Part shown: in pieces, positions 1-64,000 of the stretch | How the letters are laid out: every line of letters starts with the position of its first letter | Position numbering within the stretch: the stretch's first letter is position 1 | NCBI GenBank assembly: GCA_902791215.1 | Contig: CADAUZ010000028.1 | Location: forward strand, 1 to 64,000 | DNA: 64,000 nucleotides | Reading direction: 5' to 3' | Source: Oscillospiraceae bacterium | Lineage (GTDB): Bacteria > Bacillota > Clostridia > Oscillospirales > Oscillospiraceae | Position numbers and translations under genes: made by a program | The notes under the pieces: model-generated | Seen by the model: the letters and a program-made list of their open reading frames with translations, nothing else | Told to the model about the DNA's origin: nothing | Database searches by the model: none

Positions 1-48
1 GCAGAGCCCGCCTTTGGCGAACGACCTTGCTTGCAAGGTCTAGTGAGT

Positions 49-229
49 TATACCTTCCGGCGCACGGCTGGCGCGAAAGGTGGATGCGGCTTATGGGCAT
101 CCAGCTTTCACGTCAGCCAGGGTGGAGAATTCTGCGAGCCGCAGCGAGCAGAATGCTTCGCCCGATGAAGTCCGGGGAATGATCTGACCGCAGTCAGATC
201 GTTCCCCGGACGGTGCGCCGGGAGGTATA
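49..229. other. Multi-branched inverted-repeat structure (ncRNA or plasmid control region)
   Basis: A 17-bp closing stem pairs 49-65 with 213-229 (one G-T wobble). Inside it are three further arms: 66-118 (GGCTG/CAGCC, GAAAG/CTTTC and GGATGC/GCATCC separated by symmetric internal loops), 129-154 (ATTCTGC/GCAGAAT) and 170-211 (18 pairs with one mismatch, loop CGCA). A separate palindrome, GACCTTGC-tt-GCAAGGTC, lies at 23-40. No convincing reading frame fits. Such nested pairing suggests a structured RNA, or a replication or transfer origin of the mobile element. The fold was made by eye and the function is unknown. Confidence 0.6.
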
Positions 230-288
230 TAAAGCCCCCGTCCCGCCGCAGCGACATTGCGCCCCGGTCTCGCATACTGTTTCCCGTG

Positions 289-425
289 TTGGTGTCAAAG
301 ATGTCCCTTGTTGGTGTCAGTTTTCCGGCAGTTGATACCAAAACTGAGCTTCTGGGATATCATGCTTCCTGACCAAGGCGGCCCTGATACCAGACTGAGC
401 CTTCTCTGATACCAAGGTGGTATCA
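289..425. repeat. TTGGTRTCA repeat array with 22-bp phasing
   Basis: Copies of TTGGTRTCA or its complement start at 289 (+), 311 (+), 333 (-), 385 (-) and 407 (-), with a sixth, GTGGTATCA, at 417 (+). The steps 289-311-333 and 385-407 are all exactly 22 bp, about two helical turns. Weaker copies may fill the 333-385 gap (GGGATATCA near 355, TGACCAAGG near 370). This is typical of iterons bound by a plasmid initiator, or of a partition or operator array. It lies just beyond the 3' end of the sigma-like gene. Confidence 0.6.
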
Positions 426-1139
426 TTCTTGATCATGTTCGACATCAATCCAGTAATCAAGAGTATCCCAGTGCAGGCCAGCTCTGAAATGTTGCAGTGC
501 TTCCTGCTCAAGCTCATCCGCGCGGGTGCGGGTTATAAGGAAGTGTTCAGCAGCTTTCCTTTGGGGTACTTCATCATCAAACGGATAACCAAAGCGATAG
601 CAGAGGTACTTCTTTTCACGCGGTTCAAGAGAATTGACCGAGCGGCAAATTTCCTCCGATGTTTCCCGCGCAAGCGCCATTGGTTCCGGGCGTTTCTTAT
701 ATTCATCAGGCCGAAGCTTCAGATTTATGTGCGCGGGCTCTTCCTCTTCCTGCTTATCCTCCTCTACGCGGAAACCTTCATTTTCCTCTTTGATGTCTGA
801 AAAGTATTCTCTCTCAAGATCTGCCAACTTGTTCTCAATACATTTTCCGGCAAGCGTGAGCAGTTTCGTCCCGTAAGAAGGCTTAAACGCAATGATCGCT
901 CTCCACATGCCTTCCCTCGCGGCCTGCATGAGATCGTCCAAATCTACAGAATACTCCTGTGTATTCTTAAATGCTATGTTCCAGACTTTGCGAGCTCTCT
1001 CCGCGAGAAAAGCCTCATTACGCCAGATCAATACATCCATCGCATGCCCGCTGCCGGCCTGTGCCAGCGCGCACAGAGCCTCGTTGCTGATCGTCTTCCA
1101 CTCCGGCGGGACATACGGTTTTATTTCCAGATCTTTCAT
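423..1139 (-). CDS. Sigma-70-like protein of the mobile element
   Basis: A 238-residue protein with the layout of a small sigma factor. Residues about 20-115 resemble sigma region 2, including an acidic DLDDLMQAAREGMWRA helix and an aromatic AFKPSYGTKL stretch. A charged linker follows (about 118-150), and residues about 165-220 resemble region 4, starting EPREKKYLCYRFG. The start codon overlaps the stop of the upstream XRE gene (ATGA, 1136-1139), so the two are almost certainly co-transcribed and translationally coupled. A role in switching on element genes is inferred. It could instead be an inactive sigma homologue that regulates by other means. Confidence 0.7.
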   Translation of the reverse strand: MKDLEIKPYVPPEWKTISNEALCALAQAGSGHAMDVLIWRNEAFLAERARKVWNIAFKNTQEYSVDLDDLMQAAREGMWRAIIAFKPSYGTKLLTLAGKCIENKLADLEREYFSDIKEENEGFRVEEDKQEEEEPAHINLKLRPDEYKKRPEPMALARETSEEICRSVNSLEPREKKYLCYRFGYPFDDEVPQRKAAEHFLITRTRADELEQEALQHFRAGLHWDTLDYWIDVEHDQE

Positions 1140-1969
1140 TCTTTTTTCTGTGCGGCTATACGCGCGATGCTGATGAAAGCGGACAGCAGCTCATCCGAAA
1201 TCCGGTCACTGATCTCCGGGAGATAGGCAAGACTCTGTCTGAATCTCTCGGCAAATTCCTCCTCGGAAACTTGTATGAGCTGCGAAGCCTCGCCGCCCTT
1301 GGTGAAATGCTCGACTGTGTTTTGGAAAGCTTCCCGTGTCAGCTTCTTCATTTCCTCTACCCGCGACGGGAATTCCTTTTTCAATCGAACAATGATGCTC
1401 CGAAACTCCGCTTGCATTTGCGTGAGCTCCGTTTCATACAGCGGTGTGGACATGGCGGAAACGATCTTGCTCGTCTTTCTTGCTGCACCCCGCAGCTTGG
1501 CATCTTCCTTTCCGATGCGTCCCACCACCTCGCTGACCGATGCATACAGCTGATTACGTGCGGCATATCCGGCCGCCATGGTTTCGTCAAAGAAATCCGC
1601 GACATGGTTGCTCAGAACTGCAAACTGTGGGTCTTCCAACAGCAGGTTGACCACCTGAACATTGACAGCACCGGTGTAAAGATTCCGGGCCGCCTGAATG
1701 GAAAGCCCCAGCTCTTCAATATCGTAATTCTTCCGGTCGGGAATGTCCGTCAGGCCGAGAAGAAAATCTGTGGACACGGAGAAAAATTTTGCCAGGGCCT
1801 GTACCGCCTCGTCCGAGACCTTCTTGTTTTTATTGTTCTCGATGCGGCCAAGCAAACTTTCATTGACACCGCTGTGTTCAGCAAGCTCTTTTCGCGTCAG
1901 GCCCTTTTCCTCGCGCAAATCGCGTACCCGGTCGCAGAGTTTCCCAGGCAGATATGTTTTCTGCTTCAT
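1136..1969 (-). CDS. XRE-family transcriptional regulator
   Basis: A 277-residue protein with an N-terminal Cro/C1-type helix-turn-helix at about residues 10-65 (RDLREEKGLTRKELAEHSG, then VNESLLGRIEN and a FFSVSTDFLLG ending). The long C-terminal part is helical and unrecognised. The start at 1969 has a GGAGG site about 9 nt upstream. A pair of 17-bp dyads lies upstream at 2030-2097 and is its likely operator, so it probably controls its own operon and the divergent small gene at 2142. It is the first gene of a two-gene operon with the sigma-like protein. Confidence 0.85.
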   Translation of the reverse strand: MKQKTYLPGKLCDRVRDLREEKGLTRKELAEHSGVNESLLGRIENNKNKKVSDEAVQALAKFFSVSTDFLLGLTDIPDRKNYDIEELGLSIQAARNLYTGAVNVQVVNLLLEDPQFAVLSNHVADFFDETMAAGYAARNQLYASVSEVVGRIGKEDAKLRGAARKTSKIVSAMSTPLYETELTQMQAEFRSIIVRLKKEFPSRVEEMKKLTREAFQNTVEHFTKGGEASQLIQVSEEEFAERFRQSLAYLPEISDRISDELLSAFISIARIAAQKKE

Positions 1970-2029
1970 TCGATTCGCCTCCTCTCGACAGCCGGAAGTA
2001 TCCTGCTGTCATCTTCTATTATACAAGAA

Positions 2030-2097
2030 AACTTGTCCCAAAAGTTTCCCTCAATTCGGTGCCGTTCGGCAACCAGGGGAAACTTTTGGGACAAGTT
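2030..2097. promoter_or_regulatory. Paired inverted operators between XRE regulator and small divergent gene
   Basis: Two perfect 21-bp arms (2030-2050 and 2077-2097) form an inverted repeat around a 26-nt centre. Each arm contains its own dyad, AACTTGTCCCAAAAGTT at 2030-2046 and AACTTTTGGGACAAGTT at 2081-2097. A minus-strand TATAAT (2018-2023) adjoins the left arm. The centre has a small GGTGCCG/CGGCAACC hairpin. The layout suggests cooperative binding by the divergent XRE repressor. Confidence 0.65.
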
Positions 2098-2141
2098 ATA
2101 TGTTAGACTGTGTACAGAAAGAAAAAAGGAGGCGCACAAAA

Positions 2142-2252
2142 ATGAAAGGATATTATGCGGGAAACGGGTATTACGGTTATGTGGATGGGCGCTATGTGCT
2201 GTTCAGCAGCGAGAGCGATTATTACGAGATGATGGAAGACGAAGCCGCATAA
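2142..2252 (+). CDS. Small acidic, tyrosine-rich protein of unknown function
   Basis: A 36-residue ORF with an AAAAGGAGG ribosome-binding site about 8 nt before the ATG. The protein is very rich in Tyr and Gly at the N-terminus (MKGYYAGNGYYGYVDGRY) and acidic at the C-terminus. It is divergent from the XRE regulator and downstream of its operators, so it is probably repressed by it. Similar short tyrosine-rich proteins occur in mobile elements of related bacteria from memory; no function is known to me. Confidence 0.6.
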   Translation: MKGYYAGNGYYGYVDGRYVLFSSESDYYEMMEDEAA

Positions 2253-2255
2253 GGT

Positions 2256-3245
2256 TTATGGATACAATTCAGTGAGGCGCTTTGCCTCGGCGCGCATTTC
2301 CTCCACCAGCGATTTTGGTCCGGTGATGCGCACGCCGTCGCCCAGCGCGATGATCCAGGCGATAAAATGGCGGCTGGCGCTGACCTCGACCGACGCGGTG
2401 AAAGTATCGTCATCGATCGGCTGGATCGTGATGTCTTTGCCGAAACGGTCGATCAGAGGGCCGGCCATGTCGCTGCGTCCCTCAAGGGTCACGCGCGTGA
2501 GCTTGCCGCCGTACATGCCGAAGAGGCTGCGCGTGTATTTCGCGGCGTCGAACTCCTTGAATTGCTGCTTGCCCTCGCGGGGCTTATCGGTGATGGACAG
2601 GCGCAGGATCTTGTCCACGCGGTAGTGCTTGATCTTTCGGTCGTTTGCGTCGTAGGCGACGAGGTAGTAGTTTTCATCGTCCCACAGCAGGCACCAGGGG
2701 CTGATGCGATACCACTCCCCACCGTGCCGAAGCTCCTGTTCTCTGTGTACGTTCCACTGAAAGTATTGGAAACGGATCTGCCGGTCGGCGTTGATGGCCT
2801 CATGCAGCATGTCCACGTTGTAGAAGATGCTCTCGTTCATGGCCTTGATGCGCCCGGTGATCAACACCTGCCTCTGGAGGCGCTGGGCCTCGTGGATACT
2901 GGCGAGAGATTCCAGCTTCTTGATGAGCTGGCGGGACTTCTTCTCCGTGATGAAACGGGAGCCCTGCACGGCATCCACCAGCAATTTCAGCTCCGGCAGC
3001 TCGAAACGGCGCGTGGCGAGATGATAGAGCACATTCCGCCCCGACTGTTCACTGAGGATTTCGAGGCCAAATTTCTCCAGCTCTCCGAAGTCCTTGTATA
3101 AGGTTTTCCGCTCCGCGTTCACACCGTAAGCCTCGAGCCGGTCAACGATCTCCTGCAGGGACAGGGCATGGGAGTCGTCCGTCTCCTCGGAGAAGATTTT
3201 GACAAGGTAGAGCATTTTAAGTTTCTGGTTATCTCCCGCGGCCAT
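2256..3245 (-). CDS. WYL-domain transcriptional regulator
   Basis: A 329-residue protein. It has an N-terminal winged helix (about 1-75, KMLYLVKIFSEETDD and ALSLQEIVDRLEAYGV), a WYL domain at about 130-225 (the core reads WYRISPWCLLWDDENYYLVA, followed by an HYRVDKI motif), and a C-terminal WCX-like extension (about 240-329). GAGGG lies 7 nt before the ATG. WYL proteins bind ligands or nucleic acid and often control anti-phage loci. It is divergent from darT across a 251-bp AT-rich gap, so control of darTG is a reasonable inference. Confidence 0.9.
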   Translation of the reverse strand: MAAGDNQKLKMLYLVKIFSEETDDSHALSLQEIVDRLEAYGVNAERKTLYKDFGELEKFGLEILSEQSGRNVLYHLATRRFELPELKLLVDAVQGSRFITEKKSRQLIKKLESLASIHEAQRLQRQVLITGRIKAMNESIFYNVDMLHEAINADRQIRFQYFQWNVHREQELRHGGEWYRISPWCLLWDDENYYLVAYDANDRKIKHYRVDKILRLSITDKPREGKQQFKEFDAAKYTRSLFGMYGGKLTRVTLEGRSDMAGPLIDRFGKDITIQPIDDDTFTASVEVSASRHFIAWIIALGDGVRITGPKSLVEEMRAEAKRLTELYP

Positions 3246-3335
3246 GGGGCATCCCTCACTTTCTGAAGTAAGTATAGCAACATATGGTCACCAGTTCAAG
3301 GATCAACTGATTCTACTTAAAGAGTATGAACTGAA

Positions 3336-3374
3336 TTGCTTATATTAACAGTCTTTTGCTATAATCTGTATAAT
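3336..3374 (+). promoter_or_regulatory. Probable darTG promoter
   Basis: TTGCTT at 3336-3341 and TATAAT at 3360-3365 are separated by 18 bp. A second overlapping TATAAT lies at 3369-3374. The site lies in the AT-rich gap between the WYL regulator and darT, about 120 bp before the darT start. Confidence 0.5.
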
Positions 3375-3496
3375 ATATTTTTCCCTAAAGGATTACATTA
3401 TTAGTGATTACATAAGCTATATCAAAAATATGATTGACTACAGTGGCAAAATGCCTTAAAATTAAATAATAAAGCAAAATAGAAAGGAAGTCTGGA

Positions 3497-4090
3497 ATGG
3501 CAACTCCGCCGAGCAAAGGAAAGCTCTTGTATCACATCACTCACATTGACAATATTCCTTCAATCCTTACTCTTGGCTTAATGTCAAGAAAAACTCTTGA
3601 GCAAACTGGAATCTACTTCAAAGACACTGCTGATCAAGAAATACTTAACAAACGAGAAAACTATAAGGATTCACTATCTCAATACGTGCTTTTTCATTTC
3701 TTCGCAAAAAACCCATACGATGGTGCTGTGTGTAAAACAAATGGTGCTGAAAACATGGTAATAATAACTATTCCTCGAGCCTTGCATCAGCAATATAGGT
3801 TTTTGGTTATTCCCTCTCACCCATTAGATAGCGATACCCCAGATATTTATCCATATGAAGAAGGTTTGAAAAAAATAAGATGGGATATCTTGGATATGCA
3901 GGTTGGCAGAGACTATCATAATCCTGAAATCAAAAAGGCATGTATGGCGGAATGTGTTGCTGATCGTACTATCTCGCCTTTAGATTTCTATGGATTATAT
4001 GTAAAAACTGAAGCAGCAAAAGCGAAAATACAGAGAATGGAGAATTCACACCTCGTAAACATTGAGGTTAAGCCGTTTATGTTTCCATGA
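3497..4090 (+). CDS. darT: DarT-family DNA ADP-ribosyltransferase toxin
   Basis: A 197-residue protein of the DarT (DUF4433) family. Known members transfer ADP-ribose from NAD+ to bases in single-stranded DNA, stalling replication and in several cases aborting phage infection. Visible signatures are YHITHIDNIPSILTLGL near the N-terminus, the NKR-containing ADP-ribosyl-turn region (Arg53), and the late AECVADRTIS segment carrying the probable catalytic Glu152. AAAGGAAG precedes the ATG. It is followed after 31 bp by its macro-domain antitoxin. Both genes are strikingly AT-rich compared with their neighbours, suggesting separate acquisition. The DarT1 or DarT2 subclass cannot be settled by eye. 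Confidence 0.9.
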   Translation: MATPPSKGKLLYHITHIDNIPSILTLGLMSRKTLEQTGIYFKDTADQEILNKRENYKDSLSQYVLFHFFAKNPYDGAVCKTNGAENMVIITIPRALHQQYRFLVIPSHPLDSDTPDIYPYEEGLKKIRWDILDMQVGRDYHNPEIKKACMAECVADRTISPLDFYGLYVKTEAAKAKIQRMENSHLVNIEVKPFMFP

Positions 4091-4121
4091 ATGCCACGTT
4101 CCCAATCAAGGAGATGTGTAA

Positions 4122-5141
4122 ATGTTTTTTTTCACTACAGGAGATTTATTAAAGGCAGATGTTGACGCTCTAGTCAACACTGTAAATTGTGAAGGATATA
4201 TGGGAAAGGGCATTGCATACCAATTCAAACTCCAGTTCCCTGAGAATAACGATTCTTATGTTAAGGCTTGTAAAGCGGGCAAGCTTACACCAGGTAGCCT
4301 GCATTATTTTAAAGAAAAAAATAAATATATTATTAATTTTCCAACTAAAAATAAGTGGCGAGAAAAATCAAAAATGGAATATATTGATTCTGGACTTGAT
4401 GAATTAGTACTTCTTGTTAGATCATTACAATTAAGAAGTATCGCAATACCGCCTTTAGGTAGTGGAAATGGTGGGTTACCTTGGGCAGAGGTTAAGCGCC
4501 TAATCGTAGACAAATTGACTGTCCTCGCACCTCAAATAGATATCTATATTTATGAACCATCTAGGAATTTTAAGGCTGTCCCAAGTGTTGAGCCATCATT
4601 AAGTGCATCAGCATTGATCTTGATGGAAATAAAATTGCACCTGAATTCATTTGATAAATTTAGGCTACAAAAGGCTGCTTATTTTGCCAATATTTTTTCC
4701 TTAAAAAAATATTTTCGTTTTGAAGCTTATAAATATGGTCCATATGATCATTCGATAGATATAATTAGTAAGAAAATACGCGAATTTCAGGCATATTATC
4801 ATACTGAATCGACAGAGGAAGCGAAAAAAATTTTGTATAATAAGATCGTAAGTAATTCCGTTAACAAAAAAATAAGCGATTTTTGGATTCCTATCCAAAA
4901 ATCATGTAAGCTTGTCAATTCAATTGAATCAGACCATGAACTAGAGTGTTTGGCGACAATTTGTTTTTTAATTGAGCAATCAGGTAGTATGACTGCTTCG
5001 GAGATTGTCAAAGGCTTCGAAAAATGGTCACCAGAAAAAGCACAACGCTTTTCTGAAAAAGAGATCCTTAACGGAATTAACAAATTATCTTCTTTGGATA
5101 TCGTTCAAGAAGGGTTACTCGGGTATAGTCTTGTCTCATAA
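4122..5141 (+). CDS. darG: DarG macro-domain antitoxin
   Basis: A 339-residue partner of DarT. Residues about 1-155 are a macrodomain (TGDLLKADVDALVNTVN, CEGYMGKGIAYQFK, then IPPLGSGNGGLPW) that removes ADP-ribose from DNA. The INFPTKNKWR segment (Lys76) matches the lysine region needed for hydrolysis in DarG. Residues about 160-339 form a second domain with KFRLQKAAYFANIF and EAYKYGPYDHS, resembling the DUF4065/Panacea fold of other antitoxins; it probably binds DarT directly. AAGGAG lies 8 nt before the ATG. Confidence 0.9.
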   Translation: MFFFTTGDLLKADVDALVNTVNCEGYMGKGIAYQFKLQFPENNDSYVKACKAGKLTPGSLHYFKEKNKYIINFPTKNKWREKSKMEYIDSGLDELVLLVRSLQLRSIAIPPLGSGNGGLPWAEVKRLIVDKLTVLAPQIDIYIYEPSRNFKAVPSVEPSLSASALILMEIKLHLNSFDKFRLQKAAYFANIFSLKKYFRFEAYKYGPYDHSIDIISKKIREFQAYYHTESTEEAKKILYNKIVSNSVNKKISDFWIPIQKSCKLVNSIESDHELECLATICFLIEQSGSMTASEIVKGFEKWSPEKAQRFSEKEILNGINKLSSLDIVQEGLLGYSLVS

Positions 5142-5217
5142 GCATAAACACCACTTTATTGACACATTAATACCTTAGGGCTCCAAACAAATATACTATA
5201 TTTCTTATAAGGGATTT

Positions 5218-5310
5218 CGGCTCAAAAACACGCTGGACAATCTGTGTAAGATTTTGCAATGTGGTCTCGCAGAAGTTATGCTTTATTTCCCTAATGAGGA
5301 ACTGAACTGA
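5218..5310 (+). pseudogene. Remnant of an XRE-type small regulator gene
   Basis: The frame reads RLKNTLDNLCKILQCGLAEV and ends LYFPNEELN-stop. It matches the C-terminal half of the intact small XRE protein at 6321-6533 (NTLDALCKILHCDLADI...LYLPDEEQN-stop), including the CCCGAAGC stem start after the stop codon. The helix-turn-helix half and the start are missing. It is therefore a decayed second copy next to darTG. Confidence 0.7.
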
Positions 5311-5436
5311 CCCGAAGCTGTGTTCATATACTCGGTTTTAGGTCAGTTTTTTATGTTATCTCATCATAACATCCCGGCGCCGAGATTTTTATTCAGCTTT
5401 TAATACCTTATCAGTTGATATCTTCCTTCTCTGCCA

Positions 5437-5751
5437 TTATCGAATACTGATTGTTTCTTTCTTCACGGCTTTGCTGTCATAATATCGGCGATACTCCATG
5501 GTGTCGCACGCGATCAGGCTTGGGAAGCTGCCGGACTCGCAGTTCAAACCTGTAATAGAGCTTGCCGCAGGAATGTCCGCTTTGCGCTCTTCCATGTCAT
5601 AGAGCATCAGGAATAGCGCATCCTGGGCCATATCCATCGCCTCGACGAGCGTTTCGCCGGACGTTGCAATTTCCAGATCAGGGAAAACAACGCTGTATGC
5701 GCCATCTTCCGGAGTAAAAATTGCCGAATATACATATTTTTTCCCTGCCAT
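5437..5751 (-). CDS. HicB-like antitoxin without adjacent HicA
   Basis: A 104-residue protein with the HicB N-terminal fold: YSAIFTPEDGAYSVVFPDLE, then ATSGETLVEAMDMAQDALFL. HicB proteins neutralise HicA mRNA interferases and repress their operon. The start at 5751 is chosen over an upstream ATG because a GGGAGGT site lies 9 nt before it. The C-terminal DNA-binding domain usual in HicB is not obvious: the protein ends YYDSKAVKKETISIR. No hicA-like gene (short, basic, with a GSHH motif) was found on either side, so it is an orphan or part of an uncharacterised pair. Confidence 0.75.
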   Translation of the reverse strand: MAGKKYVYSAIFTPEDGAYSVVFPDLEIATSGETLVEAMDMAQDALFLMLYDMEERKADIPAASSITGLNCESGSFPSLIACDTMEYRRYYDSKAVKKETISIR

Positions 5752-5903
5752 TAGTTGGTTACCTCCCTGTATTTGAGTATACTCTTTTTTAATTATTCTT
5801 GATTTAAAATAACTGCTCACTTTTTTGGATAGTGCTGCACTATAACAGATCATGACAGCAGAATCCCCATAGATATCCCTTCATCTCATCATAGTCTAAT
5901 TGA

Positions 5904-6215
5904 TCAGCCAATACAGTATGCTGCCCAGCCGACAAAGCATCCGTTCTCCGGCATCACCAATACCCCATCGCTGCATCCACGCTGTCGGATCAGGAGACAT
6001 TGCCAGACTTCGCCCTGCGAACACAGCCCAGCATTGTCCTCAATAAACTGACGATCTGCCAGCATGTCCGTGATGAAATTCTCATAGTCCATCTTTCCCA
6101 GCTCGATTGTTTTCACGATCCGGTATTCTCGCTCGTGTTTATACAAGTGAGGCTGCATCAGATCGCCGATGGTGCGTGGATGCCGAATAAAGCAGGCGCT
6201 TCCGCTCTTCTCCAT
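5904..6215 (-). CDS. Conserved-looking hypothetical protein
   Basis: A 103-residue protein I do not recognise. It contains RHPRTIGDLMQPHLYKHERE and a C-terminal GVLVMPENGCFVGWAAYCIG. The ATG at 6215 is preferred to a GTG at 6224, because GGAG lies 9 nt before the ATG and overlaps the GTG. It is divergent from the small XRE gene at 6321 across a region with dyad sequences. It has four Cys residues but no clear metal motif. Confidence 0.55.
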   Translation of the reverse strand: MEKSGSACFIRHPRTIGDLMQPHLYKHEREYRIVKTIELGKMDYENFITDMLADRQFIEDNAGLCSQGEVWQCLLIRQRGCSDGVLVMPENGCFVGWAAYCIG

Positions 6216-6234
6216 AAATAGCACTCCTATTCTA

Positions 6235-6295
6235 TATAGGCATTATTGCCTATAACACTTCATCGCCATTATAGGCAATAATGATGATAATGCAA
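6235..6295. promoter_or_regulatory. Divergent promoter/operator region
   Basis: TATAGGC-N6-GCCTATA forms a dyad at 6235-6254, and a related half site, TATAGGCAATAA, begins at 6270. On the minus strand TTGCAT (6290-6295) and TATAAT (6268-6273) with a 16-bp spacer form a promoter for the 103-residue gene, and the half site overlaps its -10. The small XRE protein encoded at 6321 is the obvious candidate binder. Confidence 0.5.
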
Positions 6296-6320
6296 GTGCT
6301 TTGAGAAGGGAGGGTGCTGT

Positions 6321-6533
6321 ATGATCTCCTACGATCCGTTGTGGAAGACGATGAAGGAACGCGGAGCAACCACCTATACGCTGCAGGTCAAGGGTCAGAT
6401 CAGCAGTTCCACGATTCGCCGCCTCAAAGCCGGAGATTCTGTCTCAACAAATACCCTGGACGCGCTCTGTAAGATTTTGCATTGTGATCTTGCGGATATC
6501 GTGCTTTATCTCCCTGATGAAGAGCAGAACTGA
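6321..6533 (+). CDS. Small XRE-family regulator
   Basis: A 70-residue protein that is mostly a Cro/C1-type helix-turn-helix: DPLWKTMKERGATTYTLQVK, SSSTIRRLKAG, then NTLDALCKILHCDLADIV. Minimal XRE proteins of this type are common in Firmicute mobile elements. GGGAGGG lies about 9 nt before the ATG. A decayed paralogue is present at 5218-5310. It probably regulates itself and the divergent gene through the dyads at 6235-6282. Confidence 0.8.
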   Translation: MISYDPLWKTMKERGATTYTLQVKGQISSSTIRRLKAGDSVSTNTLDALCKILHCDLADIVLYLPDEEQN

Positions 6534-6572
6534 CCCGAAGCCATGCTTCATGCGCTTCGGGTTTTATCTTTT
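6533..6572 (+). terminator. Rho-independent terminator after small XRE gene
   Basis: ACCCGAAGC (6533-6541) pairs with GCTTCGGGT (6554-6562), followed by TTTATCTTTT. The stem begins inside the stop codon of the XRE gene. Confidence 0.75.
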
Positions 6573-6574
6573 CC

Positions 6575-6670
6575 GAGTCAAATGCAAATTTGCATTTGAC
6601 TCGCCGATTTTTCACTTTCAAATGCAAAAGTGGTCAAAAAAGCCCATTTTTGCATTTCCTTCCGTATAAT
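6575..6670. promoter_or_regulatory. Candidate centromere/operator of the par locus
   Basis: A perfect 28-bp palindrome occupies 6575-6602. It is built from two AAATGCAAA sites (6580-6588 and, inverted, 6589-6597). Further copies lie at 6620-6628 and, inverted, 6649-6657. A TATAAT -10 at 6665-6670 follows the last copy. Repeats overlapping the promoter upstream of an actin-like parM gene fit a parC centromere where the adaptor protein binds and represses transcription. Confidence 0.6.
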
Positions 6671-6718
6671 ATATATAGAAGGGTTAAACCCCAGTAAATA
6701 AAATAGCGTGGCATAAGG

Positions 6719-6761
6719 CAAGCCGCTGGTTACATGAATCAATCATGTGTCCGGCGGCTTG
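6719..6761 (+). other. Nested hairpin in the parM leader
   Basis: CAAGCCGC (6719-6726) pairs with GCGGCTTG (6754-6761) around an inner ACATGA/TCATGT hairpin. It lies between the par -10 box and parM, 40 bp before the start codon. It may be an attenuator or mRNA-stability element. Confidence 0.45.
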
Positions 6762-6801
6762 TGCTTTATATCTGCGCAATTCAAGAAAGGAGAAAACGAA
6801 A

Positions 6802-7722
6802 ATGAATCTTACCAACACAAAGCCCGTGATCATCGGCATCGACCATGGTTACGGCAACATCAAGACCGCGCATGCGATCTTCAAGACCGGCGTCACCGTC
6901 TGCGACACCGAGCCGATCTTCAAAGGCAATCTGCTTGTCTACCGGGATCAGTACTACATCATCGGGGACGAGCACAAGGAATTTTCCGCCGCGAAAATGG
7001 GTGATCAGGATTATTACATTCTGACCCTCGCGGCGGTCGGGATGGAGCTCAAGCTTCGGGGCTTGAACAAAGCCAACGTGCATCTGGCGGCAGGACTGCC
7101 GCTTACCTGGGTGGGCGAACAGAAGGAGGACTTCAAAGCCTACCTGCTCCAGAACAAGGAGGTGGACTTCACATTCAGGGGTGAAAGTTTTCATGTGGAG
7201 TTTGTGGGGGCTGATGTGTTGCCGCAGGGCCTGTCCGCCGTGGCGGATCATCTGCGCGAGTTTAAGGGGGTGAACATGCTGTGTGACATCGGCAACGGCA
7301 CCATGAGCATCATGTACATCAACAACGGCAAGCCGGTTTCCACCAAAAGCTTCACCGAGAAATACGGCACCCACCAGTGCACGCTTGCCGCGCGCGAAAT
7401 GCTGATGCGCAAATGCGGTGTATCCGTGGACGAAGATGTGATTGAGACCGTGCTTCGTTATGGCGAGGCGGATATCGGCATGGAGTATCTGGACGTGATC
7501 CGACAGGCGGCAAAGGAATACGCGGCCGGCATCATGCGCCGCCTGCGCGAGCATGAGTATAACCCGGCGCTCATGAAGCTCTATGTGGTGGGCGGCGGAG
7601 GCTGCCTGATCCAGAACTTCATCGACTTTGACCCTGGCCGGGTCACGATCAACGACGATATCTGTGCCACTGCCAAGGGCTATGAGCGGCTGGCTGAACG
7701 AAAGCTGGAAGGCAAGGTATGA
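6802..7722 (+). CDS. parM: ParM/StbA-like actin-family partition protein
   Basis: A 306-residue actin-like ATPase. Phosphate-binding loop 1 is GIDHGYGNIKTA (about residues 11-22), loop 2 is CDIGNGTMSIMYI (about 165), and the adenosine motif is VVGGGG (about 268). Such proteins polymerise to push apart plasmid copies. The ATG at 6802 has GAAAGGAGA about 8 nt upstream; an earlier in-frame ATG lies in the leader hairpin and lacks a site. The gene overlaps the next by 4 nt, the usual parM-parR layout. Its presence means the element has, or descends from, a plasmid-like stage. Confidence 0.85.
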   Translation: MNLTNTKPVIIGIDHGYGNIKTAHAIFKTGVTVCDTEPIFKGNLLVYRDQYYIIGDEHKEFSAAKMGDQDYYILTLAAVGMELKLRGLNKANVHLAAGLPLTWVGEQKEDFKAYLLQNKEVDFTFRGESFHVEFVGADVLPQGLSAVADHLREFKGVNMLCDIGNGTMSIMYINNGKPVSTKSFTEKYGTHQCTLAAREMLMRKCGVSVDEDVIETVLRYGEADIGMEYLDVIRQAAKEYAAGIMRRLREHEYNPALMKLYVVGGGGCLIQNFIDFDPGRVTINDDICATAKGYERLAERKLEGKV

Positions 7723-8078
7723 GCGCTATGTTCAAAACCACGCTCCGCATCAAGACCGATACGCCCGAGGGGCGCAAGGCGCTGGGTTATCTCAAAAGCC
7801 GGGACAAGACCAAATACCGCTCTTATAGCGACGCAATCATCACGGCAGTGAACGGGTACTTTGACCGGGAGTGGCAGCTTGCCGACGACCCCTATCTGGA
7901 AACGCGGGAGAAAGAGGATGCTTTCCTGCAAAGAATCCTCGAAACCGTGGAGCGCGGTGCGCAGGCCAATCCCTTGAATAGCCTTGCCGCGCTGCTCCAG
8001 AACGTGCAGTCCGCACCGGATACCAAGGCGATCGAAAGAGATTTGGATACGGCGATAGACTTCATCGACAGCCTGTAA
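7719..8078 (+). CDS. Probable ParR-like centromere-binding adaptor
   Basis: A 119-residue protein starting in an ATGA overlap with parM. The N-terminus (KTTLRIKTDTPEGRKALGYL, then SYSDAIITAVNGYFDRE) looks like a ribbon-helix-helix DNA-binding module, and the C-terminal part is acidic and helical. Position and size fit ParR/StbB, which links ParM filaments to the centromere and represses the operon. The assignment rests mainly on context. Its likely target is the AAATGCAAA cluster at 6580-6657. Confidence 0.65.
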   Translation: MSAMFKTTLRIKTDTPEGRKALGYLKSRDKTKYRSYSDAIITAVNGYFDREWQLADDPYLETREKEDAFLQRILETVERGAQANPLNSLAALLQNVQSAPDTKAIERDLDTAIDFIDSL

Positions 8079-8216
8079 AACAGATCATTCACGTTTCCGT
8101 GCAAAATGATTCCGAAAGATACGGAAACTTCACCATTTGGCGCTGTTCCAAACGGTGAACAGCATACACGAGAATGTGGGACTTTTCGTGGAATAGTGAA
8201 GAGCCCCACGAAACAA

Positions 8217-8259
8217 GAAAGTCCGATAGAGGCTCTGCGGAGTCTCCATCGGGCTTTTT
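8217..8259 (+). terminator. Terminator after the par operon
   Basis: AAAGTCCGAT (from 8218) pairs with ATCGGGCTTT (to 8257) around a GC-rich loop, and is followed by a T-run. It separates the par genes from the gene at 8290. Confidence 0.65.
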
Positions 8260-8289
8260 CATTCTGATTAACTGAGAAAGGAGATTCAA

Positions 8290-8508
8290 ATGAACAACAC
8301 AAGAAATGAAATCAAGGCGCAGATCATCCGCGCCGGGTTTACCATGCAGGAGGTGTGCGACCGGCTGCATGACGACTATGGTTGGAGCGACAGTGTCTCC
8401 AACTTTTCCAACAAGCTCAGGCGGGAGTCGCTCCGCTTTCGGGAGATCGTGGAGCTGGCCGATGTGCTGGGCTATGACATTGTTTGGCAAAGGAGGAAGG
8501 AAAGATAA
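8290..8508 (+). CDS. Small helix-turn-helix-like protein upstream of relaxase
   Basis: A 72-residue basic protein. The segment KAQIIRAGFTMQEVCDRLHD followed by FREIVELADVLGYDIVWQ resembles small XRE/DUF6471-type proteins that accompany mob genes in Firmicute elements. GAAAGGAG precedes the ATG. Its stop codon TAA (8506-8508) overlaps the presumed start of the relaxase, so it is coupled to it. It may regulate mob or act in the relaxosome; this is inferred from position. Confidence 0.6.
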   Translation: MNNTRNEIKAQIIRAGFTMQEVCDRLHDDYGWSDSVSNFSNKLRRESLRFREIVELADVLGYDIVWQRRKER

Positions 8509-9461
8509 GTAATAACGCCCAATACGCCATTTTTCGATTTAAGAAATACAAGGGGCCGGAGATCGGCAGAATCGAGGCCCATAATGAGCGAAGGAAAGAA
8601 GTATACGCCAGTAATCCCGACATTGACCTGAGTCGGACGCAGCACAATTTTCACATCATTGAGCCGACAGACCGCTACCGCAAAATGTCCGAGGCCCTGA
8701 TCAAACAGTATGGCTGCCCCAGAGTCCGCAGCGACAGTGTAAGAGTTGTGGAGACCCTTATCACCGCAAGTCCGGAGTTTTTTGAGGGGAAAAGTGAGCA
8801 AGAGATCCGCGCTTTCTTCCAGCACGCCGTTGACTTTCTGAAGAATGAGCTGGGAGAGGATCGGCTGATTGCCGCCCCTGTCCACATGGACGAGAAGACG
8901 CCGCACATGCACCTCTCTTTCGTCCCGATCACGAAGGACGGGAGGCTCTCAGCAAAGGACATCGTTGGCAATTGCAAAAAACTCACCGCATGGCAGGATC
9001 GCTTCTGGCTGCACATGGTCAGCATTTATCCCGATTTGGAGCGTGGGGAAAGTGCCAGCAAGACCGGGCGCGAGCATATCCCGCCGCGCATCTTCAAGCA
9101 GGCGGCAAACCTGAACAAACAGGCCAAGGAGATTCTGGAGCTTTTGTCGGAGATCAACGCCTTCAACGCAAAGAAAACCGCTGCTGAGCTGGAAGCGATG
9201 TTGAAGAAATTCTTCCCAGAGCTGGGGAAGTTTCTCACGAAAACCAAGAAATACGACCAGGCGATTCGCAGCCTGAAGGCGGAAAACGCAGATTTGAAGC
9301 AGGATTTGAAGGAAGCCACAGACGGCGACATGAAACGCCGTCTGGCAGAGGCCCAGCTCAAAACCGATTATATAGAACTGGAGCGCACGCTCCAGAAAAT
9401 TCCGCTGGAGATCGTCTTCCGTTACTCCGGCAAAACTACTGAACAGGAAAGGAGCGAGTGA
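8484..9461 (+). CDS. mobV: MobV-type relaxase (Mob/Pre family)
   Basis: A 325-residue frame (318 from the likely true start). The N-terminal relaxase domain has the early RIEAHNERRKEVYASNPDID motif and the metal-binding HMDEKTPHMHLSFVPI motif (three His). The C-terminal third is coiled coil. MobV proteins nick at oriT and let elements move in trans. The start is odd: GGAGG (8492-8496) is correctly spaced for codon 8505, but that codon is ATA, not ATG. The only standard upstream start is TTG at 8484, which has no ribosome-binding site. Internal ATGs would remove the first motif. Confidence 0.85.
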   Translation: MAKEEGKISNNAQYAIFRFKKYKGPEIGRIEAHNERRKEVYASNPDIDLSRTQHNFHIIEPTDRYRKMSEALIKQYGCPRVRSDSVRVVETLITASPEFFEGKSEQEIRAFFQHAVDFLKNELGEDRLIAAPVHMDEKTPHMHLSFVPITKDGRLSAKDIVGNCKKLTAWQDRFWLHMVSIYPDLERGESASKTGREHIPPRIFKQAANLNKQAKEILELLSEINAFNAKKTAAELEAMLKKFFPELGKFLTKTKKYDQAIRSLKAENADLKQDLKEATDGDMKRRLAEAQLKTDYIELERTLQKIPLEIVFRYSGKTTEQERSE

Positions 9462-9498
9462 ATGCAGAAAAATCCCGCTTGGGAGAACAAAGTCGGAC

Positions 9499-9527
9499 AC
9501 CTCCGCAGAAATGCGGAGGTTATTTTT
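9499..9527 (+). terminator. Terminator after relaxase gene
   Basis: ACCTCCGCA (9499-9507) and TGCGGAGGT (9512-9520) form a perfect 9-bp stem with a GAAA loop, followed by TATTTTT. Confidence 0.8.
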
Positions 9528-9570
9528 ATGCCCGCTTGGGTATCATTCCAGAGAAAGGAGGGGTTGGAGT

Positions 9571-9861
9571 ATGGAATTTAAGGTGAGACTGTTTCTCGGC
9601 GATCAGCTGCTGGACCCCTCCGACTACAGCAAGGTTTATATCCACTGCAAGGATATTGACCGCATCGTGAACGACATTTACGAGCGAAACCTCCGCTGGA
9701 GATTGGAGAACGGTCTGCCGCCTCCGATGGAAGAGGATGACGACGAGCCGCCCGCAAAGAAGCCCTCTGTCCTCAAGGCTCTGGAGGAAAAGAAGGAAGA
9801 GGTCAGGGCGAGGCCGAAGAAAGCTTCCCGCAAGAAGGAAAACCGGGACGTAGCCAGATGA
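9571..9861 (+). CDS. Small charged hypothetical protein
   Basis: A 96-residue protein with a folded N-terminal half (MEFKVRLFLGDQLLDPSDYS, then KDIDRIVNDIYERNLRWRLE) and a disordered tail, first acidic and proline-rich (about 50-62), then strongly basic (about 75-96). AAAGGAGG lies about 9 nt before the ATG. It sits between relaxase and recombinase, with terminators on both sides. I do not recognise it; a DNA-binding accessory role would suit the tail but is a guess. Confidence 0.6.
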   Translation: MEFKVRLFLGDQLLDPSDYSKVYIHCKDIDRIVNDIYERNLRWRLENGLPPPMEEDDDEPPAKKPSVLKALEEKKEEVRARPKKASRKKENRDVAR

Positions 9862-9880
9862 GCAGAGCAGTTATAGATAC

Positions 9881-9916
9881 ACGGTATGGGTTCCCTTTGG
9901 GCCCATACCGTTTTTT
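9881..9916 (+). terminator. Rho-independent terminator before recombinase gene
   Basis: ACGGTATGGG (9881-9890) pairs with CCCATACCGT (9902-9911), followed by a T-run to 9916. Confidence 0.85.
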
Positions 9917-9963
9917 CGCTGTTCCTACATTTCGCAATTCGCACGAGAAAAACGCAAAATCTA

Positions 9964-9992
9964 TTGTTTTTAAGGAAAATCTTTGCTATGAT
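9964..9992 (+). promoter_or_regulatory. Promoter of the serine recombinase gene
   Basis: TTGTTT (9964-9969) and TATGAT (9987-9992) have a 17-bp spacer. Because the -10 box covers 9989, an ATG at that position cannot be the start, which supports 10,015. Confidence 0.6.
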
Positions 9993-10014
9993 ACAGATGA
10001 AGGATGGTGAGGCA

Positions 10015-11586
10015 ATGAAGAAAGAGAGAATCTACCATCTCAGAAACATATTGGAACTGAGATCAAACATGAAGATCGTCATTGACGATGCCGTTGAGCT
10101 GGACGAGGACGGCAACTTCCTTGTCAATGTGGGCTACCTCCGTGTTTCCACCGACCGGCAGGCAGATCTCGGCTTCGGGTTGGATATTCAGGAGGCTGAT
10201 ATCGTCCGCTACTGCACGGCGAACGGGTATAAAAACCTGGTGCTGTACATCGACGACGGTTATACCGGCACGAATATGCAGCGCCCCGGTCTGCAGGCGA
10301 TCACGAAAGCGATCACGGACTTTAACGACGGCAAATCCCATCTCCGCATCAACGCAGTCGTGGTCGCACGAATCGACCGACTGGGCCGCACGCTGCTGGG
10401 GACGCTGCAATTCATTCAGGATTATATTGTCAGCGCAAAGGACAGCAAGAACAGCGCCGTCAACCGCAACAAAGAGGACATCAATTTCGTCTCAGTGGCG
10501 GAAAACTACTGTCGGATCGACAAGGAGAATCCCCAGGGAAAGTTCCTGCTGATGCTCTTTGCAACGCTGGCGGAGTTTGACCGCGACCAGATCGTGGAAA
10601 AGCTCAAACGCGGACGGCAGGCACGGGTCGCCTCCGGCAAGTGGATGGGCGGCGGCAGGGCCCCCTACGGTTACCGCTACGACAAGGAGACCTCTTCCCT
10701 TGTGATCGTCCCGGAAGAGGCCAAGGTGGTCAAAGAGATTTTCCGCCTGTTCATTGAAGAGAAGATGGCACCGCAGAAAATTGCGGATCGCTTTCATTTC
10801 AGCGGCGACCGGGCCATTACGCAGATCCTCCAGCGCAAATCCCTGACTGGCTGCATCGTCTTTAACGGCGAGGAATACCCCGGCATGCACGAGGCGATCA
10901 TCCCCCTGTCCGTCTGGCAGGAGGCGCAGGACGAAATCGCGCGGCGAAGCGTCCACCGCACTGCATCCGTCTATCTGCTGTCCGGTCTGCTCTACTGCGG
11001 CGAGTGCGGCGCGAAGATGCGTTACCAGAAATGGGGCAAAAAAGGCACCAAGCTGGTGTGCTACACTTCCCAGGAATCCAGCAACGAGCGCTTCGGCAAA
11101 GCCGAAAGCTGCGACAGTGAGCGTTTTTGGAGCAGCGACGTGGAGGAGGCGGTCATAGATGAGCTGTTCCGCCTGAGTTATCTGGTGTCGGACAAGGATC
11201 GAAAGGCTGTCGGCACGGTCGATCCCATCGGGGTCCTGCAGAAGGAGCTCGCCGCCGAGCGCAGACGCCTGAGCCGCCTGTACGACTTTGAGGATGAGGA
11301 CGAGCCTGACGACGTGCTGAAAGAAAAAATCCTCGACGCGAAGAAGCGCATGGCGAGCATCGAGGCGCAGATCCGCGAGGAAGAAGAAAATGCCAGCATC
11401 GAGAAGAAGGTCAATCGAGCACGGGAAATCCTGCGGACGCTGAAATCCACCTGGCCGGAGATGACGAAGGAACAGCAGCAGGGCACCTGCCAGCGGCTGA
11501 TCGACCGGGTCGTGATCTACAAGGACGGACACATCGATGTGTTCCTCAAGCTCAGAAATTATCTCATAAGTGAAGAAAAATCCTGA
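10015..11586 (+). CDS. Large serine recombinase (element integrase)
   Basis: A 523-residue large serine recombinase. The resolvase domain (about 35-200) starts VGYLRVSTDRQADLG with nucleophile Ser45. A recombinase domain follows (about 225-330), then a zinc ribbon (LYCGECGAKMRY with later Cys residues, about 363-405) and a coiled coil (about 440-490). These enzymes join attP and attB with a 2-bp core and excise with a directionality factor. The gene lies at the very end of the element, 50 bp from the sigG coding sequence, in the same orientation. In Bacillus, spoIVCA has the same relation to the 3' half of sigK. Confidence 0.92.
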   Translation: MKKERIYHLRNILELRSNMKIVIDDAVELDEDGNFLVNVGYLRVSTDRQADLGFGLDIQEADIVRYCTANGYKNLVLYIDDGYTGTNMQRPGLQAITKAITDFNDGKSHLRINAVVVARIDRLGRTLLGTLQFIQDYIVSAKDSKNSAVNRNKEDINFVSVAENYCRIDKENPQGKFLLMLFATLAEFDRDQIVEKLKRGRQARVASGKWMGGGRAPYGYRYDKETSSLVIVPEEAKVVKEIFRLFIEEKMAPQKIADRFHFSGDRAITQILQRKSLTGCIVFNGEEYPGMHEAIIPLSVWQEAQDEIARRSVHRTASVYLLSGLLYCGECGAKMRYQKWGKKGTKLVCYTSQESSNERFGKAESCDSERFWSSDVEEAVIDELFRLSYLVSDKDRKAVGTVDPIGVLQKELAAERRRLSRLYDFEDEDEPDDVLKEKILDAKKRMASIEAQIREEEENASIEKKVNRAREILRTLKSTWPEMTKEQQQGTCQRLIDRVVIYKDGHIDVFLKLRNYLISEEKS

Positions 11587-12133
11587 AATCCGACGATTTC
11601 AGGAACAAGCTAACCAATTACTCCATCCGATATTCGTTCCCATGATTGCAGGGGAGCTGCGGCGTTTTCTGCGCGACCACAGCGCGGTGCGGGTATCGCG
11701 CTCCATGCGGGACACGGCTTATCGCGTTTTACAGGCCAAAGAAAAGCTCACCGCCGAGACCGGGCGGGAGCCGGATGTGGAGCAGATCGCCAAAGCGCTT
11801 GACATCCCGCGCCAGGATGTAGTTTTCGCCCTGGAGGCCATCACCGACCCCGTGTCGCTCTACGATCCCATCTACTCCGACGGCGGGGAAAACGCCACTG
11901 TTATGGATCAGATCGGCGACAGCCGCAATACCGACGAGCACTGGCTTGAGCAGATCGCGCTGGAGGAGGCGGTGCGGCGGCTCGACGAGCGGGAGAAGCG
12001 TATCCTCGCCCTGCGTTTTTACGACGGACGCACGCAGATGGAGGTTGCGAAAACCGTCGGCATCTCTCAGGCGCAGGTGTCACGGCTGGAGAAAAACGCG
12101 ATACGGCGGATCAAAAAAGAACTCGGAAACTAA
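11570..12133 (+). pseudogene. sigG: 3' fragment of sigG (forespore sigma factor), interrupted by the mobile element
   Basis: From Val at 11,636 to the stop, 165 codons match SigG residues 96-260: VPMIAGELRRFLRDHSAVRV, RDTAYRVLQ, FALEAITDPVSLYDPIYSDG and GISQAQVSRLEK. The phrasing RDTAYRVLQ and DPVSLYDPIYSDGG identifies SigG rather than SigF. Regions 3 and 4 are complete and undamaged; region 2, needed for the -10 box and core binding, is absent. Codons 1-22 of this frame (GTG at 11,570) come from the element and overlap the recombinase end. The frame is intact, so precise excision could restore the gene. Alone the fragment should be inactive. Confidence 0.9.
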
Positions 12134-12135
12134 AA

Positions 12136-12163
12136 ACAGGGAACGGTACATGCCGTTCCCTGT
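12136..12163 (-). terminator. Terminator between convergent sigG fragment and livF
   Basis: CAGGGAACGG (12,137-12,146) pairs with CCGTTCCCTG (12,153-12,162). On the minus strand the stem is followed by TTTTTA, so it ends the liv operon best. Confidence 0.75.
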
Positions 12164-12182
12164 CTGTGTATCTGGTTTTGGT

Positions 12183-12886
<704 letters not shown>

Positions 12887-12890
<4 letters not shown>

Positions 12891-13762
12891 GATTCCTTTG
12901 CCCCCTTTCTGCCGAGGTAGGCCTCGACGACGACAGGATCGTTGCGGATGGCGTCGGCGTTGCCCTTGGCAATGAGTCTGCCGAAGTTCAAAACCGCGAT
13001 GCCCTCGCAGATGTTCATGACGAGGCTCATGTCGTGCTCGATGAGCAGAATTGCGATGTGGAATGTGTCGCGGATCTTGACGATATTCTCCATGAGCTCT
13101 GCCGTCTCGGAGGGGTTCATGCCCGCTGCGGGTTCATCCAGCAGCAGGAGGGACGGATTTGTGGCGAGAGCACGGGCAATCTCCAGCCTGCGCTGCGCAC
13201 CGTAAGGCAGGGAGCCCGCCAGCTCTTCGGCATGCTGGTCCAGGTGGAACAGGGCCAGGTACTCCATGGCGCGCTGACGTGCGATCTTCTCGGCCCGCCA
13301 GTAGTTGGGCAGGCGCAGGATCGCGCTGGGCATCAGATAGTCCATCTCATTGTGCAGGCCGATGAGAACGTTGTCCAGCACGGTCTGGTTGTGGAACAGG
13401 CGGATGTTCTGGAAGGTGCGGGCGATGCCGGCGCGGTTTACCTGGGCGGTGGTCATGTTGGCCGTGTCCTTGCCGTCAAGCAGGATCGTGCCGTGGGTGG
13501 GCTGGTAGACCTTGGTGAGAAGGTTGAAGATGGTCGTCTTGCCCGCGCCGTTGGGGCCGATGAGGCCAGCGATCTCGGTGCGGCCGAGGGTGAGGTTAAA
13601 ATCCTCCACAGCCTTCAGGCCGCCGAAGGAGATGCCCAGGTTGATGCACTGGAGGATGGGCGATTTGTCCACGTCACGCTCCGGCACATAGTAGGTGGTC
13701 TGTACCGGGACGACCGGGGACACGGTTTCCAGACCCGCCCGGCGCTTTTTGGTTTCACTCAT
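12887..13762 (-). CDS. livG: Branched-chain amino acid ABC transporter ATP-binding protein LivG
   Basis: A 291-residue ABC ATPase. Walker A is GPNGAGKTT, the LivG-type signature is LPYGAQRRLE, and Walker B is LLLLDEPAAGM. The first ~35 residues form a polar extension ahead of the usual start of the fold (LQCINLGISFGGLKAVEDFN). It overlaps livM and livF by 4 nt each, so stoichiometric, coupled translation is expected. It acts on the cytoplasmic face of the membrane with LivF. Confidence 0.93.
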
Positions 13763-14823
13763 GACGCGCTCGCCTCCTTCTCACTGTTTTTGTCGAACCT
13801 TCCGCGCAGAGAGGCAAAGAAGCCCTTGAGCGTGGGGTTGTTGGTCGCCAGCATCACCAGGATCAGTACGATCGCGTAGATCAGCATGCGGTAGCTTGCA
13901 AAGCTGCGCAGAGCCTCCGGCAGGATGGTCAGGGCGGCGGCCGCGATCACGGAGCCGAGCATGTTGCCCAGGCCGCCGAAGACCACGAACACCAGCACCA
14001 GGATCGAGGTGTTGAAGTCAAATTTGTTGGCAACGATCGTGGAGTAGTTCAGCGCGAACAGCGCGCCCGCAGCGCCCGCCATAGCGGCGGAGGTCACGAA
14101 CGCCATCATCTTGTAGTGGGTGACGTTGATACCCACGGACTCGGCCGCGATGCGGTTATCGCGCACGGCCATGATGGCGCGGCCCTGACGGCTGTTGACC
14201 AGGTGGAAGATCACGACAAGGCAGATCATGATGAGCACGAAGCCGGCGGTGAAGTTTGCGATTTTCTTGATGCCGCCGATCCCCATGGGGCCTGCGATGA
14301 TGAGCTTTCCGCCCTCAAGGAGGTTGGTCTTGTCCTCAAGCAGGCTCATGTGGATGCCGTTTGCGTCGATGCCGAGATAGAGGTTATTGAAAACGCTCTT
14401 GATGATTTCGCCGAAGGCCAGCGTCACGATGGCCAGATAGTCACCGTTGAGGCGCAGCACCGGGATGCCCACCAGGAAGCCGACGATCGCCGCGAACACA
14501 GCCCCCACGATCAGCGCCACCGTCAGGCGCAGCGGAGCGCTCGGGATGGCGTTTTGCAGGGCGATGGCGGCAGTGGTGCCCATGAAGGCGCCGACGCTCA
14601 TAAAGCCCGCGTGGCCCAGGGACAGCTCGCCGAGGATGCCCACCGTGAGGTTCAGGGACACCGCCATGACCACGTAGGCGCAGATCGGCACCAGCATGCC
14701 CTTGAGCGAAGAGCTCAGGTGCCCGCCGCCGGCCACGATCTGCATGATGACATAGGCAACAATGACGATGGCATAGGTCAGGTAATTTTTCTTTGAGGTC
14801 TTGTTCAGTCTCATAACGCGCAC
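13759..14823 (-). CDS. livM: Branched-chain amino acid ABC transporter permease LivM
   Basis: A 354-residue inner-membrane permease with about nine hydrophobic segments. Family motifs are visible: GELSLGHAGFMSVGAF in the first third, LRLNGDYLAIVTLAFGEI, and the cytoplasmic coupling loop SRQGRAIMAVRDNRIAAESV. It pairs with LivH to form the channel. The gene lies 1 bp after livH and overlaps livG by 4 nt. Confidence 0.93.
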   Translation of the reverse strand: MRVMRLNKTSKKNYLTYAIVIVAYVIMQIVAGGGHLSSSLKGMLVPICAYVVMAVSLNLTVGILGELSLGHAGFMSVGAFMGTTAAIALQNAIPSAPLRLTVALIVGAVFAAIVGFLVGIPVLRLNGDYLAIVTLAFGEIIKSVFNNLYLGIDANGIHMSLLEDKTNLLEGGKLIIAGPMGIGGIKKIANFTAGFVLIMICLVVIFHLVNSRQGRAIMAVRDNRIAAESVGINVTHYKMMAFVTSAAMAGAAGALFALNYSTIVANKFDFNTSILVLVFVVFGGLGNMLGSVIAAAALTILPEALRSFASYRMLIYAIVLILVMLATNNPTLKGFFASLRGRFDKNSEKEASAS

Positions 14824-14824
14824 C

Positions 14825-15727
14825 TCAGACTTTCTCGCTGATTTTTTTGCCGAGCAGGCCCGCAGGCTTGACCAGCAGCACGATGATCAGCACCAAAAAC
14901 ACGATGGCGTCGGACATCTGCGTGGAGATATAGGCTTTTGCCAGAATCTCGATCACGCCCAGCAGCAGGCCGCCGATGAACGCGCCGGGAATGGAGCCGA
15001 TGCCGCCGAACACGGCCGCGGTGAAGGCCTTGATGCCGGGCATGGAGCCGGTGGTGGGCACCAGGGTCGGATAGGCCGAGCAGAGCAGCACGCCCGCGAT
15101 GGCCGCAAGACCGGAGCCGATGGCGAAGGTGATGGAAATGGTGGTATCCACATTGATGCCCATGAGCTGCGCCGCGCCCTTATCCTCGGAGCAGGCGCGC
15201 ATGGCTTTGCCGGTGCGGGTGCGGCTGGTGAAAAGCGTAAGCACCACCATGATGATAATGCAGGCAATGATGGTGATGACCGTCACATAAGAGATGCGCA
15301 GCTGACCGTCAAAGAGCTGGAAGCCGGTGACCTTCTTTCCGTCCACCGTGCGGGCGAAAAGGGCCGGGAAGATCTTGGGGTTCGGGGTCCACAGCAGCAG
15401 CGCCGCGTTCTGGAGAAAATAGCTCACGCCGATGGCTGTGATCAGCACGGCCAGGGATGTAGCCTGACGCAGGGGCTTGTATGCCAGCTTCTCGATCACC
15501 ATGCCGAGCACCGTGCACACCACGACCGCCGCCAGGATGCCGACCACAGGGGGCAGTCCGCTCTTCGACACTGCGAGGAAGCATACATACGCGCCCACCA
15601 TGATGACGTCGCCATGGGCGAAGTTGAGCATCTTGGCGATGCCGTAGACCATGGTATAGCCCAGGGCGATGATGGCGTAGATGCTGCCCAGACTGATGCC
15701 GCTGATCAAAAAGTTCAGAAAGCTCAT
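14825..15727 (-). CDS. livH: Branched-chain amino acid ABC transporter permease LivH
   Basis: A 300-residue permease with about eight membrane segments. It begins FLNFLISGISLGSIYAIIAL and has the YGIAKMLNFAHGDVIMVGAY motif, with the RTGKAMRACSEDKGAAQLMG coupling loop. It is the partner of LivM. The 164-bp gap to livK contains hairpins that may separate high expression of the binding protein from lower expression of the membrane genes. Confidence 0.93.
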   Translation of the reverse strand: MSFLNFLISGISLGSIYAIIALGYTMVYGIAKMLNFAHGDVIMVGAYVCFLAVSKSGLPPVVGILAAVVVCTVLGMVIEKLAYKPLRQATSLAVLITAIGVSYFLQNAALLLWTPNPKIFPALFARTVDGKKVTGFQLFDGQLRISYVTVITIIACIIIMVVLTLFTSRTRTGKAMRACSEDKGAAQLMGINVDTTISITFAIGSGLAAIAGVLLCSAYPTLVPTTGSMPGIKAFTAAVFGGIGSIPGAFIGGLLLGVIEILAKAYISTQMSDAIVFLVLIIVLLVKPAGLLGKKISEKV

Positions 15728-15748
15728 TGTTTCACCTCTGTATGTACT

Positions 15749-15856
15749 GGACGAAACGCTCCCGAAAAAACCAGAGGATCTCCCCTGATCTTTTCGTCAG
15801 CGTTTCGTGCGGTTTTATGGGCGGAGTACGGGCAGGGAAACCTGCCCGCACTCCGC
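15749..15856 (-). other. Hairpins between livK and livH
   Basis: A 16-pair stem with one mismatch (15,821-15,836 with 15,841-15,856, loop GAAA) lies just after livK. A looser ACGAAACGCT/AGCGTTTCGT pair (15,749-15,758 with 15,799-15,808) follows. Neither is followed by a U-run on the minus strand, so mRNA stabilisation downstream of livK is likelier than termination. Confidence 0.55.
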
Positions 15857-15891
15857 GGAGTTTATGCGTTTTTCGGCTGTTGCCGGAAGGA

Positions 15892-17022
15892 TCAGTCGAT
15901 GCCGACGTAGGCGCCGTTCTCGATGATCATGCCCTTCGGGCTCTTGGTAACGGTGCCGTCAGCGGCCCAGGTCATGCCCTCGCCGGTCAGGCCGTTGAAG
16001 GTCATGGAGGTGAACTGCTCGATCATCTTGTCGCAGATCTCTTCGGCGCTCATGTCGGCGGTGATGCCGGCTGCCTCGCAGGCCTGGGCGTAGGCATAGA
16101 CCACGTCGTAAGCGTCAGCGGCGAACTGGTTGGGGATCTCGCCGAACTTCTCCTGGTACTTGGCAACGAAGGCCTTGGTGGCCTCGTCATCGGAGTCAGC
16201 GTTGAACGGAGTCAGCAGGTAAACGCCCTCGGCCAGGGAGGTATCGAAGCCCTCGAGGGAGAGGATGCCGTCCATGCCGTCGACACCGAACCAGATGGGG
16301 GCGTAGCCCGCGGCGCTGGCCTGGGTGAGGATCAGGGAAGCGGCGTCATAGTACATGGGGAGGAAGACCAGCTCAGCGCCCTTGCTCTGTGCATCGGCGA
16401 TCTGAACGGAGAAGTCGGTGGCGTTGCCGTCGTTGAAGGTGGTGTCGCTGACGACCTCAAGGCCGAGGCCGGGAGCGGCGGCCATGAAGGTCTCGTAGAT
16501 GCCCTTGGAGTACACGTCGTCGTTCTTCCAGATCACGGCGACCTTGGAGGCCAGCTTCTTGTCAGCGATGTACTGGGCGGAAGCGGAGCCCTGGTTGGGG
16601 TCGGTGAAGCACATCTGGAACTGGTTGTCCTTGCCGGTGACGGTGGCGACGGAGGAGGCGGAGGGAGTCAGGGCGAAGATGCGGTCAGCATAGGTCTCGG
16701 CAGAGGTCGCCTCGCAGGGCTTGGAGGTGACGGAGCCGGTAGAGATCTGCATGCCCCAGTCTTTCAGGGTGTTGTAGGCGTTGACAGCCTTCTCGGCGTC
16801 GTGGGTGTCGTCCTCGAAGCGGAGCTCAAACTGGATGCCGCCCTTGGCGTTGATCTCTTCCACGGCGATCTCGGCTGCGTTCTTGACAGCCATGCCGTAG
16901 ATGGCAGCGCCGCCGGTCAGAGGGCCGGTGCCGCCGATCTTGATGGCGCCGTCGGCATAGGCGGGGGCGCACAGCGCGAAGACCATCGCGAGAACGAGTG
17001 CGAATGCGAATACTTTCTTCAT
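15892..17022 (-). CDS. livK: Branched-chain amino acid ABC transporter substrate-binding protein
   Basis: A 376-residue periplasmic-binding-type protein (type I fold). The signal peptide (MKKVFAFALVLAMVFALCAP...AYA) is followed by the mature start IKIGGTGPLTGGAAIYG. The conserved stretches GIQFELRFEDD and AVIWKNDDVYSKGIYE are present. The Cys in the signal peptide does not form a good lipobox, so attachment to the membrane is uncertain. First gene of livKHMGF. TTTTGAAAAGGAG precedes the ATG. A minus-strand TATGAT at 17,061-17,066 may be its -10 box. Confidence 0.93.
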   Translation of the reverse strand: MKKVFAFALVLAMVFALCAPAYADGAIKIGGTGPLTGGAAIYGMAVKNAAEIAVEEINAKGGIQFELRFEDDTHDAEKAVNAYNTLKDWGMQISTGSVTSKPCEATSAETYADRIFALTPSASSVATVTGKDNQFQMCFTDPNQGSASAQYIADKKLASKVAVIWKNDDVYSKGIYETFMAAAPGLGLEVVSDTTFNDGNATDFSVQIADAQSKGAELVFLPMYYDAASLILTQASAAGYAPIWFGVDGMDGILSLEGFDTSLAEGVYLLTPFNADSDDEATKAFVAKYQEKFGEIPNQFAADAYDVVYAYAQACEAAGITADMSAEEICDKMIEQFTSMTFNGLTGEGMTWAADGTVTKSPKGMIIENGAYVGID

Positions 17023-17066
17023 GTTGATTTCTCCTTTTCAAAATTTGGGATTACAACTTTATCATA

Positions 17067-17097
17067 CAAAAATTGACCCCGACCAAAACGATCGGGG
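17067..17097 (-). terminator. Terminator of the small membrane-protein gene
   Basis: On the minus strand CCCCGA (17,097-17,092) pairs with TCGGGG (17,082-17,077) and is followed by TCAATTTTTG. It separates the 87-residue gene from livK. Confidence 0.65.
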
Positions 17098-17109
17098 CCA
17101 ATCTGTGTA

Positions 17110-17373
17110 TCAGACTGAAACCGCTGACGGTTTTGATCGTTCCAGGTTCAATAGCTTAAGCAGTACGCGCAGCAGTACAACGTCCGCCAAAATGGCGACA
17201 CCGAGGCCGACAAGCAGGGTGGCAATATCGGCGGAAACAAAAATTGACACTGCGATCACAGTGTCAATGAGAAGCAGAAGGGCAGCAAAGAAAAAAGCGC
17301 ATGCGAAAGCAGACTCAAAACTTGCGTCGTTTGAGTCCTTCGTATGAGAACCGGCCAAAAAACGAGCGGTCAT
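17110..17373 (-). CDS. Small two-helix membrane protein of unknown function
   Basis: An 87-residue protein. Two hydrophobic helices are visible, about residues 21-46 (FACAFFFAALLLLIDTVIAV) and 50-74 (LLVGLGVAILADVVLLRVLL), with polar ends. AAGGAG lies about 9 nt before the ATG at 17,373. It is upstream of livK in the same direction, but a terminator lies between them. I do not recognise a family. Confidence 0.55.
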   Translation of the reverse strand: MTARFLAGSHTKDSNDASFESAFACAFFFAALLLLIDTVIAVSIFVSADIATLLVGLGVAILADVVLLRVLLKLLNLERSKPSAVSV

Positions 17374-17539
17374 CCTTCGCTTCTCCTTCCCTGAAAGTGT
17401 CATCACTTTAGCACAGCAAATCGAAGCTGTCAAGCACCGACATTTATTTTTTACGATTCCCCCAACTTTTTGACAGCCGGGCGGCCCCGCTTGTGAAATT
17501 TGACCGGAAAATCTGTCCCCGGATTGAGCGTTTCGCCAC

Positions 17540-17568
17540 TTGTAAGCTTCTGCCGAATATGGTAAACT
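17540..17568 (+). promoter_or_regulatory. Promoter of the glycerol-1-phosphate dehydrogenase gene
   Basis: TTGTAA (17,540-17,545) and TAAACT (17,563-17,568) have a 17-bp spacer, 40 bp before the start. The rest of the 234-bp gap from 17,374 shows nothing recognisable. Confidence 0.5.
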
Positions 17569-17607
17569 TTCAATGTAATTACTATAAAATAACGGAGGTA
17601 ATGCCCC

Positions 17608-18846
17608 ATGATCATGGATTGCGAACAATATACCGGCAAATGCGTCTGCGGACGCACGCATACCCTGGAGACCCGCAAGGTCGTCGTGGCCGAAAAGGCC
17701 ATCGACCATTTTGAGGAGTACATGCAGGAGCTGGGCCTTACCGGCAAGCGCACGGTGGTCTACGATGAGATCACCTGGAAGCTGACCGAGGGCAAGCACG
17801 TCAAGGCCGACCAGAACATCGTCCTTGACCCCAACGGCCTGAGAGCCGAAGACATCCTCATTGAGAAGATGATGAAGGATCTGGATTCTCCCGAGGTGAT
17901 CGTCGCCGTCGGCGCGGGCACCATCATGGACTTCGGCCGCTATCCCGCCTACAAGCTGGGCATCCCCTTCGTTGCCATCCCGACCCTGGCCTCCTCCGAC
18001 GGCTTCACCGCCAATATCTGCTCCGCCATCATCGACGGGCAGAAGAAGTCCACCCCCATGTGCGCGCCTGTTCTCGTCGTTGCCGACCTTGACATCATCG
18101 GCGGCGCGCCGAAGCGCCTGATCGCCAGCGGCATCAACGACATTCTGGCAAAGTACACCTCTCTCGCCGACTGGCGCATGTCCCACCTGGTGGACGGCGA
18201 GTATTACTGCCCCATGGTCGCCGACCTTGCCGAGCACGCCCTCAAGCTCATGCGCGACGCCGCCGACAAGTACGCCGCCACCGGCATTGCCGACCACGAG
18301 GCCATGACCATGGCCCAGATGGAGAGCGGCCTGACCATGCAGCTGCTCGACCACTCCCGCGCCGCCTCCGGCGCCGAGCACCTGATGGCGCACCTCGTAG
18401 AGATGAAGCCGCCGCGCTTTGAAAAGGCCGAGGGCATCCACGGCGAGTGCGTGGGCGTGGGCACCTTCGCCTGCATCCGCGAGTACCACAAGCTGGCGGG
18501 CATGAAGCCCAAGGCCAAGCCCTTCGTGCCGCTGACTCGTGACTGGGTGGTGGAGAAGTTCGGCGAGCGCCTGGCCGACGGCATCATGAAGGAGAACGAG
18601 AACGACGTTCTCGGCACCTTCGATCCCCAGAACATCGTCGACCACTGGGGCGAGATCAAGGCCATGCTCGACGCGCTTCCCTCCGTTGAGGAGATGGAGA
18701 AGCTCTATTCCGACTGCGGCTGCAAGTACCTGCCCGAGCACATCGGCATCGACCCGGCGCTGGCCGACGAGATGCTGGACATCTCCGCCGCCATCCGCAA
18801 CCGCCTCACTCTCATCCGCATGAAGAGAGTGCTGGACTTCGAGTAA
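17608..18846 (+). CDS. egsA: sn-Glycerol-1-phosphate dehydrogenase
   Basis: A 412-residue member of the iron-alcohol-dehydrogenase superfamily, EgsA/AraM branch. It reduces dihydroxyacetone phosphate to sn-glycerol-1-phosphate with NAD(P)H. Visible motifs are VAVGAGTIMDFGRY (nucleotide site), FVAIPTLASSDGFTAN, and metal ligands in GINDILAKYTSLADWRM, SGAEHLMAHLVEM and EGIHGECVGVGT. In Bacillus the product feeds heptaprenylglyceryl phosphate; the archaeal enzyme makes the lipid backbone. GGAGG lies 8 nt before the ATG; a second ATG two codons later is possible. It stands alone, with its own promoter. Confidence 0.88.
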   Translation: MIMDCEQYTGKCVCGRTHTLETRKVVVAEKAIDHFEEYMQELGLTGKRTVVYDEITWKLTEGKHVKADQNIVLDPNGLRAEDILIEKMMKDLDSPEVIVAVGAGTIMDFGRYPAYKLGIPFVAIPTLASSDGFTANICSAIIDGQKKSTPMCAPVLVVADLDIIGGAPKRLIASGINDILAKYTSLADWRMSHLVDGEYYCPMVADLAEHALKLMRDAADKYAATGIADHEAMTMAQMESGLTMQLLDHSRAASGAEHLMAHLVEMKPPRFEKAEGIHGECVGVGTFACIREYHKLAGMKPKAKPFVPLTRDWVVEKFGERLADGIMKENENDVLGTFDPQNIVDHWGEIKAMLDALPSVEEMEKLYSDCGCKYLPEHIGIDPALADEMLDISAAIRNRLTLIRMKRVLDFE

Positions 18847-18867
18847 GCATTCGGATTCCCCTGTCCC

Positions 18868-19003
18868 GTCATTCCGAACCAGTGACCGATGTCACTGGTG
18901 TGGGAATCCGTAACTCCCAGCGGTCAGGTACGATTTCTGAGATGTTCAGTGCCTCCGGCGGGCGGATTGCCACGACCAGTTTGAGAACTGGTCTCGCAAT
19001 GAC
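18868..19003. repeat. Inverted pair of 42-bp palindromic intergenic repeats
   Basis: Unit one (18,868-18,910) begins GTCATTCCGAACCAGTGAC and ends GTGGGAATCCG. Unit two (18,963-19,003) is the same sequence inverted, ending TGGTCTCGCAATGAC. Each contains an ACCAGT/ACTGGT hairpin. It is a short mobile intergenic element without coding capacity. Confidence 0.75.
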
Positions 19004-19032
19004 CGAGCATTTTGCAACGCGCCCTTACATAC

Positions 19033-19070
19033 AAAAATCTGCGAGTACATCACGTACCCGCAGATTTTTT
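19033..19070. terminator. Bidirectional terminator
   Basis: AAAAATCTGCG pairs with CGCAGATTTTTT around a GTAC-atca-CGTAC inner stem. A-runs and T-runs flank it on both strands, serving convergent egsA and the TRAP operon. Confidence 0.8.
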
Positions 19071-19089
19071 ATGTTTATTGTGCGCAGTA

Positions 19090-21123
19090 TTATGCCGCGG
19101 CGGTCTTCTTTTCCTTCATGATCTGGTAGGCAATGACGGCGCCGACCAGCAGGACACCGATGATGTCGGTCACAATGCCGGGGTAAATCAGCATCAGGCC
19201 GCCGACTGCGGCGACGATGCGGAATACCACGGGCAGCGCGCCGCGGTAGTAGCCCTCCAGGGACATGGACAGGGCGAACATGCCGACGAGAGAGGTGATC
19301 ACGATGGAGACGACCTCGATGGCTGTGGTGTCCACAAAGACCATGGCGGGGTTGAGCGCGAGGATGTAGGGGACGATGAAGGCGGCGATGGCAAGCTTGG
19401 TGGCGTTGACACCGGTCTTCATGGGATTGCCGTGGGCGATGGCGGCGCCTGCGTAGGCGGCCAGCGCGACCGGCGGGGTGATGTCGGCCACAATGCCGAA
19501 GTAGAACACGAACATGTGTGCCGCGATGCTGGGGATGCCCATGCGGATAAGCACGGGGGCGCAGGTGGTGGCCATGATTACATAGTTTGCGGTGGTGGGC
19601 ACGCCCATGCCGAGGATGATGCAGGTGAGCATCGTGAGGAACAGGGCCACGATCTTGTAGCCGCCGGAGGCTCCGATGATGATGGAGATGAGGGAGGAGC
19701 CGATGCCGGTGGTGGTGATGACGCAGGCGATGATGCCCGCGACCGCGCAGGCGATGCCCACGGTCAGGGTGCTCTTCGCGCCGGATTCCAGAGCGTCGGT
19801 CAGGCGGTAGAGGTCGAGGCGGTAGCCCATCTCATCGGTGTAGGTGACACGGATGATGCGGGTATCCGGGAAGACCAGGCTCACCAGGATGGCAAGGCCG
19901 GTCGCGGCGATGGCGGCGAAGGCCATGGTGCGGGTCATGAGGAAGTACACCAGCGCCACCAGCGGCAGGAGCAGGAAGCCCTTGCGCAGGAAGAGGGGCC
20001 AGAACTTCGGCAGCTGCTCGCGGGGAATACCGGTCAGGCCGTTTTTCTTGGCCTCGAGGTGGACCATCATGAAGATGCCCGCAAAATAGAGCGCCGCGGG
20101 CAGGATCGCACGCAGGGCGATGTAGCCGTAGCTGACGACCGTGTCCGGCATGGTGACGTATTCCACCATCAGGAAGGCCGCCGCGCCCATGATGGGCGGC
20201 ATGATCTGGCCGCCTGTAGAGGACGCCGCTTCGACAGCGCCCGCAAACTCGGGCTTGTAGCCGGTCTTCTTCATCATCGGGATGGTGACGGAGCCGGTGG
20301 TCACGGTGTTGCCGACGGAGGAGCCGGACACCATGCCGCACAGGGCGGAGGAGATGACCGCGACCTTCGCCGGGCCGCCGGAGGAGGCGCCGGCAATGGA
20401 GTTTGCAAGCTCGATAAAGAACTGGGTGATGCCCGTCTTATCCAGAAACGCACCGAAGATGACGAACAGCACGATGAAGTTGAGGCAGGCACGGATCGGG
20501 GTGCCGATGATGCCGTCGGCGGTGTAGAAGAGGTTATACACGTTCATGCGCAGAGACTTCTGCGTCATGGCGTAGATGATGAATACCGAGGCGACGACCA
20601 CGATCGGCAGGCCAACCGCGCGGCGGCAGGCCTCCAGGGTGACCAGAATGCCGATCACGCCCAGCCACACCTCCAGCGGGGTGAGCATGATGCCGCGGTT
20701 GATGATCGCCCGGTAGTTGATGACAAAGTAAAGGTAGGAGGCCGTTCCGAGAGCCATCAGGATCAGATCGTACCAGGGGATAAAGTTGATCTTCTTGAGC
20801 TTCGGATTACGCGTAGCCGGGAAGTTGACGAACACCAGCAGCACGATCAGGCCCACGAAGGAGGCGCGCTCCATACGGATCTCGCCCGGATAGAACAGCA
20901 GAAAGATCGAGTACATGGAGAACAGGACAAAGAGGATGCGCACGAAAACGCGCGAAAAGCCCTTATAGACGCGGACGTTGGCCTCGCGGTCGTACTTTTC
21001 CAGCACGGCGGTGGTATTCTTTTCGATCTCCTCGGGGGTTTCGCCGAAGTCGTCCTTTTCAATGAGCTCGTCATCGTGCAGCTCTTTGGAGGTTTTCTTG
21101 TATTTCTTCTCAAATTCCGGCAT
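19090..21123 (-). CDS. TRAP transporter fused permease (TAXI type)
   Basis: A 677-residue fusion of the small (4-helix) and large (12-helix) TRAP permease subunits, as usual in TAXI systems. After a charged cytoplasmic N-terminus (about 1-55) come about sixteen membrane segments. Signatures include SSALCGMVSGSSVGNTVTTG, EAASSTGGQIMPPIMGAAAF and ILGMGVPTTANYVIMATTCA. It uses an ion gradient to import an organic acid delivered by the TAXI binding protein at 21,664. Last gene of a three-gene operon; the ligand cannot be read from sequence. Confidence 0.92.
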   Translation of the reverse strand: MPEFEKKYKKTSKELHDDELIEKDDFGETPEEIEKNTTAVLEKYDREANVRVYKGFSRVFVRILFVLFSMYSIFLLFYPGEIRMERASFVGLIVLLVFVNFPATRNPKLKKINFIPWYDLILMALGTASYLYFVINYRAIINRGIMLTPLEVWLGVIGILVTLEACRRAVGLPIVVVASVFIIYAMTQKSLRMNVYNLFYTADGIIGTPIRACLNFIVLFVIFGAFLDKTGITQFFIELANSIAGASSGGPAKVAVISSALCGMVSGSSVGNTVTTGSVTIPMMKKTGYKPEFAGAVEAASSTGGQIMPPIMGAAAFLMVEYVTMPDTVVSYGYIALRAILPAALYFAGIFMMVHLEAKKNGLTGIPREQLPKFWPLFLRKGFLLLPLVALVYFLMTRTMAFAAIAATGLAILVSLVFPDTRIIRVTYTDEMGYRLDLYRLTDALESGAKSTLTVGIACAVAGIIACVITTTGIGSSLISIIIGASGGYKIVALFLTMLTCIILGMGVPTTANYVIMATTCAPVLIRMGIPSIAAHMFVFYFGIVADITPPVALAAYAGAAIAHGNPMKTGVNATKLAIAAFIVPYILALNPAMVFVDTTAIEVVSIVITSLVGMFALSMSLEGYYRGALPVVFRIVAAVGGLMLIYPGIVTDIIGVLLVGAVIAYQIMKEKKTAAA

Positions 21124-21174
21124 TTTGGGACACTCTCCTTACAGATCCGGCCGCGGACCGTACACGCAGCCGAA

Positions 21175-21654
21175 TCATTTGATGCTGAAGCAGACCTTCG
21201 CGTTTTTGCCGCAAAGCTCGTTCAGGATGATCTTCTCCCCGTTTATTTCGAGGATATGATCGTAGACCGTACCCACGATGTAGGTCAGGTCGTACATTTT
21301 CTGCTCGATATTGCCGATGATCATTTCACCGTTTTCGCCGTTTTCCAGCGTCCAGCCGGGCTCGAGCACCTCGGCCACACCCGCGCCGAAGCCGTAGTAG
21401 ACACAGCCCGTGAGCCAGATCTCTTTACCGCGGCGCTGGTAGATCTCCGTCACGTCGCTTTTGTTCACGCTGTGGCGGAAGGTGACGGAGAAGCTGTCCC
21501 CATCTTTAAGCGGCAGGCGGGCGAAGACCCTGCCCGTGTCCTGCTCGCTGAGAACCAGCTTCGGTTCCCGCTGCGACAGGAACAGCAATGCGACAGCCGC
21601 AGCGACCACAAGGATCGCCGCGGCTATCATCATGGTTTTACGATACGCTTTCAA
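21175..21654 (-). CDS. DUF1850 protein of the TAXI-TRAP operon
   Basis: A 159-residue protein with one N-terminal membrane helix (MIAAAILVVAAAVALLFL) and an exported domain. It contains FSVTFRHSVNKSDVTEIYQ, a typical DUF1850 motif. DUF1850 proteins are found almost only between TAXI binding protein and fused permease genes, exactly the position here (10 bp after the binding protein gene). A role in assembly or function of the transporter is inferred from this linkage. Confidence 0.85.
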   Translation of the reverse strand: MKAYRKTMMIAAAILVVAAAVALLFLSQREPKLVLSEQDTGRVFARLPLKDGDSFSVTFRHSVNKSDVTEIYQRRGKEIWLTGCVYYGFGAGVAEVLEPGWTLENGENGEMIIGNIEQKMYDLTYIVGTVYDHILEINGEKIILNELCGKNAKVCFSIK

Positions 21655-21663
21655 GGCCTTTTA

Positions 21664-22626
21664 TCAGCCGATGTCAAGACCCATCTCGGTGTAGTACTTC
21701 GCAGCGCCGTCGTGCCAGGGGATGGAAACGCCGGAAATTGCGGTGTTCAGGTCGAGCTCGTTGCCCTTGACGTGGCTGGCGGAGATGTCGTCCTTGTAAT
21801 CGAACAGGCCCTTGACAAAGGCATAGATCACGTCAGCGGAGACGTTGTTGGAGGCGACGATGGTGGCCATGACGGCGACAGCGGGGATGTCTTCCTTAAC
21901 GGGGGTGTAGGTGTCGGCCGGGATCACGCCGTAGTAGTAGAAGCCGTAATCGCTCTGGAGCTTGGCAGCGTGGTCGGCGTCGATGGCGAGGAGGTTAAAG
22001 TCGAAGTTGGTGGCAAGCTCGGTGACAGCGGTGGTGGGGTAGCCGGCCACGACGAAGGCCGCGTCGATGGTGCCGTTCTTCAGGGAGTCGGCGGAGTCTG
22101 CGAAGCTCTGGTTGGAGACCTTGATGTCGTCGAAGCTCAGGTTGTAGGCAGCCAGGATCTGGCGGGCGTTGAACTCGGTGCCGCTGCCGGCGTCGCCGAC
22201 GGAGACCTTCTTGCCGGCCAGCTGCTCAATGGAGGTGATGTCCTTCTTGGCCAGGATCTGCACATACTCGGGGTAGCAGGAGGCGACGGCGGAGAAGCTG
22301 GTGATGGGGGCGGTGCCGTCGAACAGGTCGGTGCCGGTGTAGGCGTAGGACATAACGTCGTTCTGGACGATGGCGATGTCAGCATCGCCGGAAGCCAGCA
22401 TCTGGATGTTGGCCTTGGAAGCGCCGGTGGACTCAACCTTCAGCTTCAGGGTGTCGCTGAGCTTCTCGTTGAGGACGTTGGCGATAACGCCGCTGAAGCC
22501 GTAGTAGGTACCGGAGGTACCGCCGGTGGCGTAGTTGAGCTTGGCGGGGCCGGCCGCGGAGACGGCGGGGGCGCACAGTGCAAACACCATCGTGAGCGCA
22601 AGCAGCATAACAATCAGTTTTTTCAT
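21664..22626 (-). CDS. TAXI-family TRAP solute-binding protein
   Basis: A 320-residue exported protein with an N-terminal signal peptide ending near APAVSAAG. The family motif LNYATGGTSGTYYGFSGVIA follows, then ADIAIVQNDVMSYAY and KVSVGDAGSGTEFNARQIL. It captures the substrate outside the membrane and hands it to the fused permease. GGAGG lies about 8 nt before the ATG. It is divergent from a LysR regulator, which probably senses the substrate. Confidence 0.92.
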   Translation of the reverse strand: MKKLIVMLLALTMVFALCAPAVSAAGPAKLNYATGGTSGTYYGFSGVIANVLNEKLSDTLKLKVESTGASKANIQMLASGDADIAIVQNDVMSYAYTGTDLFDGTAPITSFSAVASCYPEYVQILAKKDITSIEQLAGKKVSVGDAGSGTEFNARQILAAYNLSFDDIKVSNQSFADSADSLKNGTIDAAFVVAGYPTTAVTELATNFDFNLLAIDADHAAKLQSDYGFYYYGVIPADTYTPVKEDIPAVAVMATIVASNNVSADVIYAFVKGLFDYKDDISASHVKGNELDLNTAISGVSIPWHDGAAKYYTEMGLDIG

Positions 22627-22706
22627 GTTGGGACCCTCCTATTGTTATTTTCTTTTCTCTCGAAAATTTTTTCAGGCGGGACTTGTTTTACGCCTGTTGT
22701 GGTGTT

Positions 22707-22735
22707 ATACTACAACCAAAAGTTGATTTTGACAA
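22707..22735 (-). promoter_or_regulatory. Promoter of the TAXI-TRAP operon
   Basis: On the minus strand TTGTCA (22,735-22,730) and TAGTAT (22,712-22,707) have a 17-bp spacer. It lies in the divergent gap shared with the LysR gene. Confidence 0.5.
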
Positions 22736-22912
22736 GTCCCTTTTTCTTTTTTTGCCGATTTGACAATTTCGCGTTCATTTACTTTCAGGATTTTATGTAA
22801 ATCCGATAAAAGAATCTGTCGGAATTCCCTTTTGCTGTCAATCACGGCTGATTTTGGAAAATCATACCACGCCGCGCAGGCGGCGATTACGCTCTTGTTC
22901 GGAGACGATATC

Positions 22913-23872
22913 ATGGACTTTACTCTCTTAAAAAGCTTCATCGCGGTGGCCGAGGAGAAGAGCTTTTCCTCCGCCGCCAAAAATCTGTTCATCTCCCAGC
23001 AGACCCTGTCCAAGCAGATCGCAAAGCTGGAGGAGGACCTGGACACCACGCTCTTCATCCGCTCCCGTCCTCTGGGGCTGACGCCGGACGGCGGGCGGCT
23101 GCTGCCCATTGCCAAGGAGATCATCCAGCTCAAGCAGCAGTTTGAGGAGAGTTCGAGCAAAAGCTTCAGCGGCGCGCACTATATTCATTTAGGGATAGAG
23201 CACACCATCGCCCGCGCCATCCTGCCCCGGGTGCTGCCCGAGTTTCTGCGCGAGCACCCCGACACCTACATCAAGCTCAGCGAGGAGTCGCCCGACGTGA
23301 TGCAGAAGTCCATCTCCTATGACGGGGTGGACCTGGTGATCGGCTCTCTCGGCAGCGTGCCGGAGAAATTTGAGGCCATCCCGCTCTGCCGCAAGGAGCA
23401 TCTGCTGGTGGTGCCGAAGGACATCATGGCCTCCCTCGCGGGGGACAGGCTCGAAGAGCTGGTGGAGAAATTTTCCCAAAGCGCGGATCTGAGCTTCTTT
23501 GAGGCCGCGCCCTTTATTAAAATCCCGCGCCAGTCCTCCGGGGGCAGAGCGCTCAGCAGCTACCTCAAATACTATGCCATTTCGCCGCGTTTTGTGTGTG
23601 AGCTGACCAACATCGAAAACGCCTTCCAGCTGGCAAACTCCGGCATCGGCGTCTTCATCTACGCCCGGGTCTTCTGGGACATGCTCTCCCCCGAGCTGCA
23701 GGAGGACTATCTCAAGAATATCTACATCTTTCCCCTGCCGTACCTGCCGGATATCGAGGATGTGTGCGCCTACTATAACCGAGATGCGGGCATCAACGGT
23801 GTAACACTGGAGCTGTTTTTGTCTGTCAAGGCATTTTTTGAAGAGTACAAGGCGATCCATCCCATTGCTTGA
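22913..23872 (+). CDS. LysR-family transcriptional regulator
   Basis: A 319-residue regulator. The N-terminal winged helix (1-60) reads MDFTLLKSFIAVAEEKSFSS and AAKNLFISQQTLSKQIAKLE. Residues about 90-300 form the effector-binding domain, starting IHLGIEHTIARAILPRVLPE. The ATG at 22,913 has GGAG 8 nt upstream. The frame remains open upstream, but no ribosome-binding site supports a longer protein. Divergent orientation suggests it controls the TAXI-TRAP operon. Confidence 0.88.
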   Translation: MDFTLLKSFIAVAEEKSFSSAAKNLFISQQTLSKQIAKLEEDLDTTLFIRSRPLGLTPDGGRLLPIAKEIIQLKQQFEESSSKSFSGAHYIHLGIEHTIARAILPRVLPEFLREHPDTYIKLSEESPDVMQKSISYDGVDLVIGSLGSVPEKFEAIPLCRKEHLLVVPKDIMASLAGDRLEELVEKFSQSADLSFFEAAPFIKIPRQSSGGRALSSYLKYYAISPRFVCELTNIENAFQLANSGIGVFIYARVFWDMLSPELQEDYLKNIYIFPLPYLPDIEDVCAYYNRDAGINGVTLELFLSVKAFFEEYKAIHPIA

Positions 23873-23896
23873 CAAACAGGCAAAAGCGGATATAAT
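23868..23896 (+). promoter_or_regulatory. Strong sigma-A promoter of nagB
   Basis: Consensus TTGACA (23,868-23,873) and TATAAT (23,891-23,896) with a 17-bp spacer. The -35 box overlaps the end of the lysR coding sequence. The predicted start near 23,903 gives a leader of about 200 nt that contains the ribozyme. Confidence 0.85.
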
Positions 23897-23944
23897 AATC
23901 CCAGCTTAAAACAGACTCCCGACGGGAGGTTATGGGAATCTGTT

Positions 23945-24076
23945 AGCGCCGGGACCAAACAAGGGTTGACGAGGTTGACGGTGATCGAAAGATTCGGCGG
24001 ATGCCGTCACGGCTCACAGTGGGTCGAAAGGGCTGGAGCAAAAAGCAGAATCAAAACTGCAACAGAGGCCTGCCTT
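23945..24076 (+). ncRNA. glmS-type self-cleaving ribozyme in the nagB leader
   Basis: Conserved core pieces occur in the right order: A|GCGCC (cleavage after A23,945), TTGACGAGG, ATCGA, and TTCGGCGGATGCC. The GACGG/CCGTC stem encloses the ATCGA...CGGCGG segment, as in known glmS ribozymes. A possible GCTC/GAGC helix and a GCAG/CTGC hairpin (24,045-24,060) follow. The 3' limit is approximate. A stem pairing AACAGA (23,910-23,915) with TCTGTT (23,939-23,944) immediately precedes the cleavage site. The class uses glucosamine-6-phosphate as cofactor. Here it precedes nagB, not glmS. Confidence 0.88.
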
Positions 24077-24104
24077 ACACTGAATGACAATAAGGAGAAT
24101 CAAC

Positions 24105-24896
24105 ATGAGAGTTGTTATTCAGGATAATTACGATAAAATGTGCAAGTGGGCTGCCGACTACATCGCTGCGAAGATCCGCGCCCACAAGGAAGACCGCCCC
24201 TTCGTGCTGGGCCTGCCCACCGGCTCCAGCCCCATCGGCGTGTACAAGGAGCTCGTGCGCATGAATCAGGCCGGGGAGCTCTCGTTTGCCAACGTCGTCA
24301 CCTTCAATATGGACGAGTACGTGGGCCTGCCCCATGAGCATGACCAGAGCTACTGGTACTTCATGCACGACAATCTCTTCGACCATCTCGTGGACATGAA
24401 GCCCGAGAACATCAATATCTTAAACGGCATGGCCGAGGACCCCGAGGCCGAGTGTGCCCGCTACGAGGCGAAGATCGCCTCCTACGGCGGCATTGACCTC
24501 TTCATGGGCGGCATCGGCGTGGACGGCCACCTGGCCTTCAACGAGCCGTTCACCTCTCTGTCTTCCCGCACAGGCCTCAGAGACCTGACTACGGACACCA
24601 TCCTGGTAAACTCCCGCTTCTTCGGCAACGACCCCTCCAAGGTCCCCACCCGCGCTCTGTCCGTCGGCATCGGCACCGTGACCGATTCCAAGGAAGTTCT
24701 GGTGCTCATCAGCGGCCACAACAAGGCCCGCGCCCTGGCCGCCACCGTCGAGGGCGGCGTGAGCCAGAAGTGGACCTGCAGCGCCCTGCAGCTGCACAAC
24801 GCGGCGATCATCGCCTGCGACGAAGCCGCCTGCGGCGAGCTTACCGTGGACACCTACAAGTACTTCCTCGACATCGAGAAGAGCCAGAGACTGTAA
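24105..24896 (+). CDS. nagB: Glucosamine-6-phosphate deaminase
   Basis: A 263-residue NagB. It interconverts glucosamine-6-phosphate and fructose-6-phosphate plus ammonia. Motifs: LGLPTGSSPIGVYKEL, FNMDEYVGLP (Asp70/Glu71), and GGIGVDGHLAFNEP with Asp140, His142 and Glu147 in the catalytic positions. AAGGAG lies 7 nt before the ATG; an upstream in-frame ATG at 24,084 falls before this site and is rejected. It is a single-gene unit with its own promoter, glmS-type ribozyme and terminator. If cleavage lowers expression, as for glmS, the circuit suits a biosynthetic rather than catabolic role. Confidence 0.95.
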   Translation: MRVVIQDNYDKMCKWAADYIAAKIRAHKEDRPFVLGLPTGSSPIGVYKELVRMNQAGELSFANVVTFNMDEYVGLPHEHDQSYWYFMHDNLFDHLVDMKPENINILNGMAEDPEAECARYEAKIASYGGIDLFMGGIGVDGHLAFNEPFTSLSSRTGLRDLTTDTILVNSRFFGNDPSKVPTRALSVGIGTVTDSKEVLVLISGHNKARALAATVEGGVSQKWTCSALQLHNAAIIACDEAACGELTVDTYKYFLDIEKSQRL

Positions 24897-24934
24897 AACT
24901 TTCCGGGAACTTCTCCCGAAATTCATCGTCAATA

Positions 24935-24971
24935 AGGACAGACCGCATCGCGCGGCCTGTCCTTTCTTTTT
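24935..24971 (+). terminator. Terminator of nagB
   Basis: AGGACAG-a-CCGC pairs with GCGG-c-CTGTCC (24,935-24,962), followed by TTTCTTTTT. Confidence 0.8.
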
Positions 24972-25023
24972 ATGAACAGACTGAAAACCCTGTTTTCTCT
25001 CTGTTTTTTCCCGGGAATTGGTG

Positions 25024-25052
25024 TTGAAAAAGTGTCCGGGACGTTATATAAT
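25024..25052 (+). promoter_or_regulatory. Promoter of the Sel1-repeat gene
   Basis: TTGAAA (25,024-25,029) and TATAAT (25,047-25,052) have a 17-bp spacer, about 65 bp before the start codon. Confidence 0.7.
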
Positions 25053-25118
25053 AAACGCCGCTGTCCGGCAAAACAAATGTAGATTACCGAATTTCTGTTC
25101 GGAAGGAGAACTGTACAT

Positions 25119-26213
25119 ATGAAGAAAATATTTGCGGCCATGCTGCTGCTTGTTATGATGCTGAGCCTCTTTGCCGGGGCCGGCGCCTATGCCGACACCG
25201 AGGCAACCGCCCTTTTTGACAGCGGCGACTACGAAGGCGCCTTCCGTATGGCAAGCGCCGCGGACGCAAGCGATCCCGCCGTCGCCGCTCTGCTGGGCAA
25301 GGCCTATTACCTCGGCCTCGGCACCGACGTCAACTACGCCAAGGCGCAGTCCTATCTGGAGACGGCCTCCAAGGGCGGCTATGCAAGCGCCGCTTATCTG
25401 CTGGCAAACGCCTCCGATTTCGGCACCGGCACCCGCATGGACAAGGACGAGGCCGCGCGCCGCTACATCAAGTTTGTCGCCGTGGCGGACGAGACGGACC
25501 CCGCTTCCTCCGATTACGGCATGTGCATGACCTATCTCGCCGAGTGCTTTGCCAAGGGCCACGGTGTGGAAAAGAAGCACGAGCTGGCGCTGGACGCTGC
25601 GAACAAGGCATCCGGCGCGGCTAACCTCACGCCCTTTGAGCTGATGAGCCTTGCCGATTTCTACAACAGCCCCGCCCCCAACCACGTCAGCAACGCTGCC
25701 GACCAGACCGGCGAATATGAGGTGGAGACCGCCCGCAAGGTGGACGCCGCCAAGGCCGAGGAGCTCTATAAGCGCGCCCAGCCGGGCCTGCAGAAGCTCT
25801 CCGACGCGGGCAACCTCGCGGCCACGAAGCTGCTCGGCGACCTGTACCTCGACGGCAAGGGCGGCGTGGCCCAGGACTACGCCAAGGCGCTGAGCACCTA
25901 CATGATCGCCGCCGACGAGGACTACGCCCCCGCCCAGGCCCAGGTAGGCTACATCTACCAGAACGCCCTGGGCGTGCCCGCCGACTACGCCAAGGCCATG
26001 GAGTGGAACAACCGCGCCGCCATGCAGGGCAACCCCGAGGGTCAGGCCCAGATCGGCTACCTGTATCAGAACGGTCTCGGCGTGACCCAGAACCTGGACG
26101 AGGCGGGCCGCTGGTACACCCGTGCCAAGGAGGGCGGCAGCGACTGGGCCGCCGCCATGCTCGAGCAGACCGAGGCCACCAACCCCCACGCATCCTTCGA
26201 GGCACACGCCTGA
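25119..26213 (+). CDS. Exported Sel1-repeat (TPR-like) protein
   Basis: A 364-residue protein with a clear signal peptide (MKKIFAAMLLLVMMLSLFAG...AYA). About six Sel1-type 36-residue helical repeats follow, for example AKAQSYLETASKGGYASAAY, YAKALSTYMIAADEDYAPAQ, AQVGYIYQNALGVPADYAKA and IGYLYQNGLGVTQNLDEAGR. Sel1 repeats act as protein-binding scaffolds. No anchor is visible, so the protein may be secreted or held at the surface by partners. GGAAGGAG lies about 9 nt before the ATG at 25,119. Its partners are unknown. Confidence 0.8.
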   Translation: MKKIFAAMLLLVMMLSLFAGAGAYADTEATALFDSGDYEGAFRMASAADASDPAVAALLGKAYYLGLGTDVNYAKAQSYLETASKGGYASAAYLLANASDFGTGTRMDKDEAARRYIKFVAVADETDPASSDYGMCMTYLAECFAKGHGVEKKHELALDAANKASGAANLTPFELMSLADFYNSPAPNHVSNAADQTGEYEVETARKVDAAKAEELYKRAQPGLQKLSDAGNLAATKLLGDLYLDGKGGVAQDYAKALSTYMIAADEDYAPAQAQVGYIYQNALGVPADYAKAMEWNNRAAMQGNPEGQAQIGYLYQNGLGVTQNLDEAGRWYTRAKEGGSDWAAAMLEQTEATNPHASFEAHA

Positions 26214-26219
26214 TTGTTT

Positions 26220-26462
26220 CGTTTCACAGACATGCTTTGGACAGCATGTCTGTGAAACGAGGGGCACTCGCGCTCATCGCAGCGGGCTAAGGCCCGCTTT
26301 GGTCGGCGCGAGGCCTCGCAGACAAGCTTGGATCGTCGCGCGCTTCCCGCGCGTCGCTATGCTCGGCTCAGGGTATTTTTGGGGCGGCAAAGCTGCCCCA
26401 AAAATGATTTGAATTTGTTTTTCGCCTTTCGAGGCGAAAAATCAGAGGGTTTTCCCCCTCTG
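26220..26462. repeat. String of intergenic hairpins
   Basis: The 385-bp gap between the Sel1 gene and the next small gene has no gene but holds four strong hairpins. They are a perfect 17-bp stem (26,220-26,236 with 26,243-26,259), a 14-pair stem with ATTTTTGGGGC arms (26,375-26,405), a 10-bp stem with TTCG loop (26,418-26,441) and CAGAGGG/CCCTCTG (26,443-26,462). The second and third have A/T outer arms that could terminate transcription. Between them lies GC-rich sequence of unknown nature. Confidence 0.6.
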
Positions 26463-26598
26463 AACTCCCCCTTTGCTTTTCAATCTGTTCGCGCAGCGGA
26501 CTCTATATCTTCACTTTCCGCTTTTATTGACGCTTTCCCGCCGCTGTGGTAAAATAATGCTATCCCAATCGGATAATTTAAAATCAGGAGGCAGCGAT

Positions 26599-26811
26599 AT
26601 GACGTTCAGAACCATGACTGTGAAAGAGTGCTTTGCCAATCCCCAGTGCAAGGCCATCATCGAGGAGCTTGCGCCCCAGATCATGAAGTACCCCATCAAG
26701 CTTTTCAACAAGAAAAGCTGCGGCGAGATCTTCGACCTGGTAGTCAGCAAGAAGATCGTTCCCGAGGATGTGGCCAAAGCCATCGAGGAAAAAATCAACG
26801 CGATCCTGTAA
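26599..26811 (+). CDS. Small hypothetical protein
   Basis: A 70-residue protein: MTFRTMTVKECFANPQCKAI, then EELAPQIMKYPIKLFNKKSC, ending in an amphipathic AKAIEEKINAIL helix. An AGGAGG site 7 nt before the ATG and a strong terminator right after the stop support expression. The fold may resemble small alpha-helical proteins of the DUF1858 kind, but this is not certain. Confidence 0.65.
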   Translation: MTFRTMTVKECFANPQCKAIIEELAPQIMKYPIKLFNKKSCGEIFDLVVSKKIVPEDVAKAIEEKINAIL

Positions 26812-26818
26812 AAAAATT

Positions 26819-26854
26819 GCCCCGTTTCCTTTTCGGAAACGGGGCAGCTTTTTT
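26819..26854. terminator. Bidirectional terminator
   Basis: GCCCCGTTTCC (26,819-26,829) pairs with GGAAACGGGGC (26,835-26,845), with A-rich and T-rich flanks. It serves the convergent small gene and the mgtC-like gene. Confidence 0.85.
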
Positions 26855-27594
26855 CAGTATATTTTGGGCTGCAGGGGGCTGTTGCTGGCGGAGATGATAT
26901 CCTCCCGGCTGAGCATGAATTCCTTGATCTCGGCGTAGCTGATGGCCTCCCGGCGGCGGATGGTGAGGTCGTAGTCGGTGGTGCCGTCGCTGTGGCGGGT
27001 GACCTTGCTCTCCGATACCTGGGCCTTCCATTCCTTCAGCTTCGTCTCCAGCGCGCCGTTGAAGTCATAGCCGTTTTTGACCGTGAACTGCAGGCGGTTG
27101 CCTCCGTAGGCATCCGCACCGACGGCGACCTTGTGCAGTAAAAACTGGTTGAGGTTCATCAGCACCGTCCCGAATATGCCCACCACGAACATCCCGGCCC
27201 CGATGGCAAGGCCGATGCCCGCCGTGAGCCAGATGCCCGCCGCGGTAGTCAGGCCCTTGACGCTGCCGCCGTTTTTGATGATGACGGCGGAGCACAGAAA
27301 GCTGATGCCGCTGACCACCTGGGCCGCCACACGGGCCGAGTCCGCCCCGCGTATGCCGGGGAAGTTGGAGCCGTCCGGATTTGTCAGATCGGCAAAGCCG
27401 TACTTGGAGATGATCATAATGAGTGCTGCGGCAAAGCACACGACGATGTGCGTGCGCACGCCCGCCTCCTTGAAGCGGCGGCTGCGCTCGGCCCCGATGG
27501 CGGCGCCGCAGGCGCAGGCCACCAGCAGCCGGACACAGAAGTCCAGATTCTGTGCCAGCGAAAACTGGGTATTGAGATAGTGAGCAAGAGTCAT
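26854..27594 (-). CDS. MgtC/SapB-family membrane protein
   Basis: A 246-residue protein. The N-terminal half has about four to five membrane helices with the family signature CACGAAIGAERSRRFKEAGV and RTHIVVCFAAALIMIISKYG. The C-terminal ~90 residues are a soluble ACT-like domain. MgtC proteins are linked to survival in low magnesium and modulate ATP synthase or transport. The start at 27,594 has GGAGG about 6 nt upstream; an in-frame ATG 30 codons earlier lacks one. Confidence 0.87.
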   Translation of the reverse strand: MTLAHYLNTQFSLAQNLDFCVRLLVACACGAAIGAERSRRFKEAGVRTHIVVCFAAALIMIISKYGFADLTNPDGSNFPGIRGADSARVAAQVVSGISFLCSAVIIKNGGSVKGLTTAAGIWLTAGIGLAIGAGMFVVGIFGTVLMNLNQFLLHKVAVGADAYGGNRLQFTVKNGYDFNGALETKLKEWKAQVSESKVTRHSDGTTDYDLTIRRREAISYAEIKEFMLSREDIISASNSPLQPKIY

Positions 27595-27655
27595 GACGGC
27601 CTCCGGAAAAAGCTGAAAAAGCCGCGGCAACACCCCGGCTCTTTCTGATGATCGT

Positions 27656-27684
27656 ATTATAAAAATAAAAGCGTTTCTTGTCAA
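27656..27684 (-). promoter_or_regulatory. Promoter of the mgtC-like gene
   Basis: On the minus strand TTGACA (27,684-27,679) and TATAAT (27,661-27,656) have a 17-bp spacer, a consensus sigma-A site. Confidence 0.8.
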
Positions 27685-27732
27685 TTGCCGTACTAAACAA
27701 GGAAACGCTTACGTTTTTGCGCAAATTGTCCA

Positions 27733-27761
27733 TTGTCCGGCGGTTTTGCCTGTGTTATACT
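27733..27761 (+). promoter_or_regulatory. Promoter of the degV-like gene
   Basis: TTGTCC (27,733-27,738) and TATACT (27,756-27,761) have a 17-bp spacer. It is divergent from the mgtC promoter. Confidence 0.65.
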
Positions 27762-27799
27762 ACAGAAACGGAATTTTCTGGATTTTTAAGGAGTAAATC

Positions 27800-28681
27800 A
27801 TGGAATATATCATAGCCACCTCCTCCACCGCCGACCTGCCGCGCACCTGGCTGGAGGCCCACCACATTCCCTTCATCTCCTACAGCTACACGGTGAAGGA
27901 CAAGGTGTATGAGGACGACTGCCGGGAGGAATCCCGCGCCGCGGTTTATCAGGGGATGCGAAACGGCGACCTGTTAAAAACCTCGATGATCAACGAGTTT
28001 GTCTACTACGACTTCTTCAAAAGCCTGCTGGAGACCGGCCGCGACGTGATCTTTCTCGACATGTCGCGACAGATGTCCGTCTCCTTTGCCAACGCCACGA
28101 ACGCCGCCGAGAAGGTTCGGGCCGAATTTCCGGACCGTCAGCTCTATGTGATGGACACCTACTGCATCTCCGGCGGTCTGGGCGTGCTGGTGCAGAACAT
28201 GGTCAAGTGCGCCGAAGCCGGTATGAGCTACTACGATGTCATCGTCTGGGGCGAGGAGCACAAGCTCAAAATCGCCCACCGCTTCACCGTGGACGATCTC
28301 AACTACCTCAAGGCGGGCGGCAGGGTCTCCAACGCTTCGGCCCTCGTGGGGTCGCTGCTGAACATTAAGCCCGTGCTGTATGTGCCCGACCGCGGGACGC
28401 TGGATGTGGTAAAGAAGGCCCGGGGCCGCAGGGCGGCGCTCAGGGCCATCACCGACGGCATCATTCATGATCTCAGCGCCGTCGATCCCACGGGAAGGGA
28501 AATCTGCATCCTGCATGCCGACTGCCTCGCGGATGCCGAGCATGTGCGCGACACCGTCAAAGCCGTATACCCCCAGCTTGGCGAGATCACAATCTCAAGC
28601 CTCGGCGTCGTCATCGGCGCCCACTGCGGGCCCGGACTGCTCGCGGTGTTCTATCTCTGCGGAGGGCGCAGGCCGGAGTAG
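27800..28681 (+). CDS. DegV-family fatty-acid-binding protein
   Basis: A 293-residue DegV (FakB-like) protein. It begins with the SSTADLP motif (usual STxDLP) and has the second conserved segments SGGLGVLVQNM and LKAGGRVSNASALVGSLLNI. It ends GVVIGAHCGPGLLAVFYL. Family members hold a fatty acid for phosphorylation by FakA, supplying phospholipid synthesis. It is followed 3 bp later by a YoaK-like membrane protein, so the two form an operon. Confidence 0.9.
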   Translation: MEYIIATSSTADLPRTWLEAHHIPFISYSYTVKDKVYEDDCREESRAAVYQGMRNGDLLKTSMINEFVYYDFFKSLLETGRDVIFLDMSRQMSVSFANATNAAEKVRAEFPDRQLYVMDTYCISGGLGVLVQNMVKCAEAGMSYYDVIVWGEEHKLKIAHRFTVDDLNYLKAGGRVSNASALVGSLLNIKPVLYVPDRGTLDVVKKARGRRAALRAITDGIIHDLSAVDPTGREICILHADCLADAEHVRDTVKAVYPQLGEITISSLGVVIGAHCGPGLLAVFYLCGGRRPE

Positions 28682-28684
28682 GCC

Positions 28685-29332
28685 ATGAAAGAACAGAAAC
28701 TTTTCCGCCGCTACGGCGTGTCTCTGGCCCTGGCCACGGTCGGGGGCTTTCTGGAGGCCTACACCTACGTCACCCGCGACGGGGTCTTCGCCAACGCCCA
28801 GACCGGCAACATCGCCCGCATGGGTCTGAACCTGGCGCAGGGGAACATCCTGCTGACGCTGCGCTATCTCATCCCGGTGATCGCCTTCATGGCGGGGGTG
28901 ACGCTGTCGCTGCAGCTCAGGCGGCTGCGGCAGGACTGGGAGAGGGTCATCCTCCTGCTGGAGATCGCCCTGCTGTTTCTGGTGGGCCTCATCCCGACAG
29001 GGAGTCTCAACATGCTCGCCACGGTGACAGTGTCCTTCGTCTGCGCCCTGCAGGTGGAGAGCTTTCGCAAATTCGGCGAGAACACTTTTGCCTCCACCAT
29101 GTGTACCGGCAATCTGCGCATCGCCACCGAGCACTTAAACCGCTATTTTGCCGACAAAAGCCGCACGGAACTCAACACGGCGCTCCAGTACTACGGCATC
29201 GACCTGGTGTTTGCCTGCGCGGTGCTGGTGGGCTACTGGGTGACGCGCGCCTTCGGCGTGCGCGCCGTGTGGTTTTCGATCCTGATCCCGGCGGCGCTGC
29301 TTGTGCTGCTGCGGCGGGGAGAAACGAGGTGA
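28685..29332 (+). CDS. YoaK/DUF1275-family membrane protein
   Basis: A 215-residue protein with about six membrane segments. DUF1275 features are visible: GGFLEAYTYVTRDGVFANAQ, TGNIARMGLNLA, and later FASTMCTGNLRIATEHL. The function of the family is unknown. It lies 3 bp after degV and is followed by a DUF4250 gene. Confidence 0.85.
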   Translation: MKEQKLFRRYGVSLALATVGGFLEAYTYVTRDGVFANAQTGNIARMGLNLAQGNILLTLRYLIPVIAFMAGVTLSLQLRRLRQDWERVILLLEIALLFLVGLIPTGSLNMLATVTVSFVCALQVESFRKFGENTFASTMCTGNLRIATEHLNRYFADKSRTELNTALQYYGIDLVFACAVLVGYWVTRAFGVRAVWFSILIPAALLVLLRRGETR

Positions 29333-29337
29333 AGCCC

Positions 29338-29511
29338 ATGCTGCCGAAAGACCCCATGATTCTATTAAGCTACGTCAACACCCATCTGCGCGACGATTAC
29401 CCGAGCCTCGACGCCCTGTGCGAGGCTCTGGACATCTCGCGCGCGGAGCTGGAGGAGAAACTCTCCGCCGTCGGCTTTGCCTACGACGAGGAGCAGAACC
29501 GCTTTCGCTGA
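29338..29511 (+). CDS. DUF4250 small protein
   Basis: A 57-residue protein matching the DUF4250 pattern: MLPKDPMILLSYVNTHLRDD, then SLDALCEALDISRAELEEKL and YDEEQNRF. It lies 5 bp after the YoaK-like gene; GAGGTGA lies about 8 nt before the ATG. The central part looks like a small helix-turn-helix. The gene is followed 3 bp later by a palindromic intergenic element. Confidence 0.8.
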   Translation: MLPKDPMILLSYVNTHLRDDYPSLDALCEALDISRAELEEKLSAVGFAYDEEQNRFR

Positions 29512-29514
29512 ATA

Positions 29515-29630
29515 TTAAGGCAACACCGCATAATGCGGCAAGAGCAGATTCCGAGAAAATTTGGGTTCTGATGATGGCACTTTTTCGCAGATGTACTTTG
29601 TGTACCTCAAGAAGTGCGGTGTTGCCTTAA
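29515..29630. repeat. Palindromic intergenic element, copy 1 (shortened)
   Basis: Begins TTAAGGCAACACCGCATAAT and ends GCGGTGTTGCCTTAA. It matches the 167-bp copies at 55,924 and 60,274 but lacks about 51 bp of the right arm. It starts 3 bp after the DUF4250 stop codon. There is no coding capacity. Confidence 0.85.
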
Positions 29631-29677
29631 AAAAACGGAACGCCGACGCGTTCCGTTTTTTGCGTTTACAGGATCTC

Positions 29678-31006
29678 CTACATGGAGATGGAGTTGTTGA
29701 TCGGGCCGTAGATCAGATCCGGGACCACGGTGACAAGCACCGGGATGAAGGTAATGAGCAGCAGCACGATGAACAGGCATAGTATGAATGGCCAGACCTC
29801 TTTGATAAAGTCGCCGACACGGCAGCCGGTGATGCCGCAGGTGGTGAACATCATGGAGCCGAAGGGAGGCGTGATGCCGCCGATCATGATGTTGACGATG
29901 CAGACAAGGCCGAAGTGGATGGTGTCGACGCCCAGGTTCTGGGCCACCGGCAGCAGCAGCGGGGTCGCAATCATGAGCGCCGCGCCGCCCTCGAGGAACA
30001 TGCCCATCACGAGCAGTACCAGGTTCACCAGCATCAGGAAGACGTACTTGTTGGTGGTGAGGTTAGTGATGGACGCCGCGACGATCTTCGGCAGGTTCAC
30101 GTAGCTCATGTAGTTGCCGAAGGTGGAGGCGGAGACCATAATCAGAACGACGCTGGAGGTACCGGCGATGGTATCGAGCAGAATGGGGATAAAATGCTCC
30201 TTGAAGCTGAGCTTTTTATACACGAACTTGCCGATGACAAAGCAGTAAAGGACTGCCACAGCGCCGCCCTCGGCCGGGGTGAACAGGCCGAAGCGCATGC
30301 CGAGGATGATGCCGAAGGGGAAGAACAGGCCCCAGAAGGAGATAAACGCCTGCTTGAGCACTTCCTTGATAGGCGGGAACTTGTCGCGGGTGGTAGGGTA
30401 ATTGCGCCTGTGAGCGATGATGGCCACGACGATCATCATGGACACAGACATCAGGATGCCGGGGACATAGCCTGCGGCAAAGATGCGGCCCAGGGACGCC
30501 TGCGCAATGAGGGAGTAAACGATGAGGTTGACGCCGGGCGGGATGACGGGCGTGGCAGCGGACGAGGCAGCGGTGATGGCCGCGGAGAAGGCCTTGGAGT
30601 AGCCGCGCTTTTCCATCTCGGGCACCAGCATCTTCGACTGCATGGCACAGTCGGCGTTGGCAGAGCCGGAGCAGCCGCCCATCAGCATGCTCAGCAGGAC
30701 GTTGACCTGGGCAAGGCCGCCCTTCATATGGCCCGTGACGCATTCACAGAAATCCATCATCTTGTCTGAGATGCCGCCGTAGTTCATGACGGAGCCGGAC
30801 ATGACGAAGAAGGGGATGGCCAGCATGGAGAAGGACTGCGTGGAGTTCATGACCTTCTGCAGGATCGTCCAGGGCTGGACGCCGTTGTTGATAAAGTAGA
30901 AGTAGAAGAAGGTCGAGCCAAACAGGGCATACACGATGGGCATGCCCATGAAGTACAGAATGAAGACCAGGAAAACAGGGATGAGGTTTACAAAGCTCAG
31001 TGTCAT
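29678..31006 (-). CDS. dctM: TRAP transporter large permease DctM
   Basis: A 442-residue membrane protein with about twelve segments. DctM features include GGCSGSANADCAMQSKMLVP, AAITAASSAATPVIPPGVNL and a C-terminal IMIGGITPPFGSMMFTTCGI. It is the channel subunit that uses the sodium or proton gradient. It overlaps dctQ by 1 bp. Last gene of dctPQM. Confidence 0.93.
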   Translation of the reverse strand: MTLSFVNLIPVFLVFILYFMGMPIVYALFGSTFFYFYFINNGVQPWTILQKVMNSTQSFSMLAIPFFVMSGSVMNYGGISDKMMDFCECVTGHMKGGLAQVNVLLSMLMGGCSGSANADCAMQSKMLVPEMEKRGYSKAFSAAITAASSAATPVIPPGVNLIVYSLIAQASLGRIFAAGYVPGILMSVSMMIVVAIIAHRRNYPTTRDKFPPIKEVLKQAFISFWGLFFPFGIILGMRFGLFTPAEGGAVAVLYCFVIGKFVYKKLSFKEHFIPILLDTIAGTSSVVLIMVSASTFGNYMSYVNLPKIVAASITNLTTNKYVFLMLVNLVLLVMGMFLEGGAALMIATPLLLPVAQNLGVDTIHFGLVCIVNIMIGGITPPFGSMMFTTCGITGCRVGDFIKEVWPFILCLFIVLLLITFIPVLVTVVPDLIYGPINNSISM

Positions 31007-31596
31007 CAGTAAGCTCCCCCTTCCTGGCTGCCCGCCTCAACGGGGGCCTTGCTCTTGATGATGTGCAGCCTGTCGCGCAGGAAGGCCACAACGGAATAGA
31101 TCAGCGAAACGCCGAAGCCGAGCGGCACGGCCACGCCGGTGTACCACTTGGGAATGCGCAGGGTGTCGGTGTAGGTGAGCTTCACCTTGCCCCAGGCGAA
31201 CACCCCGTCCTTGATCGTGAACAGGATACCGCGCTTGAAGATCAGGTTCAGCACGTACTGAGCGCTGATATAGGTCAGCAGCGCCAGAATCAGGATTTCG
31301 AGGATTTCCACAATGACCTCGATCACGGTCTTTGTGGGGCCCTTGACGAGGTTCACCACGATATCAACGCCCAGATGGGCATGGCGGCGGTGGGCGTAGG
31401 CGCTGCCCATGAACACCGTCCATACGAAGAGCGAAGTCACGACCTCGTCCGTCCACCTGATGGGGTTATTGAGGAAGTAGCGGAAGATCACGTTCACGTT
31501 AACCAGGATCACGCAGAGGGTCAGCGTGGTTCCGCAGATGATCGCGTCAAGGTTTGAAAATATCAGTTTTGGCGTGATTTTCTTTTTCATAGGCAA
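31006..31596 (-). CDS. dctQ: TRAP transporter small permease DctQ
   Basis: A 196-residue four-helix membrane protein. Typical features are VNVIFRYFLNNPIRWTDEV, then a TSLFVWTVFMGSAYAHRRHA segment and HLGVDIVV. It is required with DctM. The 88-bp gap to dctP holds a hairpin. Confidence 0.92.
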   Translation of the reverse strand: MPMKKKITPKLIFSNLDAIICGTTLTLCVILVNVNVIFRYFLNNPIRWTDEVVTSLFVWTVFMGSAYAHRRHAHLGVDIVVNLVKGPTKTVIEVIVEILEILILALLTYISAQYVLNLIFKRGILFTIKDGVFAWGKVKLTYTDTLRIPKWYTGVAVPLGFGVSLIYSVVAFLRDRLHIIKSKAPVEAGSQEGGAY

Positions 31597-31623
31597 AAAT
31601 CCTTAGGTCATAATACCGGACAT

Positions 31624-31650
31624 GGACTGCCCGTTAAAAACGGGCAGTCC
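31624..31650 (-). other. Hairpin between dctP and dctQ
   Basis: GGACTGCCCG (31,624-31,633) pairs with CGGGCAGTCC (31,641-31,650). No U-run follows on the minus strand, so it is more likely an RNA-stability element that favours dctP mRNA than a terminator, as after livK. Confidence 0.6.
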
Positions 31651-31684
31651 AATGACAGTGTTAGTAATACGATTGCCTGACAGC

Positions 31685-32722
31685 TTATGCGGCCTTGGAG
31701 GCGCGGAAGTTGTTGATGAGGTCAACCAGCTGCTGGTGCAGATCGGGATTGGCGTCGTACTCTTCGACGATCCAGTCATACACGGGGGCGCAGGCTTCGG
31801 TGAAGGCATCGATGTCGACTTCGTTCCAGGTCACGCCGGCTTCGTTCTTCATCTTCTCGATCTGGACAGCCTCGTCATCGGCGCAGGAGGTCTGCTCCCA
31901 CAGGCCGCACTCAAGCGCGCACTCGTCGAGGATGTTGCGCCACTTCTCGGGCATATCCTGATACACGTCCTCCGCCATGAACAGCCAGCGGGTCGCGATG
32001 AAGTGGTTGGTCAGGGCGACCTTCTTGACCAGCTCGTAGGGAGCGCCGGCGCCGGCAAGGGTGGAGGTGGAGCCTTCAAAGCCGTCAACAAGGCCGGAGG
32101 AGATGGAGGAAAGGCACTCGGTGAAGCTCATGGGGACAGGGGTGGCGCCCAGGCACTCGATGGTCTTGATGAACAGGGACGCGGTGGTGGAGCGCAGCTT
32201 CACGCCCTTGAGGTCCTCAGGCTTGGTGATGTCGAGGTTGGTGACGATAGAGCGGTAGCCGAAGGAGTAGTGGGTGTCGAGGATGTGGATGTTCTCCTCG
32301 GCCAGGGCTTCCTTGACGCCCTTGACGATGTCGGAGTCCATGACGTAGTTGTACTCTTCGTCGTTGTTGTAGAGCATCGGTCCGACGAGGACGGCGCAGT
32401 CACCGACCCAGTCAGCGAAGAGGGAGGGCTCCTCCAGGCCGATCCACTTGTCGCCGTTGACGGCGTGGACGACGGAGTCACGGTAGCAGTCGAGCTCGTT
32501 GAGGCCGTGGAAGGTAACCTTCACGTGGCCCTCGGTGCGCTCGGTCACCATTTCGGCGAACTTTTCGGCGGCCTTGTAGTTCCATTCTTTGGGGTTAAAG
32601 ACGTTGGAGTAGGTCAGCTCGATGTAGTAGTCGTCTGCATCGTCGGCGAAGGCGGCGGGGGTAAAGGCGCACAGTGCCATGACCATCGTCAGCGTCAGAA
32701 CCAGGGCAAGAATTTTCTTCAT
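31685..32722 (-). CDS. dctP: TRAP transporter solute-binding protein DctP
   Basis: A 345-residue exported protein. It has a signal peptide (MKKILALVLTLTMVMALCAF...AAFA) and the DctP fold, with KFAEMVTERTEGHVKVTFHG and a central LKGVKLRSTTASLFIKTIEC motif that carries the usual carboxylate-binding Arg. The ligand is unknown. Its promoter shares an unusual sequence with that of the nearby glycerophosphodiesterase, hinting at a related nutrient. First gene of dctPQM. Confidence 0.93.
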   Translation of the reverse strand: MKKILALVLTLTMVMALCAFTPAAFADDADDYYIELTYSNVFNPKEWNYKAAEKFAEMVTERTEGHVKVTFHGLNELDCYRDSVVHAVNGDKWIGLEEPSLFADWVGDCAVLVGPMLYNNDEEYNYVMDSDIVKGVKEALAEENIHILDTHYSFGYRSIVTNLDITKPEDLKGVKLRSTTASLFIKTIECLGATPVPMSFTECLSSISSGLVDGFEGSTSTLAGAGAPYELVKKVALTNHFIATRWLFMAEDVYQDMPEKWRNILDECALECGLWEQTSCADDEAVQIEKMKNEAGVTWNEVDIDAFTEACAPVYDWIVEEYDANPDLHQQLVDLINNFRASKAA

Positions 32723-32798
32723 GTTCTGAATCTCCTTTTTTATATTTTTTCGTATGCGGCTGCCCGCTCCCCGTCATTTTTCAGAGAGGGCAAGCTTC

Positions 32799-32826
32799 AT
32801 TCGTCTTTGCAGTTGCAAAGACGAAT
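32799..32826. promoter_or_regulatory. 13-bp perfect inverted repeat in the dctP leader
   Basis: ATTCGTCTTTGCA (32,799-32,811) and TGCAAAGACGAAT (32,814-32,826) are separated by 2 bp. It lies between the predicted dctP promoter and the gene, so it may be an operator or a leader hairpin. Confidence 0.55.
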
Positions 32827-32884
32827 ACAGGGCGCCCTGTCTTCCGAAATCAGAAGATTGTGAACAAGCCGTTAAGACAATTGT

Positions 32885-32914
32885 AACTTACACCATATTG
32901 CATGGAAATGTCAA
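32885..32914 (-). promoter_or_regulatory. dctPQM promoter with shared motif
   Basis: On the minus strand TTGACA (32,914-32,909) and TAAGTT (32,890-32,885) have an 18-bp spacer. The sequence ATTGACATTTCCATGCA...TGTAAG closely matches the promoter before the glycerophosphodiesterase gene. The remaining 358-bp gap (32,723-33,080) holds only the inverted repeat at 32,799 and the terminator at 33,032. Confidence 0.6.
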
Positions 32915-33031
32915 TAACAACGCCCTTTTTGCCTTCCTTTTTGGCAGCCTTCACAAAAAGCAGCCTCGTTTTTTGGGAAAGATAACACTTTGACATACGC
33001 CGCTTTCCCTTGACAAACCGGAGGACCGAAA

Positions 33032-33065
33032 GCACCGGCCCTCCCCTTTCGGAGCGAGCCGGTGC
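33032..33065. terminator. Hairpin after the glycerophosphodiesterase gene
   Basis: GCACCGGC (33,032-33,039) pairs with GCCGGTGC (33,058-33,065) around an inner CTCC/GGAG stem. It directly follows the stop codon on the minus strand, but the U-tract is poor. Confidence 0.5.
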
Positions 33066-33080
33066 GGTGTTCTTTTCGTT

Positions 33081-33809
33081 TCAGCCCTGCGCCTTGAGCC
33101 AGGCCTTCGGCACGCCGGGGAAGTTGCCGATGACGCCCTCCACGCCCCATTCGACCATGGTCTCAAACATCCCCAGGTCGTTGACCGTCCAGGTGTTGAT
33201 GCCGATGCTGTACTCCTTGCAGTTGTCGACATTGGCCTTCGTCAGCAGATGGCAGTCGGGGTGGTAGAAGTCGAAGCCGTACTTGTGGCAGTAGTAGCCC
33301 GCAAACTGGAGGTCGTTGTTTTCCACCAGCGCGCCCACCGGGCACTGGGGCAGCAGCTCCTTCATGCGAAGGGCGGACAGGTGGTTGAAGGAGGAGAAGA
33401 TCACACGATCCTCAAGTCCGAAAGCCCTGACCATCTCCGCGGTCTTTTCCTCGATCTCCGGGTAGCAGATGATGCTGGTTTTGAGCTCAATGTTGGTGAT
33501 GAGCTTCGTCCCCTTCACCCAGTCGCAGTATTCCTCCAGCGTGGGGATGCGCTCGGGCGGGCAGGTGCCTCCCTTGATGACGGAGGCGTCCAGCGCCTTG
33601 AGCTCCTTGAGCGTGTGGTCCTTGACCCAGCCGGTGCCGGTGGTGGTGCGGTCGAGGGTTTCGTCATGGATAATGACGATCTGTCCGTCCTTTGTAAGCT
33701 GCACATCCAGCTCGATGCCGTCGGTCCCGGCCTTCTCCGCCTCCCGGAAGGCGAGCATGGTGTTCTCCGGGTATTTCCCGCTGTAGCCGCGGTGCGCGAA
33801 TACTCTCAT
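33081..33809 (-). CDS. Glycerophosphodiester phosphodiesterase
   Basis: A 242-residue GDPD enzyme that hydrolyses glycerophosphodiesters to glycerol-3-phosphate and an alcohol. Catalytic motifs: FAHRGYSGKYPENT (His and Glu), GIELDVQLTKDGQIVIIHDE (Glu, Asp, His) and TLDRTTTGTG. There is no signal peptide, so it acts in the cytoplasm. The start at 33,809 has GGAGG 9 nt upstream; a longer frame to 33,845 lacks a site. The promoter resembles that of dctPQM, suggesting co-regulation. Confidence 0.92.
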   Translation of the reverse strand: MRVFAHRGYSGKYPENTMLAFREAEKAGTDGIELDVQLTKDGQIVIIHDETLDRTTTGTGWVKDHTLKELKALDASVIKGGTCPPERIPTLEEYCDWVKGTKLITNIELKTSIICYPEIEEKTAEMVRAFGLEDRVIFSSFNHLSALRMKELLPQCPVGALVENNDLQFAGYYCHKYGFDFYHPDCHLLTKANVDNCKEYSIGINTWTVNDLGMFETMVEWGVEGVIGNFPGVPKAWLKAQG

Positions 33810-33855
33810 ATTTTGTTTCCTCCTGCAAACGGTATTTTCGTTCATGACGCTATTA

Positions 33856-33885
33856 ACCTTACATCAAGCTGCATGGAAAAGTCAA
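33856..33885 (-). promoter_or_regulatory. Glycerophosphodiesterase promoter with shared motif
   Basis: On the minus strand TTGACT (33,885-33,880) and TAAGGT (33,861-33,856) have an 18-bp spacer. The ATTGAC-TTTTCCATGCA...TGTAAG pattern matches the dctP promoter. TGCATG and CATGCA form an inverted pair around it, and GTCAATATTGAC is a palindrome just upstream. Confidence 0.55.
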
Positions 33886-33984
33886 TATTGACATGCAATT
33901 CAAATTCCCGTGCGTTTTGCAATTGATGTTTTCTCTTACTTGTGGTATTCTGATATATACATGACCTTAGGAGAGTACGCAGAC

Positions 33985-34731
33985 ATGAGAATGAGAAAGA
34001 GAGCCAACCTCGACAAGCGCATGGAGCGCTGTGCCGGGTTATTGATCGAAGAGCCGGAAGCCCTGCGCGGCAGGTGGCTGGAGAGTTTCCCCGGCCATGA
34101 ACGGCTGTATGTGGAGCTCGGCTGCGGCAAGGGCCGCTTCACCGCCGACACGGCCGAGACCATCCCCGAGACCCTGTACATCGCCGTGGAGAAGGTGCCG
34201 GACGCGATGATCCTCGCCATGGAGAAGATCGACCGGCGCGGCATTGAGAACGTGCGCTTCATCGACGCGGACGCAAAGCTCCTGGGCACCATGTTTGCTC
34301 CCGGCGAGTGTGAGCGCATCTACATCAACTTCTGCGACCCCTGGCCCAAGAGCCGGGACGCAAAGCTCCGCCTCACCTCCCCCGCCTTCCTGCGCATCTA
34401 TGCCGACATGCTCAAAGCGGGCGGCGAGATCCACTTCAAAACCGACAACACCCCGCTCTTTGACTGGTCCATCACGCAGCTCGAGGCCGAGGGCTGGACG
34501 CTCTCGGAACTCACCCACGACCTGCACGAGCACGGTCCGGTCGGCGTCATGACCGACTATGAGGCGAAGTTTTACGAGCAGGGCATGAAAATCAACCGTC
34601 TGGTTGCGGCAAAGACGGCAGATACCAAAACCACCGCCGCGGGCGCGGTGCCGCGGCTGCGCAACGCCTCCCTCACCGACGCGCGCGGCTATGAGGAGAG
34701 CCAGGAGGCAAACCGGAGGAGCGAGCCATGA
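33985..34731 (+). CDS. trmB: tRNA (guanine-N7-)-methyltransferase
   Basis: A 248-residue TrmB that methylates G46 of tRNA with S-adenosylmethionine. SAM-binding motif: LYVELGCGKGRFT. TrmB-specific segments are INFCDPWPKSRDAKLRL and GEIHFKTDNTPLFDWSI. The ATG at 33,985 is preferred to 33,961 because TTAGGAGA lies between them. The C-terminal ~30 residues are a variable tail. It overlaps xth by 4 nt: an RNA/DNA maintenance operon with xth and dusB. Confidence 0.93.
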   Translation: MRMRKRANLDKRMERCAGLLIEEPEALRGRWLESFPGHERLYVELGCGKGRFTADTAETIPETLYIAVEKVPDAMILAMEKIDRRGIENVRFIDADAKLLGTMFAPGECERIYINFCDPWPKSRDAKLRLTSPAFLRIYADMLKAGGEIHFKTDNTPLFDWSITQLEAEGWTLSELTHDLHEHGPVGVMTDYEAKFYEQGMKINRLVAAKTADTKTTAAGAVPRLRNASLTDARGYEESQEANRRSEP

Positions 34732-35483
34732 GATTTCTTTCCTGGAACGTAAACGGCCTGCGCGCCGTGCAGAAAAAAGGCTTTGAGGATATCTTCCTTT
34801 CTTTGGACGCGGACTTCTTCTGCATCCAGGAGACGAAGCTGCAGGAGGGCCAGATCGAGCTCAACTTCCCGGGCTATGAGAGCTACTGGTGCTACGCGGA
34901 GAAGAAGGGCTACTCCGGCACCGCGGTCTTCACAAAGCACACGCCGCTGTCCGTTTCCTATAATATTGGCGTGGAGGAGCACGGCCACGAGGGCCGCGCC
35001 GTCACGCTGGAGTATGAGAACTTTTACCTGGTCTGCGTCTACACTCCCAACGCCCAGGACGGGCTCAAGCGCATCGACTACCGCATGCGCTGGGAGGACG
35101 ACTTTCGCGCGTACCTGTGCGGGCTGGATAAGCAAAAGCCGGTCATCGCCTGCGGCGACATGAACGTGGCGCATGAGGAGATCGACCTCAAGAACCCGAA
35201 GCAGAACGTGGGCAACGCGGGCTTTTCGGACGAGGAGCGCGGCAAGTTCACCGAGCTTCTGGCCGCTGGCTTTACCGACAGCTTCCGTTTCCTCTATCCA
35301 GACAAAACCGACGCCTACTCCTGGTGGAGCTACCGCATGCGCGCACGGGAGCGGAACGTCGGCTGGCGCATTGACTACTTTGTCATCTCCGACCGCCTGC
35401 GCGAGAAGGTCAAGGACGCCTACATCCTGCCGGAGATCATGGGCTCCGACCACTGCCCGGTGGGGCTGGACATCGCATGGTGA
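34728..35483 (+). CDS. xth: Exodeoxyribonuclease III
   Basis: A 251-residue Mg-dependent AP endonuclease/3' exonuclease of the ExoA type. Active-site motifs: WNVNGLRAVQKKGF, CIQETKLQEGQ (Glu), ACGDMNVAHEEIDLKNP (Asp, Asn) and GSDHCPVGLDI (Asp, His). It repairs abasic sites. Starts in an ATGA overlap with trmB and overlaps dusB by 7 nt. Confidence 0.95.
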   Translation: MRFLSWNVNGLRAVQKKGFEDIFLSLDADFFCIQETKLQEGQIELNFPGYESYWCYAEKKGYSGTAVFTKHTPLSVSYNIGVEEHGHEGRAVTLEYENFYLVCVYTPNAQDGLKRIDYRMRWEDDFRAYLCGLDKQKPVIACGDMNVAHEEIDLKNPKQNVGNAGFSDEERGKFTELLAAGFTDSFRFLYPDKTDAYSWWSYRMRARERNVGWRIDYFVISDRLREKVKDAYILPEIMGSDHCPVGLDIAW

Positions 35484-36448
35484 AGATAGGAAGCGTCGAA
35501 CTCAAAGGAAATCTGACCCTCGGCCCCATGGCGGGGGTGACGGACTTTGCCTTTCGCGGTGTGTGTCATACCCTCGGCGCGGCCCTGACCACGACGGAGA
35601 TGGTGTCGGCAAAAGCCCTTACGTATCACGACGAAAAGACGAAGGAGCTTTTGTACATCTCCCCGGACGAGCACCCCAGCGCCGCCCAGATCTTCGGCCA
35701 CGAGCCGGAGGTCATGGCAGAGGCGGCAGTCATGGCGCTGGAGATCTCCGGCGCGGACATGCTGGACATCAACATGGGCTGCCCCGTGGGGAAGATCGTC
35801 AAGTCCGGCGACGGCTCGGCGCTCATGAAAACGCCGGAGCTTGCCGCAAGAATTGTCGAGAGCGTAAAGGCGGCGGTCAGGGTCCCGGTGACGGTGAAAT
35901 TCCGCAAGGGCTGGGACAACGGCAGCGCAAATGCCGTGGAATTTGCAAGGCTCATGGAGGCATCCGGCGCGGACGCCGTGGCGGTACACGGGCGCACCCG
36001 GGCGCAGATGTACGCGGGCCGGGCCGACTGGGACATCATCCGCGAAGCGCGAAAGGCGGTGCATATCCCGGTGATCGCAAACGGCGATGTGTTCACTCCC
36101 GAGGACGCATCGCACATCCTGCGCTACACGGGCTGCGAGCTTGCGATGATCGGGCGCGGCAGCTTCGGAAACCCCTGGCTTTTTGCCCAGGGTCAGGCCG
36201 CGATCGACGGACGTGAGGTCCCGGAGCTTCCGCCGCTGAGCGCGCGCATCGAGCTTGCGGAAAACCAGATCGCGACGCTGGCAGAGCGTCTGGGCGAGCA
36301 CCGGGCCTGCATGGAAGCGCGGCACCAGCTGCCCTGGTATCTGCACGGCATCCCCCATTCCTCCGTCTACCGGCAGGAGCTTACGCAAGTGAATACCCTG
36401 GAGGACATCCATAGGGTGTGCAAGGGGATTAAAAGAGATTTGAAATAA
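35477..36448 (+). CDS. dusB: tRNA-dihydrouridine synthase
   Basis: A 323-residue FMN-dependent Dus enzyme of the DusB/NifR3 type. Motifs: LGPMAGVTDFAFRGVCHTLG, the catalytic Cys in MLDINMGCPVGKIVKSGDG, VKFRKGWD, and AVHGRTRAQMYAG. It reduces specific uridines in tRNA. Last gene of the trmB-xth-dusB operon; a repeat element follows. Confidence 0.93.
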   Translation: MVKIGSVELKGNLTLGPMAGVTDFAFRGVCHTLGAALTTTEMVSAKALTYHDEKTKELLYISPDEHPSAAQIFGHEPEVMAEAAVMALEISGADMLDINMGCPVGKIVKSGDGSALMKTPELAARIVESVKAAVRVPVTVKFRKGWDNGSANAVEFARLMEASGADAVAVHGRTRAQMYAGRADWDIIREARKAVHIPVIANGDVFTPEDASHILRYTGCELAMIGRGSFGNPWLFAQGQAAIDGREVPELPPLSARIELAENQIATLAERLGEHRACMEARHQLPWYLHGIPHSSVYRQELTQVNTLEDIHRVCKGIKRDLK

Positions 36449-36476
36449 CGTAAGACAGAGCACACACTTGGCTCCC

Positions 36477-36600
36477 CCTCTGGGGGAGCTGTCATGGCGC
36501 GTCTCCAGCAAGCGCCATGACTGAGAGGGTGTATTTCTGCGCACACCCCTCTCCGCCCCAGTGTGCGCACTGAGGCACCTCCCCCAAAGGGGGAGGCAAG
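36477..36600. repeat. CTTGGCTCCCCC-type palindromic intergenic repeat
   Basis: Begins CTTGGCTCCCCCTCTGGGGG and ends CCCCCAAAGGGGGAGGCAAG, with internal hairpins. Related copies lie at 53,277-53,517. Such GC-rich palindromes are widespread in Oscillospiraceae genomes. It has no coding capacity. Confidence 0.8.
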
Positions 36601-36632
36601 TGAATGGCTGCAAATAGTTAGGTGGTGAGAGC

Positions 36633-37253
36633 TTGACAAGAGAACAGGAGGCGATGATCGTCCGCAGGGTTTTGCAGGGCGACGTCAATGCCTTTGAAAA
36701 ACTGGTGACGGAGTATGAAAGGGCGGTGTACGCCATCGCCCAGCGCATGACCGGCAACGCCGAGGACGCCGCCGACATGACGCAGGAGACCTTCATCAAG
36801 GCCTACAACTCCCTCTCCTCCTTCCGCGGCGACAGCAAATTCTCCGTCTGGCTCTACCGCATCGCAAACAATGTCTGCCTGGACTTTCTGCGAAGCCGCA
36901 GCCGAAGGCCCACCGTCTCCCTCTCGACCGAGGACGACGACGGAGAGGAGACGCAGCTGGACATTGCCGACGAGAGCCAGTCCCCGGAGCTGCTGCTGGA
37001 GAGCGCGCTGACACGGGACGCGGTGCGCCGGGGGCTTGACTCCCTGCCGCCGGATTACAAACAGATCCTCCTGCTGCGGGAAATTCAGGGCCTGAGCTAC
37101 GAGGAGATCGCCGCGGCGCTGGGCATTGAGAGCGGCACGGTAAAATCCCGGATCTTCCGGGCGAGGAAAAGATTGTGTACATTTTTGATCGAGGACGGGA
37201 ACATTCCCGAATTTCGATCGTCAGGTAAAGTGAAAGGCGGTGAGAAGCAATGA
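36633..37253 (+). CDS. ECF-type RNA polymerase sigma factor
   Basis: A 206-residue sigma factor of the RpoE/SigW type. Region 2 (about 20-90) includes AEDAADMTQETFIKAYNSLS and FSVWLYRIANNVCLDFLRSR. Region 4 (about 130-185) includes LPPDYKQILLLREIQGLSYE and EIAAALGIESGTVKSRIFRA. The start is TTG at 36,633 with GGTGGTGAG about 5 nt upstream. Translationally coupled by ATGA to its anti-sigma factor, so activity is probably held in check at the membrane. Confidence 0.92.
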   Translation: MTREQEAMIVRRVLQGDVNAFEKLVTEYERAVYAIAQRMTGNAEDAADMTQETFIKAYNSLSSFRGDSKFSVWLYRIANNVCLDFLRSRSRRPTVSLSTEDDDGEETQLDIADESQSPELLLESALTRDAVRRGLDSLPPDYKQILLLREIQGLSYEEIAAALGIESGTVKSRIFRARKRLCTFLIEDGNIPEFRSSGKVKGGEKQ

Positions 37254-38743
37254 ATTCGTGCGCGTATTATCAGGAGCTTATAAGCTCTCTCGTTGACGGC
37301 GAGCTGAGCGACGAGGAAAACGAAGCCCTGATGCTGCACCTGAATACTTGCTCCCGCTGCAACGCGATGTATGCGGTCTTTCACGACCTGTCCGATATTC
37401 TCTCCGAGGAGCCCGAACCGCTGCCCGAGGGCCTGCACGAAAACATCATGGCGGGCATAAGGCGCAGCGAGCTCAAAAAGCGCAACCACCGCATGCGCAG
37501 GGTCGGCCTGCGCACGGCGATGACCGCCGCGGCCTGCGCGGTGCTGGTCCTCGCCGCCGCCGTCACCTTTGACCCCGGCAAGCGCGCCGACAGCGTCAGC
37601 ATCCGCGCGGAGGAGGCTTCCCAGCTCCGCCCGTCCCCGTCTCCCGCAGCCGGGGCGCCCGCACCGGCCGATTACGCGCTCCCTGCCGCAACACCTGTGC
37701 CCGTACAGACCCCGGACCCCATGCCCGCCCGGACCCCCGCGCCCGCGCAGGCGCCGGTCCCCGTCTACGACACCGGCAGCGATGCGGCGGCATACACCCC
37801 CGTTCAGCCCGAGCCATACACCTACAACAGCTACGAAAATGACAATTACCAGCCCGCAGCGCCCCTGCCCGCCTGGACCCCCGCGCCGGCACAGCCCGAG
37901 GCTCCTGCCTGGACGCCTGCGCCCGCCGAAATCCAGACGCCCGCCCCGACAGTGACCGAGTCTTCCTTCCAGCTGCCCGAGGCCTTTCTTCCCCAGGCTG
38001 CCCCGGCAGCGCCCGAGACCCCTGTGCCCGCCGGCGGCACGTCTGTCCCGGAGGCTTCCGGAAGCGCCGTGCCCGAGCCGAACACATCCTCCGTGACGGC
38101 AGAGTCCGCGCAGCAGAGCACCGAAAACAGCTCCACGCTGGAGATGGATCTTGAGATACCGGAGGCTGCGGAGCAGGCATTGGAGAATGCCCCTGCGGAA
38201 TTCTCCCTTTTCTCCAATATGATCAGCATGTTCGGCTCCGCGTCCGGCGACCAGGCCGTGTTTGACGCCGCGCCCGAGCAGCCCCAGCCTGCCGGTGACG
38301 AAGGCCCGGCCATTACGCTCAGCAGCATCCCCCTGGAGCCTGCCGAGCCGACGCCGAAGGCCCCTGTCGAGGAGAAGGTCGAAGTCTACGGCGATGAAGC
38401 GCGCGCAAAGCTTCTGGCCCTCATCGGCAGCAGCAGGGACGAATTGCCGCAGGAGGCGGAGCTGACGCGCCTGGTGCATGTGACCTTCCATCCCGAAGAC
38501 GCCTACGGCAGCGCGGAAAAGATGGACATTGCCATCTACGGCGATTTCGTCTACTGCACCCTCTCCCCCGCGGAGGGCGGCGCCGTGACCTACCGCGCCG
38601 ACTGCTCTCTCAGGGAGCTTGACAGCTTTCTGACTGCCTGCGCCGCGACCCCCGCCCCTTCCGCCGCGCCGACGCCGGACCCCTATGTGGCCCCGAGCCC
38701 GATTCCCACGGAGGCCCCCGCGGAGACACCAGACGCACAGTAG
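37250..38743 (+). CDS. Membrane-bound zinc-finger anti-sigma factor
   Basis: A 497-residue protein. Residues 1-45 form a ZAS-type zinc finger (Cys4, His30, Cys34, Cys37) that should hold the ECF sigma factor. One membrane helix lies at about 88-107 (TAMTAAACAVLVLAAAVTF). A very long Pro/Ala-rich stretch (about 125-270) probably crosses the cell wall. The last ~110 residues form an external domain with VEVYGDEARAKLLALIGSSR and a Pro-rich tail, perhaps a signal sensor. This is much longer than usual anti-sigma factors. Confidence 0.85.
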   Translation: MNSCAYYQELISSLVDGELSDEENEALMLHLNTCSRCNAMYAVFHDLSDILSEEPEPLPEGLHENIMAGIRRSELKKRNHRMRRVGLRTAMTAAACAVLVLAAAVTFDPGKRADSVSIRAEEASQLRPSPSPAAGAPAPADYALPAATPVPVQTPDPMPARTPAPAQAPVPVYDTGSDAAAYTPVQPEPYTYNSYENDNYQPAAPLPAWTPAPAQPEAPAWTPAPAEIQTPAPTVTESSFQLPEAFLPQAAPAAPETPVPAGGTSVPEASGSAVPEPNTSSVTAESAQQSTENSSTLEMDLEIPEAAEQALENAPAEFSLFSNMISMFGSASGDQAVFDAAPEQPQPAGDEGPAITLSSIPLEPAEPTPKAPVEEKVEVYGDEARAKLLALIGSSRDELPQEAELTRLVHVTFHPEDAYGSAEKMDIAIYGDFVYCTLSPAEGGAVTYRADCSLRELDSFLTACAATPAPSAAPTPDPYVAPSPIPTEAPAETPDAQ

Positions 38744-38751
38744 AGCCTTAT

Positions 38752-38796
38752 ACAGCGCACGTGTCCGTCTTTTCGGACGCATGCGCTGTTTTTTTT
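38752..38796 (+). terminator. Terminator of the sigma/anti-sigma operon
   Basis: ACAGCGCA (38,752-38,759) pairs with TGCGCTGT (38,782-38,789) around an inner GTCCG/CGGAC stem, followed by eight T. Confidence 0.85.
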
Positions 38797-38851
38797 GGGC
38801 AAATTCTCCGCATAAGCGGGATTATTCGCTCCTTTTCTCACCGCGGCGCAC

Positions 38852-38880
38852 TTGATATTTTTTCCACACTATGTTATACT
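38852..38880 (+). promoter_or_regulatory. Promoter of rex
   Basis: TTGATA (38,852-38,857) and TATACT (38,875-38,880) with a 17-bp spacer. No clear Rex box (TTGTTAA...TTAACAA) overlaps it. Confidence 0.7.
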
Positions 38881-38916
38881 TTTTTAAAAATTTATCATCA
38901 CAGGGGTGTCAAAACA

Positions 38917-39585
38917 GTGAAGCGAGTCAAGGTGTCCAACAACGTGATCCGTCGTCTGCCGCGCTATCTGCGCAAGCTGGACGAACTGAGTGAAAGCGGC
39001 GTTGACAAAATATCCTCCCGCCAGTTGGGCGATCTGCTGGGGCTTACCTCCTCTCAGGTCCGGCAGGATTTCAACTGCTTCGGTGAATTCGGGCAGCAGG
39101 GCTACGGCTACAACGTTGCGGCACTCAGAGCGCAGATCGCAGGCATCATGGGCATGGAGCGCGGCTTTACCGCCATCCTCGTGGGCGTGGGCAACATCGG
39201 CCGCGCGCTGATGGAGAACTTCTGTTTTGCCGACTGGGGCGTCAGGCTCGCCGCCGCCTTCGACATCAAGCCCGCCCTCATCGGCACCGAGTATAACGGC
39301 GTGCACATCTACAGCATGGACGAGCTGGAGAGCTACCTCGCCGGGCACCATACGGACATCGCGGTGCTCACCGTGTCGAAGGCCGCCGCCATTCCCGTGA
39401 CCGAACGCCTCACGAAAAGCGGCATCGACGCCATCTGGAACTTCACGAATGTGGAGCTGACGGAGCCGAGCAGCAGCACCATCGTGGAAAACGTCCACTT
39501 CTCCGACAGTCTCCTGTCGCTGAGCTACTATGTGGCCGAGCGCCGGGACGAGGCCGCGGCGAAGGCGGCCAGGGAAGAGAAATAA
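38917..39585 (+). CDS. rex: Redox-sensing transcriptional repressor Rex
   Basis: A 222-residue Rex. The winged helix (about 1-80) contains RRLPRYLRKLDELSESG and SSRQLGDLLGLTSSQVRQDF. The Rossmann domain starts LVGVGNIGRALMENF and binds NADH/NAD+. A C-terminal swapped helix (LLSLSYYVAERR) is present. Rex leaves DNA when NADH rises, inducing fermentation genes. The start is GTG at 38,917 with AGGGGTG upstream. Confidence 0.95.
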   Translation: MKRVKVSNNVIRRLPRYLRKLDELSESGVDKISSRQLGDLLGLTSSQVRQDFNCFGEFGQQGYGYNVAALRAQIAGIMGMERGFTAILVGVGNIGRALMENFCFADWGVRLAAAFDIKPALIGTEYNGVHIYSMDELESYLAGHHTDIAVLTVSKAAAIPVTERLTKSGIDAIWNFTNVELTEPSSSTIVENVHFSDSLLSLSYYVAERRDEAAAKAAREEK

Positions 39586-39598
39586 CGCGAAACCGGAC

Positions 39599-39634
39599 GG
39601 GCTGTCTCAAAACAGTTTGAGACAGCCCTTTTTT
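39599..39634 (+). terminator. Terminator of rex
   Basis: A perfect 13-bp stem, GGGCTGTCTCAAA with TTTGAGACAGCCC, loop ACAG, followed by TTTTTT. Confidence 0.9.
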
Positions 39635-39648
39635 ATGGGAGGCAGTAC

Positions 39649-40299
39649 ATGAACATCGACGGCATCATCTTCGATCTCGACGGCACACTCTGGGACTCCT
39701 GCCGCGTCGTGTCCGAGAGCTGGGGCGAGACCCTGCGGCGGCGCTACGGCATCGAACACGGCCCCACGGCGGAACAGGTCAAATCCATCATGGGCATGAC
39801 GGCGGACGAGATCGCCGACACCCTCTTTACCGGCTGCGGGGAAGAGTTCCGGGAGATCTGCCTCGCCTGCATCCACGGAGAGAACGACTACATCGCCGAC
39901 CACGGCGGGGATGTCTACCCCGGCGTGCCCGAAATGCTCGAGACGCTGTCAAAGCGCTTTCCGCTCTTCATCGTCTCCAACTGCCTCGACGGCTACATTG
40001 AATGCTTTCTCAAAAGCAGCGGCCTCGGCGCACACTTTCGGGACTGGGCCTGCGAAGGCTCGACAGGTCTGAAGAAGGCGGGGAACATTTCCCTCATCTC
40101 CGCCCGCCACGGTATCGCCGCCCCGGTCTACATCGGCGACACCGTCATGGACGAGCGCAGCGCCCGGGAGGCGGGCTGCTCCTTCATTCACGCCGCCTAC
40201 GGCTTCGGCACGGCCGAACACCCGGACGCCGTCGCCGCCGCCCCGGTGCAGCTGCCCGCGCTGATCGCGCGGCTGGAGGGAGGCGAGAGCCATGCCTGA
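39649..40299 (+). CDS. HAD-family phosphatase (phosphoglycolate phosphatase-like)
   Basis: A 216-residue HAD hydrolase, subfamily IA. Motif I is FDLDGTLWDSCRV (Asp nucleophile), motif II FIVSNC, motif III GLKKAG, motif IV VYIGDTVMDERSAREAGCSF. A cap domain lies between about residues 15 and 90. The substrate is unknown. GGAGG lies 6 nt before the ATG; it overlaps mnmE by 8 nt. Confidence 0.87.
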   Translation: MNIDGIIFDLDGTLWDSCRVVSESWGETLRRRYGIEHGPTAEQVKSIMGMTADEIADTLFTGCGEEFREICLACIHGENDYIADHGGDVYPGVPEMLETLSKRFPLFIVSNCLDGYIECFLKSSGLGAHFRDWACEGSTGLKKAGNISLISARHGIAAPVYIGDTVMDERSAREAGCSFIHAAYGFGTAEHPDAVAAAPVQLPALIARLEGGESHA

Positions 40300-41650
40300 T
40301 ACCATCGCCGCCGTCGCGACCGGGGCCCAGGTGGCCGCCATCGGCATCCTGCGTCTGTCCGGACCTAAGTCCCATGAGATCGTAAACACGCTCTTTCGTC
40401 CCGCCTCCGGGAAAAAAATGCTGGACTACGAGGACCGCAGGCTCGTCTACGGCGGGCTCTATGACGCAGACGGGTCGCTTCTGGACCTGTGCATGTGTAC
40501 TGTCAGCCACGCACCGGGGACCTATACCGGCGAGGACACCGCCGAGCTCCAGTGCCACGGCTCCCCCATCCTGCTGCAGACCGCCCTCGCCGAATGCTTT
40601 CGCCTCGGCGCGCGCCAGGCCCGGGCCGGGGAGTTTACCAAACGCGCCTTCTTAAACGGCCGCATGGACTTAAGCGCCGCCGAAGCGGTGGCGGACCTCA
40701 TCGACGCCGAGAGCGCCGAGAGCGCAAAGAACGCCGCCGGGCAGCTGTCCGGGGCGATCACCCGCAAGACCGAGGCCGTCTATGAGCTTCTCACCGACAT
40801 CAGCGCCCACTACCACGCGGTGCTGGACTACCCGGACGAGGATATCGAGGACTTCCGCCTGGAAAGCTACAAGGCCGATCTGCGCCGGGCGGAGCATAGT
40901 CTTGACACGCTGCTGGGAAGCTTTGAGCGCGGCAGGCTCATGACCGCGGGCATCCCCGCCGCCATTGTAGGCAGGCCCAACGCGGGCAAAAGCTCGCTGC
41001 TCAATGCCCTGCTGGGTTACGAGCGCGCCATCGTCACCGATGTGCCCGGCACCACCCGCGACACCATTGAGGAAAAGCTGCGCCTGGACTCGCTGCTGCT
41101 GCGCCTGACGGACACCGCCGGCATCCGCGACACCGCCGACACGGTGGAGCGCCTGGGCGTGGAGCGCAGCCGCCTTGCCATGGAGCGCGCCGAGCTTGTA
41201 ATCGACGTGCTCGACGGCAGCGCCGCGCTCTCGGATGAGGACCTTGCCCTGCTGCGCGAGGCGGAGAAGCGCCCGCGCGCCGTGCTGGTGGTGAGCAAGT
41301 CCGACCTCGGCACGGTGGCGGAGCTTCCCGAGACGAGCCTGCCCGTCGTCGTCCTCTCCGCCCGCACCGGGGAGGGGCTCGACGAACTTGAGAAGGTGAT
41401 CCGGGCACTCTTTCCGATGCCCGCGGTCCCCGCGGGGGAGATCCTCACCAACGCCCGCCAGGCGGAGGCGGTCTCCCGCGCACTGGAGAGTCTGCGCGCG
41501 GCGCTGTCCGCCATGGAGGAGGGGCGCACGCCCGACATCGTCCTCACCGAGAGTGAGGCCGCCATGGCGGCGCTGGGAGAGCTCAGCGGCCGGAGTGTGC
41601 GCGAGGATGTGACCGACCGCATCTTCCGGCGCTTCTGTGTCGGAAAATAA
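40292..41650 (+). CDS. mnmE: tRNA modification GTPase MnmE
   Basis: A 452-residue MnmE (TrmE). The N-terminal folate-binding domain starts DTIAAVATGAQVAAIGILRL. The GTPase domain has G1 GRPNAGKSSL, G2/G3 TTRDT and DTAGIRDT, and G4 SKSDLG. The C-terminal FCVGK carries the catalytic Cys. With MnmG it makes the 5-carboxymethylaminomethyl modification of wobble uridine. No mnmG follows here. Confidence 0.95.
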   Translation: MPDTIAAVATGAQVAAIGILRLSGPKSHEIVNTLFRPASGKKMLDYEDRRLVYGGLYDADGSLLDLCMCTVSHAPGTYTGEDTAELQCHGSPILLQTALAECFRLGARQARAGEFTKRAFLNGRMDLSAAEAVADLIDAESAESAKNAAGQLSGAITRKTEAVYELLTDISAHYHAVLDYPDEDIEDFRLESYKADLRRAEHSLDTLLGSFERGRLMTAGIPAAIVGRPNAGKSSLLNALLGYERAIVTDVPGTTRDTIEEKLRLDSLLLRLTDTAGIRDTADTVERLGVERSRLAMERAELVIDVLDGSAALSDEDLALLREAEKRPRAVLVVSKSDLGTVAELPETSLPVVVLSARTGEGLDELEKVIRALFPMPAVPAGEILTNARQAEAVSRALESLRAALSAMEEGRTPDIVLTESEAAMAALGELSGRSVREDVTDRIFRRFCVGK

Positions 41651-41679
41651 TTGCCAGAGCCGCACCGAGCTGGTATAAT
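41651..41679 (+). promoter_or_regulatory. Promoter of the coiled-coil protein gene
   Basis: TTGCCA (41,651-41,656) and TATAAT (41,674-41,679) with a 17-bp spacer. The -35 box starts 1 nt after the mnmE stop codon. Confidence 0.7.
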
Positions 41680-41715
41680 AGATTTATACGGGAAAAACAA
41701 GGGGGGGCACTTACC

Positions 41716-42912
41716 ATGGATCAGGAGAACAGAGAAAAGTTTCGGCTGAGCGCGCAGGAGCAGGAGGAGATCGGCGATATCCTCATGTCGGCGCGGGCCG
41801 TTTCGCATCAGATGATCGCCCAGGCGCAGGAGAAGATCGACGCGATGCTCCTCAAGGCGCAGGAGAGGGCCGCGCAGATCGAAGACGAGGCCGACAAAAA
41901 GGCCGCGGCAAAGCTGCGTGAAGCCGAGGAAAAGGTCGCGCAGGCTGCCGGCGAGGCAGAGGAAAAGGTCGCGCAGGCTACCGGCGAGGCAGAGGAAAAG
42001 GCCACCCGGATCGTCCGCGAGGCGAAGGCAGAGGCCGCCCGGATTACCGGCGAAGCCGCGGAAAAGGCGGCTGAGATCGCCCGCGGAGCCGAGGAAAAGC
42101 TGCGCGAGGCCGGGGAGAAGGCCGCAGAGACCCTCCGTGAGGCGAACGAAAAGGCGGATCAGACCACCCGTGAGGCGGAGGCAAAGGCGGATCAGATCAT
42201 ACGCGAGGCCGTAGAGAGAGCCTCGCAGATCGCCGACGACGCCACGGAGCAGGCCGCCGAAACAGCCGGGCAGTTCAGCCTCGGCGCGGACGGCAGCCCC
42301 GATGAGCTGCTGCAGGCGGCCCAGGAAAAGGCGTCCCGCATCGTAGAGGAGGCGGAGGCAGAGGCCTCTTTGATCCACAGCGGCGCCGACAAGCGGGCTG
42401 ACAAGATCATCAGCGACGCTGAGCAGTACGCCGCCGAAATCAAGAGCGACGCCGAGGCAAAGGCCAACTGGATTCTGCACGGCGCCATGGAGGAGAAGGG
42501 GCTTACGGAGCTTCCCGCGTTTCCCGAGATGCCTCAAAAGCAGGCGGGCAAGGAGCCCGCGCAGGGCGGGGAGGCTTCCGCCGCCGAGCCCGAAGCCGCC
42601 GCAAACGAAGCGCCCGACGAGGCCCCGGCCGCGCAGGAGAGCACGTCTGCCGCCATGTCGGACGAGATGCAGGAATACGTCGTGCGCTGTGTGGGCGACT
42701 GCTTTGCCAAGCTCCGCCAGCGTCAGGAGGAATCCAACGAATTCCTCAACGAGCAGTGGCGCAACTTCCTCAGCGGCCTGGCCCTGCCTGAGCTGCCGAA
42801 CCCCTCTCGCAAGAAGGAGACCGTGGGTCAGGAGATCAGCCGCAAGGAGATCCAGGACCGCGTCAGCGCCATCGCCAGGGAGCTCATGGATATCATCGGC
42901 GAAGGAACTTGA
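41716..42912 (+). CDS. Ala/Glu-rich coiled-coil repeat protein
   Basis: A 398-residue protein, soluble and very rich in Ala, Glu and Lys. Residues about 40-180 consist of roughly 11-residue repeats on the pattern EAEEKAxQIxx (for example AEEKVAQAAGE, AEEKVAQATGE, AEEKATRIVRE), forming a long coiled coil. Residues about 195-250 continue with DivIVA-like helices, followed by an acidic linker (about 265-315) and a C-terminal helical domain (YVVRCVGDCFAKLRQRQEES). The GGGGGGG stretch precedes the ATG. A scaffold or cell-pole role is possible. No family assigned. Confidence 0.75.
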   Translation: MDQENREKFRLSAQEQEEIGDILMSARAVSHQMIAQAQEKIDAMLLKAQERAAQIEDEADKKAAAKLREAEEKVAQAAGEAEEKVAQATGEAEEKATRIVREAKAEAARITGEAAEKAAEIARGAEEKLREAGEKAAETLREANEKADQTTREAEAKADQIIREAVERASQIADDATEQAAETAGQFSLGADGSPDELLQAAQEKASRIVEEAEAEASLIHSGADKRADKIISDAEQYAAEIKSDAEAKANWILHGAMEEKGLTELPAFPEMPQKQAGKEPAQGGEASAAEPEAAANEAPDEAPAAQESTSAAMSDEMQEYVVRCVGDCFAKLRQRQEESNEFLNEQWRNFLSGLALPELPNPSRKKETVGQEISRKEIQDRVSAIARELMDIIGEGT

Positions 42913-42936
42913 CAAAGCATAAAATTCTGCTATACT
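42909..42936 (+). promoter_or_regulatory. Promoter of metK
   Basis: TTGACA (42,909-42,914) and TATACT (42,931-42,936) with a 16-bp spacer. The -35 box overlaps the stop codon of the upstream gene. Confidence 0.8.
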
Positions 42937-42954
42937 GTGAAACACAATTGAACA

Positions 42955-43050
42955 CCTTATCAAGAGTGGTGGAGGGAACGGCCCTGTGAAGCCCGGCAAC
43001 CTGCGAACGCAAGGTGCCAAATCCGGCGGTGAGACGAAAGATGAGGCTTG
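42955..43050 (+). ncRNA. SAM-I (S-box) riboswitch
   Basis: Core sequences are in order: CTTATCAAGAGTGGTGGAGG, GAACGGCCCTGTGAAGCCCG, GGCAACC, GGTGCCAAATCC and GATGAG closing P1. The aptamer is followed by an intrinsic terminator. High S-adenosylmethionine should favour termination and lower metK expression. Confidence 0.95.
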
Positions 43051-43065
43051 AAAAAAGACTTGCGA

Positions 43066-43092
43066 CGCACCCCGGAACCGGGGTGCGTTTTT
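43066..43092 (+). terminator. Riboswitch-controlled terminator
   Basis: CGCACCCCGG (43,066-43,075) pairs with CCGGGGTGCG (43,078-43,087), then TTTTTC. It is the expression platform of the SAM-I riboswitch. Confidence 0.88.
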
Positions 43093-43137
43093 CGGTTCAA
43101 TTTGAAAGATAATACATGCGAAGGAGATATAGAGAAT

Positions 43138-44319
43138 ATGAGCCATTATCTGTTTACATCCGAGTCCGTAACTGAGGGGCATCCCGACAAGATCTGTGAC
43201 CAGATCTCCGATGCGGTGCTGGACGCGATCCTCGAAAAGGACCCCATGGGCCGCGTGGCCTGCGAGACCACCGTCTCCACCGGCCTTGTGCACATCATGG
43301 GCGAGATCAGCACCGACTGCTATGTGGACATCGGCAAAATCGCCCGCGGCGTCATCCGCGACATCGGCTACGACCGGGCCAAGTACGGCTTTGACGCCCA
43401 CACCTGCGGCGTTATCCTGAACATCGACGAGCAGTCCGGCGACATCGCCATGGGCGTGGACAAGGCGCTGGAGAACAAGAGCGGCGAGGTGGACGAGCTG
43501 CAAAACGGCGCGGGCGACCAGGGCATGATGTTCGGCTACGCCTGCGACGAGACCCCGGAGCTCATGCCGCTGCCCATCTCGCTCGCCCAGAAGCTTGCAA
43601 AGAAGCTCACCGACGTGCGCAAGAGCGGCGAACTTGACTATCTGCGCCCCGACGGCAAGACTCAGGTCACCGTGGAATACGACGAGGACCGCCGCCCTGT
43701 GCGTGTGGACACCATCGTCATCTCCACCCAGCACGCCCCGGAGGTGGAGCTTTCACAGATCCGCGCGGACATGATCGAAAAGGTCATCAAAACCACCGTC
43801 CCGGCGGCGCTTCTCGACGCGAACACCCGGTATTTCATCAACCCCACCGGCCGCTTTGTCATCGGCGGGCCGCAGGGCGACTCGGGCCTGACCGGCCGCA
43901 AGATCATCGTCGACACCTACGGCGGCAGCGCCCCCCACGGCGGCGGCGCCTTCTCCGGCAAGGACCCGACGAAGGTGGACCGCTCGGCAGCCTACGCCGC
44001 CCGCTGGGTGGCCAAGAACGTGGTGGCCGCCGGTCTTGCCCGCCGCTGCCAGGTGCAGCTTGCCTACGCCATCGGCGTTGCCTCCCCGGTGAGCGTACTG
44101 GTGGAGACCTTCGGCACCGGCACGGTTTCGGACGCGGTGCTCGGTGAGGCGGTGCAGAAGGTCTTCGACCTGCGCCCGAGCGCCATCATCCGCGACCTCG
44201 ACCTGAGAAAGCCCATATACCGCCAGCTTGCGGCCTACGGCCACATGGGCCGTGAGGACCTGGGCGTAAAGTGGGAGCAGGCCGACCGTGTCGAAGCCCT
44301 CAAGGCTGCGTTGAAATAA
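43138..44319 (+). CDS. metK: S-adenosylmethionine synthetase
   Basis: A 393-residue MetK that makes SAM from ATP and methionine. Motifs: [38 protein letters not shown], the P-loop-like [19 protein letters not shown] and [20 protein letters not shown]. The ATG at 43,138 is chosen because the frame upstream lies in the riboswitch; AAGGAGAT precedes it. Its product is the ligand of its own leader. Confidence 0.97.
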
Positions 44320-44395
44320 TATCCCCCCACGGGGGTTACGAAAGCGAAAACGGTGTGGTATACTGTCAGGTACTACGCAAAAGGAAGCACGCACC

Positions 44396-44779
44396 ATGGA
44401 AAACGAACAGCAACTCTATTATCACGACCATGGCGACGGCCATGTCCACGCCCACGAGCTGGAGCCGGAGCATGCCCACAGCCACGAGCACACCCACTCC
44501 CACGAGGGGGCGCATACCCACCACCACGACCACACCCAAACCAAGGCGGTGGTCAACCGCCTGGCCCGCGCCATCGGGCATCTGGAGTCCGTCAAGCGCA
44601 TGGTGGAGGACGGGCGCGACTGTACCGAGGTGCTGGTGCAGCTGGCGGCGGTGCGCTCGGCGCTCAACAGCACGGCAAAGATCATCCTCAAGGATCACAT
44701 CGAGCACTGCATCGCCGGTGTAGACAGCGGCGACCACGCGCTGGAGGAGCTCAACGAGGCCATTGACAAGTTCATATAA
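44396..44779 (+). CDS. CsoR/RcnR-family metal-sensing repressor with His-rich N-terminus
   Basis: A 127-residue protein. The C-terminal ~80 residues are the all-helical CsoR (DUF156) domain. Its Cys76, His101 and Cys105 keep the Cys-X24-His-X3-Cys spacing of copper-sensing CsoR. The N-terminal 46 residues contain 16 histidines in HxH and HHH runs, probably a metal store or second sensor site. Family members release DNA when metal binds. No transporter gene adjoins it; it lies 76 bp after metK. AAAGGAAG precedes the ATG. Confidence 0.88.
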   Translation: MENEQQLYYHDHGDGHVHAHELEPEHAHSHEHTHSHEGAHTHHHDHTQTKAVVNRLARAIGHLESVKRMVEDGRDCTEVLVQLAAVRSALNSTAKIILKDHIEHCIAGVDSGDHALEELNEAIDKFI

Positions 44780-44788
44780 CGACAAACG

Positions 44789-44830
44789 ACCCGCCTGACG
44801 TGTAAAACGCAGGCGGGTTGCTTTATGCTT
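44789..44830 (+). terminator. Terminator after the CsoR-like gene
   Basis: ACCCGCCTG (44,789-44,797) pairs with CAGGCGGGT (44,810-44,818), followed by T-rich sequence. Confidence 0.7.
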
Positions 44831-44876
44831 TTACTGTTACTGCTCAGAAGACATTCCCTGCGGTTTGCGCCCCCCA

Positions 44877-44910
44877 TTCTTTTCTTTTCGTCTTGCCGAA
44901 AAGAAAAGAA
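44877..44910. repeat. 14-bp perfect inverted repeat in intergenic region
   Basis: TTCTTTTCTTTTCG (44,877-44,890) and CGAAAAGAAAAGAA (44,897-44,910), loop TCTTGC. Downstream at about 45,038-45,062 lies GTCATTCTGAGCGAAGCGAA, a sequence found between genes in many bacteria. No gene is seen between 44,831 and 45,103. Confidence 0.55.
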
Positions 44911-45103
44911 CGCGCCGCGCCCGGTGTAAGAAAAGAAAAGGGCGCTATCAGGTGGTATACGGTCCTGAGCCTCGCCGACCGCGAAGGGCTTCGCTTACGC
45001 TCGCGCCGCTGCCTGGTAGTGAAGTGGTAACAGCTTGTCATTCTGAGCGAAGCGAAGAATCTTTTACTCACTCGTAAGTCAAGATAAAAGAATGCTTTCT
45101 GTA

Positions 45104-45733
45104 TTAAATCCCTTTCCTGTACAGCAGGTACGAGTACACCATCGGGACCAGCACCATCACCACAAGCGGGATCACGAAGGCCGGGACACTCCAGCCGATG
45201 AAGCTCATGACAATGAAGAACACGCCGCCCAGTACCCACAGAAAGCCCGCAAGGCGGTGTGTGCGGTTCCAGTTTTCTTCGCTCGCCAGGGTCCAGGGCA
45301 GCTTGATGCCCATGGTGTAGCTCTGCTTGGTCTTGGGCAGATAATTGCCGATGAGGATGAACAGCACCCCCATGAACACCGGCAGCACCCGCTCGATGCG
45401 CACATCATAGCCCAGCGCCCGTCCCAGCGTAAGCCCCGAGCAGATCAGGGACAGCACCGGGATCGTCCAGATCGTGATGTTGACAAGAGCGCCGCTCATG
45501 TTCTCGTGTTTTGGGTCGGCCCTCAGCATGAACGGCAGCAGCAGATTCACCGCCAGCAGGATCGCGGGCAGGCCGAAGACCGCGAAGGCGCGGCTCGACC
45601 AGCCGTCGGGGTTGCCGTTGAGGTCAAAGTGCGTCGCGATCGTCTCGGGCAGTCGCTTGTAGACCAGTGCCCCGACGATGATCGGCAGCAGGCAGATCAG
45701 CGACGTGATAACGAGCGTTTTCTTATTCTTCAT
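45104..45733 (-). CDS. sdpI: SdpI-family membrane protein
   Basis: A 209-residue protein with about six membrane helices. The N-terminal DUF1648 motif is TIATHFDLNGNPDGWSSRAF. A later GIKLPWTLASEENWNRTHRL is typical of SdpI. In Bacillus, SdpI gives immunity to the SdpC toxin and holds SdpR at the membrane. It overlaps the upstream sdpR-like gene by 11 bp. No sdpC gene is seen here. Confidence 0.87.
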   Translation of the reverse strand: MKNKKTLVITSLICLLPIIVGALVYKRLPETIATHFDLNGNPDGWSSRAFAVFGLPAILLAVNLLLPFMLRADPKHENMSGALVNITIWTIPVLSLICSGLTLGRALGYDVRIERVLPVFMGVLFILIGNYLPKTKQSYTMGIKLPWTLASEENWNRTHRLAGFLWVLGGVFFIVMSFIGWSVPAFVIPLVVMVLVPMVYSYLLYRKGI

Positions 45734-46001
45734 GCTCCTCCACTCCTTTCAGGCTTTGCAGCCAGAGCAGCACTTCCTCCAAAACGGAGGCGTTCAGACT
45801 GTAATAAATAAAGTTCTTCTCCCGGCTCTCGAACACGAGGCCGGCTTTTTTGAGCTGTGACAGATGGTAGGAAACCGTCGCACCCGTCATGTCGAAGCGC
45901 CCCGCGATGTCCCCGGCGGTCATGCGCCCGGACTTGAGCATATTCAGGATCTCCCGCCGCGCGGGATCGGACAGCGCCTTCATGGTCTCACTGAAGCCCA
46001 C
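45723..46001 (-). CDS. sdpR: ArsR-family repressor (SdpR-like)
   Basis: A 92-residue winged-helix protein: ALSDPARREILNMLKSGRMT, AGDIAGRFDMTGATVSYHLS, QLKKAGLVFESREKNFIYYS. It has no metal-binding Cys, as in SdpR. It is first in a two-gene operon whose promoter is bracketed by two identical dyads, so it probably represses itself until SdpI sequesters it. Confidence 0.88.
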   Translation of the reverse strand: MGFSETMKALSDPARREILNMLKSGRMTAGDIAGRFDMTGATVSYHLSQLKKAGLVFESREKNFIYYSLNASVLEEVLLWLQSLKGVEEHEE

Positions 46002-46017
46002 GGCTCCTCACCTCTAT

Positions 46018-46093
46018 ATTTAGATTTTTTTCTAAATAGATAGTAGCACAGCACGCATGGCTTGTCAACAGGTATTTAGAAATTTTTCTAAAT
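46018..46093 (-). promoter_or_regulatory. sdpRI promoter bracketed by two operators
   Basis: Operators ATTTAGA-N6-TCTAAAT occur at 46,018-46,037 and 46,074-46,093, 56 bp apart. Between them the minus strand carries TTGACA (46,068-46,063) and TACTAT (46,045-46,040) with a 17-bp spacer. Binding at both would block the promoter. Confidence 0.8.
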
Positions 46094-46201
46094 ATCCGAA
46101 TCAGCTTTTCTCCGCCCCGGGTGCAAGAACAGGCTGTTGAAAAAGCGGCCGCGATATGGTAAGGTAAGGACAACAGATCATTCTGAGGAAGTGAGTCCTT
46201 C

Positions 46202-46888
46202 ATGACCAGACGCCTGTGCCTTGTCTTTTCGGTGCTGCTGCTTGTCCTGCTGCTGGCAGGCTGCGCACGCGCGAAAGCGCCGGAGCCCATGCCGGTCCCC
46301 ATGCCCGATCTGACCGCGGAGCCCACGCCCGAACCCACGCCTGAGCCGACGCCCGAACCCACGCCGGACACCGACGACGTGGACAAAATCGGTGCACTCA
46401 TCGACGGCGGCAGCTATTACGAGGCCTTCCGGGCGCTTGTGAAACTGGAGGAGGAATATCGCGACAACGAATCTGCGCTCAAGCTCTGTGAGGCGCAGTT
46501 TGACCGGCTCGATCAGCTTCTCAGGGAGCAGGAGCCGGAGACCGGGACCGAGCTCTCCCGCACGTTCACGGTGCAGGGCGGGGGCGTGCTGGAGATCGAC
46601 GCCTTCAGCGGCCCGGTGCTGGTGCGGGTGACGGACGAGTATGCCGCCCTCGAGGGCAATCCTGATCCCCCGTCGGTCACCTTTTACGTGCGCCAGGGCG
46701 AGACGGGCCGGACCAATCTGCCCGCCGGGACCTACCGGGTAGCCTACCAGGTGGGCTACCGCTGGTTCGGGGACGAGACCGGCTTCGGCGAATACTGCAC
46801 GGTCGGGGAGCTTCCCGATCCGCTCGTCATCGACTTTTACATGCAGGGCCAGTGGGCAAGCTACAGCAATATCAAGATCACGCTCTGA
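46202..46888 (+). CDS. Lipoprotein of unknown function
   Basis: A 228-residue protein. It has a signal peptide with lipobox LLLAGC, then a PEPTPEPTPEPTP linker (about 40-60) and a C-terminal domain with FTVQGGGVLEIDAFSGPVLV and NLPAGTYRVAYQVGYRWFGD, resembling a beta-sandwich. Residues about 62-100 may be a degenerate TPR. It is anchored to the outer face of the membrane. GAGGAAGTGAG precedes the ATG. The function is unknown. Confidence 0.75.
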   Translation: MTRRLCLVFSVLLLVLLLAGCARAKAPEPMPVPMPDLTAEPTPEPTPEPTPEPTPDTDDVDKIGALIDGGSYYEAFRALVKLEEEYRDNESALKLCEAQFDRLDQLLREQEPETGTELSRTFTVQGGGVLEIDAFSGPVLVRVTDEYAALEGNPDPPSVTFYVRQGETGRTNLPAGTYRVAYQVGYRWFGDETGFGEYCTVGELPDPLVIDFYMQGQWASYSNIKITL

Positions 46889-46930
46889 GCGCCGCTGTCC
46901 GAACGTTTAAAAATCCTTGTTCCTTTGTTC

Positions 46931-46959
46931 ATGACAGGGACACAAATTTCACGTATAGT
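46931..46959 (+). promoter_or_regulatory. Promoter of the HtrA-like protease gene
   Basis: ATGACA (46,931-46,936) and TATAGT (46,954-46,959) with a 17-bp spacer. Confidence 0.55.
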
Positions 46960-47013
46960 AAGCAGCGTAAACCGAAAGCAGATCAATCCAGATTCAAGAA
47001 GGTTTTGAGAGCA

Positions 47014-48399
47014 ATGTTCGATCCGGAAGACGAATTCAGAACGGTGAACGATAACCCGCAGGGCACGGATACCGACCGGGTCAACGGCGAATACCACTAT
47101 AAAAGCGCGTATACCGACCGCATCTACTCCGACGCGCACTATGTCCGCGCCGATGAGAGCACCACGCCCCCGCGCTATTACACCCCGCCCGAGCGCCCCG
47201 TGCGCCAGAGCCGGACGGAAAAGAGCAGGAAGGGCGTAAGCCCCGGCGCACTGATCGCCTGCTGCCTTATCTGCGCCATTCTCGGCGGTCTGGGCGGCGC
47301 GGCCCTTGTGGGGCGCAGCATGGAGGGAAGACTCAGCGCCCTCTCCCAGAGCGTGGAGGAACTCGGCGAAAGCGTCCGCCAGCCCACAGTCATCAAGCAG
47401 AGCACCGGCGGCAGCGCCGGCAGTGTCTCTGCGACCGGGACCGCCTACAACGGCGCCATGAGCGCGGGCGACCTCTACGACATGGCCTGCGAGCAGGTGG
47501 TCGGCGTCACGACCGAAGTCACCTATATGAACTACTTCGGCATGCGCACTTCCGCCGCCGTCAGCGGCTCGGGCTTTATCATCACAGACGACGGCTATAT
47601 TCTCACCAACTTCCACGTCATTGAGGATGCCTACAAGGCGGGACTCGATGTGAACGTGATGACACACGACGGCACCCGCTACCCGGCCCAGATCGTGGGC
47701 GTGGAGGCGGACAACGATGTGGCCGTGCTCAAGATCGACGCTAACGGCCTCAACGCCGCCACCCTCGGTAACAGCGACAGCCTGCGCGTGGGCGATACGA
47801 TCTACGCCGTGGGCAACCCCCTCGGCGAGCTGGAGTTTTCCATGACCACCGGGCACGTCAGCGCCAAGGACCGCAGCATCTCCACCGACTCCAAGGGCAC
47901 CGAGATCACTATGTTCCAGATCGACGCCGCCGTCAACTCCGGCAACTCCGGCGGCCCTGTGTACAACGCCCGGGGCGAGGTGGTCGGCATCGTGACCGCA
48001 AAATATAAAAGCTCCGGCGTGGAGGGCATCGGCTTTGCCATCCCCATCAGCGACGCCGTCAGCATCGCCCAGGACCTGCTGACCACCGGCTATGTCACCG
48101 GCAAGGCGCATCTGGGTGTGTCGGTCAACTCCAAGTATAACGAGATGTACGCCCAGTACTACGGCTGGCCCGTGGGCGCGTACATCGACAGCGTGGACGC
48201 CGGCAGCAGCGCCGAGCTTGCGGGCATTCAGGCGGGCGACATCATCACTGCCATCGGCGATGAGCCGGTCCGCAGCTATGACGATCTGCGCATCGCCATC
48301 AAGCACCACGCCGCAGGCGAGACGACGGATATCGCGCTCTACCGCGCTGATGAAAACCGCGTCGTGACCGTCACCTTTGACGAGGAACGGCCCGCCTGA
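47014..48399 (+). CDS. HtrA/DegP-like serine protease
   Basis: A 461-residue membrane-anchored trypsin-like protease. A polar cytoplasmic N-terminus (about 1-75) is followed by one membrane helix (GALIACCLICAILGGLGGAA). The protease domain has ILTNFHVIED (His), ADNDVAVLKI (Asp) and AAVNSGNSGGPVYNARGEVV (Ser). One PDZ domain (about 365-455) ends the protein. It degrades damaged exported proteins. The ATG at 47,014 is chosen since the longer frame runs into the upstream lipoprotein gene and promoter. Confidence 0.93.
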   Translation: MFDPEDEFRTVNDNPQGTDTDRVNGEYHYKSAYTDRIYSDAHYVRADESTTPPRYYTPPERPVRQSRTEKSRKGVSPGALIACCLICAILGGLGGAALVGRSMEGRLSALSQSVEELGESVRQPTVIKQSTGGSAGSVSATGTAYNGAMSAGDLYDMACEQVVGVTTEVTYMNYFGMRTSAAVSGSGFIITDDGYILTNFHVIEDAYKAGLDVNVMTHDGTRYPAQIVGVEADNDVAVLKIDANGLNAATLGNSDSLRVGDTIYAVGNPLGELEFSMTTGHVSAKDRSISTDSKGTEITMFQIDAAVNSGNSGGPVYNARGEVVGIVTAKYKSSGVEGIGFAIPISDAVSIAQDLLTTGYVTGKAHLGVSVNSKYNEMYAQYYGWPVGAYIDSVDAGSSAELAGIQAGDIITAIGDEPVRSYDDLRIAIKHHAAGETTDIALYRADENRVVTVTFDEERPA

Positions 48400-48459
48400 T
48401 GATTCATTTGCTACCTCTCTTTCTCCTATAAATCCTCTCTTTTCTCCCAAAACGAAGGC

Positions 48460-48490
48460 CCGTGCGGTTCGCCGCACGGGTCTTTGTTTT
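48460..48490 (+). terminator. Terminator of the HtrA-like gene
   Basis: CCCGTGCGG (48,460-48,468) pairs with CCGCACGGG (48,473-48,481), loop TTCG, followed by TCTTTGTTTT. Confidence 0.85.
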
Positions 48491-48494
48491 ATAC

Positions 48495-48740
48495 TATCCC
48501 CGGACAGATACCTGACAGTCCGTGACCGTCTGCACGGCGATCTCGGCGGCGGGCTGCTCATAGGGGCGGCGCGGGGCCTCCATCTGCCTTGCGCACTCCG
48601 CGCGAAGCTCCACGCCCGCGTAGGTGTGGATGCAGTTGTCGATGCAACTGTGGCAAAGCAAAAGCAGAGTGCCTGACCACTCTGCCTGCTTGTTGTTATT
48701 GAGAACATTTTGAAGAAACGTTATCTCTTGCTTGCAGGCT
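48495..48740 (-). other. Stop-free, Cys-rich frame in a 400-bp gap
   Basis: In the gap between the HtrA-like gene and the FliB-like gene, one minus-strand frame is open for 81 codons. It reads LLLLCHSCIDNCIHTY, then ELRAECARQMEAPRRPYEQP, ending TDCQVSVRG. The only standard start giving most of it is TTG at 48,662, without a ribosome-binding site. It may be a small protein or a decayed gene. Nothing else is seen in the gap. Confidence 0.25.
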
Positions 48741-48805
48741 TATCATACTAAAAAGATGTTTCAGAGAACAGTCAAGTTTTGTTACCGAATTGTAAAACTT
48801 CGTAT

Positions 48806-49687
48806 TTAATTTGCAAGCCATGTACAGATCTTCTCCACGTTCTCGTCCGAGTATTCGATCTCGGCGGAGAAAAGGCGCAGGGCATCCGGGCTGTGCGGCT
48901 CCAGAGCGCAGACCAGGCGCGCCGCGTGAAAGCAGAATTGCAGGCGTCTTGCCGCCTCCGTCTCCGATTCTGCCGACGCAAAGTGGCGGTAGACCAAATA
49001 GGCGGCGAGGCGGGCGTAACGCATCCGGCTCAGGCGCGGTTCCAGTTTGAGCGCTGGCTCGAGCTTTTTCAGCAGCGCCGTCCAGGCCTCGTCCATGCGC
49101 TCGAGCGTCAGGAAAAAAGCCGCCGTAGCCTCGCCGTCGAAGGCCGGCAGGCGCTGCCCCAGAAGACCGAGGGCGCTGTCCATGCGCGCGGTGAGGGAGC
49201 GGGTCTCATCGGCCAGGATGGCGAAGATTTTCTCCCGCAGCCTGAGAAGCGGCGCGGGCGTCTCGTCCCCCTCCCCGTCGGACTCGGTTATCAGGCGCAG
49301 CGGCCCTTTGCCTTCCGTCAGCAGGCGCGCGGCCTCCTCGCAGCAGAGGCCCAGGCCCATCTCCGTCCTGCCGGGGTAGTCGTTGAAAAAACGGGGATGC
49401 AGGGCGCAGATGTCGCAGAGGCTGTCTTCTCCGAGCTGAACGATCAGGCGGCACAGGCCGTCCGGGCACAGGAAGGGGCAGCGCTCGTCCGTACCGAGTC
49501 GAAAATGGGGGGACGGCTCAAGGGCGATCTGCCGCCGCAGCTCTTCGCCCAGCTCTCCGGGGATGCTTTGGTAATATTCCAGGCTGTCCTCGTCCACGTC
49601 GATCTCCCAGCCCACGCAGCAGCTGTGACGGCAGGCGGCGGCGAGGCAGTGAAAGTCATCGTAAAAATCAGGCCGCACATACAGCAT
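48806..49687 (-). CDS. FliB/YkgJ-like lysine-N-methylase family protein
   Basis: A 293-residue protein of the FliB (flagellin lysine-N-methylase) family. The N-terminal half has a Cys-rich centre: FHCLAAACRHSCCVGWEIDV, RCPFLCPDGLCRLIVQLGED and SLCDICALHPRFFNDYPGRT, probably binding metal or an iron-sulphur cluster. The C-terminal half is helical. No flagellar gene is nearby, and such genes also occur in non-motile Clostridia, so the substrate is uncertain. The start at 49,687 has GGAGG 8 nt upstream. Confidence 0.82.
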   Translation of the reverse strand: MLYVRPDFYDDFHCLAAACRHSCCVGWEIDVDEDSLEYYQSIPGELGEELRRQIALEPSPHFRLGTDERCPFLCPDGLCRLIVQLGEDSLCDICALHPRFFNDYPGRTEMGLGLCCEEAARLLTEGKGPLRLITESDGEGDETPAPLLRLREKIFAILADETRSLTARMDSALGLLGQRLPAFDGEATAAFFLTLERMDEAWTALLKKLEPALKLEPRLSRMRYARLAAYLVYRHFASAESETEAARRLQFCFHAARLVCALEPHSPDALRLFSAEIEYSDENVEKICTWLAN

Positions 49688-49763
49688 GGCATCGGCCTCC
49701 TTCCCGTTTGGACAAGCATAACACAGCCTCCTCTGCTTTGCAACGCACAACCCGAAATTAGAG

Positions 49764-49793
49764 TTGACAAGACGCCCTTTTTCGCGGTATGCT
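49764..49793 (+). promoter_or_regulatory. Promoter of galactokinase
   Basis: TTGACA (49,764-49,769) and TATGCT (49,788-49,793) with an 18-bp spacer. Confidence 0.65.
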
Positions 49794-49834
49794 CAGAACA
49801 TGAAAGCCCCAGACTATAAAATAAGGAGAACAAC

Positions 49835-51025
49835 ATGGAAGCAAGAATCGAAAAGCTGCTCGCGCAGTTTCATACATTGTTCGGCGAGAAGGACGCCCGT
49901 ATCTGGTCAGCCCCCGGCAGGACCGAGATTGGCGGCAACCACACCGACCACCAGCTGGGCAAGGTGGTGGCGGCCTCCGTGGACATGGACATGCTGGCGG
50001 CGGCGGCAGCCAACGGCACCAATACGGTCAACGTCAAGTCCGAGGGCTACGACATGATTTCCTTCTCCCTCGACACCCTCGCCCCCGTCAAGAGCGAGGA
50101 AGGCACCACCCGCTCCCTCATCCGCGGCATCTGCGCCGAGGCGGCCTCCCGCGGCTTCGCGGTCGGCGGCTTCGATGCCTGCATCACCTCCAATGTTCTG
50201 CAAGGCAGCGGCCTTTCCTCCTCGGCAGCCTTTGAGATCCTCATCGGCGCGGTGGTCAACGGCCTGTTCTGCGGCAGTTCTCTCACCGCCACCGATCTTG
50301 CCATCATGGGCCAGAAGGCCGAGAACGTCTTCTATGGCAAGCCCTGCGGCCTGATGGACGAGATGGCCTCGGCCTGGGGCGGCATCATTGCCATCGACTT
50401 TGCCGACCCCGCCGCGCCCGTGGTGACGCCGGTGGATTTTGACTTTGCCTCCGCGAAGCACAGCCTGTGCATGATCAACCTCCGCTCCGACCACGCGGAT
50501 CTCTCCGACGAGTATGCCGCCATCCCCGGCGAGCTCAGAAAGATCAGCGCCCACTTCGGCAAGAAGGTCCTGCGCGAGGTGGACGAGGCGGCGTTTTACG
50601 CGGCACTTCCCGCCCTTCGTAAGGAGGCCGGCGACCGGGCCGTGCTGCGCGCTGTGCATATCTTCAACGAAAACCGGCGCGTGGACCGCATCGTCGAGGC
50701 CCTGCGCGCGGGCGACTTTGACCGCTTCCTCGCCGTCGTGCGCGAGTCCGGCCGCTCCTCCTGGGTGTATCTCCAGAACGTGGTGGTCTGCGGCAGCACG
50801 CAGGACCAGGCGGCAGCGGTGGCCCTCGCCCTGTGCGAGAAGGTATTGGGTGATCGCGGCGCCTTCCGCATCCACGGCGGCGGCTTCGGCGGCACGGTGC
50901 AGGCCTTCGTGCCGGACGATCTGCTCGATGCTTTCCGCGCGGAGATCGACGCGGTCTTCGGCCCCGGCAGCTGCCAGGTCATGCATATCCGCCCGGTGGG
51001 CTTTGCGGAAATCAAAGAGTTTTAA
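49835..51025 (+). CDS. galK: Galactokinase
   Basis: A 396-residue GHMP kinase. Motifs: APGRTEIGGNHTDHQLGKVV (galactokinase signature in its GGNHTDH variant), the ATP loop LQGSGLSSSAAFEI, GLMDEMASAWGG with the catalytic Asp, and the C-terminal IHGGGFGGTVQAF. It phosphorylates galactose at C1. Unlike many gal loci, no galT or galE adjoins it. AAGGAG precedes the ATG. Confidence 0.92.
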   Translation: MEARIEKLLAQFHTLFGEKDARIWSAPGRTEIGGNHTDHQLGKVVAASVDMDMLAAAAANGTNTVNVKSEGYDMISFSLDTLAPVKSEEGTTRSLIRGICAEAASRGFAVGGFDACITSNVLQGSGLSSSAAFEILIGAVVNGLFCGSSLTATDLAIMGQKAENVFYGKPCGLMDEMASAWGGIIAIDFADPAAPVVTPVDFDFASAKHSLCMINLRSDHADLSDEYAAIPGELRKISAHFGKKVLREVDEAAFYAALPALRKEAGDRAVLRAVHIFNENRRVDRIVEALRAGDFDRFLAVVRESGRSSWVYLQNVVVCGSTQDQAAAVALALCEKVLGDRGAFRIHGGGFGGTVQAFVPDDLLDAFRAEIDAVFGPGSCQVMHIRPVGFAEIKEF

Positions 51026-51040
51026 TATTTTCCCATTGCA

Positions 51041-51071
51041 AAAAGGGAGGAGCCATGGGCTCCTCCCTTTT
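51041..51071. terminator. Bidirectional terminator
   Basis: AAAAGGGAGGAGCC pairs with GGCTCCTCCCTTTT, loop ATG, between convergent galK and pnp. Confidence 0.88.
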
Positions 51072-51090
51072 GTTGGTTCTGTTCGGTTGC

Positions 51091-53208
51091 TCAGGCTTCG
51101 CCGCGCTCGCGCAGGGCGTCCTTGCGGCTCAGGTCGATGCCGCGGGGGCCGATGTTCATGACCTTGACCCAGGTCATGTCACCGGGCTTGAGCACGTCTT
51201 CCACCTTCTCGGTGCGCTTGAACTCCAGATCCTTGATCTTGACGAGGCCGTCCTTGCCGGGGGCAAGCTCGACCCAGGCGCCGAAGTCGGAGCGGACATT
51301 GCTGACCTTGCCGTAGTACAGGGCGCCGATCTCGGGCTCGAAGCAGATGTCCTCGATGGTCTTGCGGGCGGCGCGGCAGGCCTCGATGTCGGAGGAGGCG
51401 ATGAAGATGGTGCCGTCGTCGCTGATGTCGATCTTGCAGCCGGTGTCGGCGGTGATCTTCTGGATGACCTTGCCGCCGGAGCCGATGACCTCGCGGATCT
51501 TGTCGGGGTTGATCTTCATCTGGATCATCTTCGGGGCAGTCTTGGCAAGCTCCTTGCGGGGCTCGGAGATCGCCTTGAGCAGGATCTCGTCGAGGATCTG
51601 GAAGCGGGCCTCGCGGGTGATCTGGAAGGCCTCCTTGACGATCTCGTGCTTGAGGCCGTCGTTCTTGAGGTCCATCTGGATGGCGGTGATACCCTTCTTC
51701 GTGCCGGCCACCTTGAAGTCCATCTCGCCGTGGAAGTCCTCCACGCCCTGGATGTCGATAAAGGTGGTGAAGTCGTCGCCGTCCTGAATCAGGCCGCAGG
51801 AGATGCCGGCAACGGGGGCCTTGAGGGGAACGCCCGCGTCCATGAGCGCGAGGGTAGTGCCGCAGATGGAGCCCTGGGAGGTAGAGCCGTTGGAGGAGAG
51901 GACCTCGGAGACTACGCGGATGGCGTAGGGGAAGTCGTCCACATCGGGGATGACGGACTCGAGGGCCTTCTCGACCAGAGCGCCGTGGCCGTACTCGCGG
52001 CGGTTGGTGGAGCGGCTGGCACGGGCCTCGCCGGTGGAGTAGCTGGGCATGTTGTAGTGGTGCATGAAGCGCTTGGTGTCCTCTTCCCAGATGGTGTCGA
52101 GCTTCTGGGCGTCGGCCAGGGTGGAGAGGGTGGCAATCGAGAGCACCTGGGTCTGACCGCGAGTGAACAGGCCGGAGCCGTGCACCACGGGCAGCACGCC
52201 GACCTCGGCGGCCAGCGGGCGGATCTCGTTCATAGCGCGGCCGTCAACACGCTTGCCGGCCAGCAGCCACTTCTTGACGACCTTCTTCTGCAGCTTGTAG
52301 AGGATCTCGTCCATGTACTGCATCATGTCGGGGTGGTCCTCGCCGTACTTTTCCTCGACCATGGTGATCCAGTCGTTGACGCGGGCCTCGCGGACGTTCT
52401 TGTCGTCGGTGTCCATGCAGTACTCCATGGACTCGAATTCGTTGTTGACCAGCGTCTCGAAGAGCTCTTCGTCGAAGGAGGCGTGCTCGTACTCAAACTT
52501 GGGCTTGCCGATCTCCTTGACCATGGTGTCGATGAGATCGAGCACGGGCTGCAGGTGCTCATGCGCCTGGACGATGCCCTCATACATGACCTCGTCGGGG
52601 ACCTGGTCGGCCTCGGACTCGATCATGACGATCTTCTTGTGGGTGGCGGCGATGGTGGTGGTCATGCGATTGGTCTTCTTCTGCTCGGCGGTGGGGTTGA
52701 AGAGATACTTCTCGCCGTCCCAGCCGAGGACGATGCCGGCGATGGGGCCGTTGAAGGGCACGTCGGAGATGGACACAGCGGCGGAGGCGCCGATCATGGC
52801 GGTGATCTCGGGGCTGCAGTCGCGGTCGACGCTCAGGACCTCGCAGGCGATGACCACGTCATTGCGCAGGTCGGTGGGGAAGAGGGGACGCATGGGGCGG
52901 TCGATGAGGCGGGAGGCCAGCACGGCGGGGAGGCTGGGCTTGCCCTCGCGGCGCATGAAGCTGCCGGGGATGCGGCCGACGGCGTAGAGCTTCTCGTTGA
53001 AGTCCACGGCGAGGGGGAAGTAGTCGATGCCGTCCTTGGGGCGGGCGGAGGCGGTGCAGGTGACGAGGACGGTGGTCTCGCCGTACCTGACGAGCACAGC
53101 CGCGTTGCACAGCTCCGCCATCTTGCCGACTTCCATCGACAGGGGGCGGCCTTCGTACATCATCTCAAACTTGCGGTAATTGGGAAATTCTTTGTGGGTG
53201 ATGATCAT
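51091..53208 (-). CDS. pnp: Polynucleotide phosphorylase
   Basis: A 705-residue PNPase. Two RNase PH domains (about 1-220 and 310-540) are joined by a helical linker, followed by KH (IREVIGSGGKVIQKITADTG) and S1 (YYGKVSNVRSDFGAWVELAP) domains. Motifs RQFMRREG-like SFMRREGKPSLPAVLASRLI and SSNGSTSQGSICGTTLALMD fit. It degrades mRNA 3' to 5' using phosphate. It is downstream of rpsO, a pairing conserved across bacteria, but here repeats and a terminator separate them. Confidence 0.96.
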   Translation of the reverse strand: MIITHKEFPNYRKFEMMYEGRPLSMEVGKMAELCNAAVLVRYGETTVLVTCTASARPKDGIDYFPLAVDFNEKLYAVGRIPGSFMRREGKPSLPAVLASRLIDRPMRPLFPTDLRNDVVIACEVLSVDRDCSPEITAMIGASAAVSISDVPFNGPIAGIVLGWDGEKYLFNPTAEQKKTNRMTTTIAATHKKIVMIESEADQVPDEVMYEGIVQAHEHLQPVLDLIDTMVKEIGKPKFEYEHASFDEELFETLVNNEFESMEYCMDTDDKNVREARVNDWITMVEEKYGEDHPDMMQYMDEILYKLQKKVVKKWLLAGKRVDGRAMNEIRPLAAEVGVLPVVHGSGLFTRGQTQVLSIATLSTLADAQKLDTIWEEDTKRFMHHYNMPSYSTGEARASRSTNRREYGHGALVEKALESVIPDVDDFPYAIRVVSEVLSSNGSTSQGSICGTTLALMDAGVPLKAPVAGISCGLIQDGDDFTTFIDIQGVEDFHGEMDFKVAGTKKGITAIQMDLKNDGLKHEIVKEAFQITREARFQILDEILLKAISEPRKELAKTAPKMIQMKINPDKIREVIGSGGKVIQKITADTGCKIDISDDGTIFIASSDIEACRAARKTIEDICFEPEIGALYYGKVSNVRSDFGAWVELAPGKDGLVKIKDLEFKRTEKVEDVLKPGDMTWVKVMNIGPRGIDLSRKDALRERGEA

Positions 53209-53276
53209 GTGTATACTCCTTATTTTGATTTATCTTTTGCATCCCGACTCTCAGTACTTGAAAAAGGGTCCGGGAC

Positions 53277-53517
53277 CCCTCAGTCACGGCGCTTGCGGGG
53301 GACGCGCCGTGCCAGCTCCCCTTTCAGGGGAGCCAAGCCGGGCGTTTTTTCAAATACCAAGCAAACGGGAGGCTTGTGCTACATTCTTGCCTCCCCCTTT
53401 GGGGGAGGTGCCCCAGTGCGTACACTGGGGCGGAGAGGGCAAACGTCGGACACCCTCTCAGTCACGGCCTCGCGGGAGATCGGCCGTGCCAGCTCCCCCA
53501 TGGGGGGGGGAGCCAAG
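53277..53517. repeat. Palindromic intergenic repeats (one full, one half copy)
   Basis: A full unit runs from CTTGCCTCCCCCTTTGGGGG (53,386) to a GCTCCCCC...GGAGCCAAG end (53,517). A half unit (53,277-53,337) contains AGTCACGGCGC and ends GGGGAGCCAAG. They belong to the same family as 36,477-36,600. They fill the 395-bp gap between pnp and rpsO. Confidence 0.8.
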
Positions 53518-53521
53518 GGTA

Positions 53522-53563
53522 AATGAAAAGAGTCCGGGGACAGTATTCAATTGTCCCCGGACT
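53522..53563 (-). terminator. Terminator of rpsO
   Basis: AGTCCGGGGACA (53,531-53,542) pairs with TGTCCCCGGACT (53,552-53,563). On the minus strand CTTTTCATTT follows. It lies between rpsO and pnp, so pnp must rely on readthrough or its own promoter. Confidence 0.8.
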
Positions 53564-53603
53564 TTAATACCTTCATACCCTTCAGAGAAGCGGAGCGCGC
53601 AAA

Positions 53604-53870
53604 TTACTTGCGGATGCTCAGCTTTGCGATGATCGCGCGGTAACGCTCGATATCCTTCTTGGCAAGGTAGTCGAGCAGACGGCGGCGCTTGCCGACCATC
53701 TTGTACATGCCCAGACGGCTGTGGTCGTCGTTGGGATGATTCTTCAGGTGAGCGGTGAGCTCACGGATGCGCTGGGTCAGAATAGCGATCTGAACCTCGG
53801 GGGAGCCGGTGTCGCCCTCGTGGACGGCGTTCTCGGCGATGACCTGGGTCTTGACTTCCTTGGTAATCAT
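53604..53870 (-). CDS. rpsO: 30S ribosomal protein S15
   Basis: An 88-residue S15 of normal length. Motifs: [60 protein letters not shown]. It binds 16S rRNA in the central domain. AAAGGAAAA precedes the ATG. Confidence 0.98.
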
Positions 53871-54090
53871 GGTGTCGTTTTCCTTTCAAAATGATGTTAC
53901 TATACCCAGCATCCGGGCCAGGGGGCGGAAAGGACGCCGCATCGGCGGCATGACCCCGAAGCGCAGACTGCGGGCGCGTACTTCGATATATTACCATCAA
54001 GGCGGGGAGTTGTCAACATAAAATGTGCGAAAAAACAGCGCAGGGTTTCCCCTGCGCTGTAAAGGAGTTATGCGATATTGCGGACTTAAA

Positions 54091-55860
54091 TCAGTCCTTG
54101 TCTGCGTAGGTCCAGATCACGTCGCCGGTGGCAAGACGGATGACGTCCTTCACATTGGGCTTGAGCATCTGGGCGGTGGTGTAGTAGTACAGAGGCGCGA
54201 CGGAGCCGGTAGCCATCAGCACGTTCTCGGCTTCGGCGGCGAGCTTTGCGCGCTCGGTGGGATCGGTCGCGGCCTTGACCTGATCGACGAGAGCGTCATA
54301 GGCGTCCGCCCAGGTCTGGTTGCCGTCGGGGCCCCAGTAGGCGCCGACACCGGCGTCCTTGGTCACGTCGCTGTTGCGGGTGTAATCGCCGATCTCGCGG
54401 CCGAGACGCGGGTAGTTGTTGCCGGAGGCGGAGATGAAGATCTCAAGGAAGTTGACAACGTCGTTGAAGTCGGCGATCCAGCCCATACGGGCGGCTTCCG
54501 CGTCGCCGGCCTTCAGCTTGGTCTGCAGGGTGGCCCAGGCCTCCTGGTTGACAACGCCGGTGATGCCGAACTGGTTCCAGGTCTCCTGGACGTACTGGAT
54601 GATGAGGGCGTTGTTGCCGCTGTTGTTGAAGGCAAACTCGATGGAGGGGAAGTCGGTGAAGGTGATGTCGCCGCCCTCGATGCTGCCGGTGTAGGCATAG
54701 CCGAGGTCGATGAGGGTCTGAAGAGCCTCAACCTGGTCGACGGTGTAGTCGGGGTTGACGTCGGAGAACTCGTTGGTGCCGGTGTACCAGGTGTTGTAGC
54801 CCTCAGCCGCGCGGACGTTGGGGTTCAGGCCGTCGGACAGGCTGTCGGGGAAGAAGCCGGTGGCGGGGTTCTCGCCGCCCTTGGTGACGTAGGTGACGAT
54901 CTCATAGCGGTTGATAAGCTCGCCGAGGGCGAAGCGGGCCTTGCTCTGCTCCTGGACACTCAGCTGCTTGCCGGCAGGGCTCATGTCCTTGTAGACGTTG
55001 AAGAGGATGTAGTAGGTGCCCTGCGTCGGCCAGAAGGCGAGCTCACCGGGATAAGTGGCATTCAGTCTGTCGAACTCGGAGGAGGAGATGGACTGGATGT
55101 AATCGACGGTGTTGTTCTCGTAGGCGGTCAGGATGGCGGTGTTGTCCTCGGAGAGATAGAAGTTGAGGCCGTCGAGCTTGACAGCGTCAGCGTTCCAGTA
55201 GTAGGGGTTCTTCTCAAAGGAGATGACGTCGTCGACCGCGTACTTGGTCATCTTGAAGGCGCCGAGGCCGATCGCGGTCTCAGGCTTGGTGGCCCAGATA
55301 CCGTCATTGTCGGCGATGTCAACGCGCACGGGGTAGAAGGGGACGAAGGCGCACAGGTCGAGGAAATAGGCGCAGGGCTGGGGCAGGTGCACGACGAAGG
55401 TGCGGGCCGCGTCGTCGACGTCGATGGCGAGGGAGCCGTCGTCGTTGCGGGCGATGACGTCGTACAGGAAGCCGTAGTCAGCGCCGAGCTCGGCGGAGGC
55501 AGCGCGCTCCCAGGATTCCTTGATCTGGGTGGCGGTGCAGTCGGCGCCGTCGGACCACTTCAGGTTCTCGCGCAGAACGAAGGAGTAGGTCAGGCCGTCC
55601 TCGGAGATTTCCCAGGACTCGGCCAGCTCAGGAGCCATCACGGGCTCGCCCTTGTCGTCCAGCTGGAAGCCGGTGAGGCCGGCGAAGGCGGAACGGATGA
55701 TGTTGGAGCCTGCGGATGCACTGTTGAGCGCGGGGTCCATGGACAGGGGCGTGCCGCCGCCGAGGAACATGTTGATAACCTTGGGCTCGGCCGCGAAGGC
55801 GGAGCAGGACAGGCTCAGCACCATAGCCAGGGCAAGCACGATTGCGAGTGTCTTTCTCAT
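54091..55860 (-). CDS. oppA: Peptide ABC transporter substrate-binding protein
   Basis: A 589-residue exported protein of the OppA/DppA class (SBP family 5). It has a signal peptide (MRKTLAIVLALAMVLSLSCSAFAA) and the family motifs LAESWEISEDGLTYSFVLRE and NLKWSDGADCTATQIKESWE. It binds oligopeptides outside the membrane. The start at 55,860 has GGAGG about 8 nt upstream. It is the last gene of oppBCDFA, separated from oppF by a palindromic element, so its expression may differ. Confidence 0.92.
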   Translation of the reverse strand: MRKTLAIVLALAMVLSLSCSAFAAEPKVINMFLGGGTPLSMDPALNSASAGSNIIRSAFAGLTGFQLDDKGEPVMAPELAESWEISEDGLTYSFVLRENLKWSDGADCTATQIKESWERAASAELGADYGFLYDVIARNDDGSLAIDVDDAARTFVVHLPQPCAYFLDLCAFVPFYPVRVDIADNDGIWATKPETAIGLGAFKMTKYAVDDVISFEKNPYYWNADAVKLDGLNFYLSEDNTAILTAYENNTVDYIQSISSSEFDRLNATYPGELAFWPTQGTYYILFNVYKDMSPAGKQLSVQEQSKARFALGELINRYEIVTYVTKGGENPATGFFPDSLSDGLNPNVRAAEGYNTWYTGTNEFSDVNPDYTVDQVEALQTLIDLGYAYTGSIEGGDITFTDFPSIEFAFNNSGNNALIIQYVQETWNQFGITGVVNQEAWATLQTKLKAGDAEAARMGWIADFNDVVNFLEIFISASGNNYPRLGREIGDYTRNSDVTKDAGVGAYWGPDGNQTWADAYDALVDQVKAATDPTERAKLAAEAENVLMATGSVAPLYYYTTAQMLKPNVKDVIRLATGDVIWTYADKD

Positions 55861-55923
55861 GGGTTTTCCTCCTTTTGGAATGTAAGTATTTATGTTCACG
55901 CCCGACGGGGCAGTAAACAACGA

Positions 55924-56090
55924 TTAAGGCAATACCGCATAATGCGGCAAGAGCAGATTCCGAGAAAATTTGGGTTCTGATGATGGCACTTTTTCGCAGA
56001 TGTACTCTGTGTACCTCCAGAAAAAGTGACGAAATCAGGGCGCAAATTTTCCGGAAGATGCCGCAGGCGTATTGTGCGGTGTTGCCTTAA
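55924..56090. repeat. Palindromic intergenic element, copy 2
   Basis: A 167-bp imperfect palindrome with ends TTAAGGCAA...TTGCCTTAA and centre GTACTCTGTGTAC. Its right end supplies the stop codon of oppF (TTA at 56,087-56,089). It sits between oppF and oppA. Confidence 0.88.
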
Positions 56091-57073
56091 ATATTGTGGC
56101 AGGCCACGAAATGACCGGGGGCCGCCTCACGCAGCGCGGGGCAGGTCTCGCTGCACTGAGCCGTCGCCCGCGAGCAGCGGGTGCGGAAGGGGCAGCCGGA
56201 GGGCACCTTCAGTGGGCTCGGCACGTCGCCCTCGAGGACGATGCGCTTCTGCTGACGGCTGAGCTTCGGGTCGGGGATGGGCACCGCGCTCATCAGGGAG
56301 ATCGTGTAGGGGTGCAGCGGATGGCGCGTGAGCTCATTGGCCCCGGCAAGCTCCATCATGTGGCCGAGGTACATGACCGCGATGCGGTTGGAGATGTGCT
56401 TTACCACGCTGATGTCGTGGGCGATGAAGAGATAGGTCAGCCCCAGCCGGGCCTGCAGGTCCTCCAGCATATTGATGACCTGGGCCTGGATAGACACGTC
56501 CAGCGCGGAGACCGGCTCGTCACAGACGATGAATTCCGGATTGGAGGCGAGGGCGCGGGCAATGCCGATACGCTGGCGCTGGCCGCCGGAGAACTCGTGG
56601 GCGTAGCGCGTAGCATGCTCGGTATTGAGGCCGACGATGCTCATCAGTTCCCGCACGCGCGCCTCGCGCTCATCCTTGTCCTTGCACAGGTGGTGCACGT
56701 CGATGGGCTCGGCCACGATGTCGGCCACCGTCATGCGCGGATTTAAGGACGAGTACGGGTCCTGGAAGACCATCTGGGCCCGGCGGCGAAACTCCCGCAG
56801 GGATTCCTTGCTTTCGATTTTCCTGCCGTCAAACCAGACCTCGCCGCCGGTGGGCTTGTAGAGCTGGAGCAGGGTGCGGCCCACGGTGGTCTTGCCGCAG
56901 CCGGACTCGCCCACAAGTCCCAGGGTCTCGCCGCGCTCGATGTCGAAGGACACGTCGTCCACGGCCTTGAGCATGGTGGTGTTGAAAAAGCCGGTGGAGA
57001 CAGGAAAATACTCCTTGAGGTGGCGGACCTGGACAAGGTATTTGGGATTGGGGGTAAAGGTCTTGTCGCTCAT
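56087..57073 (-). CDS. oppF: Peptide ABC transporter ATP-binding protein OppF
   Basis: A 328-residue ATPase. Walker [12 protein letters not shown], signature [12 protein letters not shown], Walker [15 protein letters not shown]-terminal oligopeptide-type extension contains [14 protein letters not shown], whose Cys residues may bind an iron-sulphur cluster as in related transporters. The start at 57,073 lies in an ATGA overlap with oppD and has GGAGG about 9 nt upstream. The stop codon lies inside the palindromic element at 55,924-56,090. Confidence 0.93.
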
Positions 57074-58086
57074 GCCTCTTCGCCCTCCTCTTCTTCCGGG
57101 CGCTCGATATAGCAGGCGCCGTTTTTCACGTTCATCCAGCACGCGGCCAGGTGGTCGTGGCCGACCCAGTATTCCTTCGGCTTTTCCTGCAGGCAGATCT
57201 TCATGGCGTTGTCGCAGCGCGGCGCGAAGGGGCAGCCGGGCGGCATGTGCAGCAGGTCGATGGGCGTGCCGGTGATGGGCACAAGGCGGGTCTTTTTGTC
57301 GTCGCTCATGTCGGGGATGGAGCGCATGAGGCCCTTGGTGTACTCATGCATGGGGTGGTAGAACACGGCGTCGGTGGTGCCGCGCTCGCACACGCCGCCG
57401 GCGTACATGACGATCATCTCCTTGCAGACGGAGGCGATGACGCCCATGTCGTGGGTAATCATGATGATGGCCATGCCGAGCTCCTTCTGGAGCTCCAGCA
57501 TCAGGTCCAGGATCTGGGCCTGGATGGTCACGTCGAGGGCGGTGGTGGGCTCGTCGGCGATGAGGATGTCCGGCTCACAGGCCAGGGCCATGGCGATCAT
57601 GACGCGCTGGCGCATGCCGCCGGAGAGCTCGAACGGGTACTGTTTGAGGCGCTTGTCCGGCTCGTTGATGCCGACGAGGGACAGAAGCTCAACAGCCCTG
57701 GCCTCGGCCTCCTCTCCGCGCTTGTCTGTGTGGAGGGTGATGGCCTCGATGAGCTGGTTGCCGATGGTGAAGGTGGGATTCAGCGAGGTCATGGGGTCCT
57801 GGAAGATGATGCTGATTTTATTGCCGCGGATCTCGCGCATCTCCGCGTCGCTCTTGCCGACCAGCTCCTCGCCGTGGAGCTTGATGGAGCCGGAGACAAT
57901 GCGGCCGGGGTTGGTGAGGATCTGCAGAATGGAATAAGCCGTGACGGATTTGCCCGAGCCGCTCTCCCCCACGATGCCGAGGACGCTGCCCTTTTCCAGG
58001 CGGAAGGTCAGGCCGTTGACGGCCTTGACCTCACCGGAGGGTGTGAAGAAGGAGGTATGCAGATCGGTGACTTCAAGCATGCTCAT
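57070..58086 (-). CDS. oppD: Peptide ABC transporter ATP-binding protein OppD
   Basis: A 338-residue ATPase. Walker [12 protein letters not shown], signature [12 protein letters not shown], Walker [13 protein letters not shown]. The C-terminal extension has [15 protein letters not shown]. It works as a heterodimer with OppF on the cytoplasmic face. It lies 12 bp after oppC. Confidence 0.94.
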
Positions 58087-58098
58087 ACGTTTCCCTCC

Positions 58099-59145
58099 TT
58101 ACGAACGCAGCTTCGGGTCGAACGCATCGCGCAGGCCGTTGCCGAGCAGGTTGAAGGCCAGCACGATCAGGAAGATGGCCAACGCCGGGAACAGCAGCTG
58201 ATACGGGTAGGAGCGCAGGCCCGTGCGGGCGTCGGACGCAAGCGAGCCCAGCGACGGCATCGGCACGGAAACGCCGAGGCCGAGGAAGCTCAGAAAGCTC
58301 TCGGTGAAGATGGCGCTCGGGATCTGCATGGCCGCGACGATGATGATGACGGAGATGCAGTTGGGGATCATGTGCTTGCGGATGATGCGCGCGGGGGAGG
58401 CGCCGATGGCCTTGGAGGCGAGGACATACTCCTGCTCCTTGATGGACAGGATCTGACCGCGCACCTGGCGGGCCATGGACACCCAGTACAGAAGGCCGAA
58501 CACGATGAAGATGGACACCATGCCCGCGCCGAGGCGTGCGACCAGGCTGCTCTTGGAGGAGGCGACCCAGTCCTTGATGGCCACCGACAGCAAAATCACG
58601 ATCAGAACATCCGGCAGCGAATAGATGATATCCACAATGCGCATCATGACCATGTCCACCATCCCGCCGAAGTAGCCGGAGATGGAGCCGTAAATGATGC
58701 CGATGACAATGACGATCAGCGCCGAGAAGATGCCGACCAGCAGCGAAATGCGCGTGCCGTAGATGACGCGGATGGCGTAGTCGCGGCCCAGGGCGTCGGT
58801 GCCCATGATGTGGGGGAAGACCTTCTGGCCGCGGTCAAGCTTGGCCTGCTCCTTGGCGCTGTACTGAAACGGCGCGAGGTTCTGGGCGGTGACATCCTGC
58901 TTGGTGTATGTATAGGGATAAAATTCCGGTACAATGAAGGCAATGAGCGCGATGAGGATGATAACGACGAGGGAGATCATGGCGATGTTGTTTTTGCGCA
59001 GGCGGCGCATGGCGTCCTTCATGAAGGAAACAGACTCGCGCATGGTGACCTGCTGGGCCTTTTCCTCGTCCCCGGCCTTTTCAAAGAGCTTGGGGTCGAT
59101 CTGCAGGCTGATGGGATTTTTGAAGGTTTTTTTCTTTTCTGACAT
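58099..59145 (-). CDS. oppC: Peptide ABC transporter permease OppC
   Basis: A 348-residue permease with a cytoplasmic N-terminus (about 1-70), one helix, an external loop and five further helices. The EAA-like coupling loop is EYVLASKAIGASPARIIRKH. FLGLGVSVPMPSLGSLASDA is typical of OppC/DppC. It pairs with OppB. Confidence 0.94.
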   Translation of the reverse strand: MSEKKKTFKNPISLQIDPKLFEKAGDEEKAQQVTMRESVSFMKDAMRRLRKNNIAMISLVVIILIALIAFIVPEFYPYTYTKQDVTAQNLAPFQYSAKEQAKLDRGQKVFPHIMGTDALGRDYAIRVIYGTRISLLVGIFSALIVIVIGIIYGSISGYFGGMVDMVMMRIVDIIYSLPDVLIVILLSVAIKDWVASSKSSLVARLGAGMVSIFIVFGLLYWVSMARQVRGQILSIKEQEYVLASKAIGASPARIIRKHMIPNCISVIIIVAAMQIPSAIFTESFLSFLGLGVSVPMPSLGSLASDARTGLRSYPYQLLFPALAIFLIVLAFNLLGNGLRDAFDPKLRS

Positions 59146-59163
59146 GTTATTTTCTCCTCTCCC

Positions 59164-60090
59164 TCAGCTCAGATCGATGCGCGGGTCGACCACCTTGTAC
59201 AGGACATCGCCGATGAAGTTCATGAGGATGATCATGGTGGCGAGGAAGATGGTGACGCCCATGATCATCATGTAGTCCGTGCGCAGCATGCTGTTGGTGA
59301 AGAGCCTGCCGAGTCCCGGCACGGAGAAGATGTTTTCCACCACCATCGAGCCCGTGAGGATGTAAGCCATCATGGGCCCGGCGTAGGTGATAACGGGGGT
59401 GAGGGTGTTTTTCAGCGCGTGCTTGAAGATCACCTTGCTGTTTTTCACGCCCTTGGCCCGCGCCGTGCGGATGTAGTCCTGGCCCAGCACGTCCAGCATG
59501 GACGAGCGCTGGAGCCTTGTGGTGTAGGCCATGGGGTAGAGGCTCAGGGAGATGATGGGCAGGATGAGGCCGCCCGGCTGGTTGCCCATTGACGGCAGCC
59601 ACCCCAGCTTCAGGGAGAACACCAGCAGCAGGATCGTCGCCATGACGAAGGAAGGCATGGACACCAGGGCCGTCGTGACCACCTGGATGATCTTGTCCAG
59701 CGTTTTGCCCCGCCGGAGGGCGGCGACAGAGCCGAGGAACACCCCCAGCACCAGGGCCAGGATACCGGCGGTAAAACCGATGCGCGCCGAATATTTAAAG
59801 CCGCCGAGTATAAGCTCGATCACGGTGTTGCCCACCCACCCGGTGGACAGGCCGAAGTCCCCGTGCAGGATATTTTTCAGGTAGTTGAAAAACTGCACCG
59901 TCACGGGCTTGTCAAAGCCGTACTTCGCCTCCAGCGCCGCGATGACGGCGTCGCTCTTCGCCTTTTCGGAGCTGAAGGGGCTGGCGGGTATGGCGTGCAT
60001 GACAAAGAAGGTGATGGCAATGACAAGGAAAATCGTCAGCAGCGCCATCAGCAGTCTTTTGATCGTATAGGTGAGAAACTTTGCGTCCAT
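59164..60090 (-). CDS. oppB: Peptide ABC transporter permease OppB
   Basis: A 308-residue permease with six helices. It starts FLTYTIKRLLMALLTIFLVI and has the coupling loop GQDYIRTARAKGVKNSKVIF. First gene of the opp operon. AGGAG lies about 6 nt before the ATG. Confidence 0.94.
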   Translation of the reverse strand: MDAKFLTYTIKRLLMALLTIFLVIAITFFVMHAIPASPFSSEKAKSDAVIAALEAKYGFDKPVTVQFFNYLKNILHGDFGLSTGWVGNTVIELILGGFKYSARIGFTAGILALVLGVFLGSVAALRRGKTLDKIIQVVTTALVSMPSFVMATILLLVFSLKLGWLPSMGNQPGGLILPIISLSLYPMAYTTRLQRSSMLDVLGQDYIRTARAKGVKNSKVIFKHALKNTLTPVITYAGPMMAYILTGSMVVENIFSVPGLGRLFTNSMLRTDYMMIMGVTIFLATMIILMNFIGDVLYKVVDPRIDLS

Positions 60091-60174
60091 AGGAGCCTCC
60101 TGCCGTGTGCGTCTGCGCTGTGGGAACGCCTCTCGGGCGCTGCATCAAAGCGCGGCTGAAAACGGATATTACGT

Positions 60175-60203
60175 ATTATACAGGAATGATTTCAAAATTG
60201 CAA
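60175..60203 (-). promoter_or_regulatory. Promoter of the opp operon
   Basis: On the minus strand TTGCAA (60,203-60,198) and TATAAT (60,180-60,175) with a 17-bp spacer. A GCGGGGAACC-ttt-GGTTCCCCGC hairpin lies upstream at 60,233-60,255. Confidence 0.65.
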
Positions 60204-60273
60204 TGATTTACTGTGTTAAATTAATTGGTTTTGCGGGGAACCTTTGGTTCCCCGCATGTAAGGGTATTGTTTT

Positions 60274-60436
60274 TTACGGCAACTCCGCACAATGCGGCAA
60301 GAGCAGATTCCGAGAAAATATGGGTTCTGATGATGACACTTTTTCGCAGATGTACTTTGTGTACCTCAAGAAAAAGTGACGAAATCAGGGCTCATATTTT
60401 CCGGAAGATGCCGCAGGCGTATTGTGCGGTGTTGCC

Positions 60437-60440
<4 letters not shown>
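60274..60440. repeat. Palindromic intergenic element, copy 3
   Basis: A ~167-bp copy with a slightly altered left end (TTACGGCAACTCCGC) and right end GTGTTGCCTTA. Its right end supplies the typA stop codon (TTA at 60,437-60,439). It lies between opp promoter and typA. Confidence 0.88.
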
Positions 60441-62257
<1,817 letters not shown>

Positions 62258-62388
62258 AAAAGCAAAACTCCCTTGATTTGTACATTTCAACACGAAAAGA
62301 AAGTTTAACACCTGAGAAAGCGTTTTGCAAGATTTTTCTTTTCCTTCTATTACAAAAATGCCCGATTGGTGCGGTCGTCAAATCGCGC

Positions 62389-62417
62389 TTGTCTTTTCCG
62401 GCATCGGGGCATATAAT
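62389..62417 (+). promoter_or_regulatory. Promoter of the glycosyltransferase gene
   Basis: TTGTCT (62,389-62,394) and TATAAT (62,412-62,417) with a 17-bp spacer, 35 bp before the start. Confidence 0.65.
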
Positions 62418-62451
62418 TTCTTATATATCATCAACACGACAGGAAAAGCCC

Positions 62452-63981
62452 ATGAAGCTCACGAAAACCGAAAAGTGCATATTCTTCCTGCTGCTCGCGC
62501 TCGGCATCTTTGTGCGGCTTTACCGCTTCGGCTCGGCCCCGCCGGGGCTCAACCAGGACGAGGCCTTCGCCGCCTATGACGCCTGGGCGCTGCTGCATTA
62601 CGGCGCCGACAGCTCCCTGCACCGCTTCCCGGTCTATCTTACCGCCTGGGGCAGCGGCATGAACGCGCTGGAAAGCTATCTCATGATCCCCTTCCTTGCC
62701 CTCTTTGGCGTGAAAACCTGGGTCATCCGCCTGCCGCAGCTCCTTCTTGCGCTGTGCGCCCTGCCCGCCGCCTTTTCGGTGGGGCGGCGCCTCGACGGAA
62801 AGCGCGGGGGGCTTTGTGCCCTCGCGGTGCTCTCGCTCTGCCCGTGGCACATCCTGCTCTCCCGCTGGGCGCTGGAATCCAACATGGCGCCGAATCTGCT
62901 GCTTCTGGGCCTGTGCTTCTTTCTGAAAGGGAAAGAGGACGGGCGCTTTCTGCCGGTCTCGGCCCTGTGCTACGGTCTCGCCCTTTACGCCTACTCCGCG
63001 ATCTGGCCCGTGATGCCGCTGCTGCTGGGGCTGATGCTGGTGTACCTGCGGCCGAAGGCGGACCGGTGGCTGCTCTGCTCCGGGGTGATCCTCGCGGTGC
63101 TGGCCCTGCCGCTGGTAGGCTTTCTCGCGGTCAACTACGGCCTTGTCGATGAATTTTCCGTCGGCCCCTTCTCGGTGCCGCGCCTGGTGCAGATGCGCTC
63201 CGGAGAGATTTCCCTTTCCCATGTGCCGGACAATCTCAAAACCATGCTGCGCATCCTGCTCACCCAGTCGGACGGGCTCAAGTGGAACAGCGCCGGGAGC
63301 TTCGGGCTATTCTATCCGGCGGCGCTGCCCTTCGGCCTGCTGGGGCTTGGTGCGCTTTTGTACCGCGGCTTTACCGCCCTGCGCGACCGCCGCTATGACC
63401 CGGCGGTGCTGCTGCTCGTCTGGCTCTTTACCGGTGCGGGGCTCACGGCGCTCATCTCGGTGAACATCAACCGCATGAACTTTCTCGTCATGCCCGCCGC
63501 CCTCTCCGTCGCCTTCGGCGCGGAGACCGCCCTGCGGCTGCTGGGACGTTACGCCCGCGTCGGCGCGGCGCTGCTGCTTGCGGGGCTGCTTACGTTCTTC
63601 GGCTTTTTCGCGCGGTACTATTTTACAGACTATGCCCCTTCCCTGAACGGGGAGTTCACCGCCGGCTGGGACGAGGCGCTGGACACGGCCCTCCGGCACG
63701 ACGGCACAGTCTACGTCACCCGCGCGCTGCATTACCCGAAGCTGCTGCTCAAGTCGGAGACGAGCCCGCAGGCATTCAACGACACGGTGGAATACGAATA
63801 CTACCCCGCCCAGTATCTCAGTCCCCGCCGCTTCGGGCGTTTCGTGTATGTCGACGACGCCGCGCCGCCCTTTGACATGGACGGCACGTATGTACTCTGG
63901 AACGGTGCCCCCGCGGAGAAATTCCTGAACGCGGGCTTCACGGTGGAGCGCATCGGCTGCTTCGATGTGGTGTATAAATGA
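62452..63981 (+). CDS. GT39/ArnT-like membrane glycosyltransferase
   Basis: A 509-residue protein with about eleven membrane helices. The first external loop has PPGLNQDEAFAAYDAWALLH with the Asp-Glu pair expected in the GT-C fold of the GT39/PMT family, followed by RLPQLLLALCALPAAFSVGR. Family members transfer sugar from a polyprenyl-phosphate donor to protein or envelope polymer. The C-terminal ~90 residues (from about 415) form an external soluble domain. AGGAAAA lies about 7 nt before the ATG. The acceptor is unknown. Confidence 0.8.
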   Translation: MKLTKTEKCIFFLLLALGIFVRLYRFGSAPPGLNQDEAFAAYDAWALLHYGADSSLHRFPVYLTAWGSGMNALESYLMIPFLALFGVKTWVIRLPQLLLALCALPAAFSVGRRLDGKRGGLCALAVLSLCPWHILLSRWALESNMAPNLLLLGLCFFLKGKEDGRFLPVSALCYGLALYAYSAIWPVMPLLLGLMLVYLRPKADRWLLCSGVILAVLALPLVGFLAVNYGLVDEFSVGPFSVPRLVQMRSGEISLSHVPDNLKTMLRILLTQSDGLKWNSAGSFGLFYPAALPFGLLGLGALLYRGFTALRDRRYDPAVLLLVWLFTGAGLTALISVNINRMNFLVMPAALSVAFGAETALRLLGRYARVGAALLLAGLLTFFGFFARYYFTDYAPSLNGEFTAGWDEALDTALRHDGTVYVTRALHYPKLLLKSETSPQAFNDTVEYEYYPAQYLSPRRFGRFVYVDDAAPPFDMDGTYVLWNGAPAEKFLNAGFTVERIGCFDVVYK

Positions 63982-64000
63982 AAACAGGAGTTGTGAAAAA

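Follow-up and report, generated by a model that had tools for sequence, protein, structure and literature searches.

The closest described counterpart of the locus analysed here is skin, an element that splits the sporulation sigma factor gene sigK in Clostridioides difficile (recombinase CD1231, recombination directionality factor or RDF CD1234) and in Bacillus subtilis, and that carries its own large serine recombinase or LSR (PMC5025042). In C. difficile, a sigma-A promoter drives the skin recombinase, and the compartment is set by a distinct RDF (PMC5025042). Other LSR elements with an extra factor sit in further sporulation genes, such as gin in gerE of Bacillus cereus and yin in yabG of Clostridium botulinum, the latter found as integrated form and excised circle in one culture; the targets named there are sigK, spsM, the dipicolinate synthase gene, gerE and yabG, and the word sigG occurs in neither report (PMC5595907, PMC10747680). 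The SPbeta prophage in spsM (YokA recombinase, YotN/SprB RDF) shares the LSR chemistry and differs in being a phage genome with another target gene. In the mother-cell rearrangements of sigK and gerE, the altered chromosome dies with the cell, and the other rearrangements named here also act in mother-cell genes. SigG, in contrast, is a forespore factor (PMC8953710), and the genome of the forespore is inherited. Among the titles and abstracts listed from the open-access literature, none reports a split sigG.

Here we describe what is probably a skin-like LSR element in a forespore gene, where codons of sigG would serve as attB and sigG would be rebuilt by recombination during sporulation; the gene probably must be reassembled before a spore can form. 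The window, i.e., the whole stretch of 64,000 nucleotides under analysis, begins at base 1 of contig C28 and contains the 3′ part of sigG on the forward strand (11636..12133), with 165 intact codons, the first of them Val (GTT, 11636-11638), ahead of the stop at 12131-12133. NCBIfam SigG models cover this part from profile position 80-82 to at most one residue from the end. The recombinase (523 aa; 10015..11586, forward strand) ends 49 bp before the sigG break, and is assigned by sequence to the LSR family through its three Pfam domains, Resolvase (PF00239), Recombinase (PF07508) and Zn_ribbon_recom (PF13408); against the YokA chains of the PDB it gives a short-stretch match (E 4e-8 to 6e-8). 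These profile and domain matches confirm the first-pass annotation, which had reported a 3′ half intact from Val with an LSR upstream in the same orientation.

That annotation had also held that a missing 5′ half at the other end of the element, or a second complete sigG, would speak for a simple pseudogene. The 5′ half (SigG residues 1-95) was located by contig search outside the window, on contig C23 (~57622-57906; L011:1492-1776), about 3 kb from the right end of that contig, and an attL that matches lies with it. At the cut-off used, the contigs of this genome gave neither a third sigG nor a complete one; the remaining hits, full-length or partial, are to different sigma factors, of which SigF- and SigA-like ones fit best. 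Neither of the two conditions for a pseudogene was thus found. The short repeat anticipated near 11,625-11,645 is GTTCC, common to both junctions, and the in-frame fusion of the halves gives FSTYGVPMIAGEL. The cut falls inside the Pro codon of FSTYGVP|MI, in sigma region 2.3/2.4, the -10 recognition helix. An intact, near-identical SigG exists elsewhere (P0002, 98% over 258 aa). The split is confirmed as real and not due to chance, because the same split is present in 8 of the 37 genomes of the window genus (its own included) and, at identical codons, in many other genera.

The attachment sites also fit the LSR family. At attR (11618..11645, forward strand), the element arm CCATCC (11623-11628) is followed by the core GTTCC (11636-11640), with the crossover predicted at CC 11639-11640, and by eye the partner of CCATCC is GGATGG in the attL of C23, the two arms mirroring each other around that CC. 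Across loci, the arms are palindromic around this single CC dinucleotide, and joining there brings the frame back. Information reaches 0.89 bits per base over attL +1..+20 versus 0.06 further out (41 loci), and 0.78 over attR -20..-1 versus 0.04 (67 loci), a count that excludes the arm type of the window genus, whose symmetry about the CC was judged by eye. The arms within sigG coding DNA (attB) are set 4 bp further in than those of the element. Known attB/attP pairs of LSRs show the same arrangement, with the attB arms nearer the centre and a shift of 5 bp (PMC3783163). Counting against our reading, no joined attP was found in the loci examined, and neither a circular form nor a recombined state of any one strain was seen.

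Upstream of the recombinase lies a sigma-A-like promoter (9964..9992, forward strand; TTGTTT, 17 bp, TATGAT; by eye), preceded by a terminator-like hairpin with a T run (9882..9917, forward strand; by eye) that divides the upstream genes from the recombinase. The 9 related elements displayed have a comparable promoter layout 5′ of the LSR, and hairpins of similar type are visible near the LSR in related elements. LSR orthologues adjoin the sigG 3′ half in relatives, where the interrupting DNA usually encodes its own recombinase. Against the main reading, 19 split genomes lack an LSR beside the 3′ half, and 8 of them showed none near the 5′ half either, over 1.5 kb at most.

In a species-level collection of genomes, at least 118 stretches fit the junction pattern, with carriers that include Flavonifractor, Agathobaculum, Lachnospiraceae and Defluviitaleaceae. 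In 80 of the 80 matches checked, SigG fitted better than the SigF of the same genome, by a margin of 2.7 bits in the shortest fragment, two of these stretches showing just 15 and 31 residues; the check left out 38 stretches (L168-L205, including L181, titled Pseudomonadales, and L192, Methanovirga). Of 336 genomes with a SigG 3′ match, the survey of the split covered the rows listed and 160 genomes re-run, and 10 of the 11 sampled Agathobaculum genomes were examined; named loci and numbered genomes overlap in these sets. The halves are 757 kb apart in one single-contig Agathobaculum genome, and in many genomes they lie far apart or on separate contigs, beside housekeeping-like genes (ftsK-, ackA- and dnaG-rpoD-like). 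Therefore, simple excision cannot be the sole route to joining.

Pairwise NG86 estimates, made without a tree, show that both halves are under strong purifying selection where the split is fixed (dN/dS 0.03-0.09), with values of 0.030 and 0.031 in five Flavonifractor-group genomes and of 0.088 and 0.055 in five Agathobaculum. The LSR gives 0.188 (5 genomes) and 0.117 (10 genomes) in these two groups, and is co-inherited with sigG in both (Mantel r 0.94, p 0.006, and r 0.83, p 0.0002, respectively). In the window genus, co-inheritance is weak (r 0.31, p 0.03) and dN/dS is 0.156/0.170 for the split halves (6 and 7 genomes) versus 0.156/0.188 for intact genes (13 genomes); here the split is young or mobile, and intact halves say little about function. 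As for other spore genes, gpr is kept in 29 of 29 split genomes and ssp in 27, a set with the 5′ half located in all but several, and intact controls have them in 15 and 14 of 15; two sigG-less genomes of the window genus (G001 and G015) have neither. The first-pass proposal, an element that either turns sporulation off or disappears with every spore cycle, is at odds with Flavonifractor and Agathobaculum, because both halves are under purifying selection there, the LSR is kept by descent and gpr and ssp are retained. In the window genus, where 8 genomes are split against 16 that are intact, the element may be in the course of loss or of spread.

Expression signals differ between the two halves. 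A sigma-F-like promoter is visible 5′ of sigG in 16 of 16 genomes compared (6 split, 10 intact), and a ribosome-binding motif precedes the 5′ half in 18 of 18 loci. Before the 3′ half, this motif occurs in 2 of 100 loci, a rate of 2% that is below the 7.4% at random positions.

About 14.7 kb of the element is visible, the stretch between the end of C23 and the start of C28 being unassembled. Its cargo comprises a MobV-family relaxase (8484..9461, forward; NCBIfam NF041497 over the cut-off, PF01076), a ParM/actin-like protein (6745..7722, forward; PF17989, PF21522), a DarT-like ADP-ribosyltransferase with a macro-domain protein (3497..5141, forward; PF14487, PF01661), which look like a DarTG toxin-antitoxin pair, a HicB-like antitoxin (5437..5853, reverse; PF15919), and sigma-70-like, XRE-like and WYL regulators (423..3245, reverse; ORF list and profile matches). 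Scans of window ORFs against Pfam or NCBIfam gave no phage structural genes, the middle of the element being unassembled. In the assembled portions, relaxase and integrase occur together, as in integrative mobilizable elements with a serine integrase and a MobV relaxase, a class that has no transfer channel of its own. These mobility genes, the coexistence of split and intact genomes in the genus, and an LSR that is there less diverged than sigG and weakly co-inherited with it would all suit an ordinary integrative element that prefers an attB within sigG, where only cells rid of the element sporulate and no developmental control is involved. Such an element is compatible with our reading for the window genus alone, and as a rival to it we regard it as rather unlikely, given the fixed and co-inherited cases in Flavonifractor and Agathobaculum. 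Flavonifractor elements, unlike integrative mobilizable ones, carry metabolic cargo with no mobility gene among annotated ORFs, and one insert of 2.55 kb carries the LSR together with ORF182, a small ORF and a pair of tRNA genes.

It is improbable that the element simply broke sigG, with sporulation lost and the halves surviving as remnants. Loss may indeed occur, as a SigG-grade match is missing in 11 of the 37 genus genomes (several of them incomplete), a second break in sigG, which could mean decay, is seen in some genomes, several Agathobaculum among them, and the counted ssp gene is itself split in two Agathobaculum. However, all seven 3′ halves and six 5′ halves of the window genus are intact in frame, the low dN/dS of fixed splits holds across long divergence, and gpr and ssp accompany the split and are missing together from the sigG-less G001 and G015. 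A review names F. plautii, a species not located among the genomes compared, as implicated in spore formation (PMC8953710).

The least credible reading, that the halves are translated separately and assemble with no need of DNA joining, can draw on halves that are widely separated in some genomes and both conserved, on an ATG at the junction that opens some 3′ halves, and on the existence of two-subunit sigma factors (SigO-RsoA), but it was set aside on translation signals, an indirect test, as no ribosome-binding motif precedes the 3′ half in 98 of 100 loci. Past the att arm, the extra tail of the 5′ half varies in both length and sequence, conserved DNA arms and an LSR would be needless, and the cut lies in the -10 recognition helix (region 2.3/2.4).

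In the skin-like reading, the LSR, expressed from a sigma-A-like promoter of its own, would keep sigG split during growth. In the forespore, sigma-F would turn on the sigG promoter, which is intact before the 5′ half, and in elements of the window type this promoter would read on into ORF182. Either ORF182 or a small protein may act as RDF, and recombination of attL with attR would then rebuild sigG and allow SigG to act. ORF182, on C23, is the first gene of the element, and its start overlaps the sigG stop; in two relatives the two are fused in frame. Its relatives occur in 7 of 60 genomes, six of them split and one an intact genome with a fragment. It has a weak HNH_repeat match only, and a fold search gave nothing usable (best E 2.8). 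Against this role, ORF182 was not seen in the Flavonifractor and Agathobaculum loci examined, and in a reversed element it is not read from the sigG promoter.

The small protein (96 aa; 9571..9861, forward), encoded upstream of the recombinase and a candidate partner of it, weakly resembles small ORFs at the matching place in other elements, of which 18 were read out at the LSR (36-128 aa, 10-59% identical to the first row of the alignment). A loose pattern finds such ORFs at 32 of 57 LSR loci, with at least one false match, and in Agathobaculum 9 of 10 carry a version particular to that group. A beta-hairpin and a helix are predicted; there was no confident PDB sequence match, and the fold search gave 0 matches. 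Neither of these two RDF candidates has a usable known homologue. The window element and a 22.7 kb element (G018) have in common ORF182 at one end and the LSR and small ORF (42% identical) at the other, with no further shared ORFs by blastp.

Several features of skin-type elements are thus present, namely an interrupted sporulation gene frame, both parts at hand with joining that restores the frame, and an own recombinase. In this respect, the skin-like design put forward in the first-pass annotation is strongly supported by comparison, through the LSR, the att sites and the in-frame joining. Differences from skin are that its RDF is known, whereas the sigG element offers candidates, that sigG halves may be inverted or far apart, and that the mother-cell target of sigK and gerE, a common trait more than a formal definition, is replaced by a forespore factor. 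Because the genome of the forespore passes to the next generation, a lineage in which the split is fixed would have to undo the joining, so that reversible excision or inversion is called for. After germination, the LSR alone would integrate attP into attB and restore the split in these lineages, and the toxin-antitoxin genes of the window element would punish loss of the excised circle. We tentatively extend this to many gut Clostridia, where SigG might be joined in the forespore and split again by the same recombinase at germination in a reversible programmed rearrangement; distant or inverted halves would be handled by a large inversion or as two chromosome circles, with no DNA lost. In A. 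massiliense, provided that the contig of 3.2 Mb is a closed circle, the two would measure 112 kb and 3.1 Mb.

A rearranged forespore regulator would imply that the inherited genome is rearranged in every spore cycle. This makes testable how reversible the switch is, how the excised DNA is kept, and why the arrangement recurs in commensal gut Clostridia, whose spores carry host-to-host transmission. Annotation pipelines may record sigG as missing or disrupted in genera like Flavonifractor and Agathobaculum, with sporulation ability misjudged.

Some candidates were discarded from the survey. G025, G030 and G311 are contig edges, G108 and G414 have shortish frames and were left out of the count, and G295 keeps an intact VP site, being broken at a second place; G444 (the same genome as G180) and G448 have an intact sigG plus an extra 3′ part. 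P0121 was rejected as an excised Flavonifractor form, as its halves differ unevenly; against the main reading, no full-length match to the joined SigG of Flavonifractor exceeds 96%, and the best one looks mosaic, with differences mostly in the 5′ half. P0001, a protein with SigG in tandem, probably reflects an oddity of the assembly, and one of the 80 checked stretches (L159), titled Muribaculaceae, probably comes from a mislabelled or mixed bin.

The genome is assembled in 67 contigs (3.19 Mb), and the window covers bases 1-64000 of contig C28 (64,084 bp). There, the C-terminal part of SigG is encoded by an uninterrupted reading frame (165 codons and a stop) from position 11636, matched by the SigG model TIGR02850 from profile position 80 to 253 of 254, and a 523 aa large serine recombinase (LSR) on the same strand ends 49 bp upstream of it, an arrangement that the first-pass annotation had read as the intact 3′ half of a gene split by a mobile element. 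Searching all contigs for matches to the SigG model bears out this reading: the missing 5′ part lies at the other end of the element, on contig C23 (model positions 2-97), and no complete sigG was found, the remaining matches being other sigma factors. On C23 the junction reads TTTTCCACCTATGGTGTTCC followed at the break by AGCGATTAACGGATGG, and in the window CTCCATCCGATATTCGTTCC followed by CATGATTGCAGGGG. Both junctions carry the short repeat GTTCC, as anticipated, and joining there gives the in-frame product FSTYGVPMIAGEL, to which intact SigG entries of the protein collection are 94-98% identical (98% over 258 aa for P0002). A large stretch inside another entry, the 448 aa SigG protein P0001, is duplicated in tandem, probably through an assembly oddity.

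Because C23 stops about 3 kb past the break, the element is taken to extend from 57.9 kb of C23 to the contig end, through an unassembled stretch, and over 1-11.6 kb of C28. Its genes in the window encode a MobV relaxase, a ParM-like protein, a DarT/macro pair, a HicB-like antitoxin and regulators; the adjoining DarT and macro-domain genes (3497-5141) are probably a toxin-antitoxin pair. In a second genome of the genus (G018), the entire element (22.7 kb) lies on a single contig. ORF182, the first gene after the sigG 5′ half, is common to the left ends of the two elements, and the LSR and the small ORF upstream of it to their right ends; no other common ORFs were found.

Among 37 genomes of the window genus, sigG is split in 8 (the window genome included) and intact in 16, while 2 are ambiguous at contig edges and 11, several of them incomplete, have no SigG-grade match. 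When 394 genomes from the order were surveyed, several families proved to have short sigG 3′ frames at the same codon. We also scanned a species-level genome collection with a degenerate 3′ junction pattern designed to miss intact sigG, which matched at least 118 stretches. In all 80 stretches checked, a match to the SigG 3′ part (42-99% identity) outscores the one to SigF of the same genome, although only 15 and 31 residues are visible in two of them. The hosts among the matches listed include Flavonifractor sp. An112 and An82, Agathobaculum massiliense, A. desmolans, a Butyricicoccus sp., Hominifimenecus microfluidus, Coprococcus comes MSK.16.63, Lachnospiraceae and Defluviitaleaceae. A sigG 5′ part was found at E 1e-29 or better in 32 of 38 pattern-match genomes searched, and 28 of 30 fetched 5′ parts stop at the same codon; the other two (G444 and G448) run on into an intact gene. 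These last genomes carry, besides intact sigG, an extra 3′ half with an attR-like arm (L126/L217 in G444, which equals G180; L141 in G448). With at least one junction read in each, the confirmed split genomes total 29, window genus included. A second break, at about ISQ/AQVSRLEK in region 4.2, occurs in two families (L097, L110, L143, L211 in G354, L210 in G295 and L214 in G226), and sigG is therefore in three pieces in some genomes. The LSR-based interruption of sigG is thus real and recurrent, and wider than a single stretch could reveal. Judged from sequence, it would work like the skin element by design, as the first-pass annotation proposed; we found no description of a split sigG in the open-access literature searched.

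A complete LSR frame lies directly upstream of the sigG 3′ half at 57 of 101 loci examined; among the 80 checked pattern loci, 40 have a complete and 6 a partial frame. For 19 split genomes without an LSR at the 3′ half the 5′ side was fetched: in 11 an LSR adjoins the 5′ half, reversed in 10, and the other 8 showed none at either half within the stretches examined. Break-aligned element ends, with near-identical loci and the arm type of the window genus set aside, are conserved over 20 bases: 0.89 bits per base at +1 to +20 of attL, compared with 0.06 further out (41 loci), and 0.78 at -20 to -1 of attR, compared with 0.04 (67 loci). The common arms, TTTCNAC...GTNGAAA, are symmetric about the CC of the Pro codon, and those of the window genus, CCATCC...GGATGG, differ in sequence and are symmetric about the same CC. 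The coding DNA of sigG has its own TTTCNAC and GAAA, displaced by 4 bp towards the centre relative to the element arms. This is the known relation between attB and attP sites of LSRs, where the zinc-domain motif is shifted by 5 bp (PMC3783163), and such arms within the coding DNA would explain the repeated targeting of these codons.

The Flavonifractor insert (6.4 kb) encodes an Fe-alcohol dehydrogenase, ferredoxin, aldehyde ferredoxin oxidoreductase, ThiS, ThiF, a small ORF and the LSR; colinearity among four genomes extends over 7.18 kb (87-94% identity). A Defluviitaleaceae insert (2.55 kb; G464) holds ORF182, tRNA-Trp and tRNA-Thr (L249:4058-4247), a small ORF and the LSR; if these tRNAs are sole copies, it cannot be lost. 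In G437 (L113) the halves are only about 430 bp apart, with att-like ends and no recombinase between them.

Could the halves work as separate polypeptides? A ribosome-binding motif precedes the 5′ half at 18 of 18 loci and the 3′ half at 2 of 100, a lower rate than at random positions (7.4%); as 3′ halves mostly lack the motif, this is unlikely. Spore genes are retained: all 29 split genomes have gpr, and 27 of them have an alpha/beta ssp match, the two others being 68% and 75% complete; intact-sigG controls gave 15/15 and 14/15. Ten genomes picked for having no SigG match lack gpr in five cases and ssp in six, and four (G048, G085, G117 and G123, 94-100% complete) keep both with no SigG match at the cut-off used. 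Pairwise dN/dS (NG86) of the two halves is 0.030 and 0.031 in five Flavonifractor-group genomes and 0.088 and 0.055 in five Agathobaculum; in the window genus, split sigG (0.156, 0.170) is similar to intact (0.156, 0.188). Constraint extends to the LSR (0.188 in the five Flavonifractor-group genomes, 0.117 over 10 Agathobaculum-group loci) and, more weakly, to the small ORFs (0.26 and 0.36). The correlation between LSR and sigG distances is strong in Agathobaculum (r 0.83, n 12) and Flavonifractor (r 0.94, n 6) and weak in the window genus (r 0.31, p 0.03, n 10), which argues for an element fixed in the former two and mobile in the latter. As SigG is a forespore factor, an element that is fixed would call for a reversible rearrangement of the inherited genome, the most interesting prediction here.

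Regarding timing, the 16 genomes compared, whether split or intact, have G(T/C)ATC-N15-GGAAATA(C/A)TA upstream of sigG, a sequence that fits the sigma-F consensus. The window-type LSR, read by eye, has its own sigma-A-like promoter with a terminator in front. The start of ORF182 falls at the stop codon of the truncated sigG, and in G031 and G019 the two are fused in frame, so the sigG promoter would drive ORF182 in the forespore. The relatives of ORF182, with an invariant MTRKQA start in 13 aligned, are located beside sigG halves; of 60 genomes, 6 with split sigG have one, and G033 has a fragment that lies apart from sigG. In C. difficile, a recombinase made from a sigma-A promoter takes its direction from a compartment-specific recombination directionality factor (PMC5025042), and by analogy ORF182 or the small ORF may be such a factor; no recognisable relative of either was found among solved structures.

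Some halves lie far apart or inverted: 757 kb apart on opposite strands in an Agathobaculum genome on a single 4.0 Mb contig (G372), separated by 112 kb and in reversed order on one strand in A. massiliense (G366), and inverted at 3.4 kb in Pseudoflavonifractor phocaeensis An507 (G331) and at 26 kb in Hominifimenecus. Going by names from translations, the 3′ half elsewhere adjoins an apparent ftsK, ackA or transporter gene, and in G037 lies within a few kb of apparent dnaG and rpoD. Recombination would here invert the intervening DNA or yield two circles, instead of dropping a small element. The small acid-soluble protein SASP, like SigG, is the product of a forespore gene, and other LSR elements interrupt the alpha/beta ssp gene in A. 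massiliense G366 (L206, L207) and in G348 (L208); these elements, one of 20 kb with an apparent type I restriction system and one of 4 kb, have an LSR of 557-558 aa adjoining the 3′ part.
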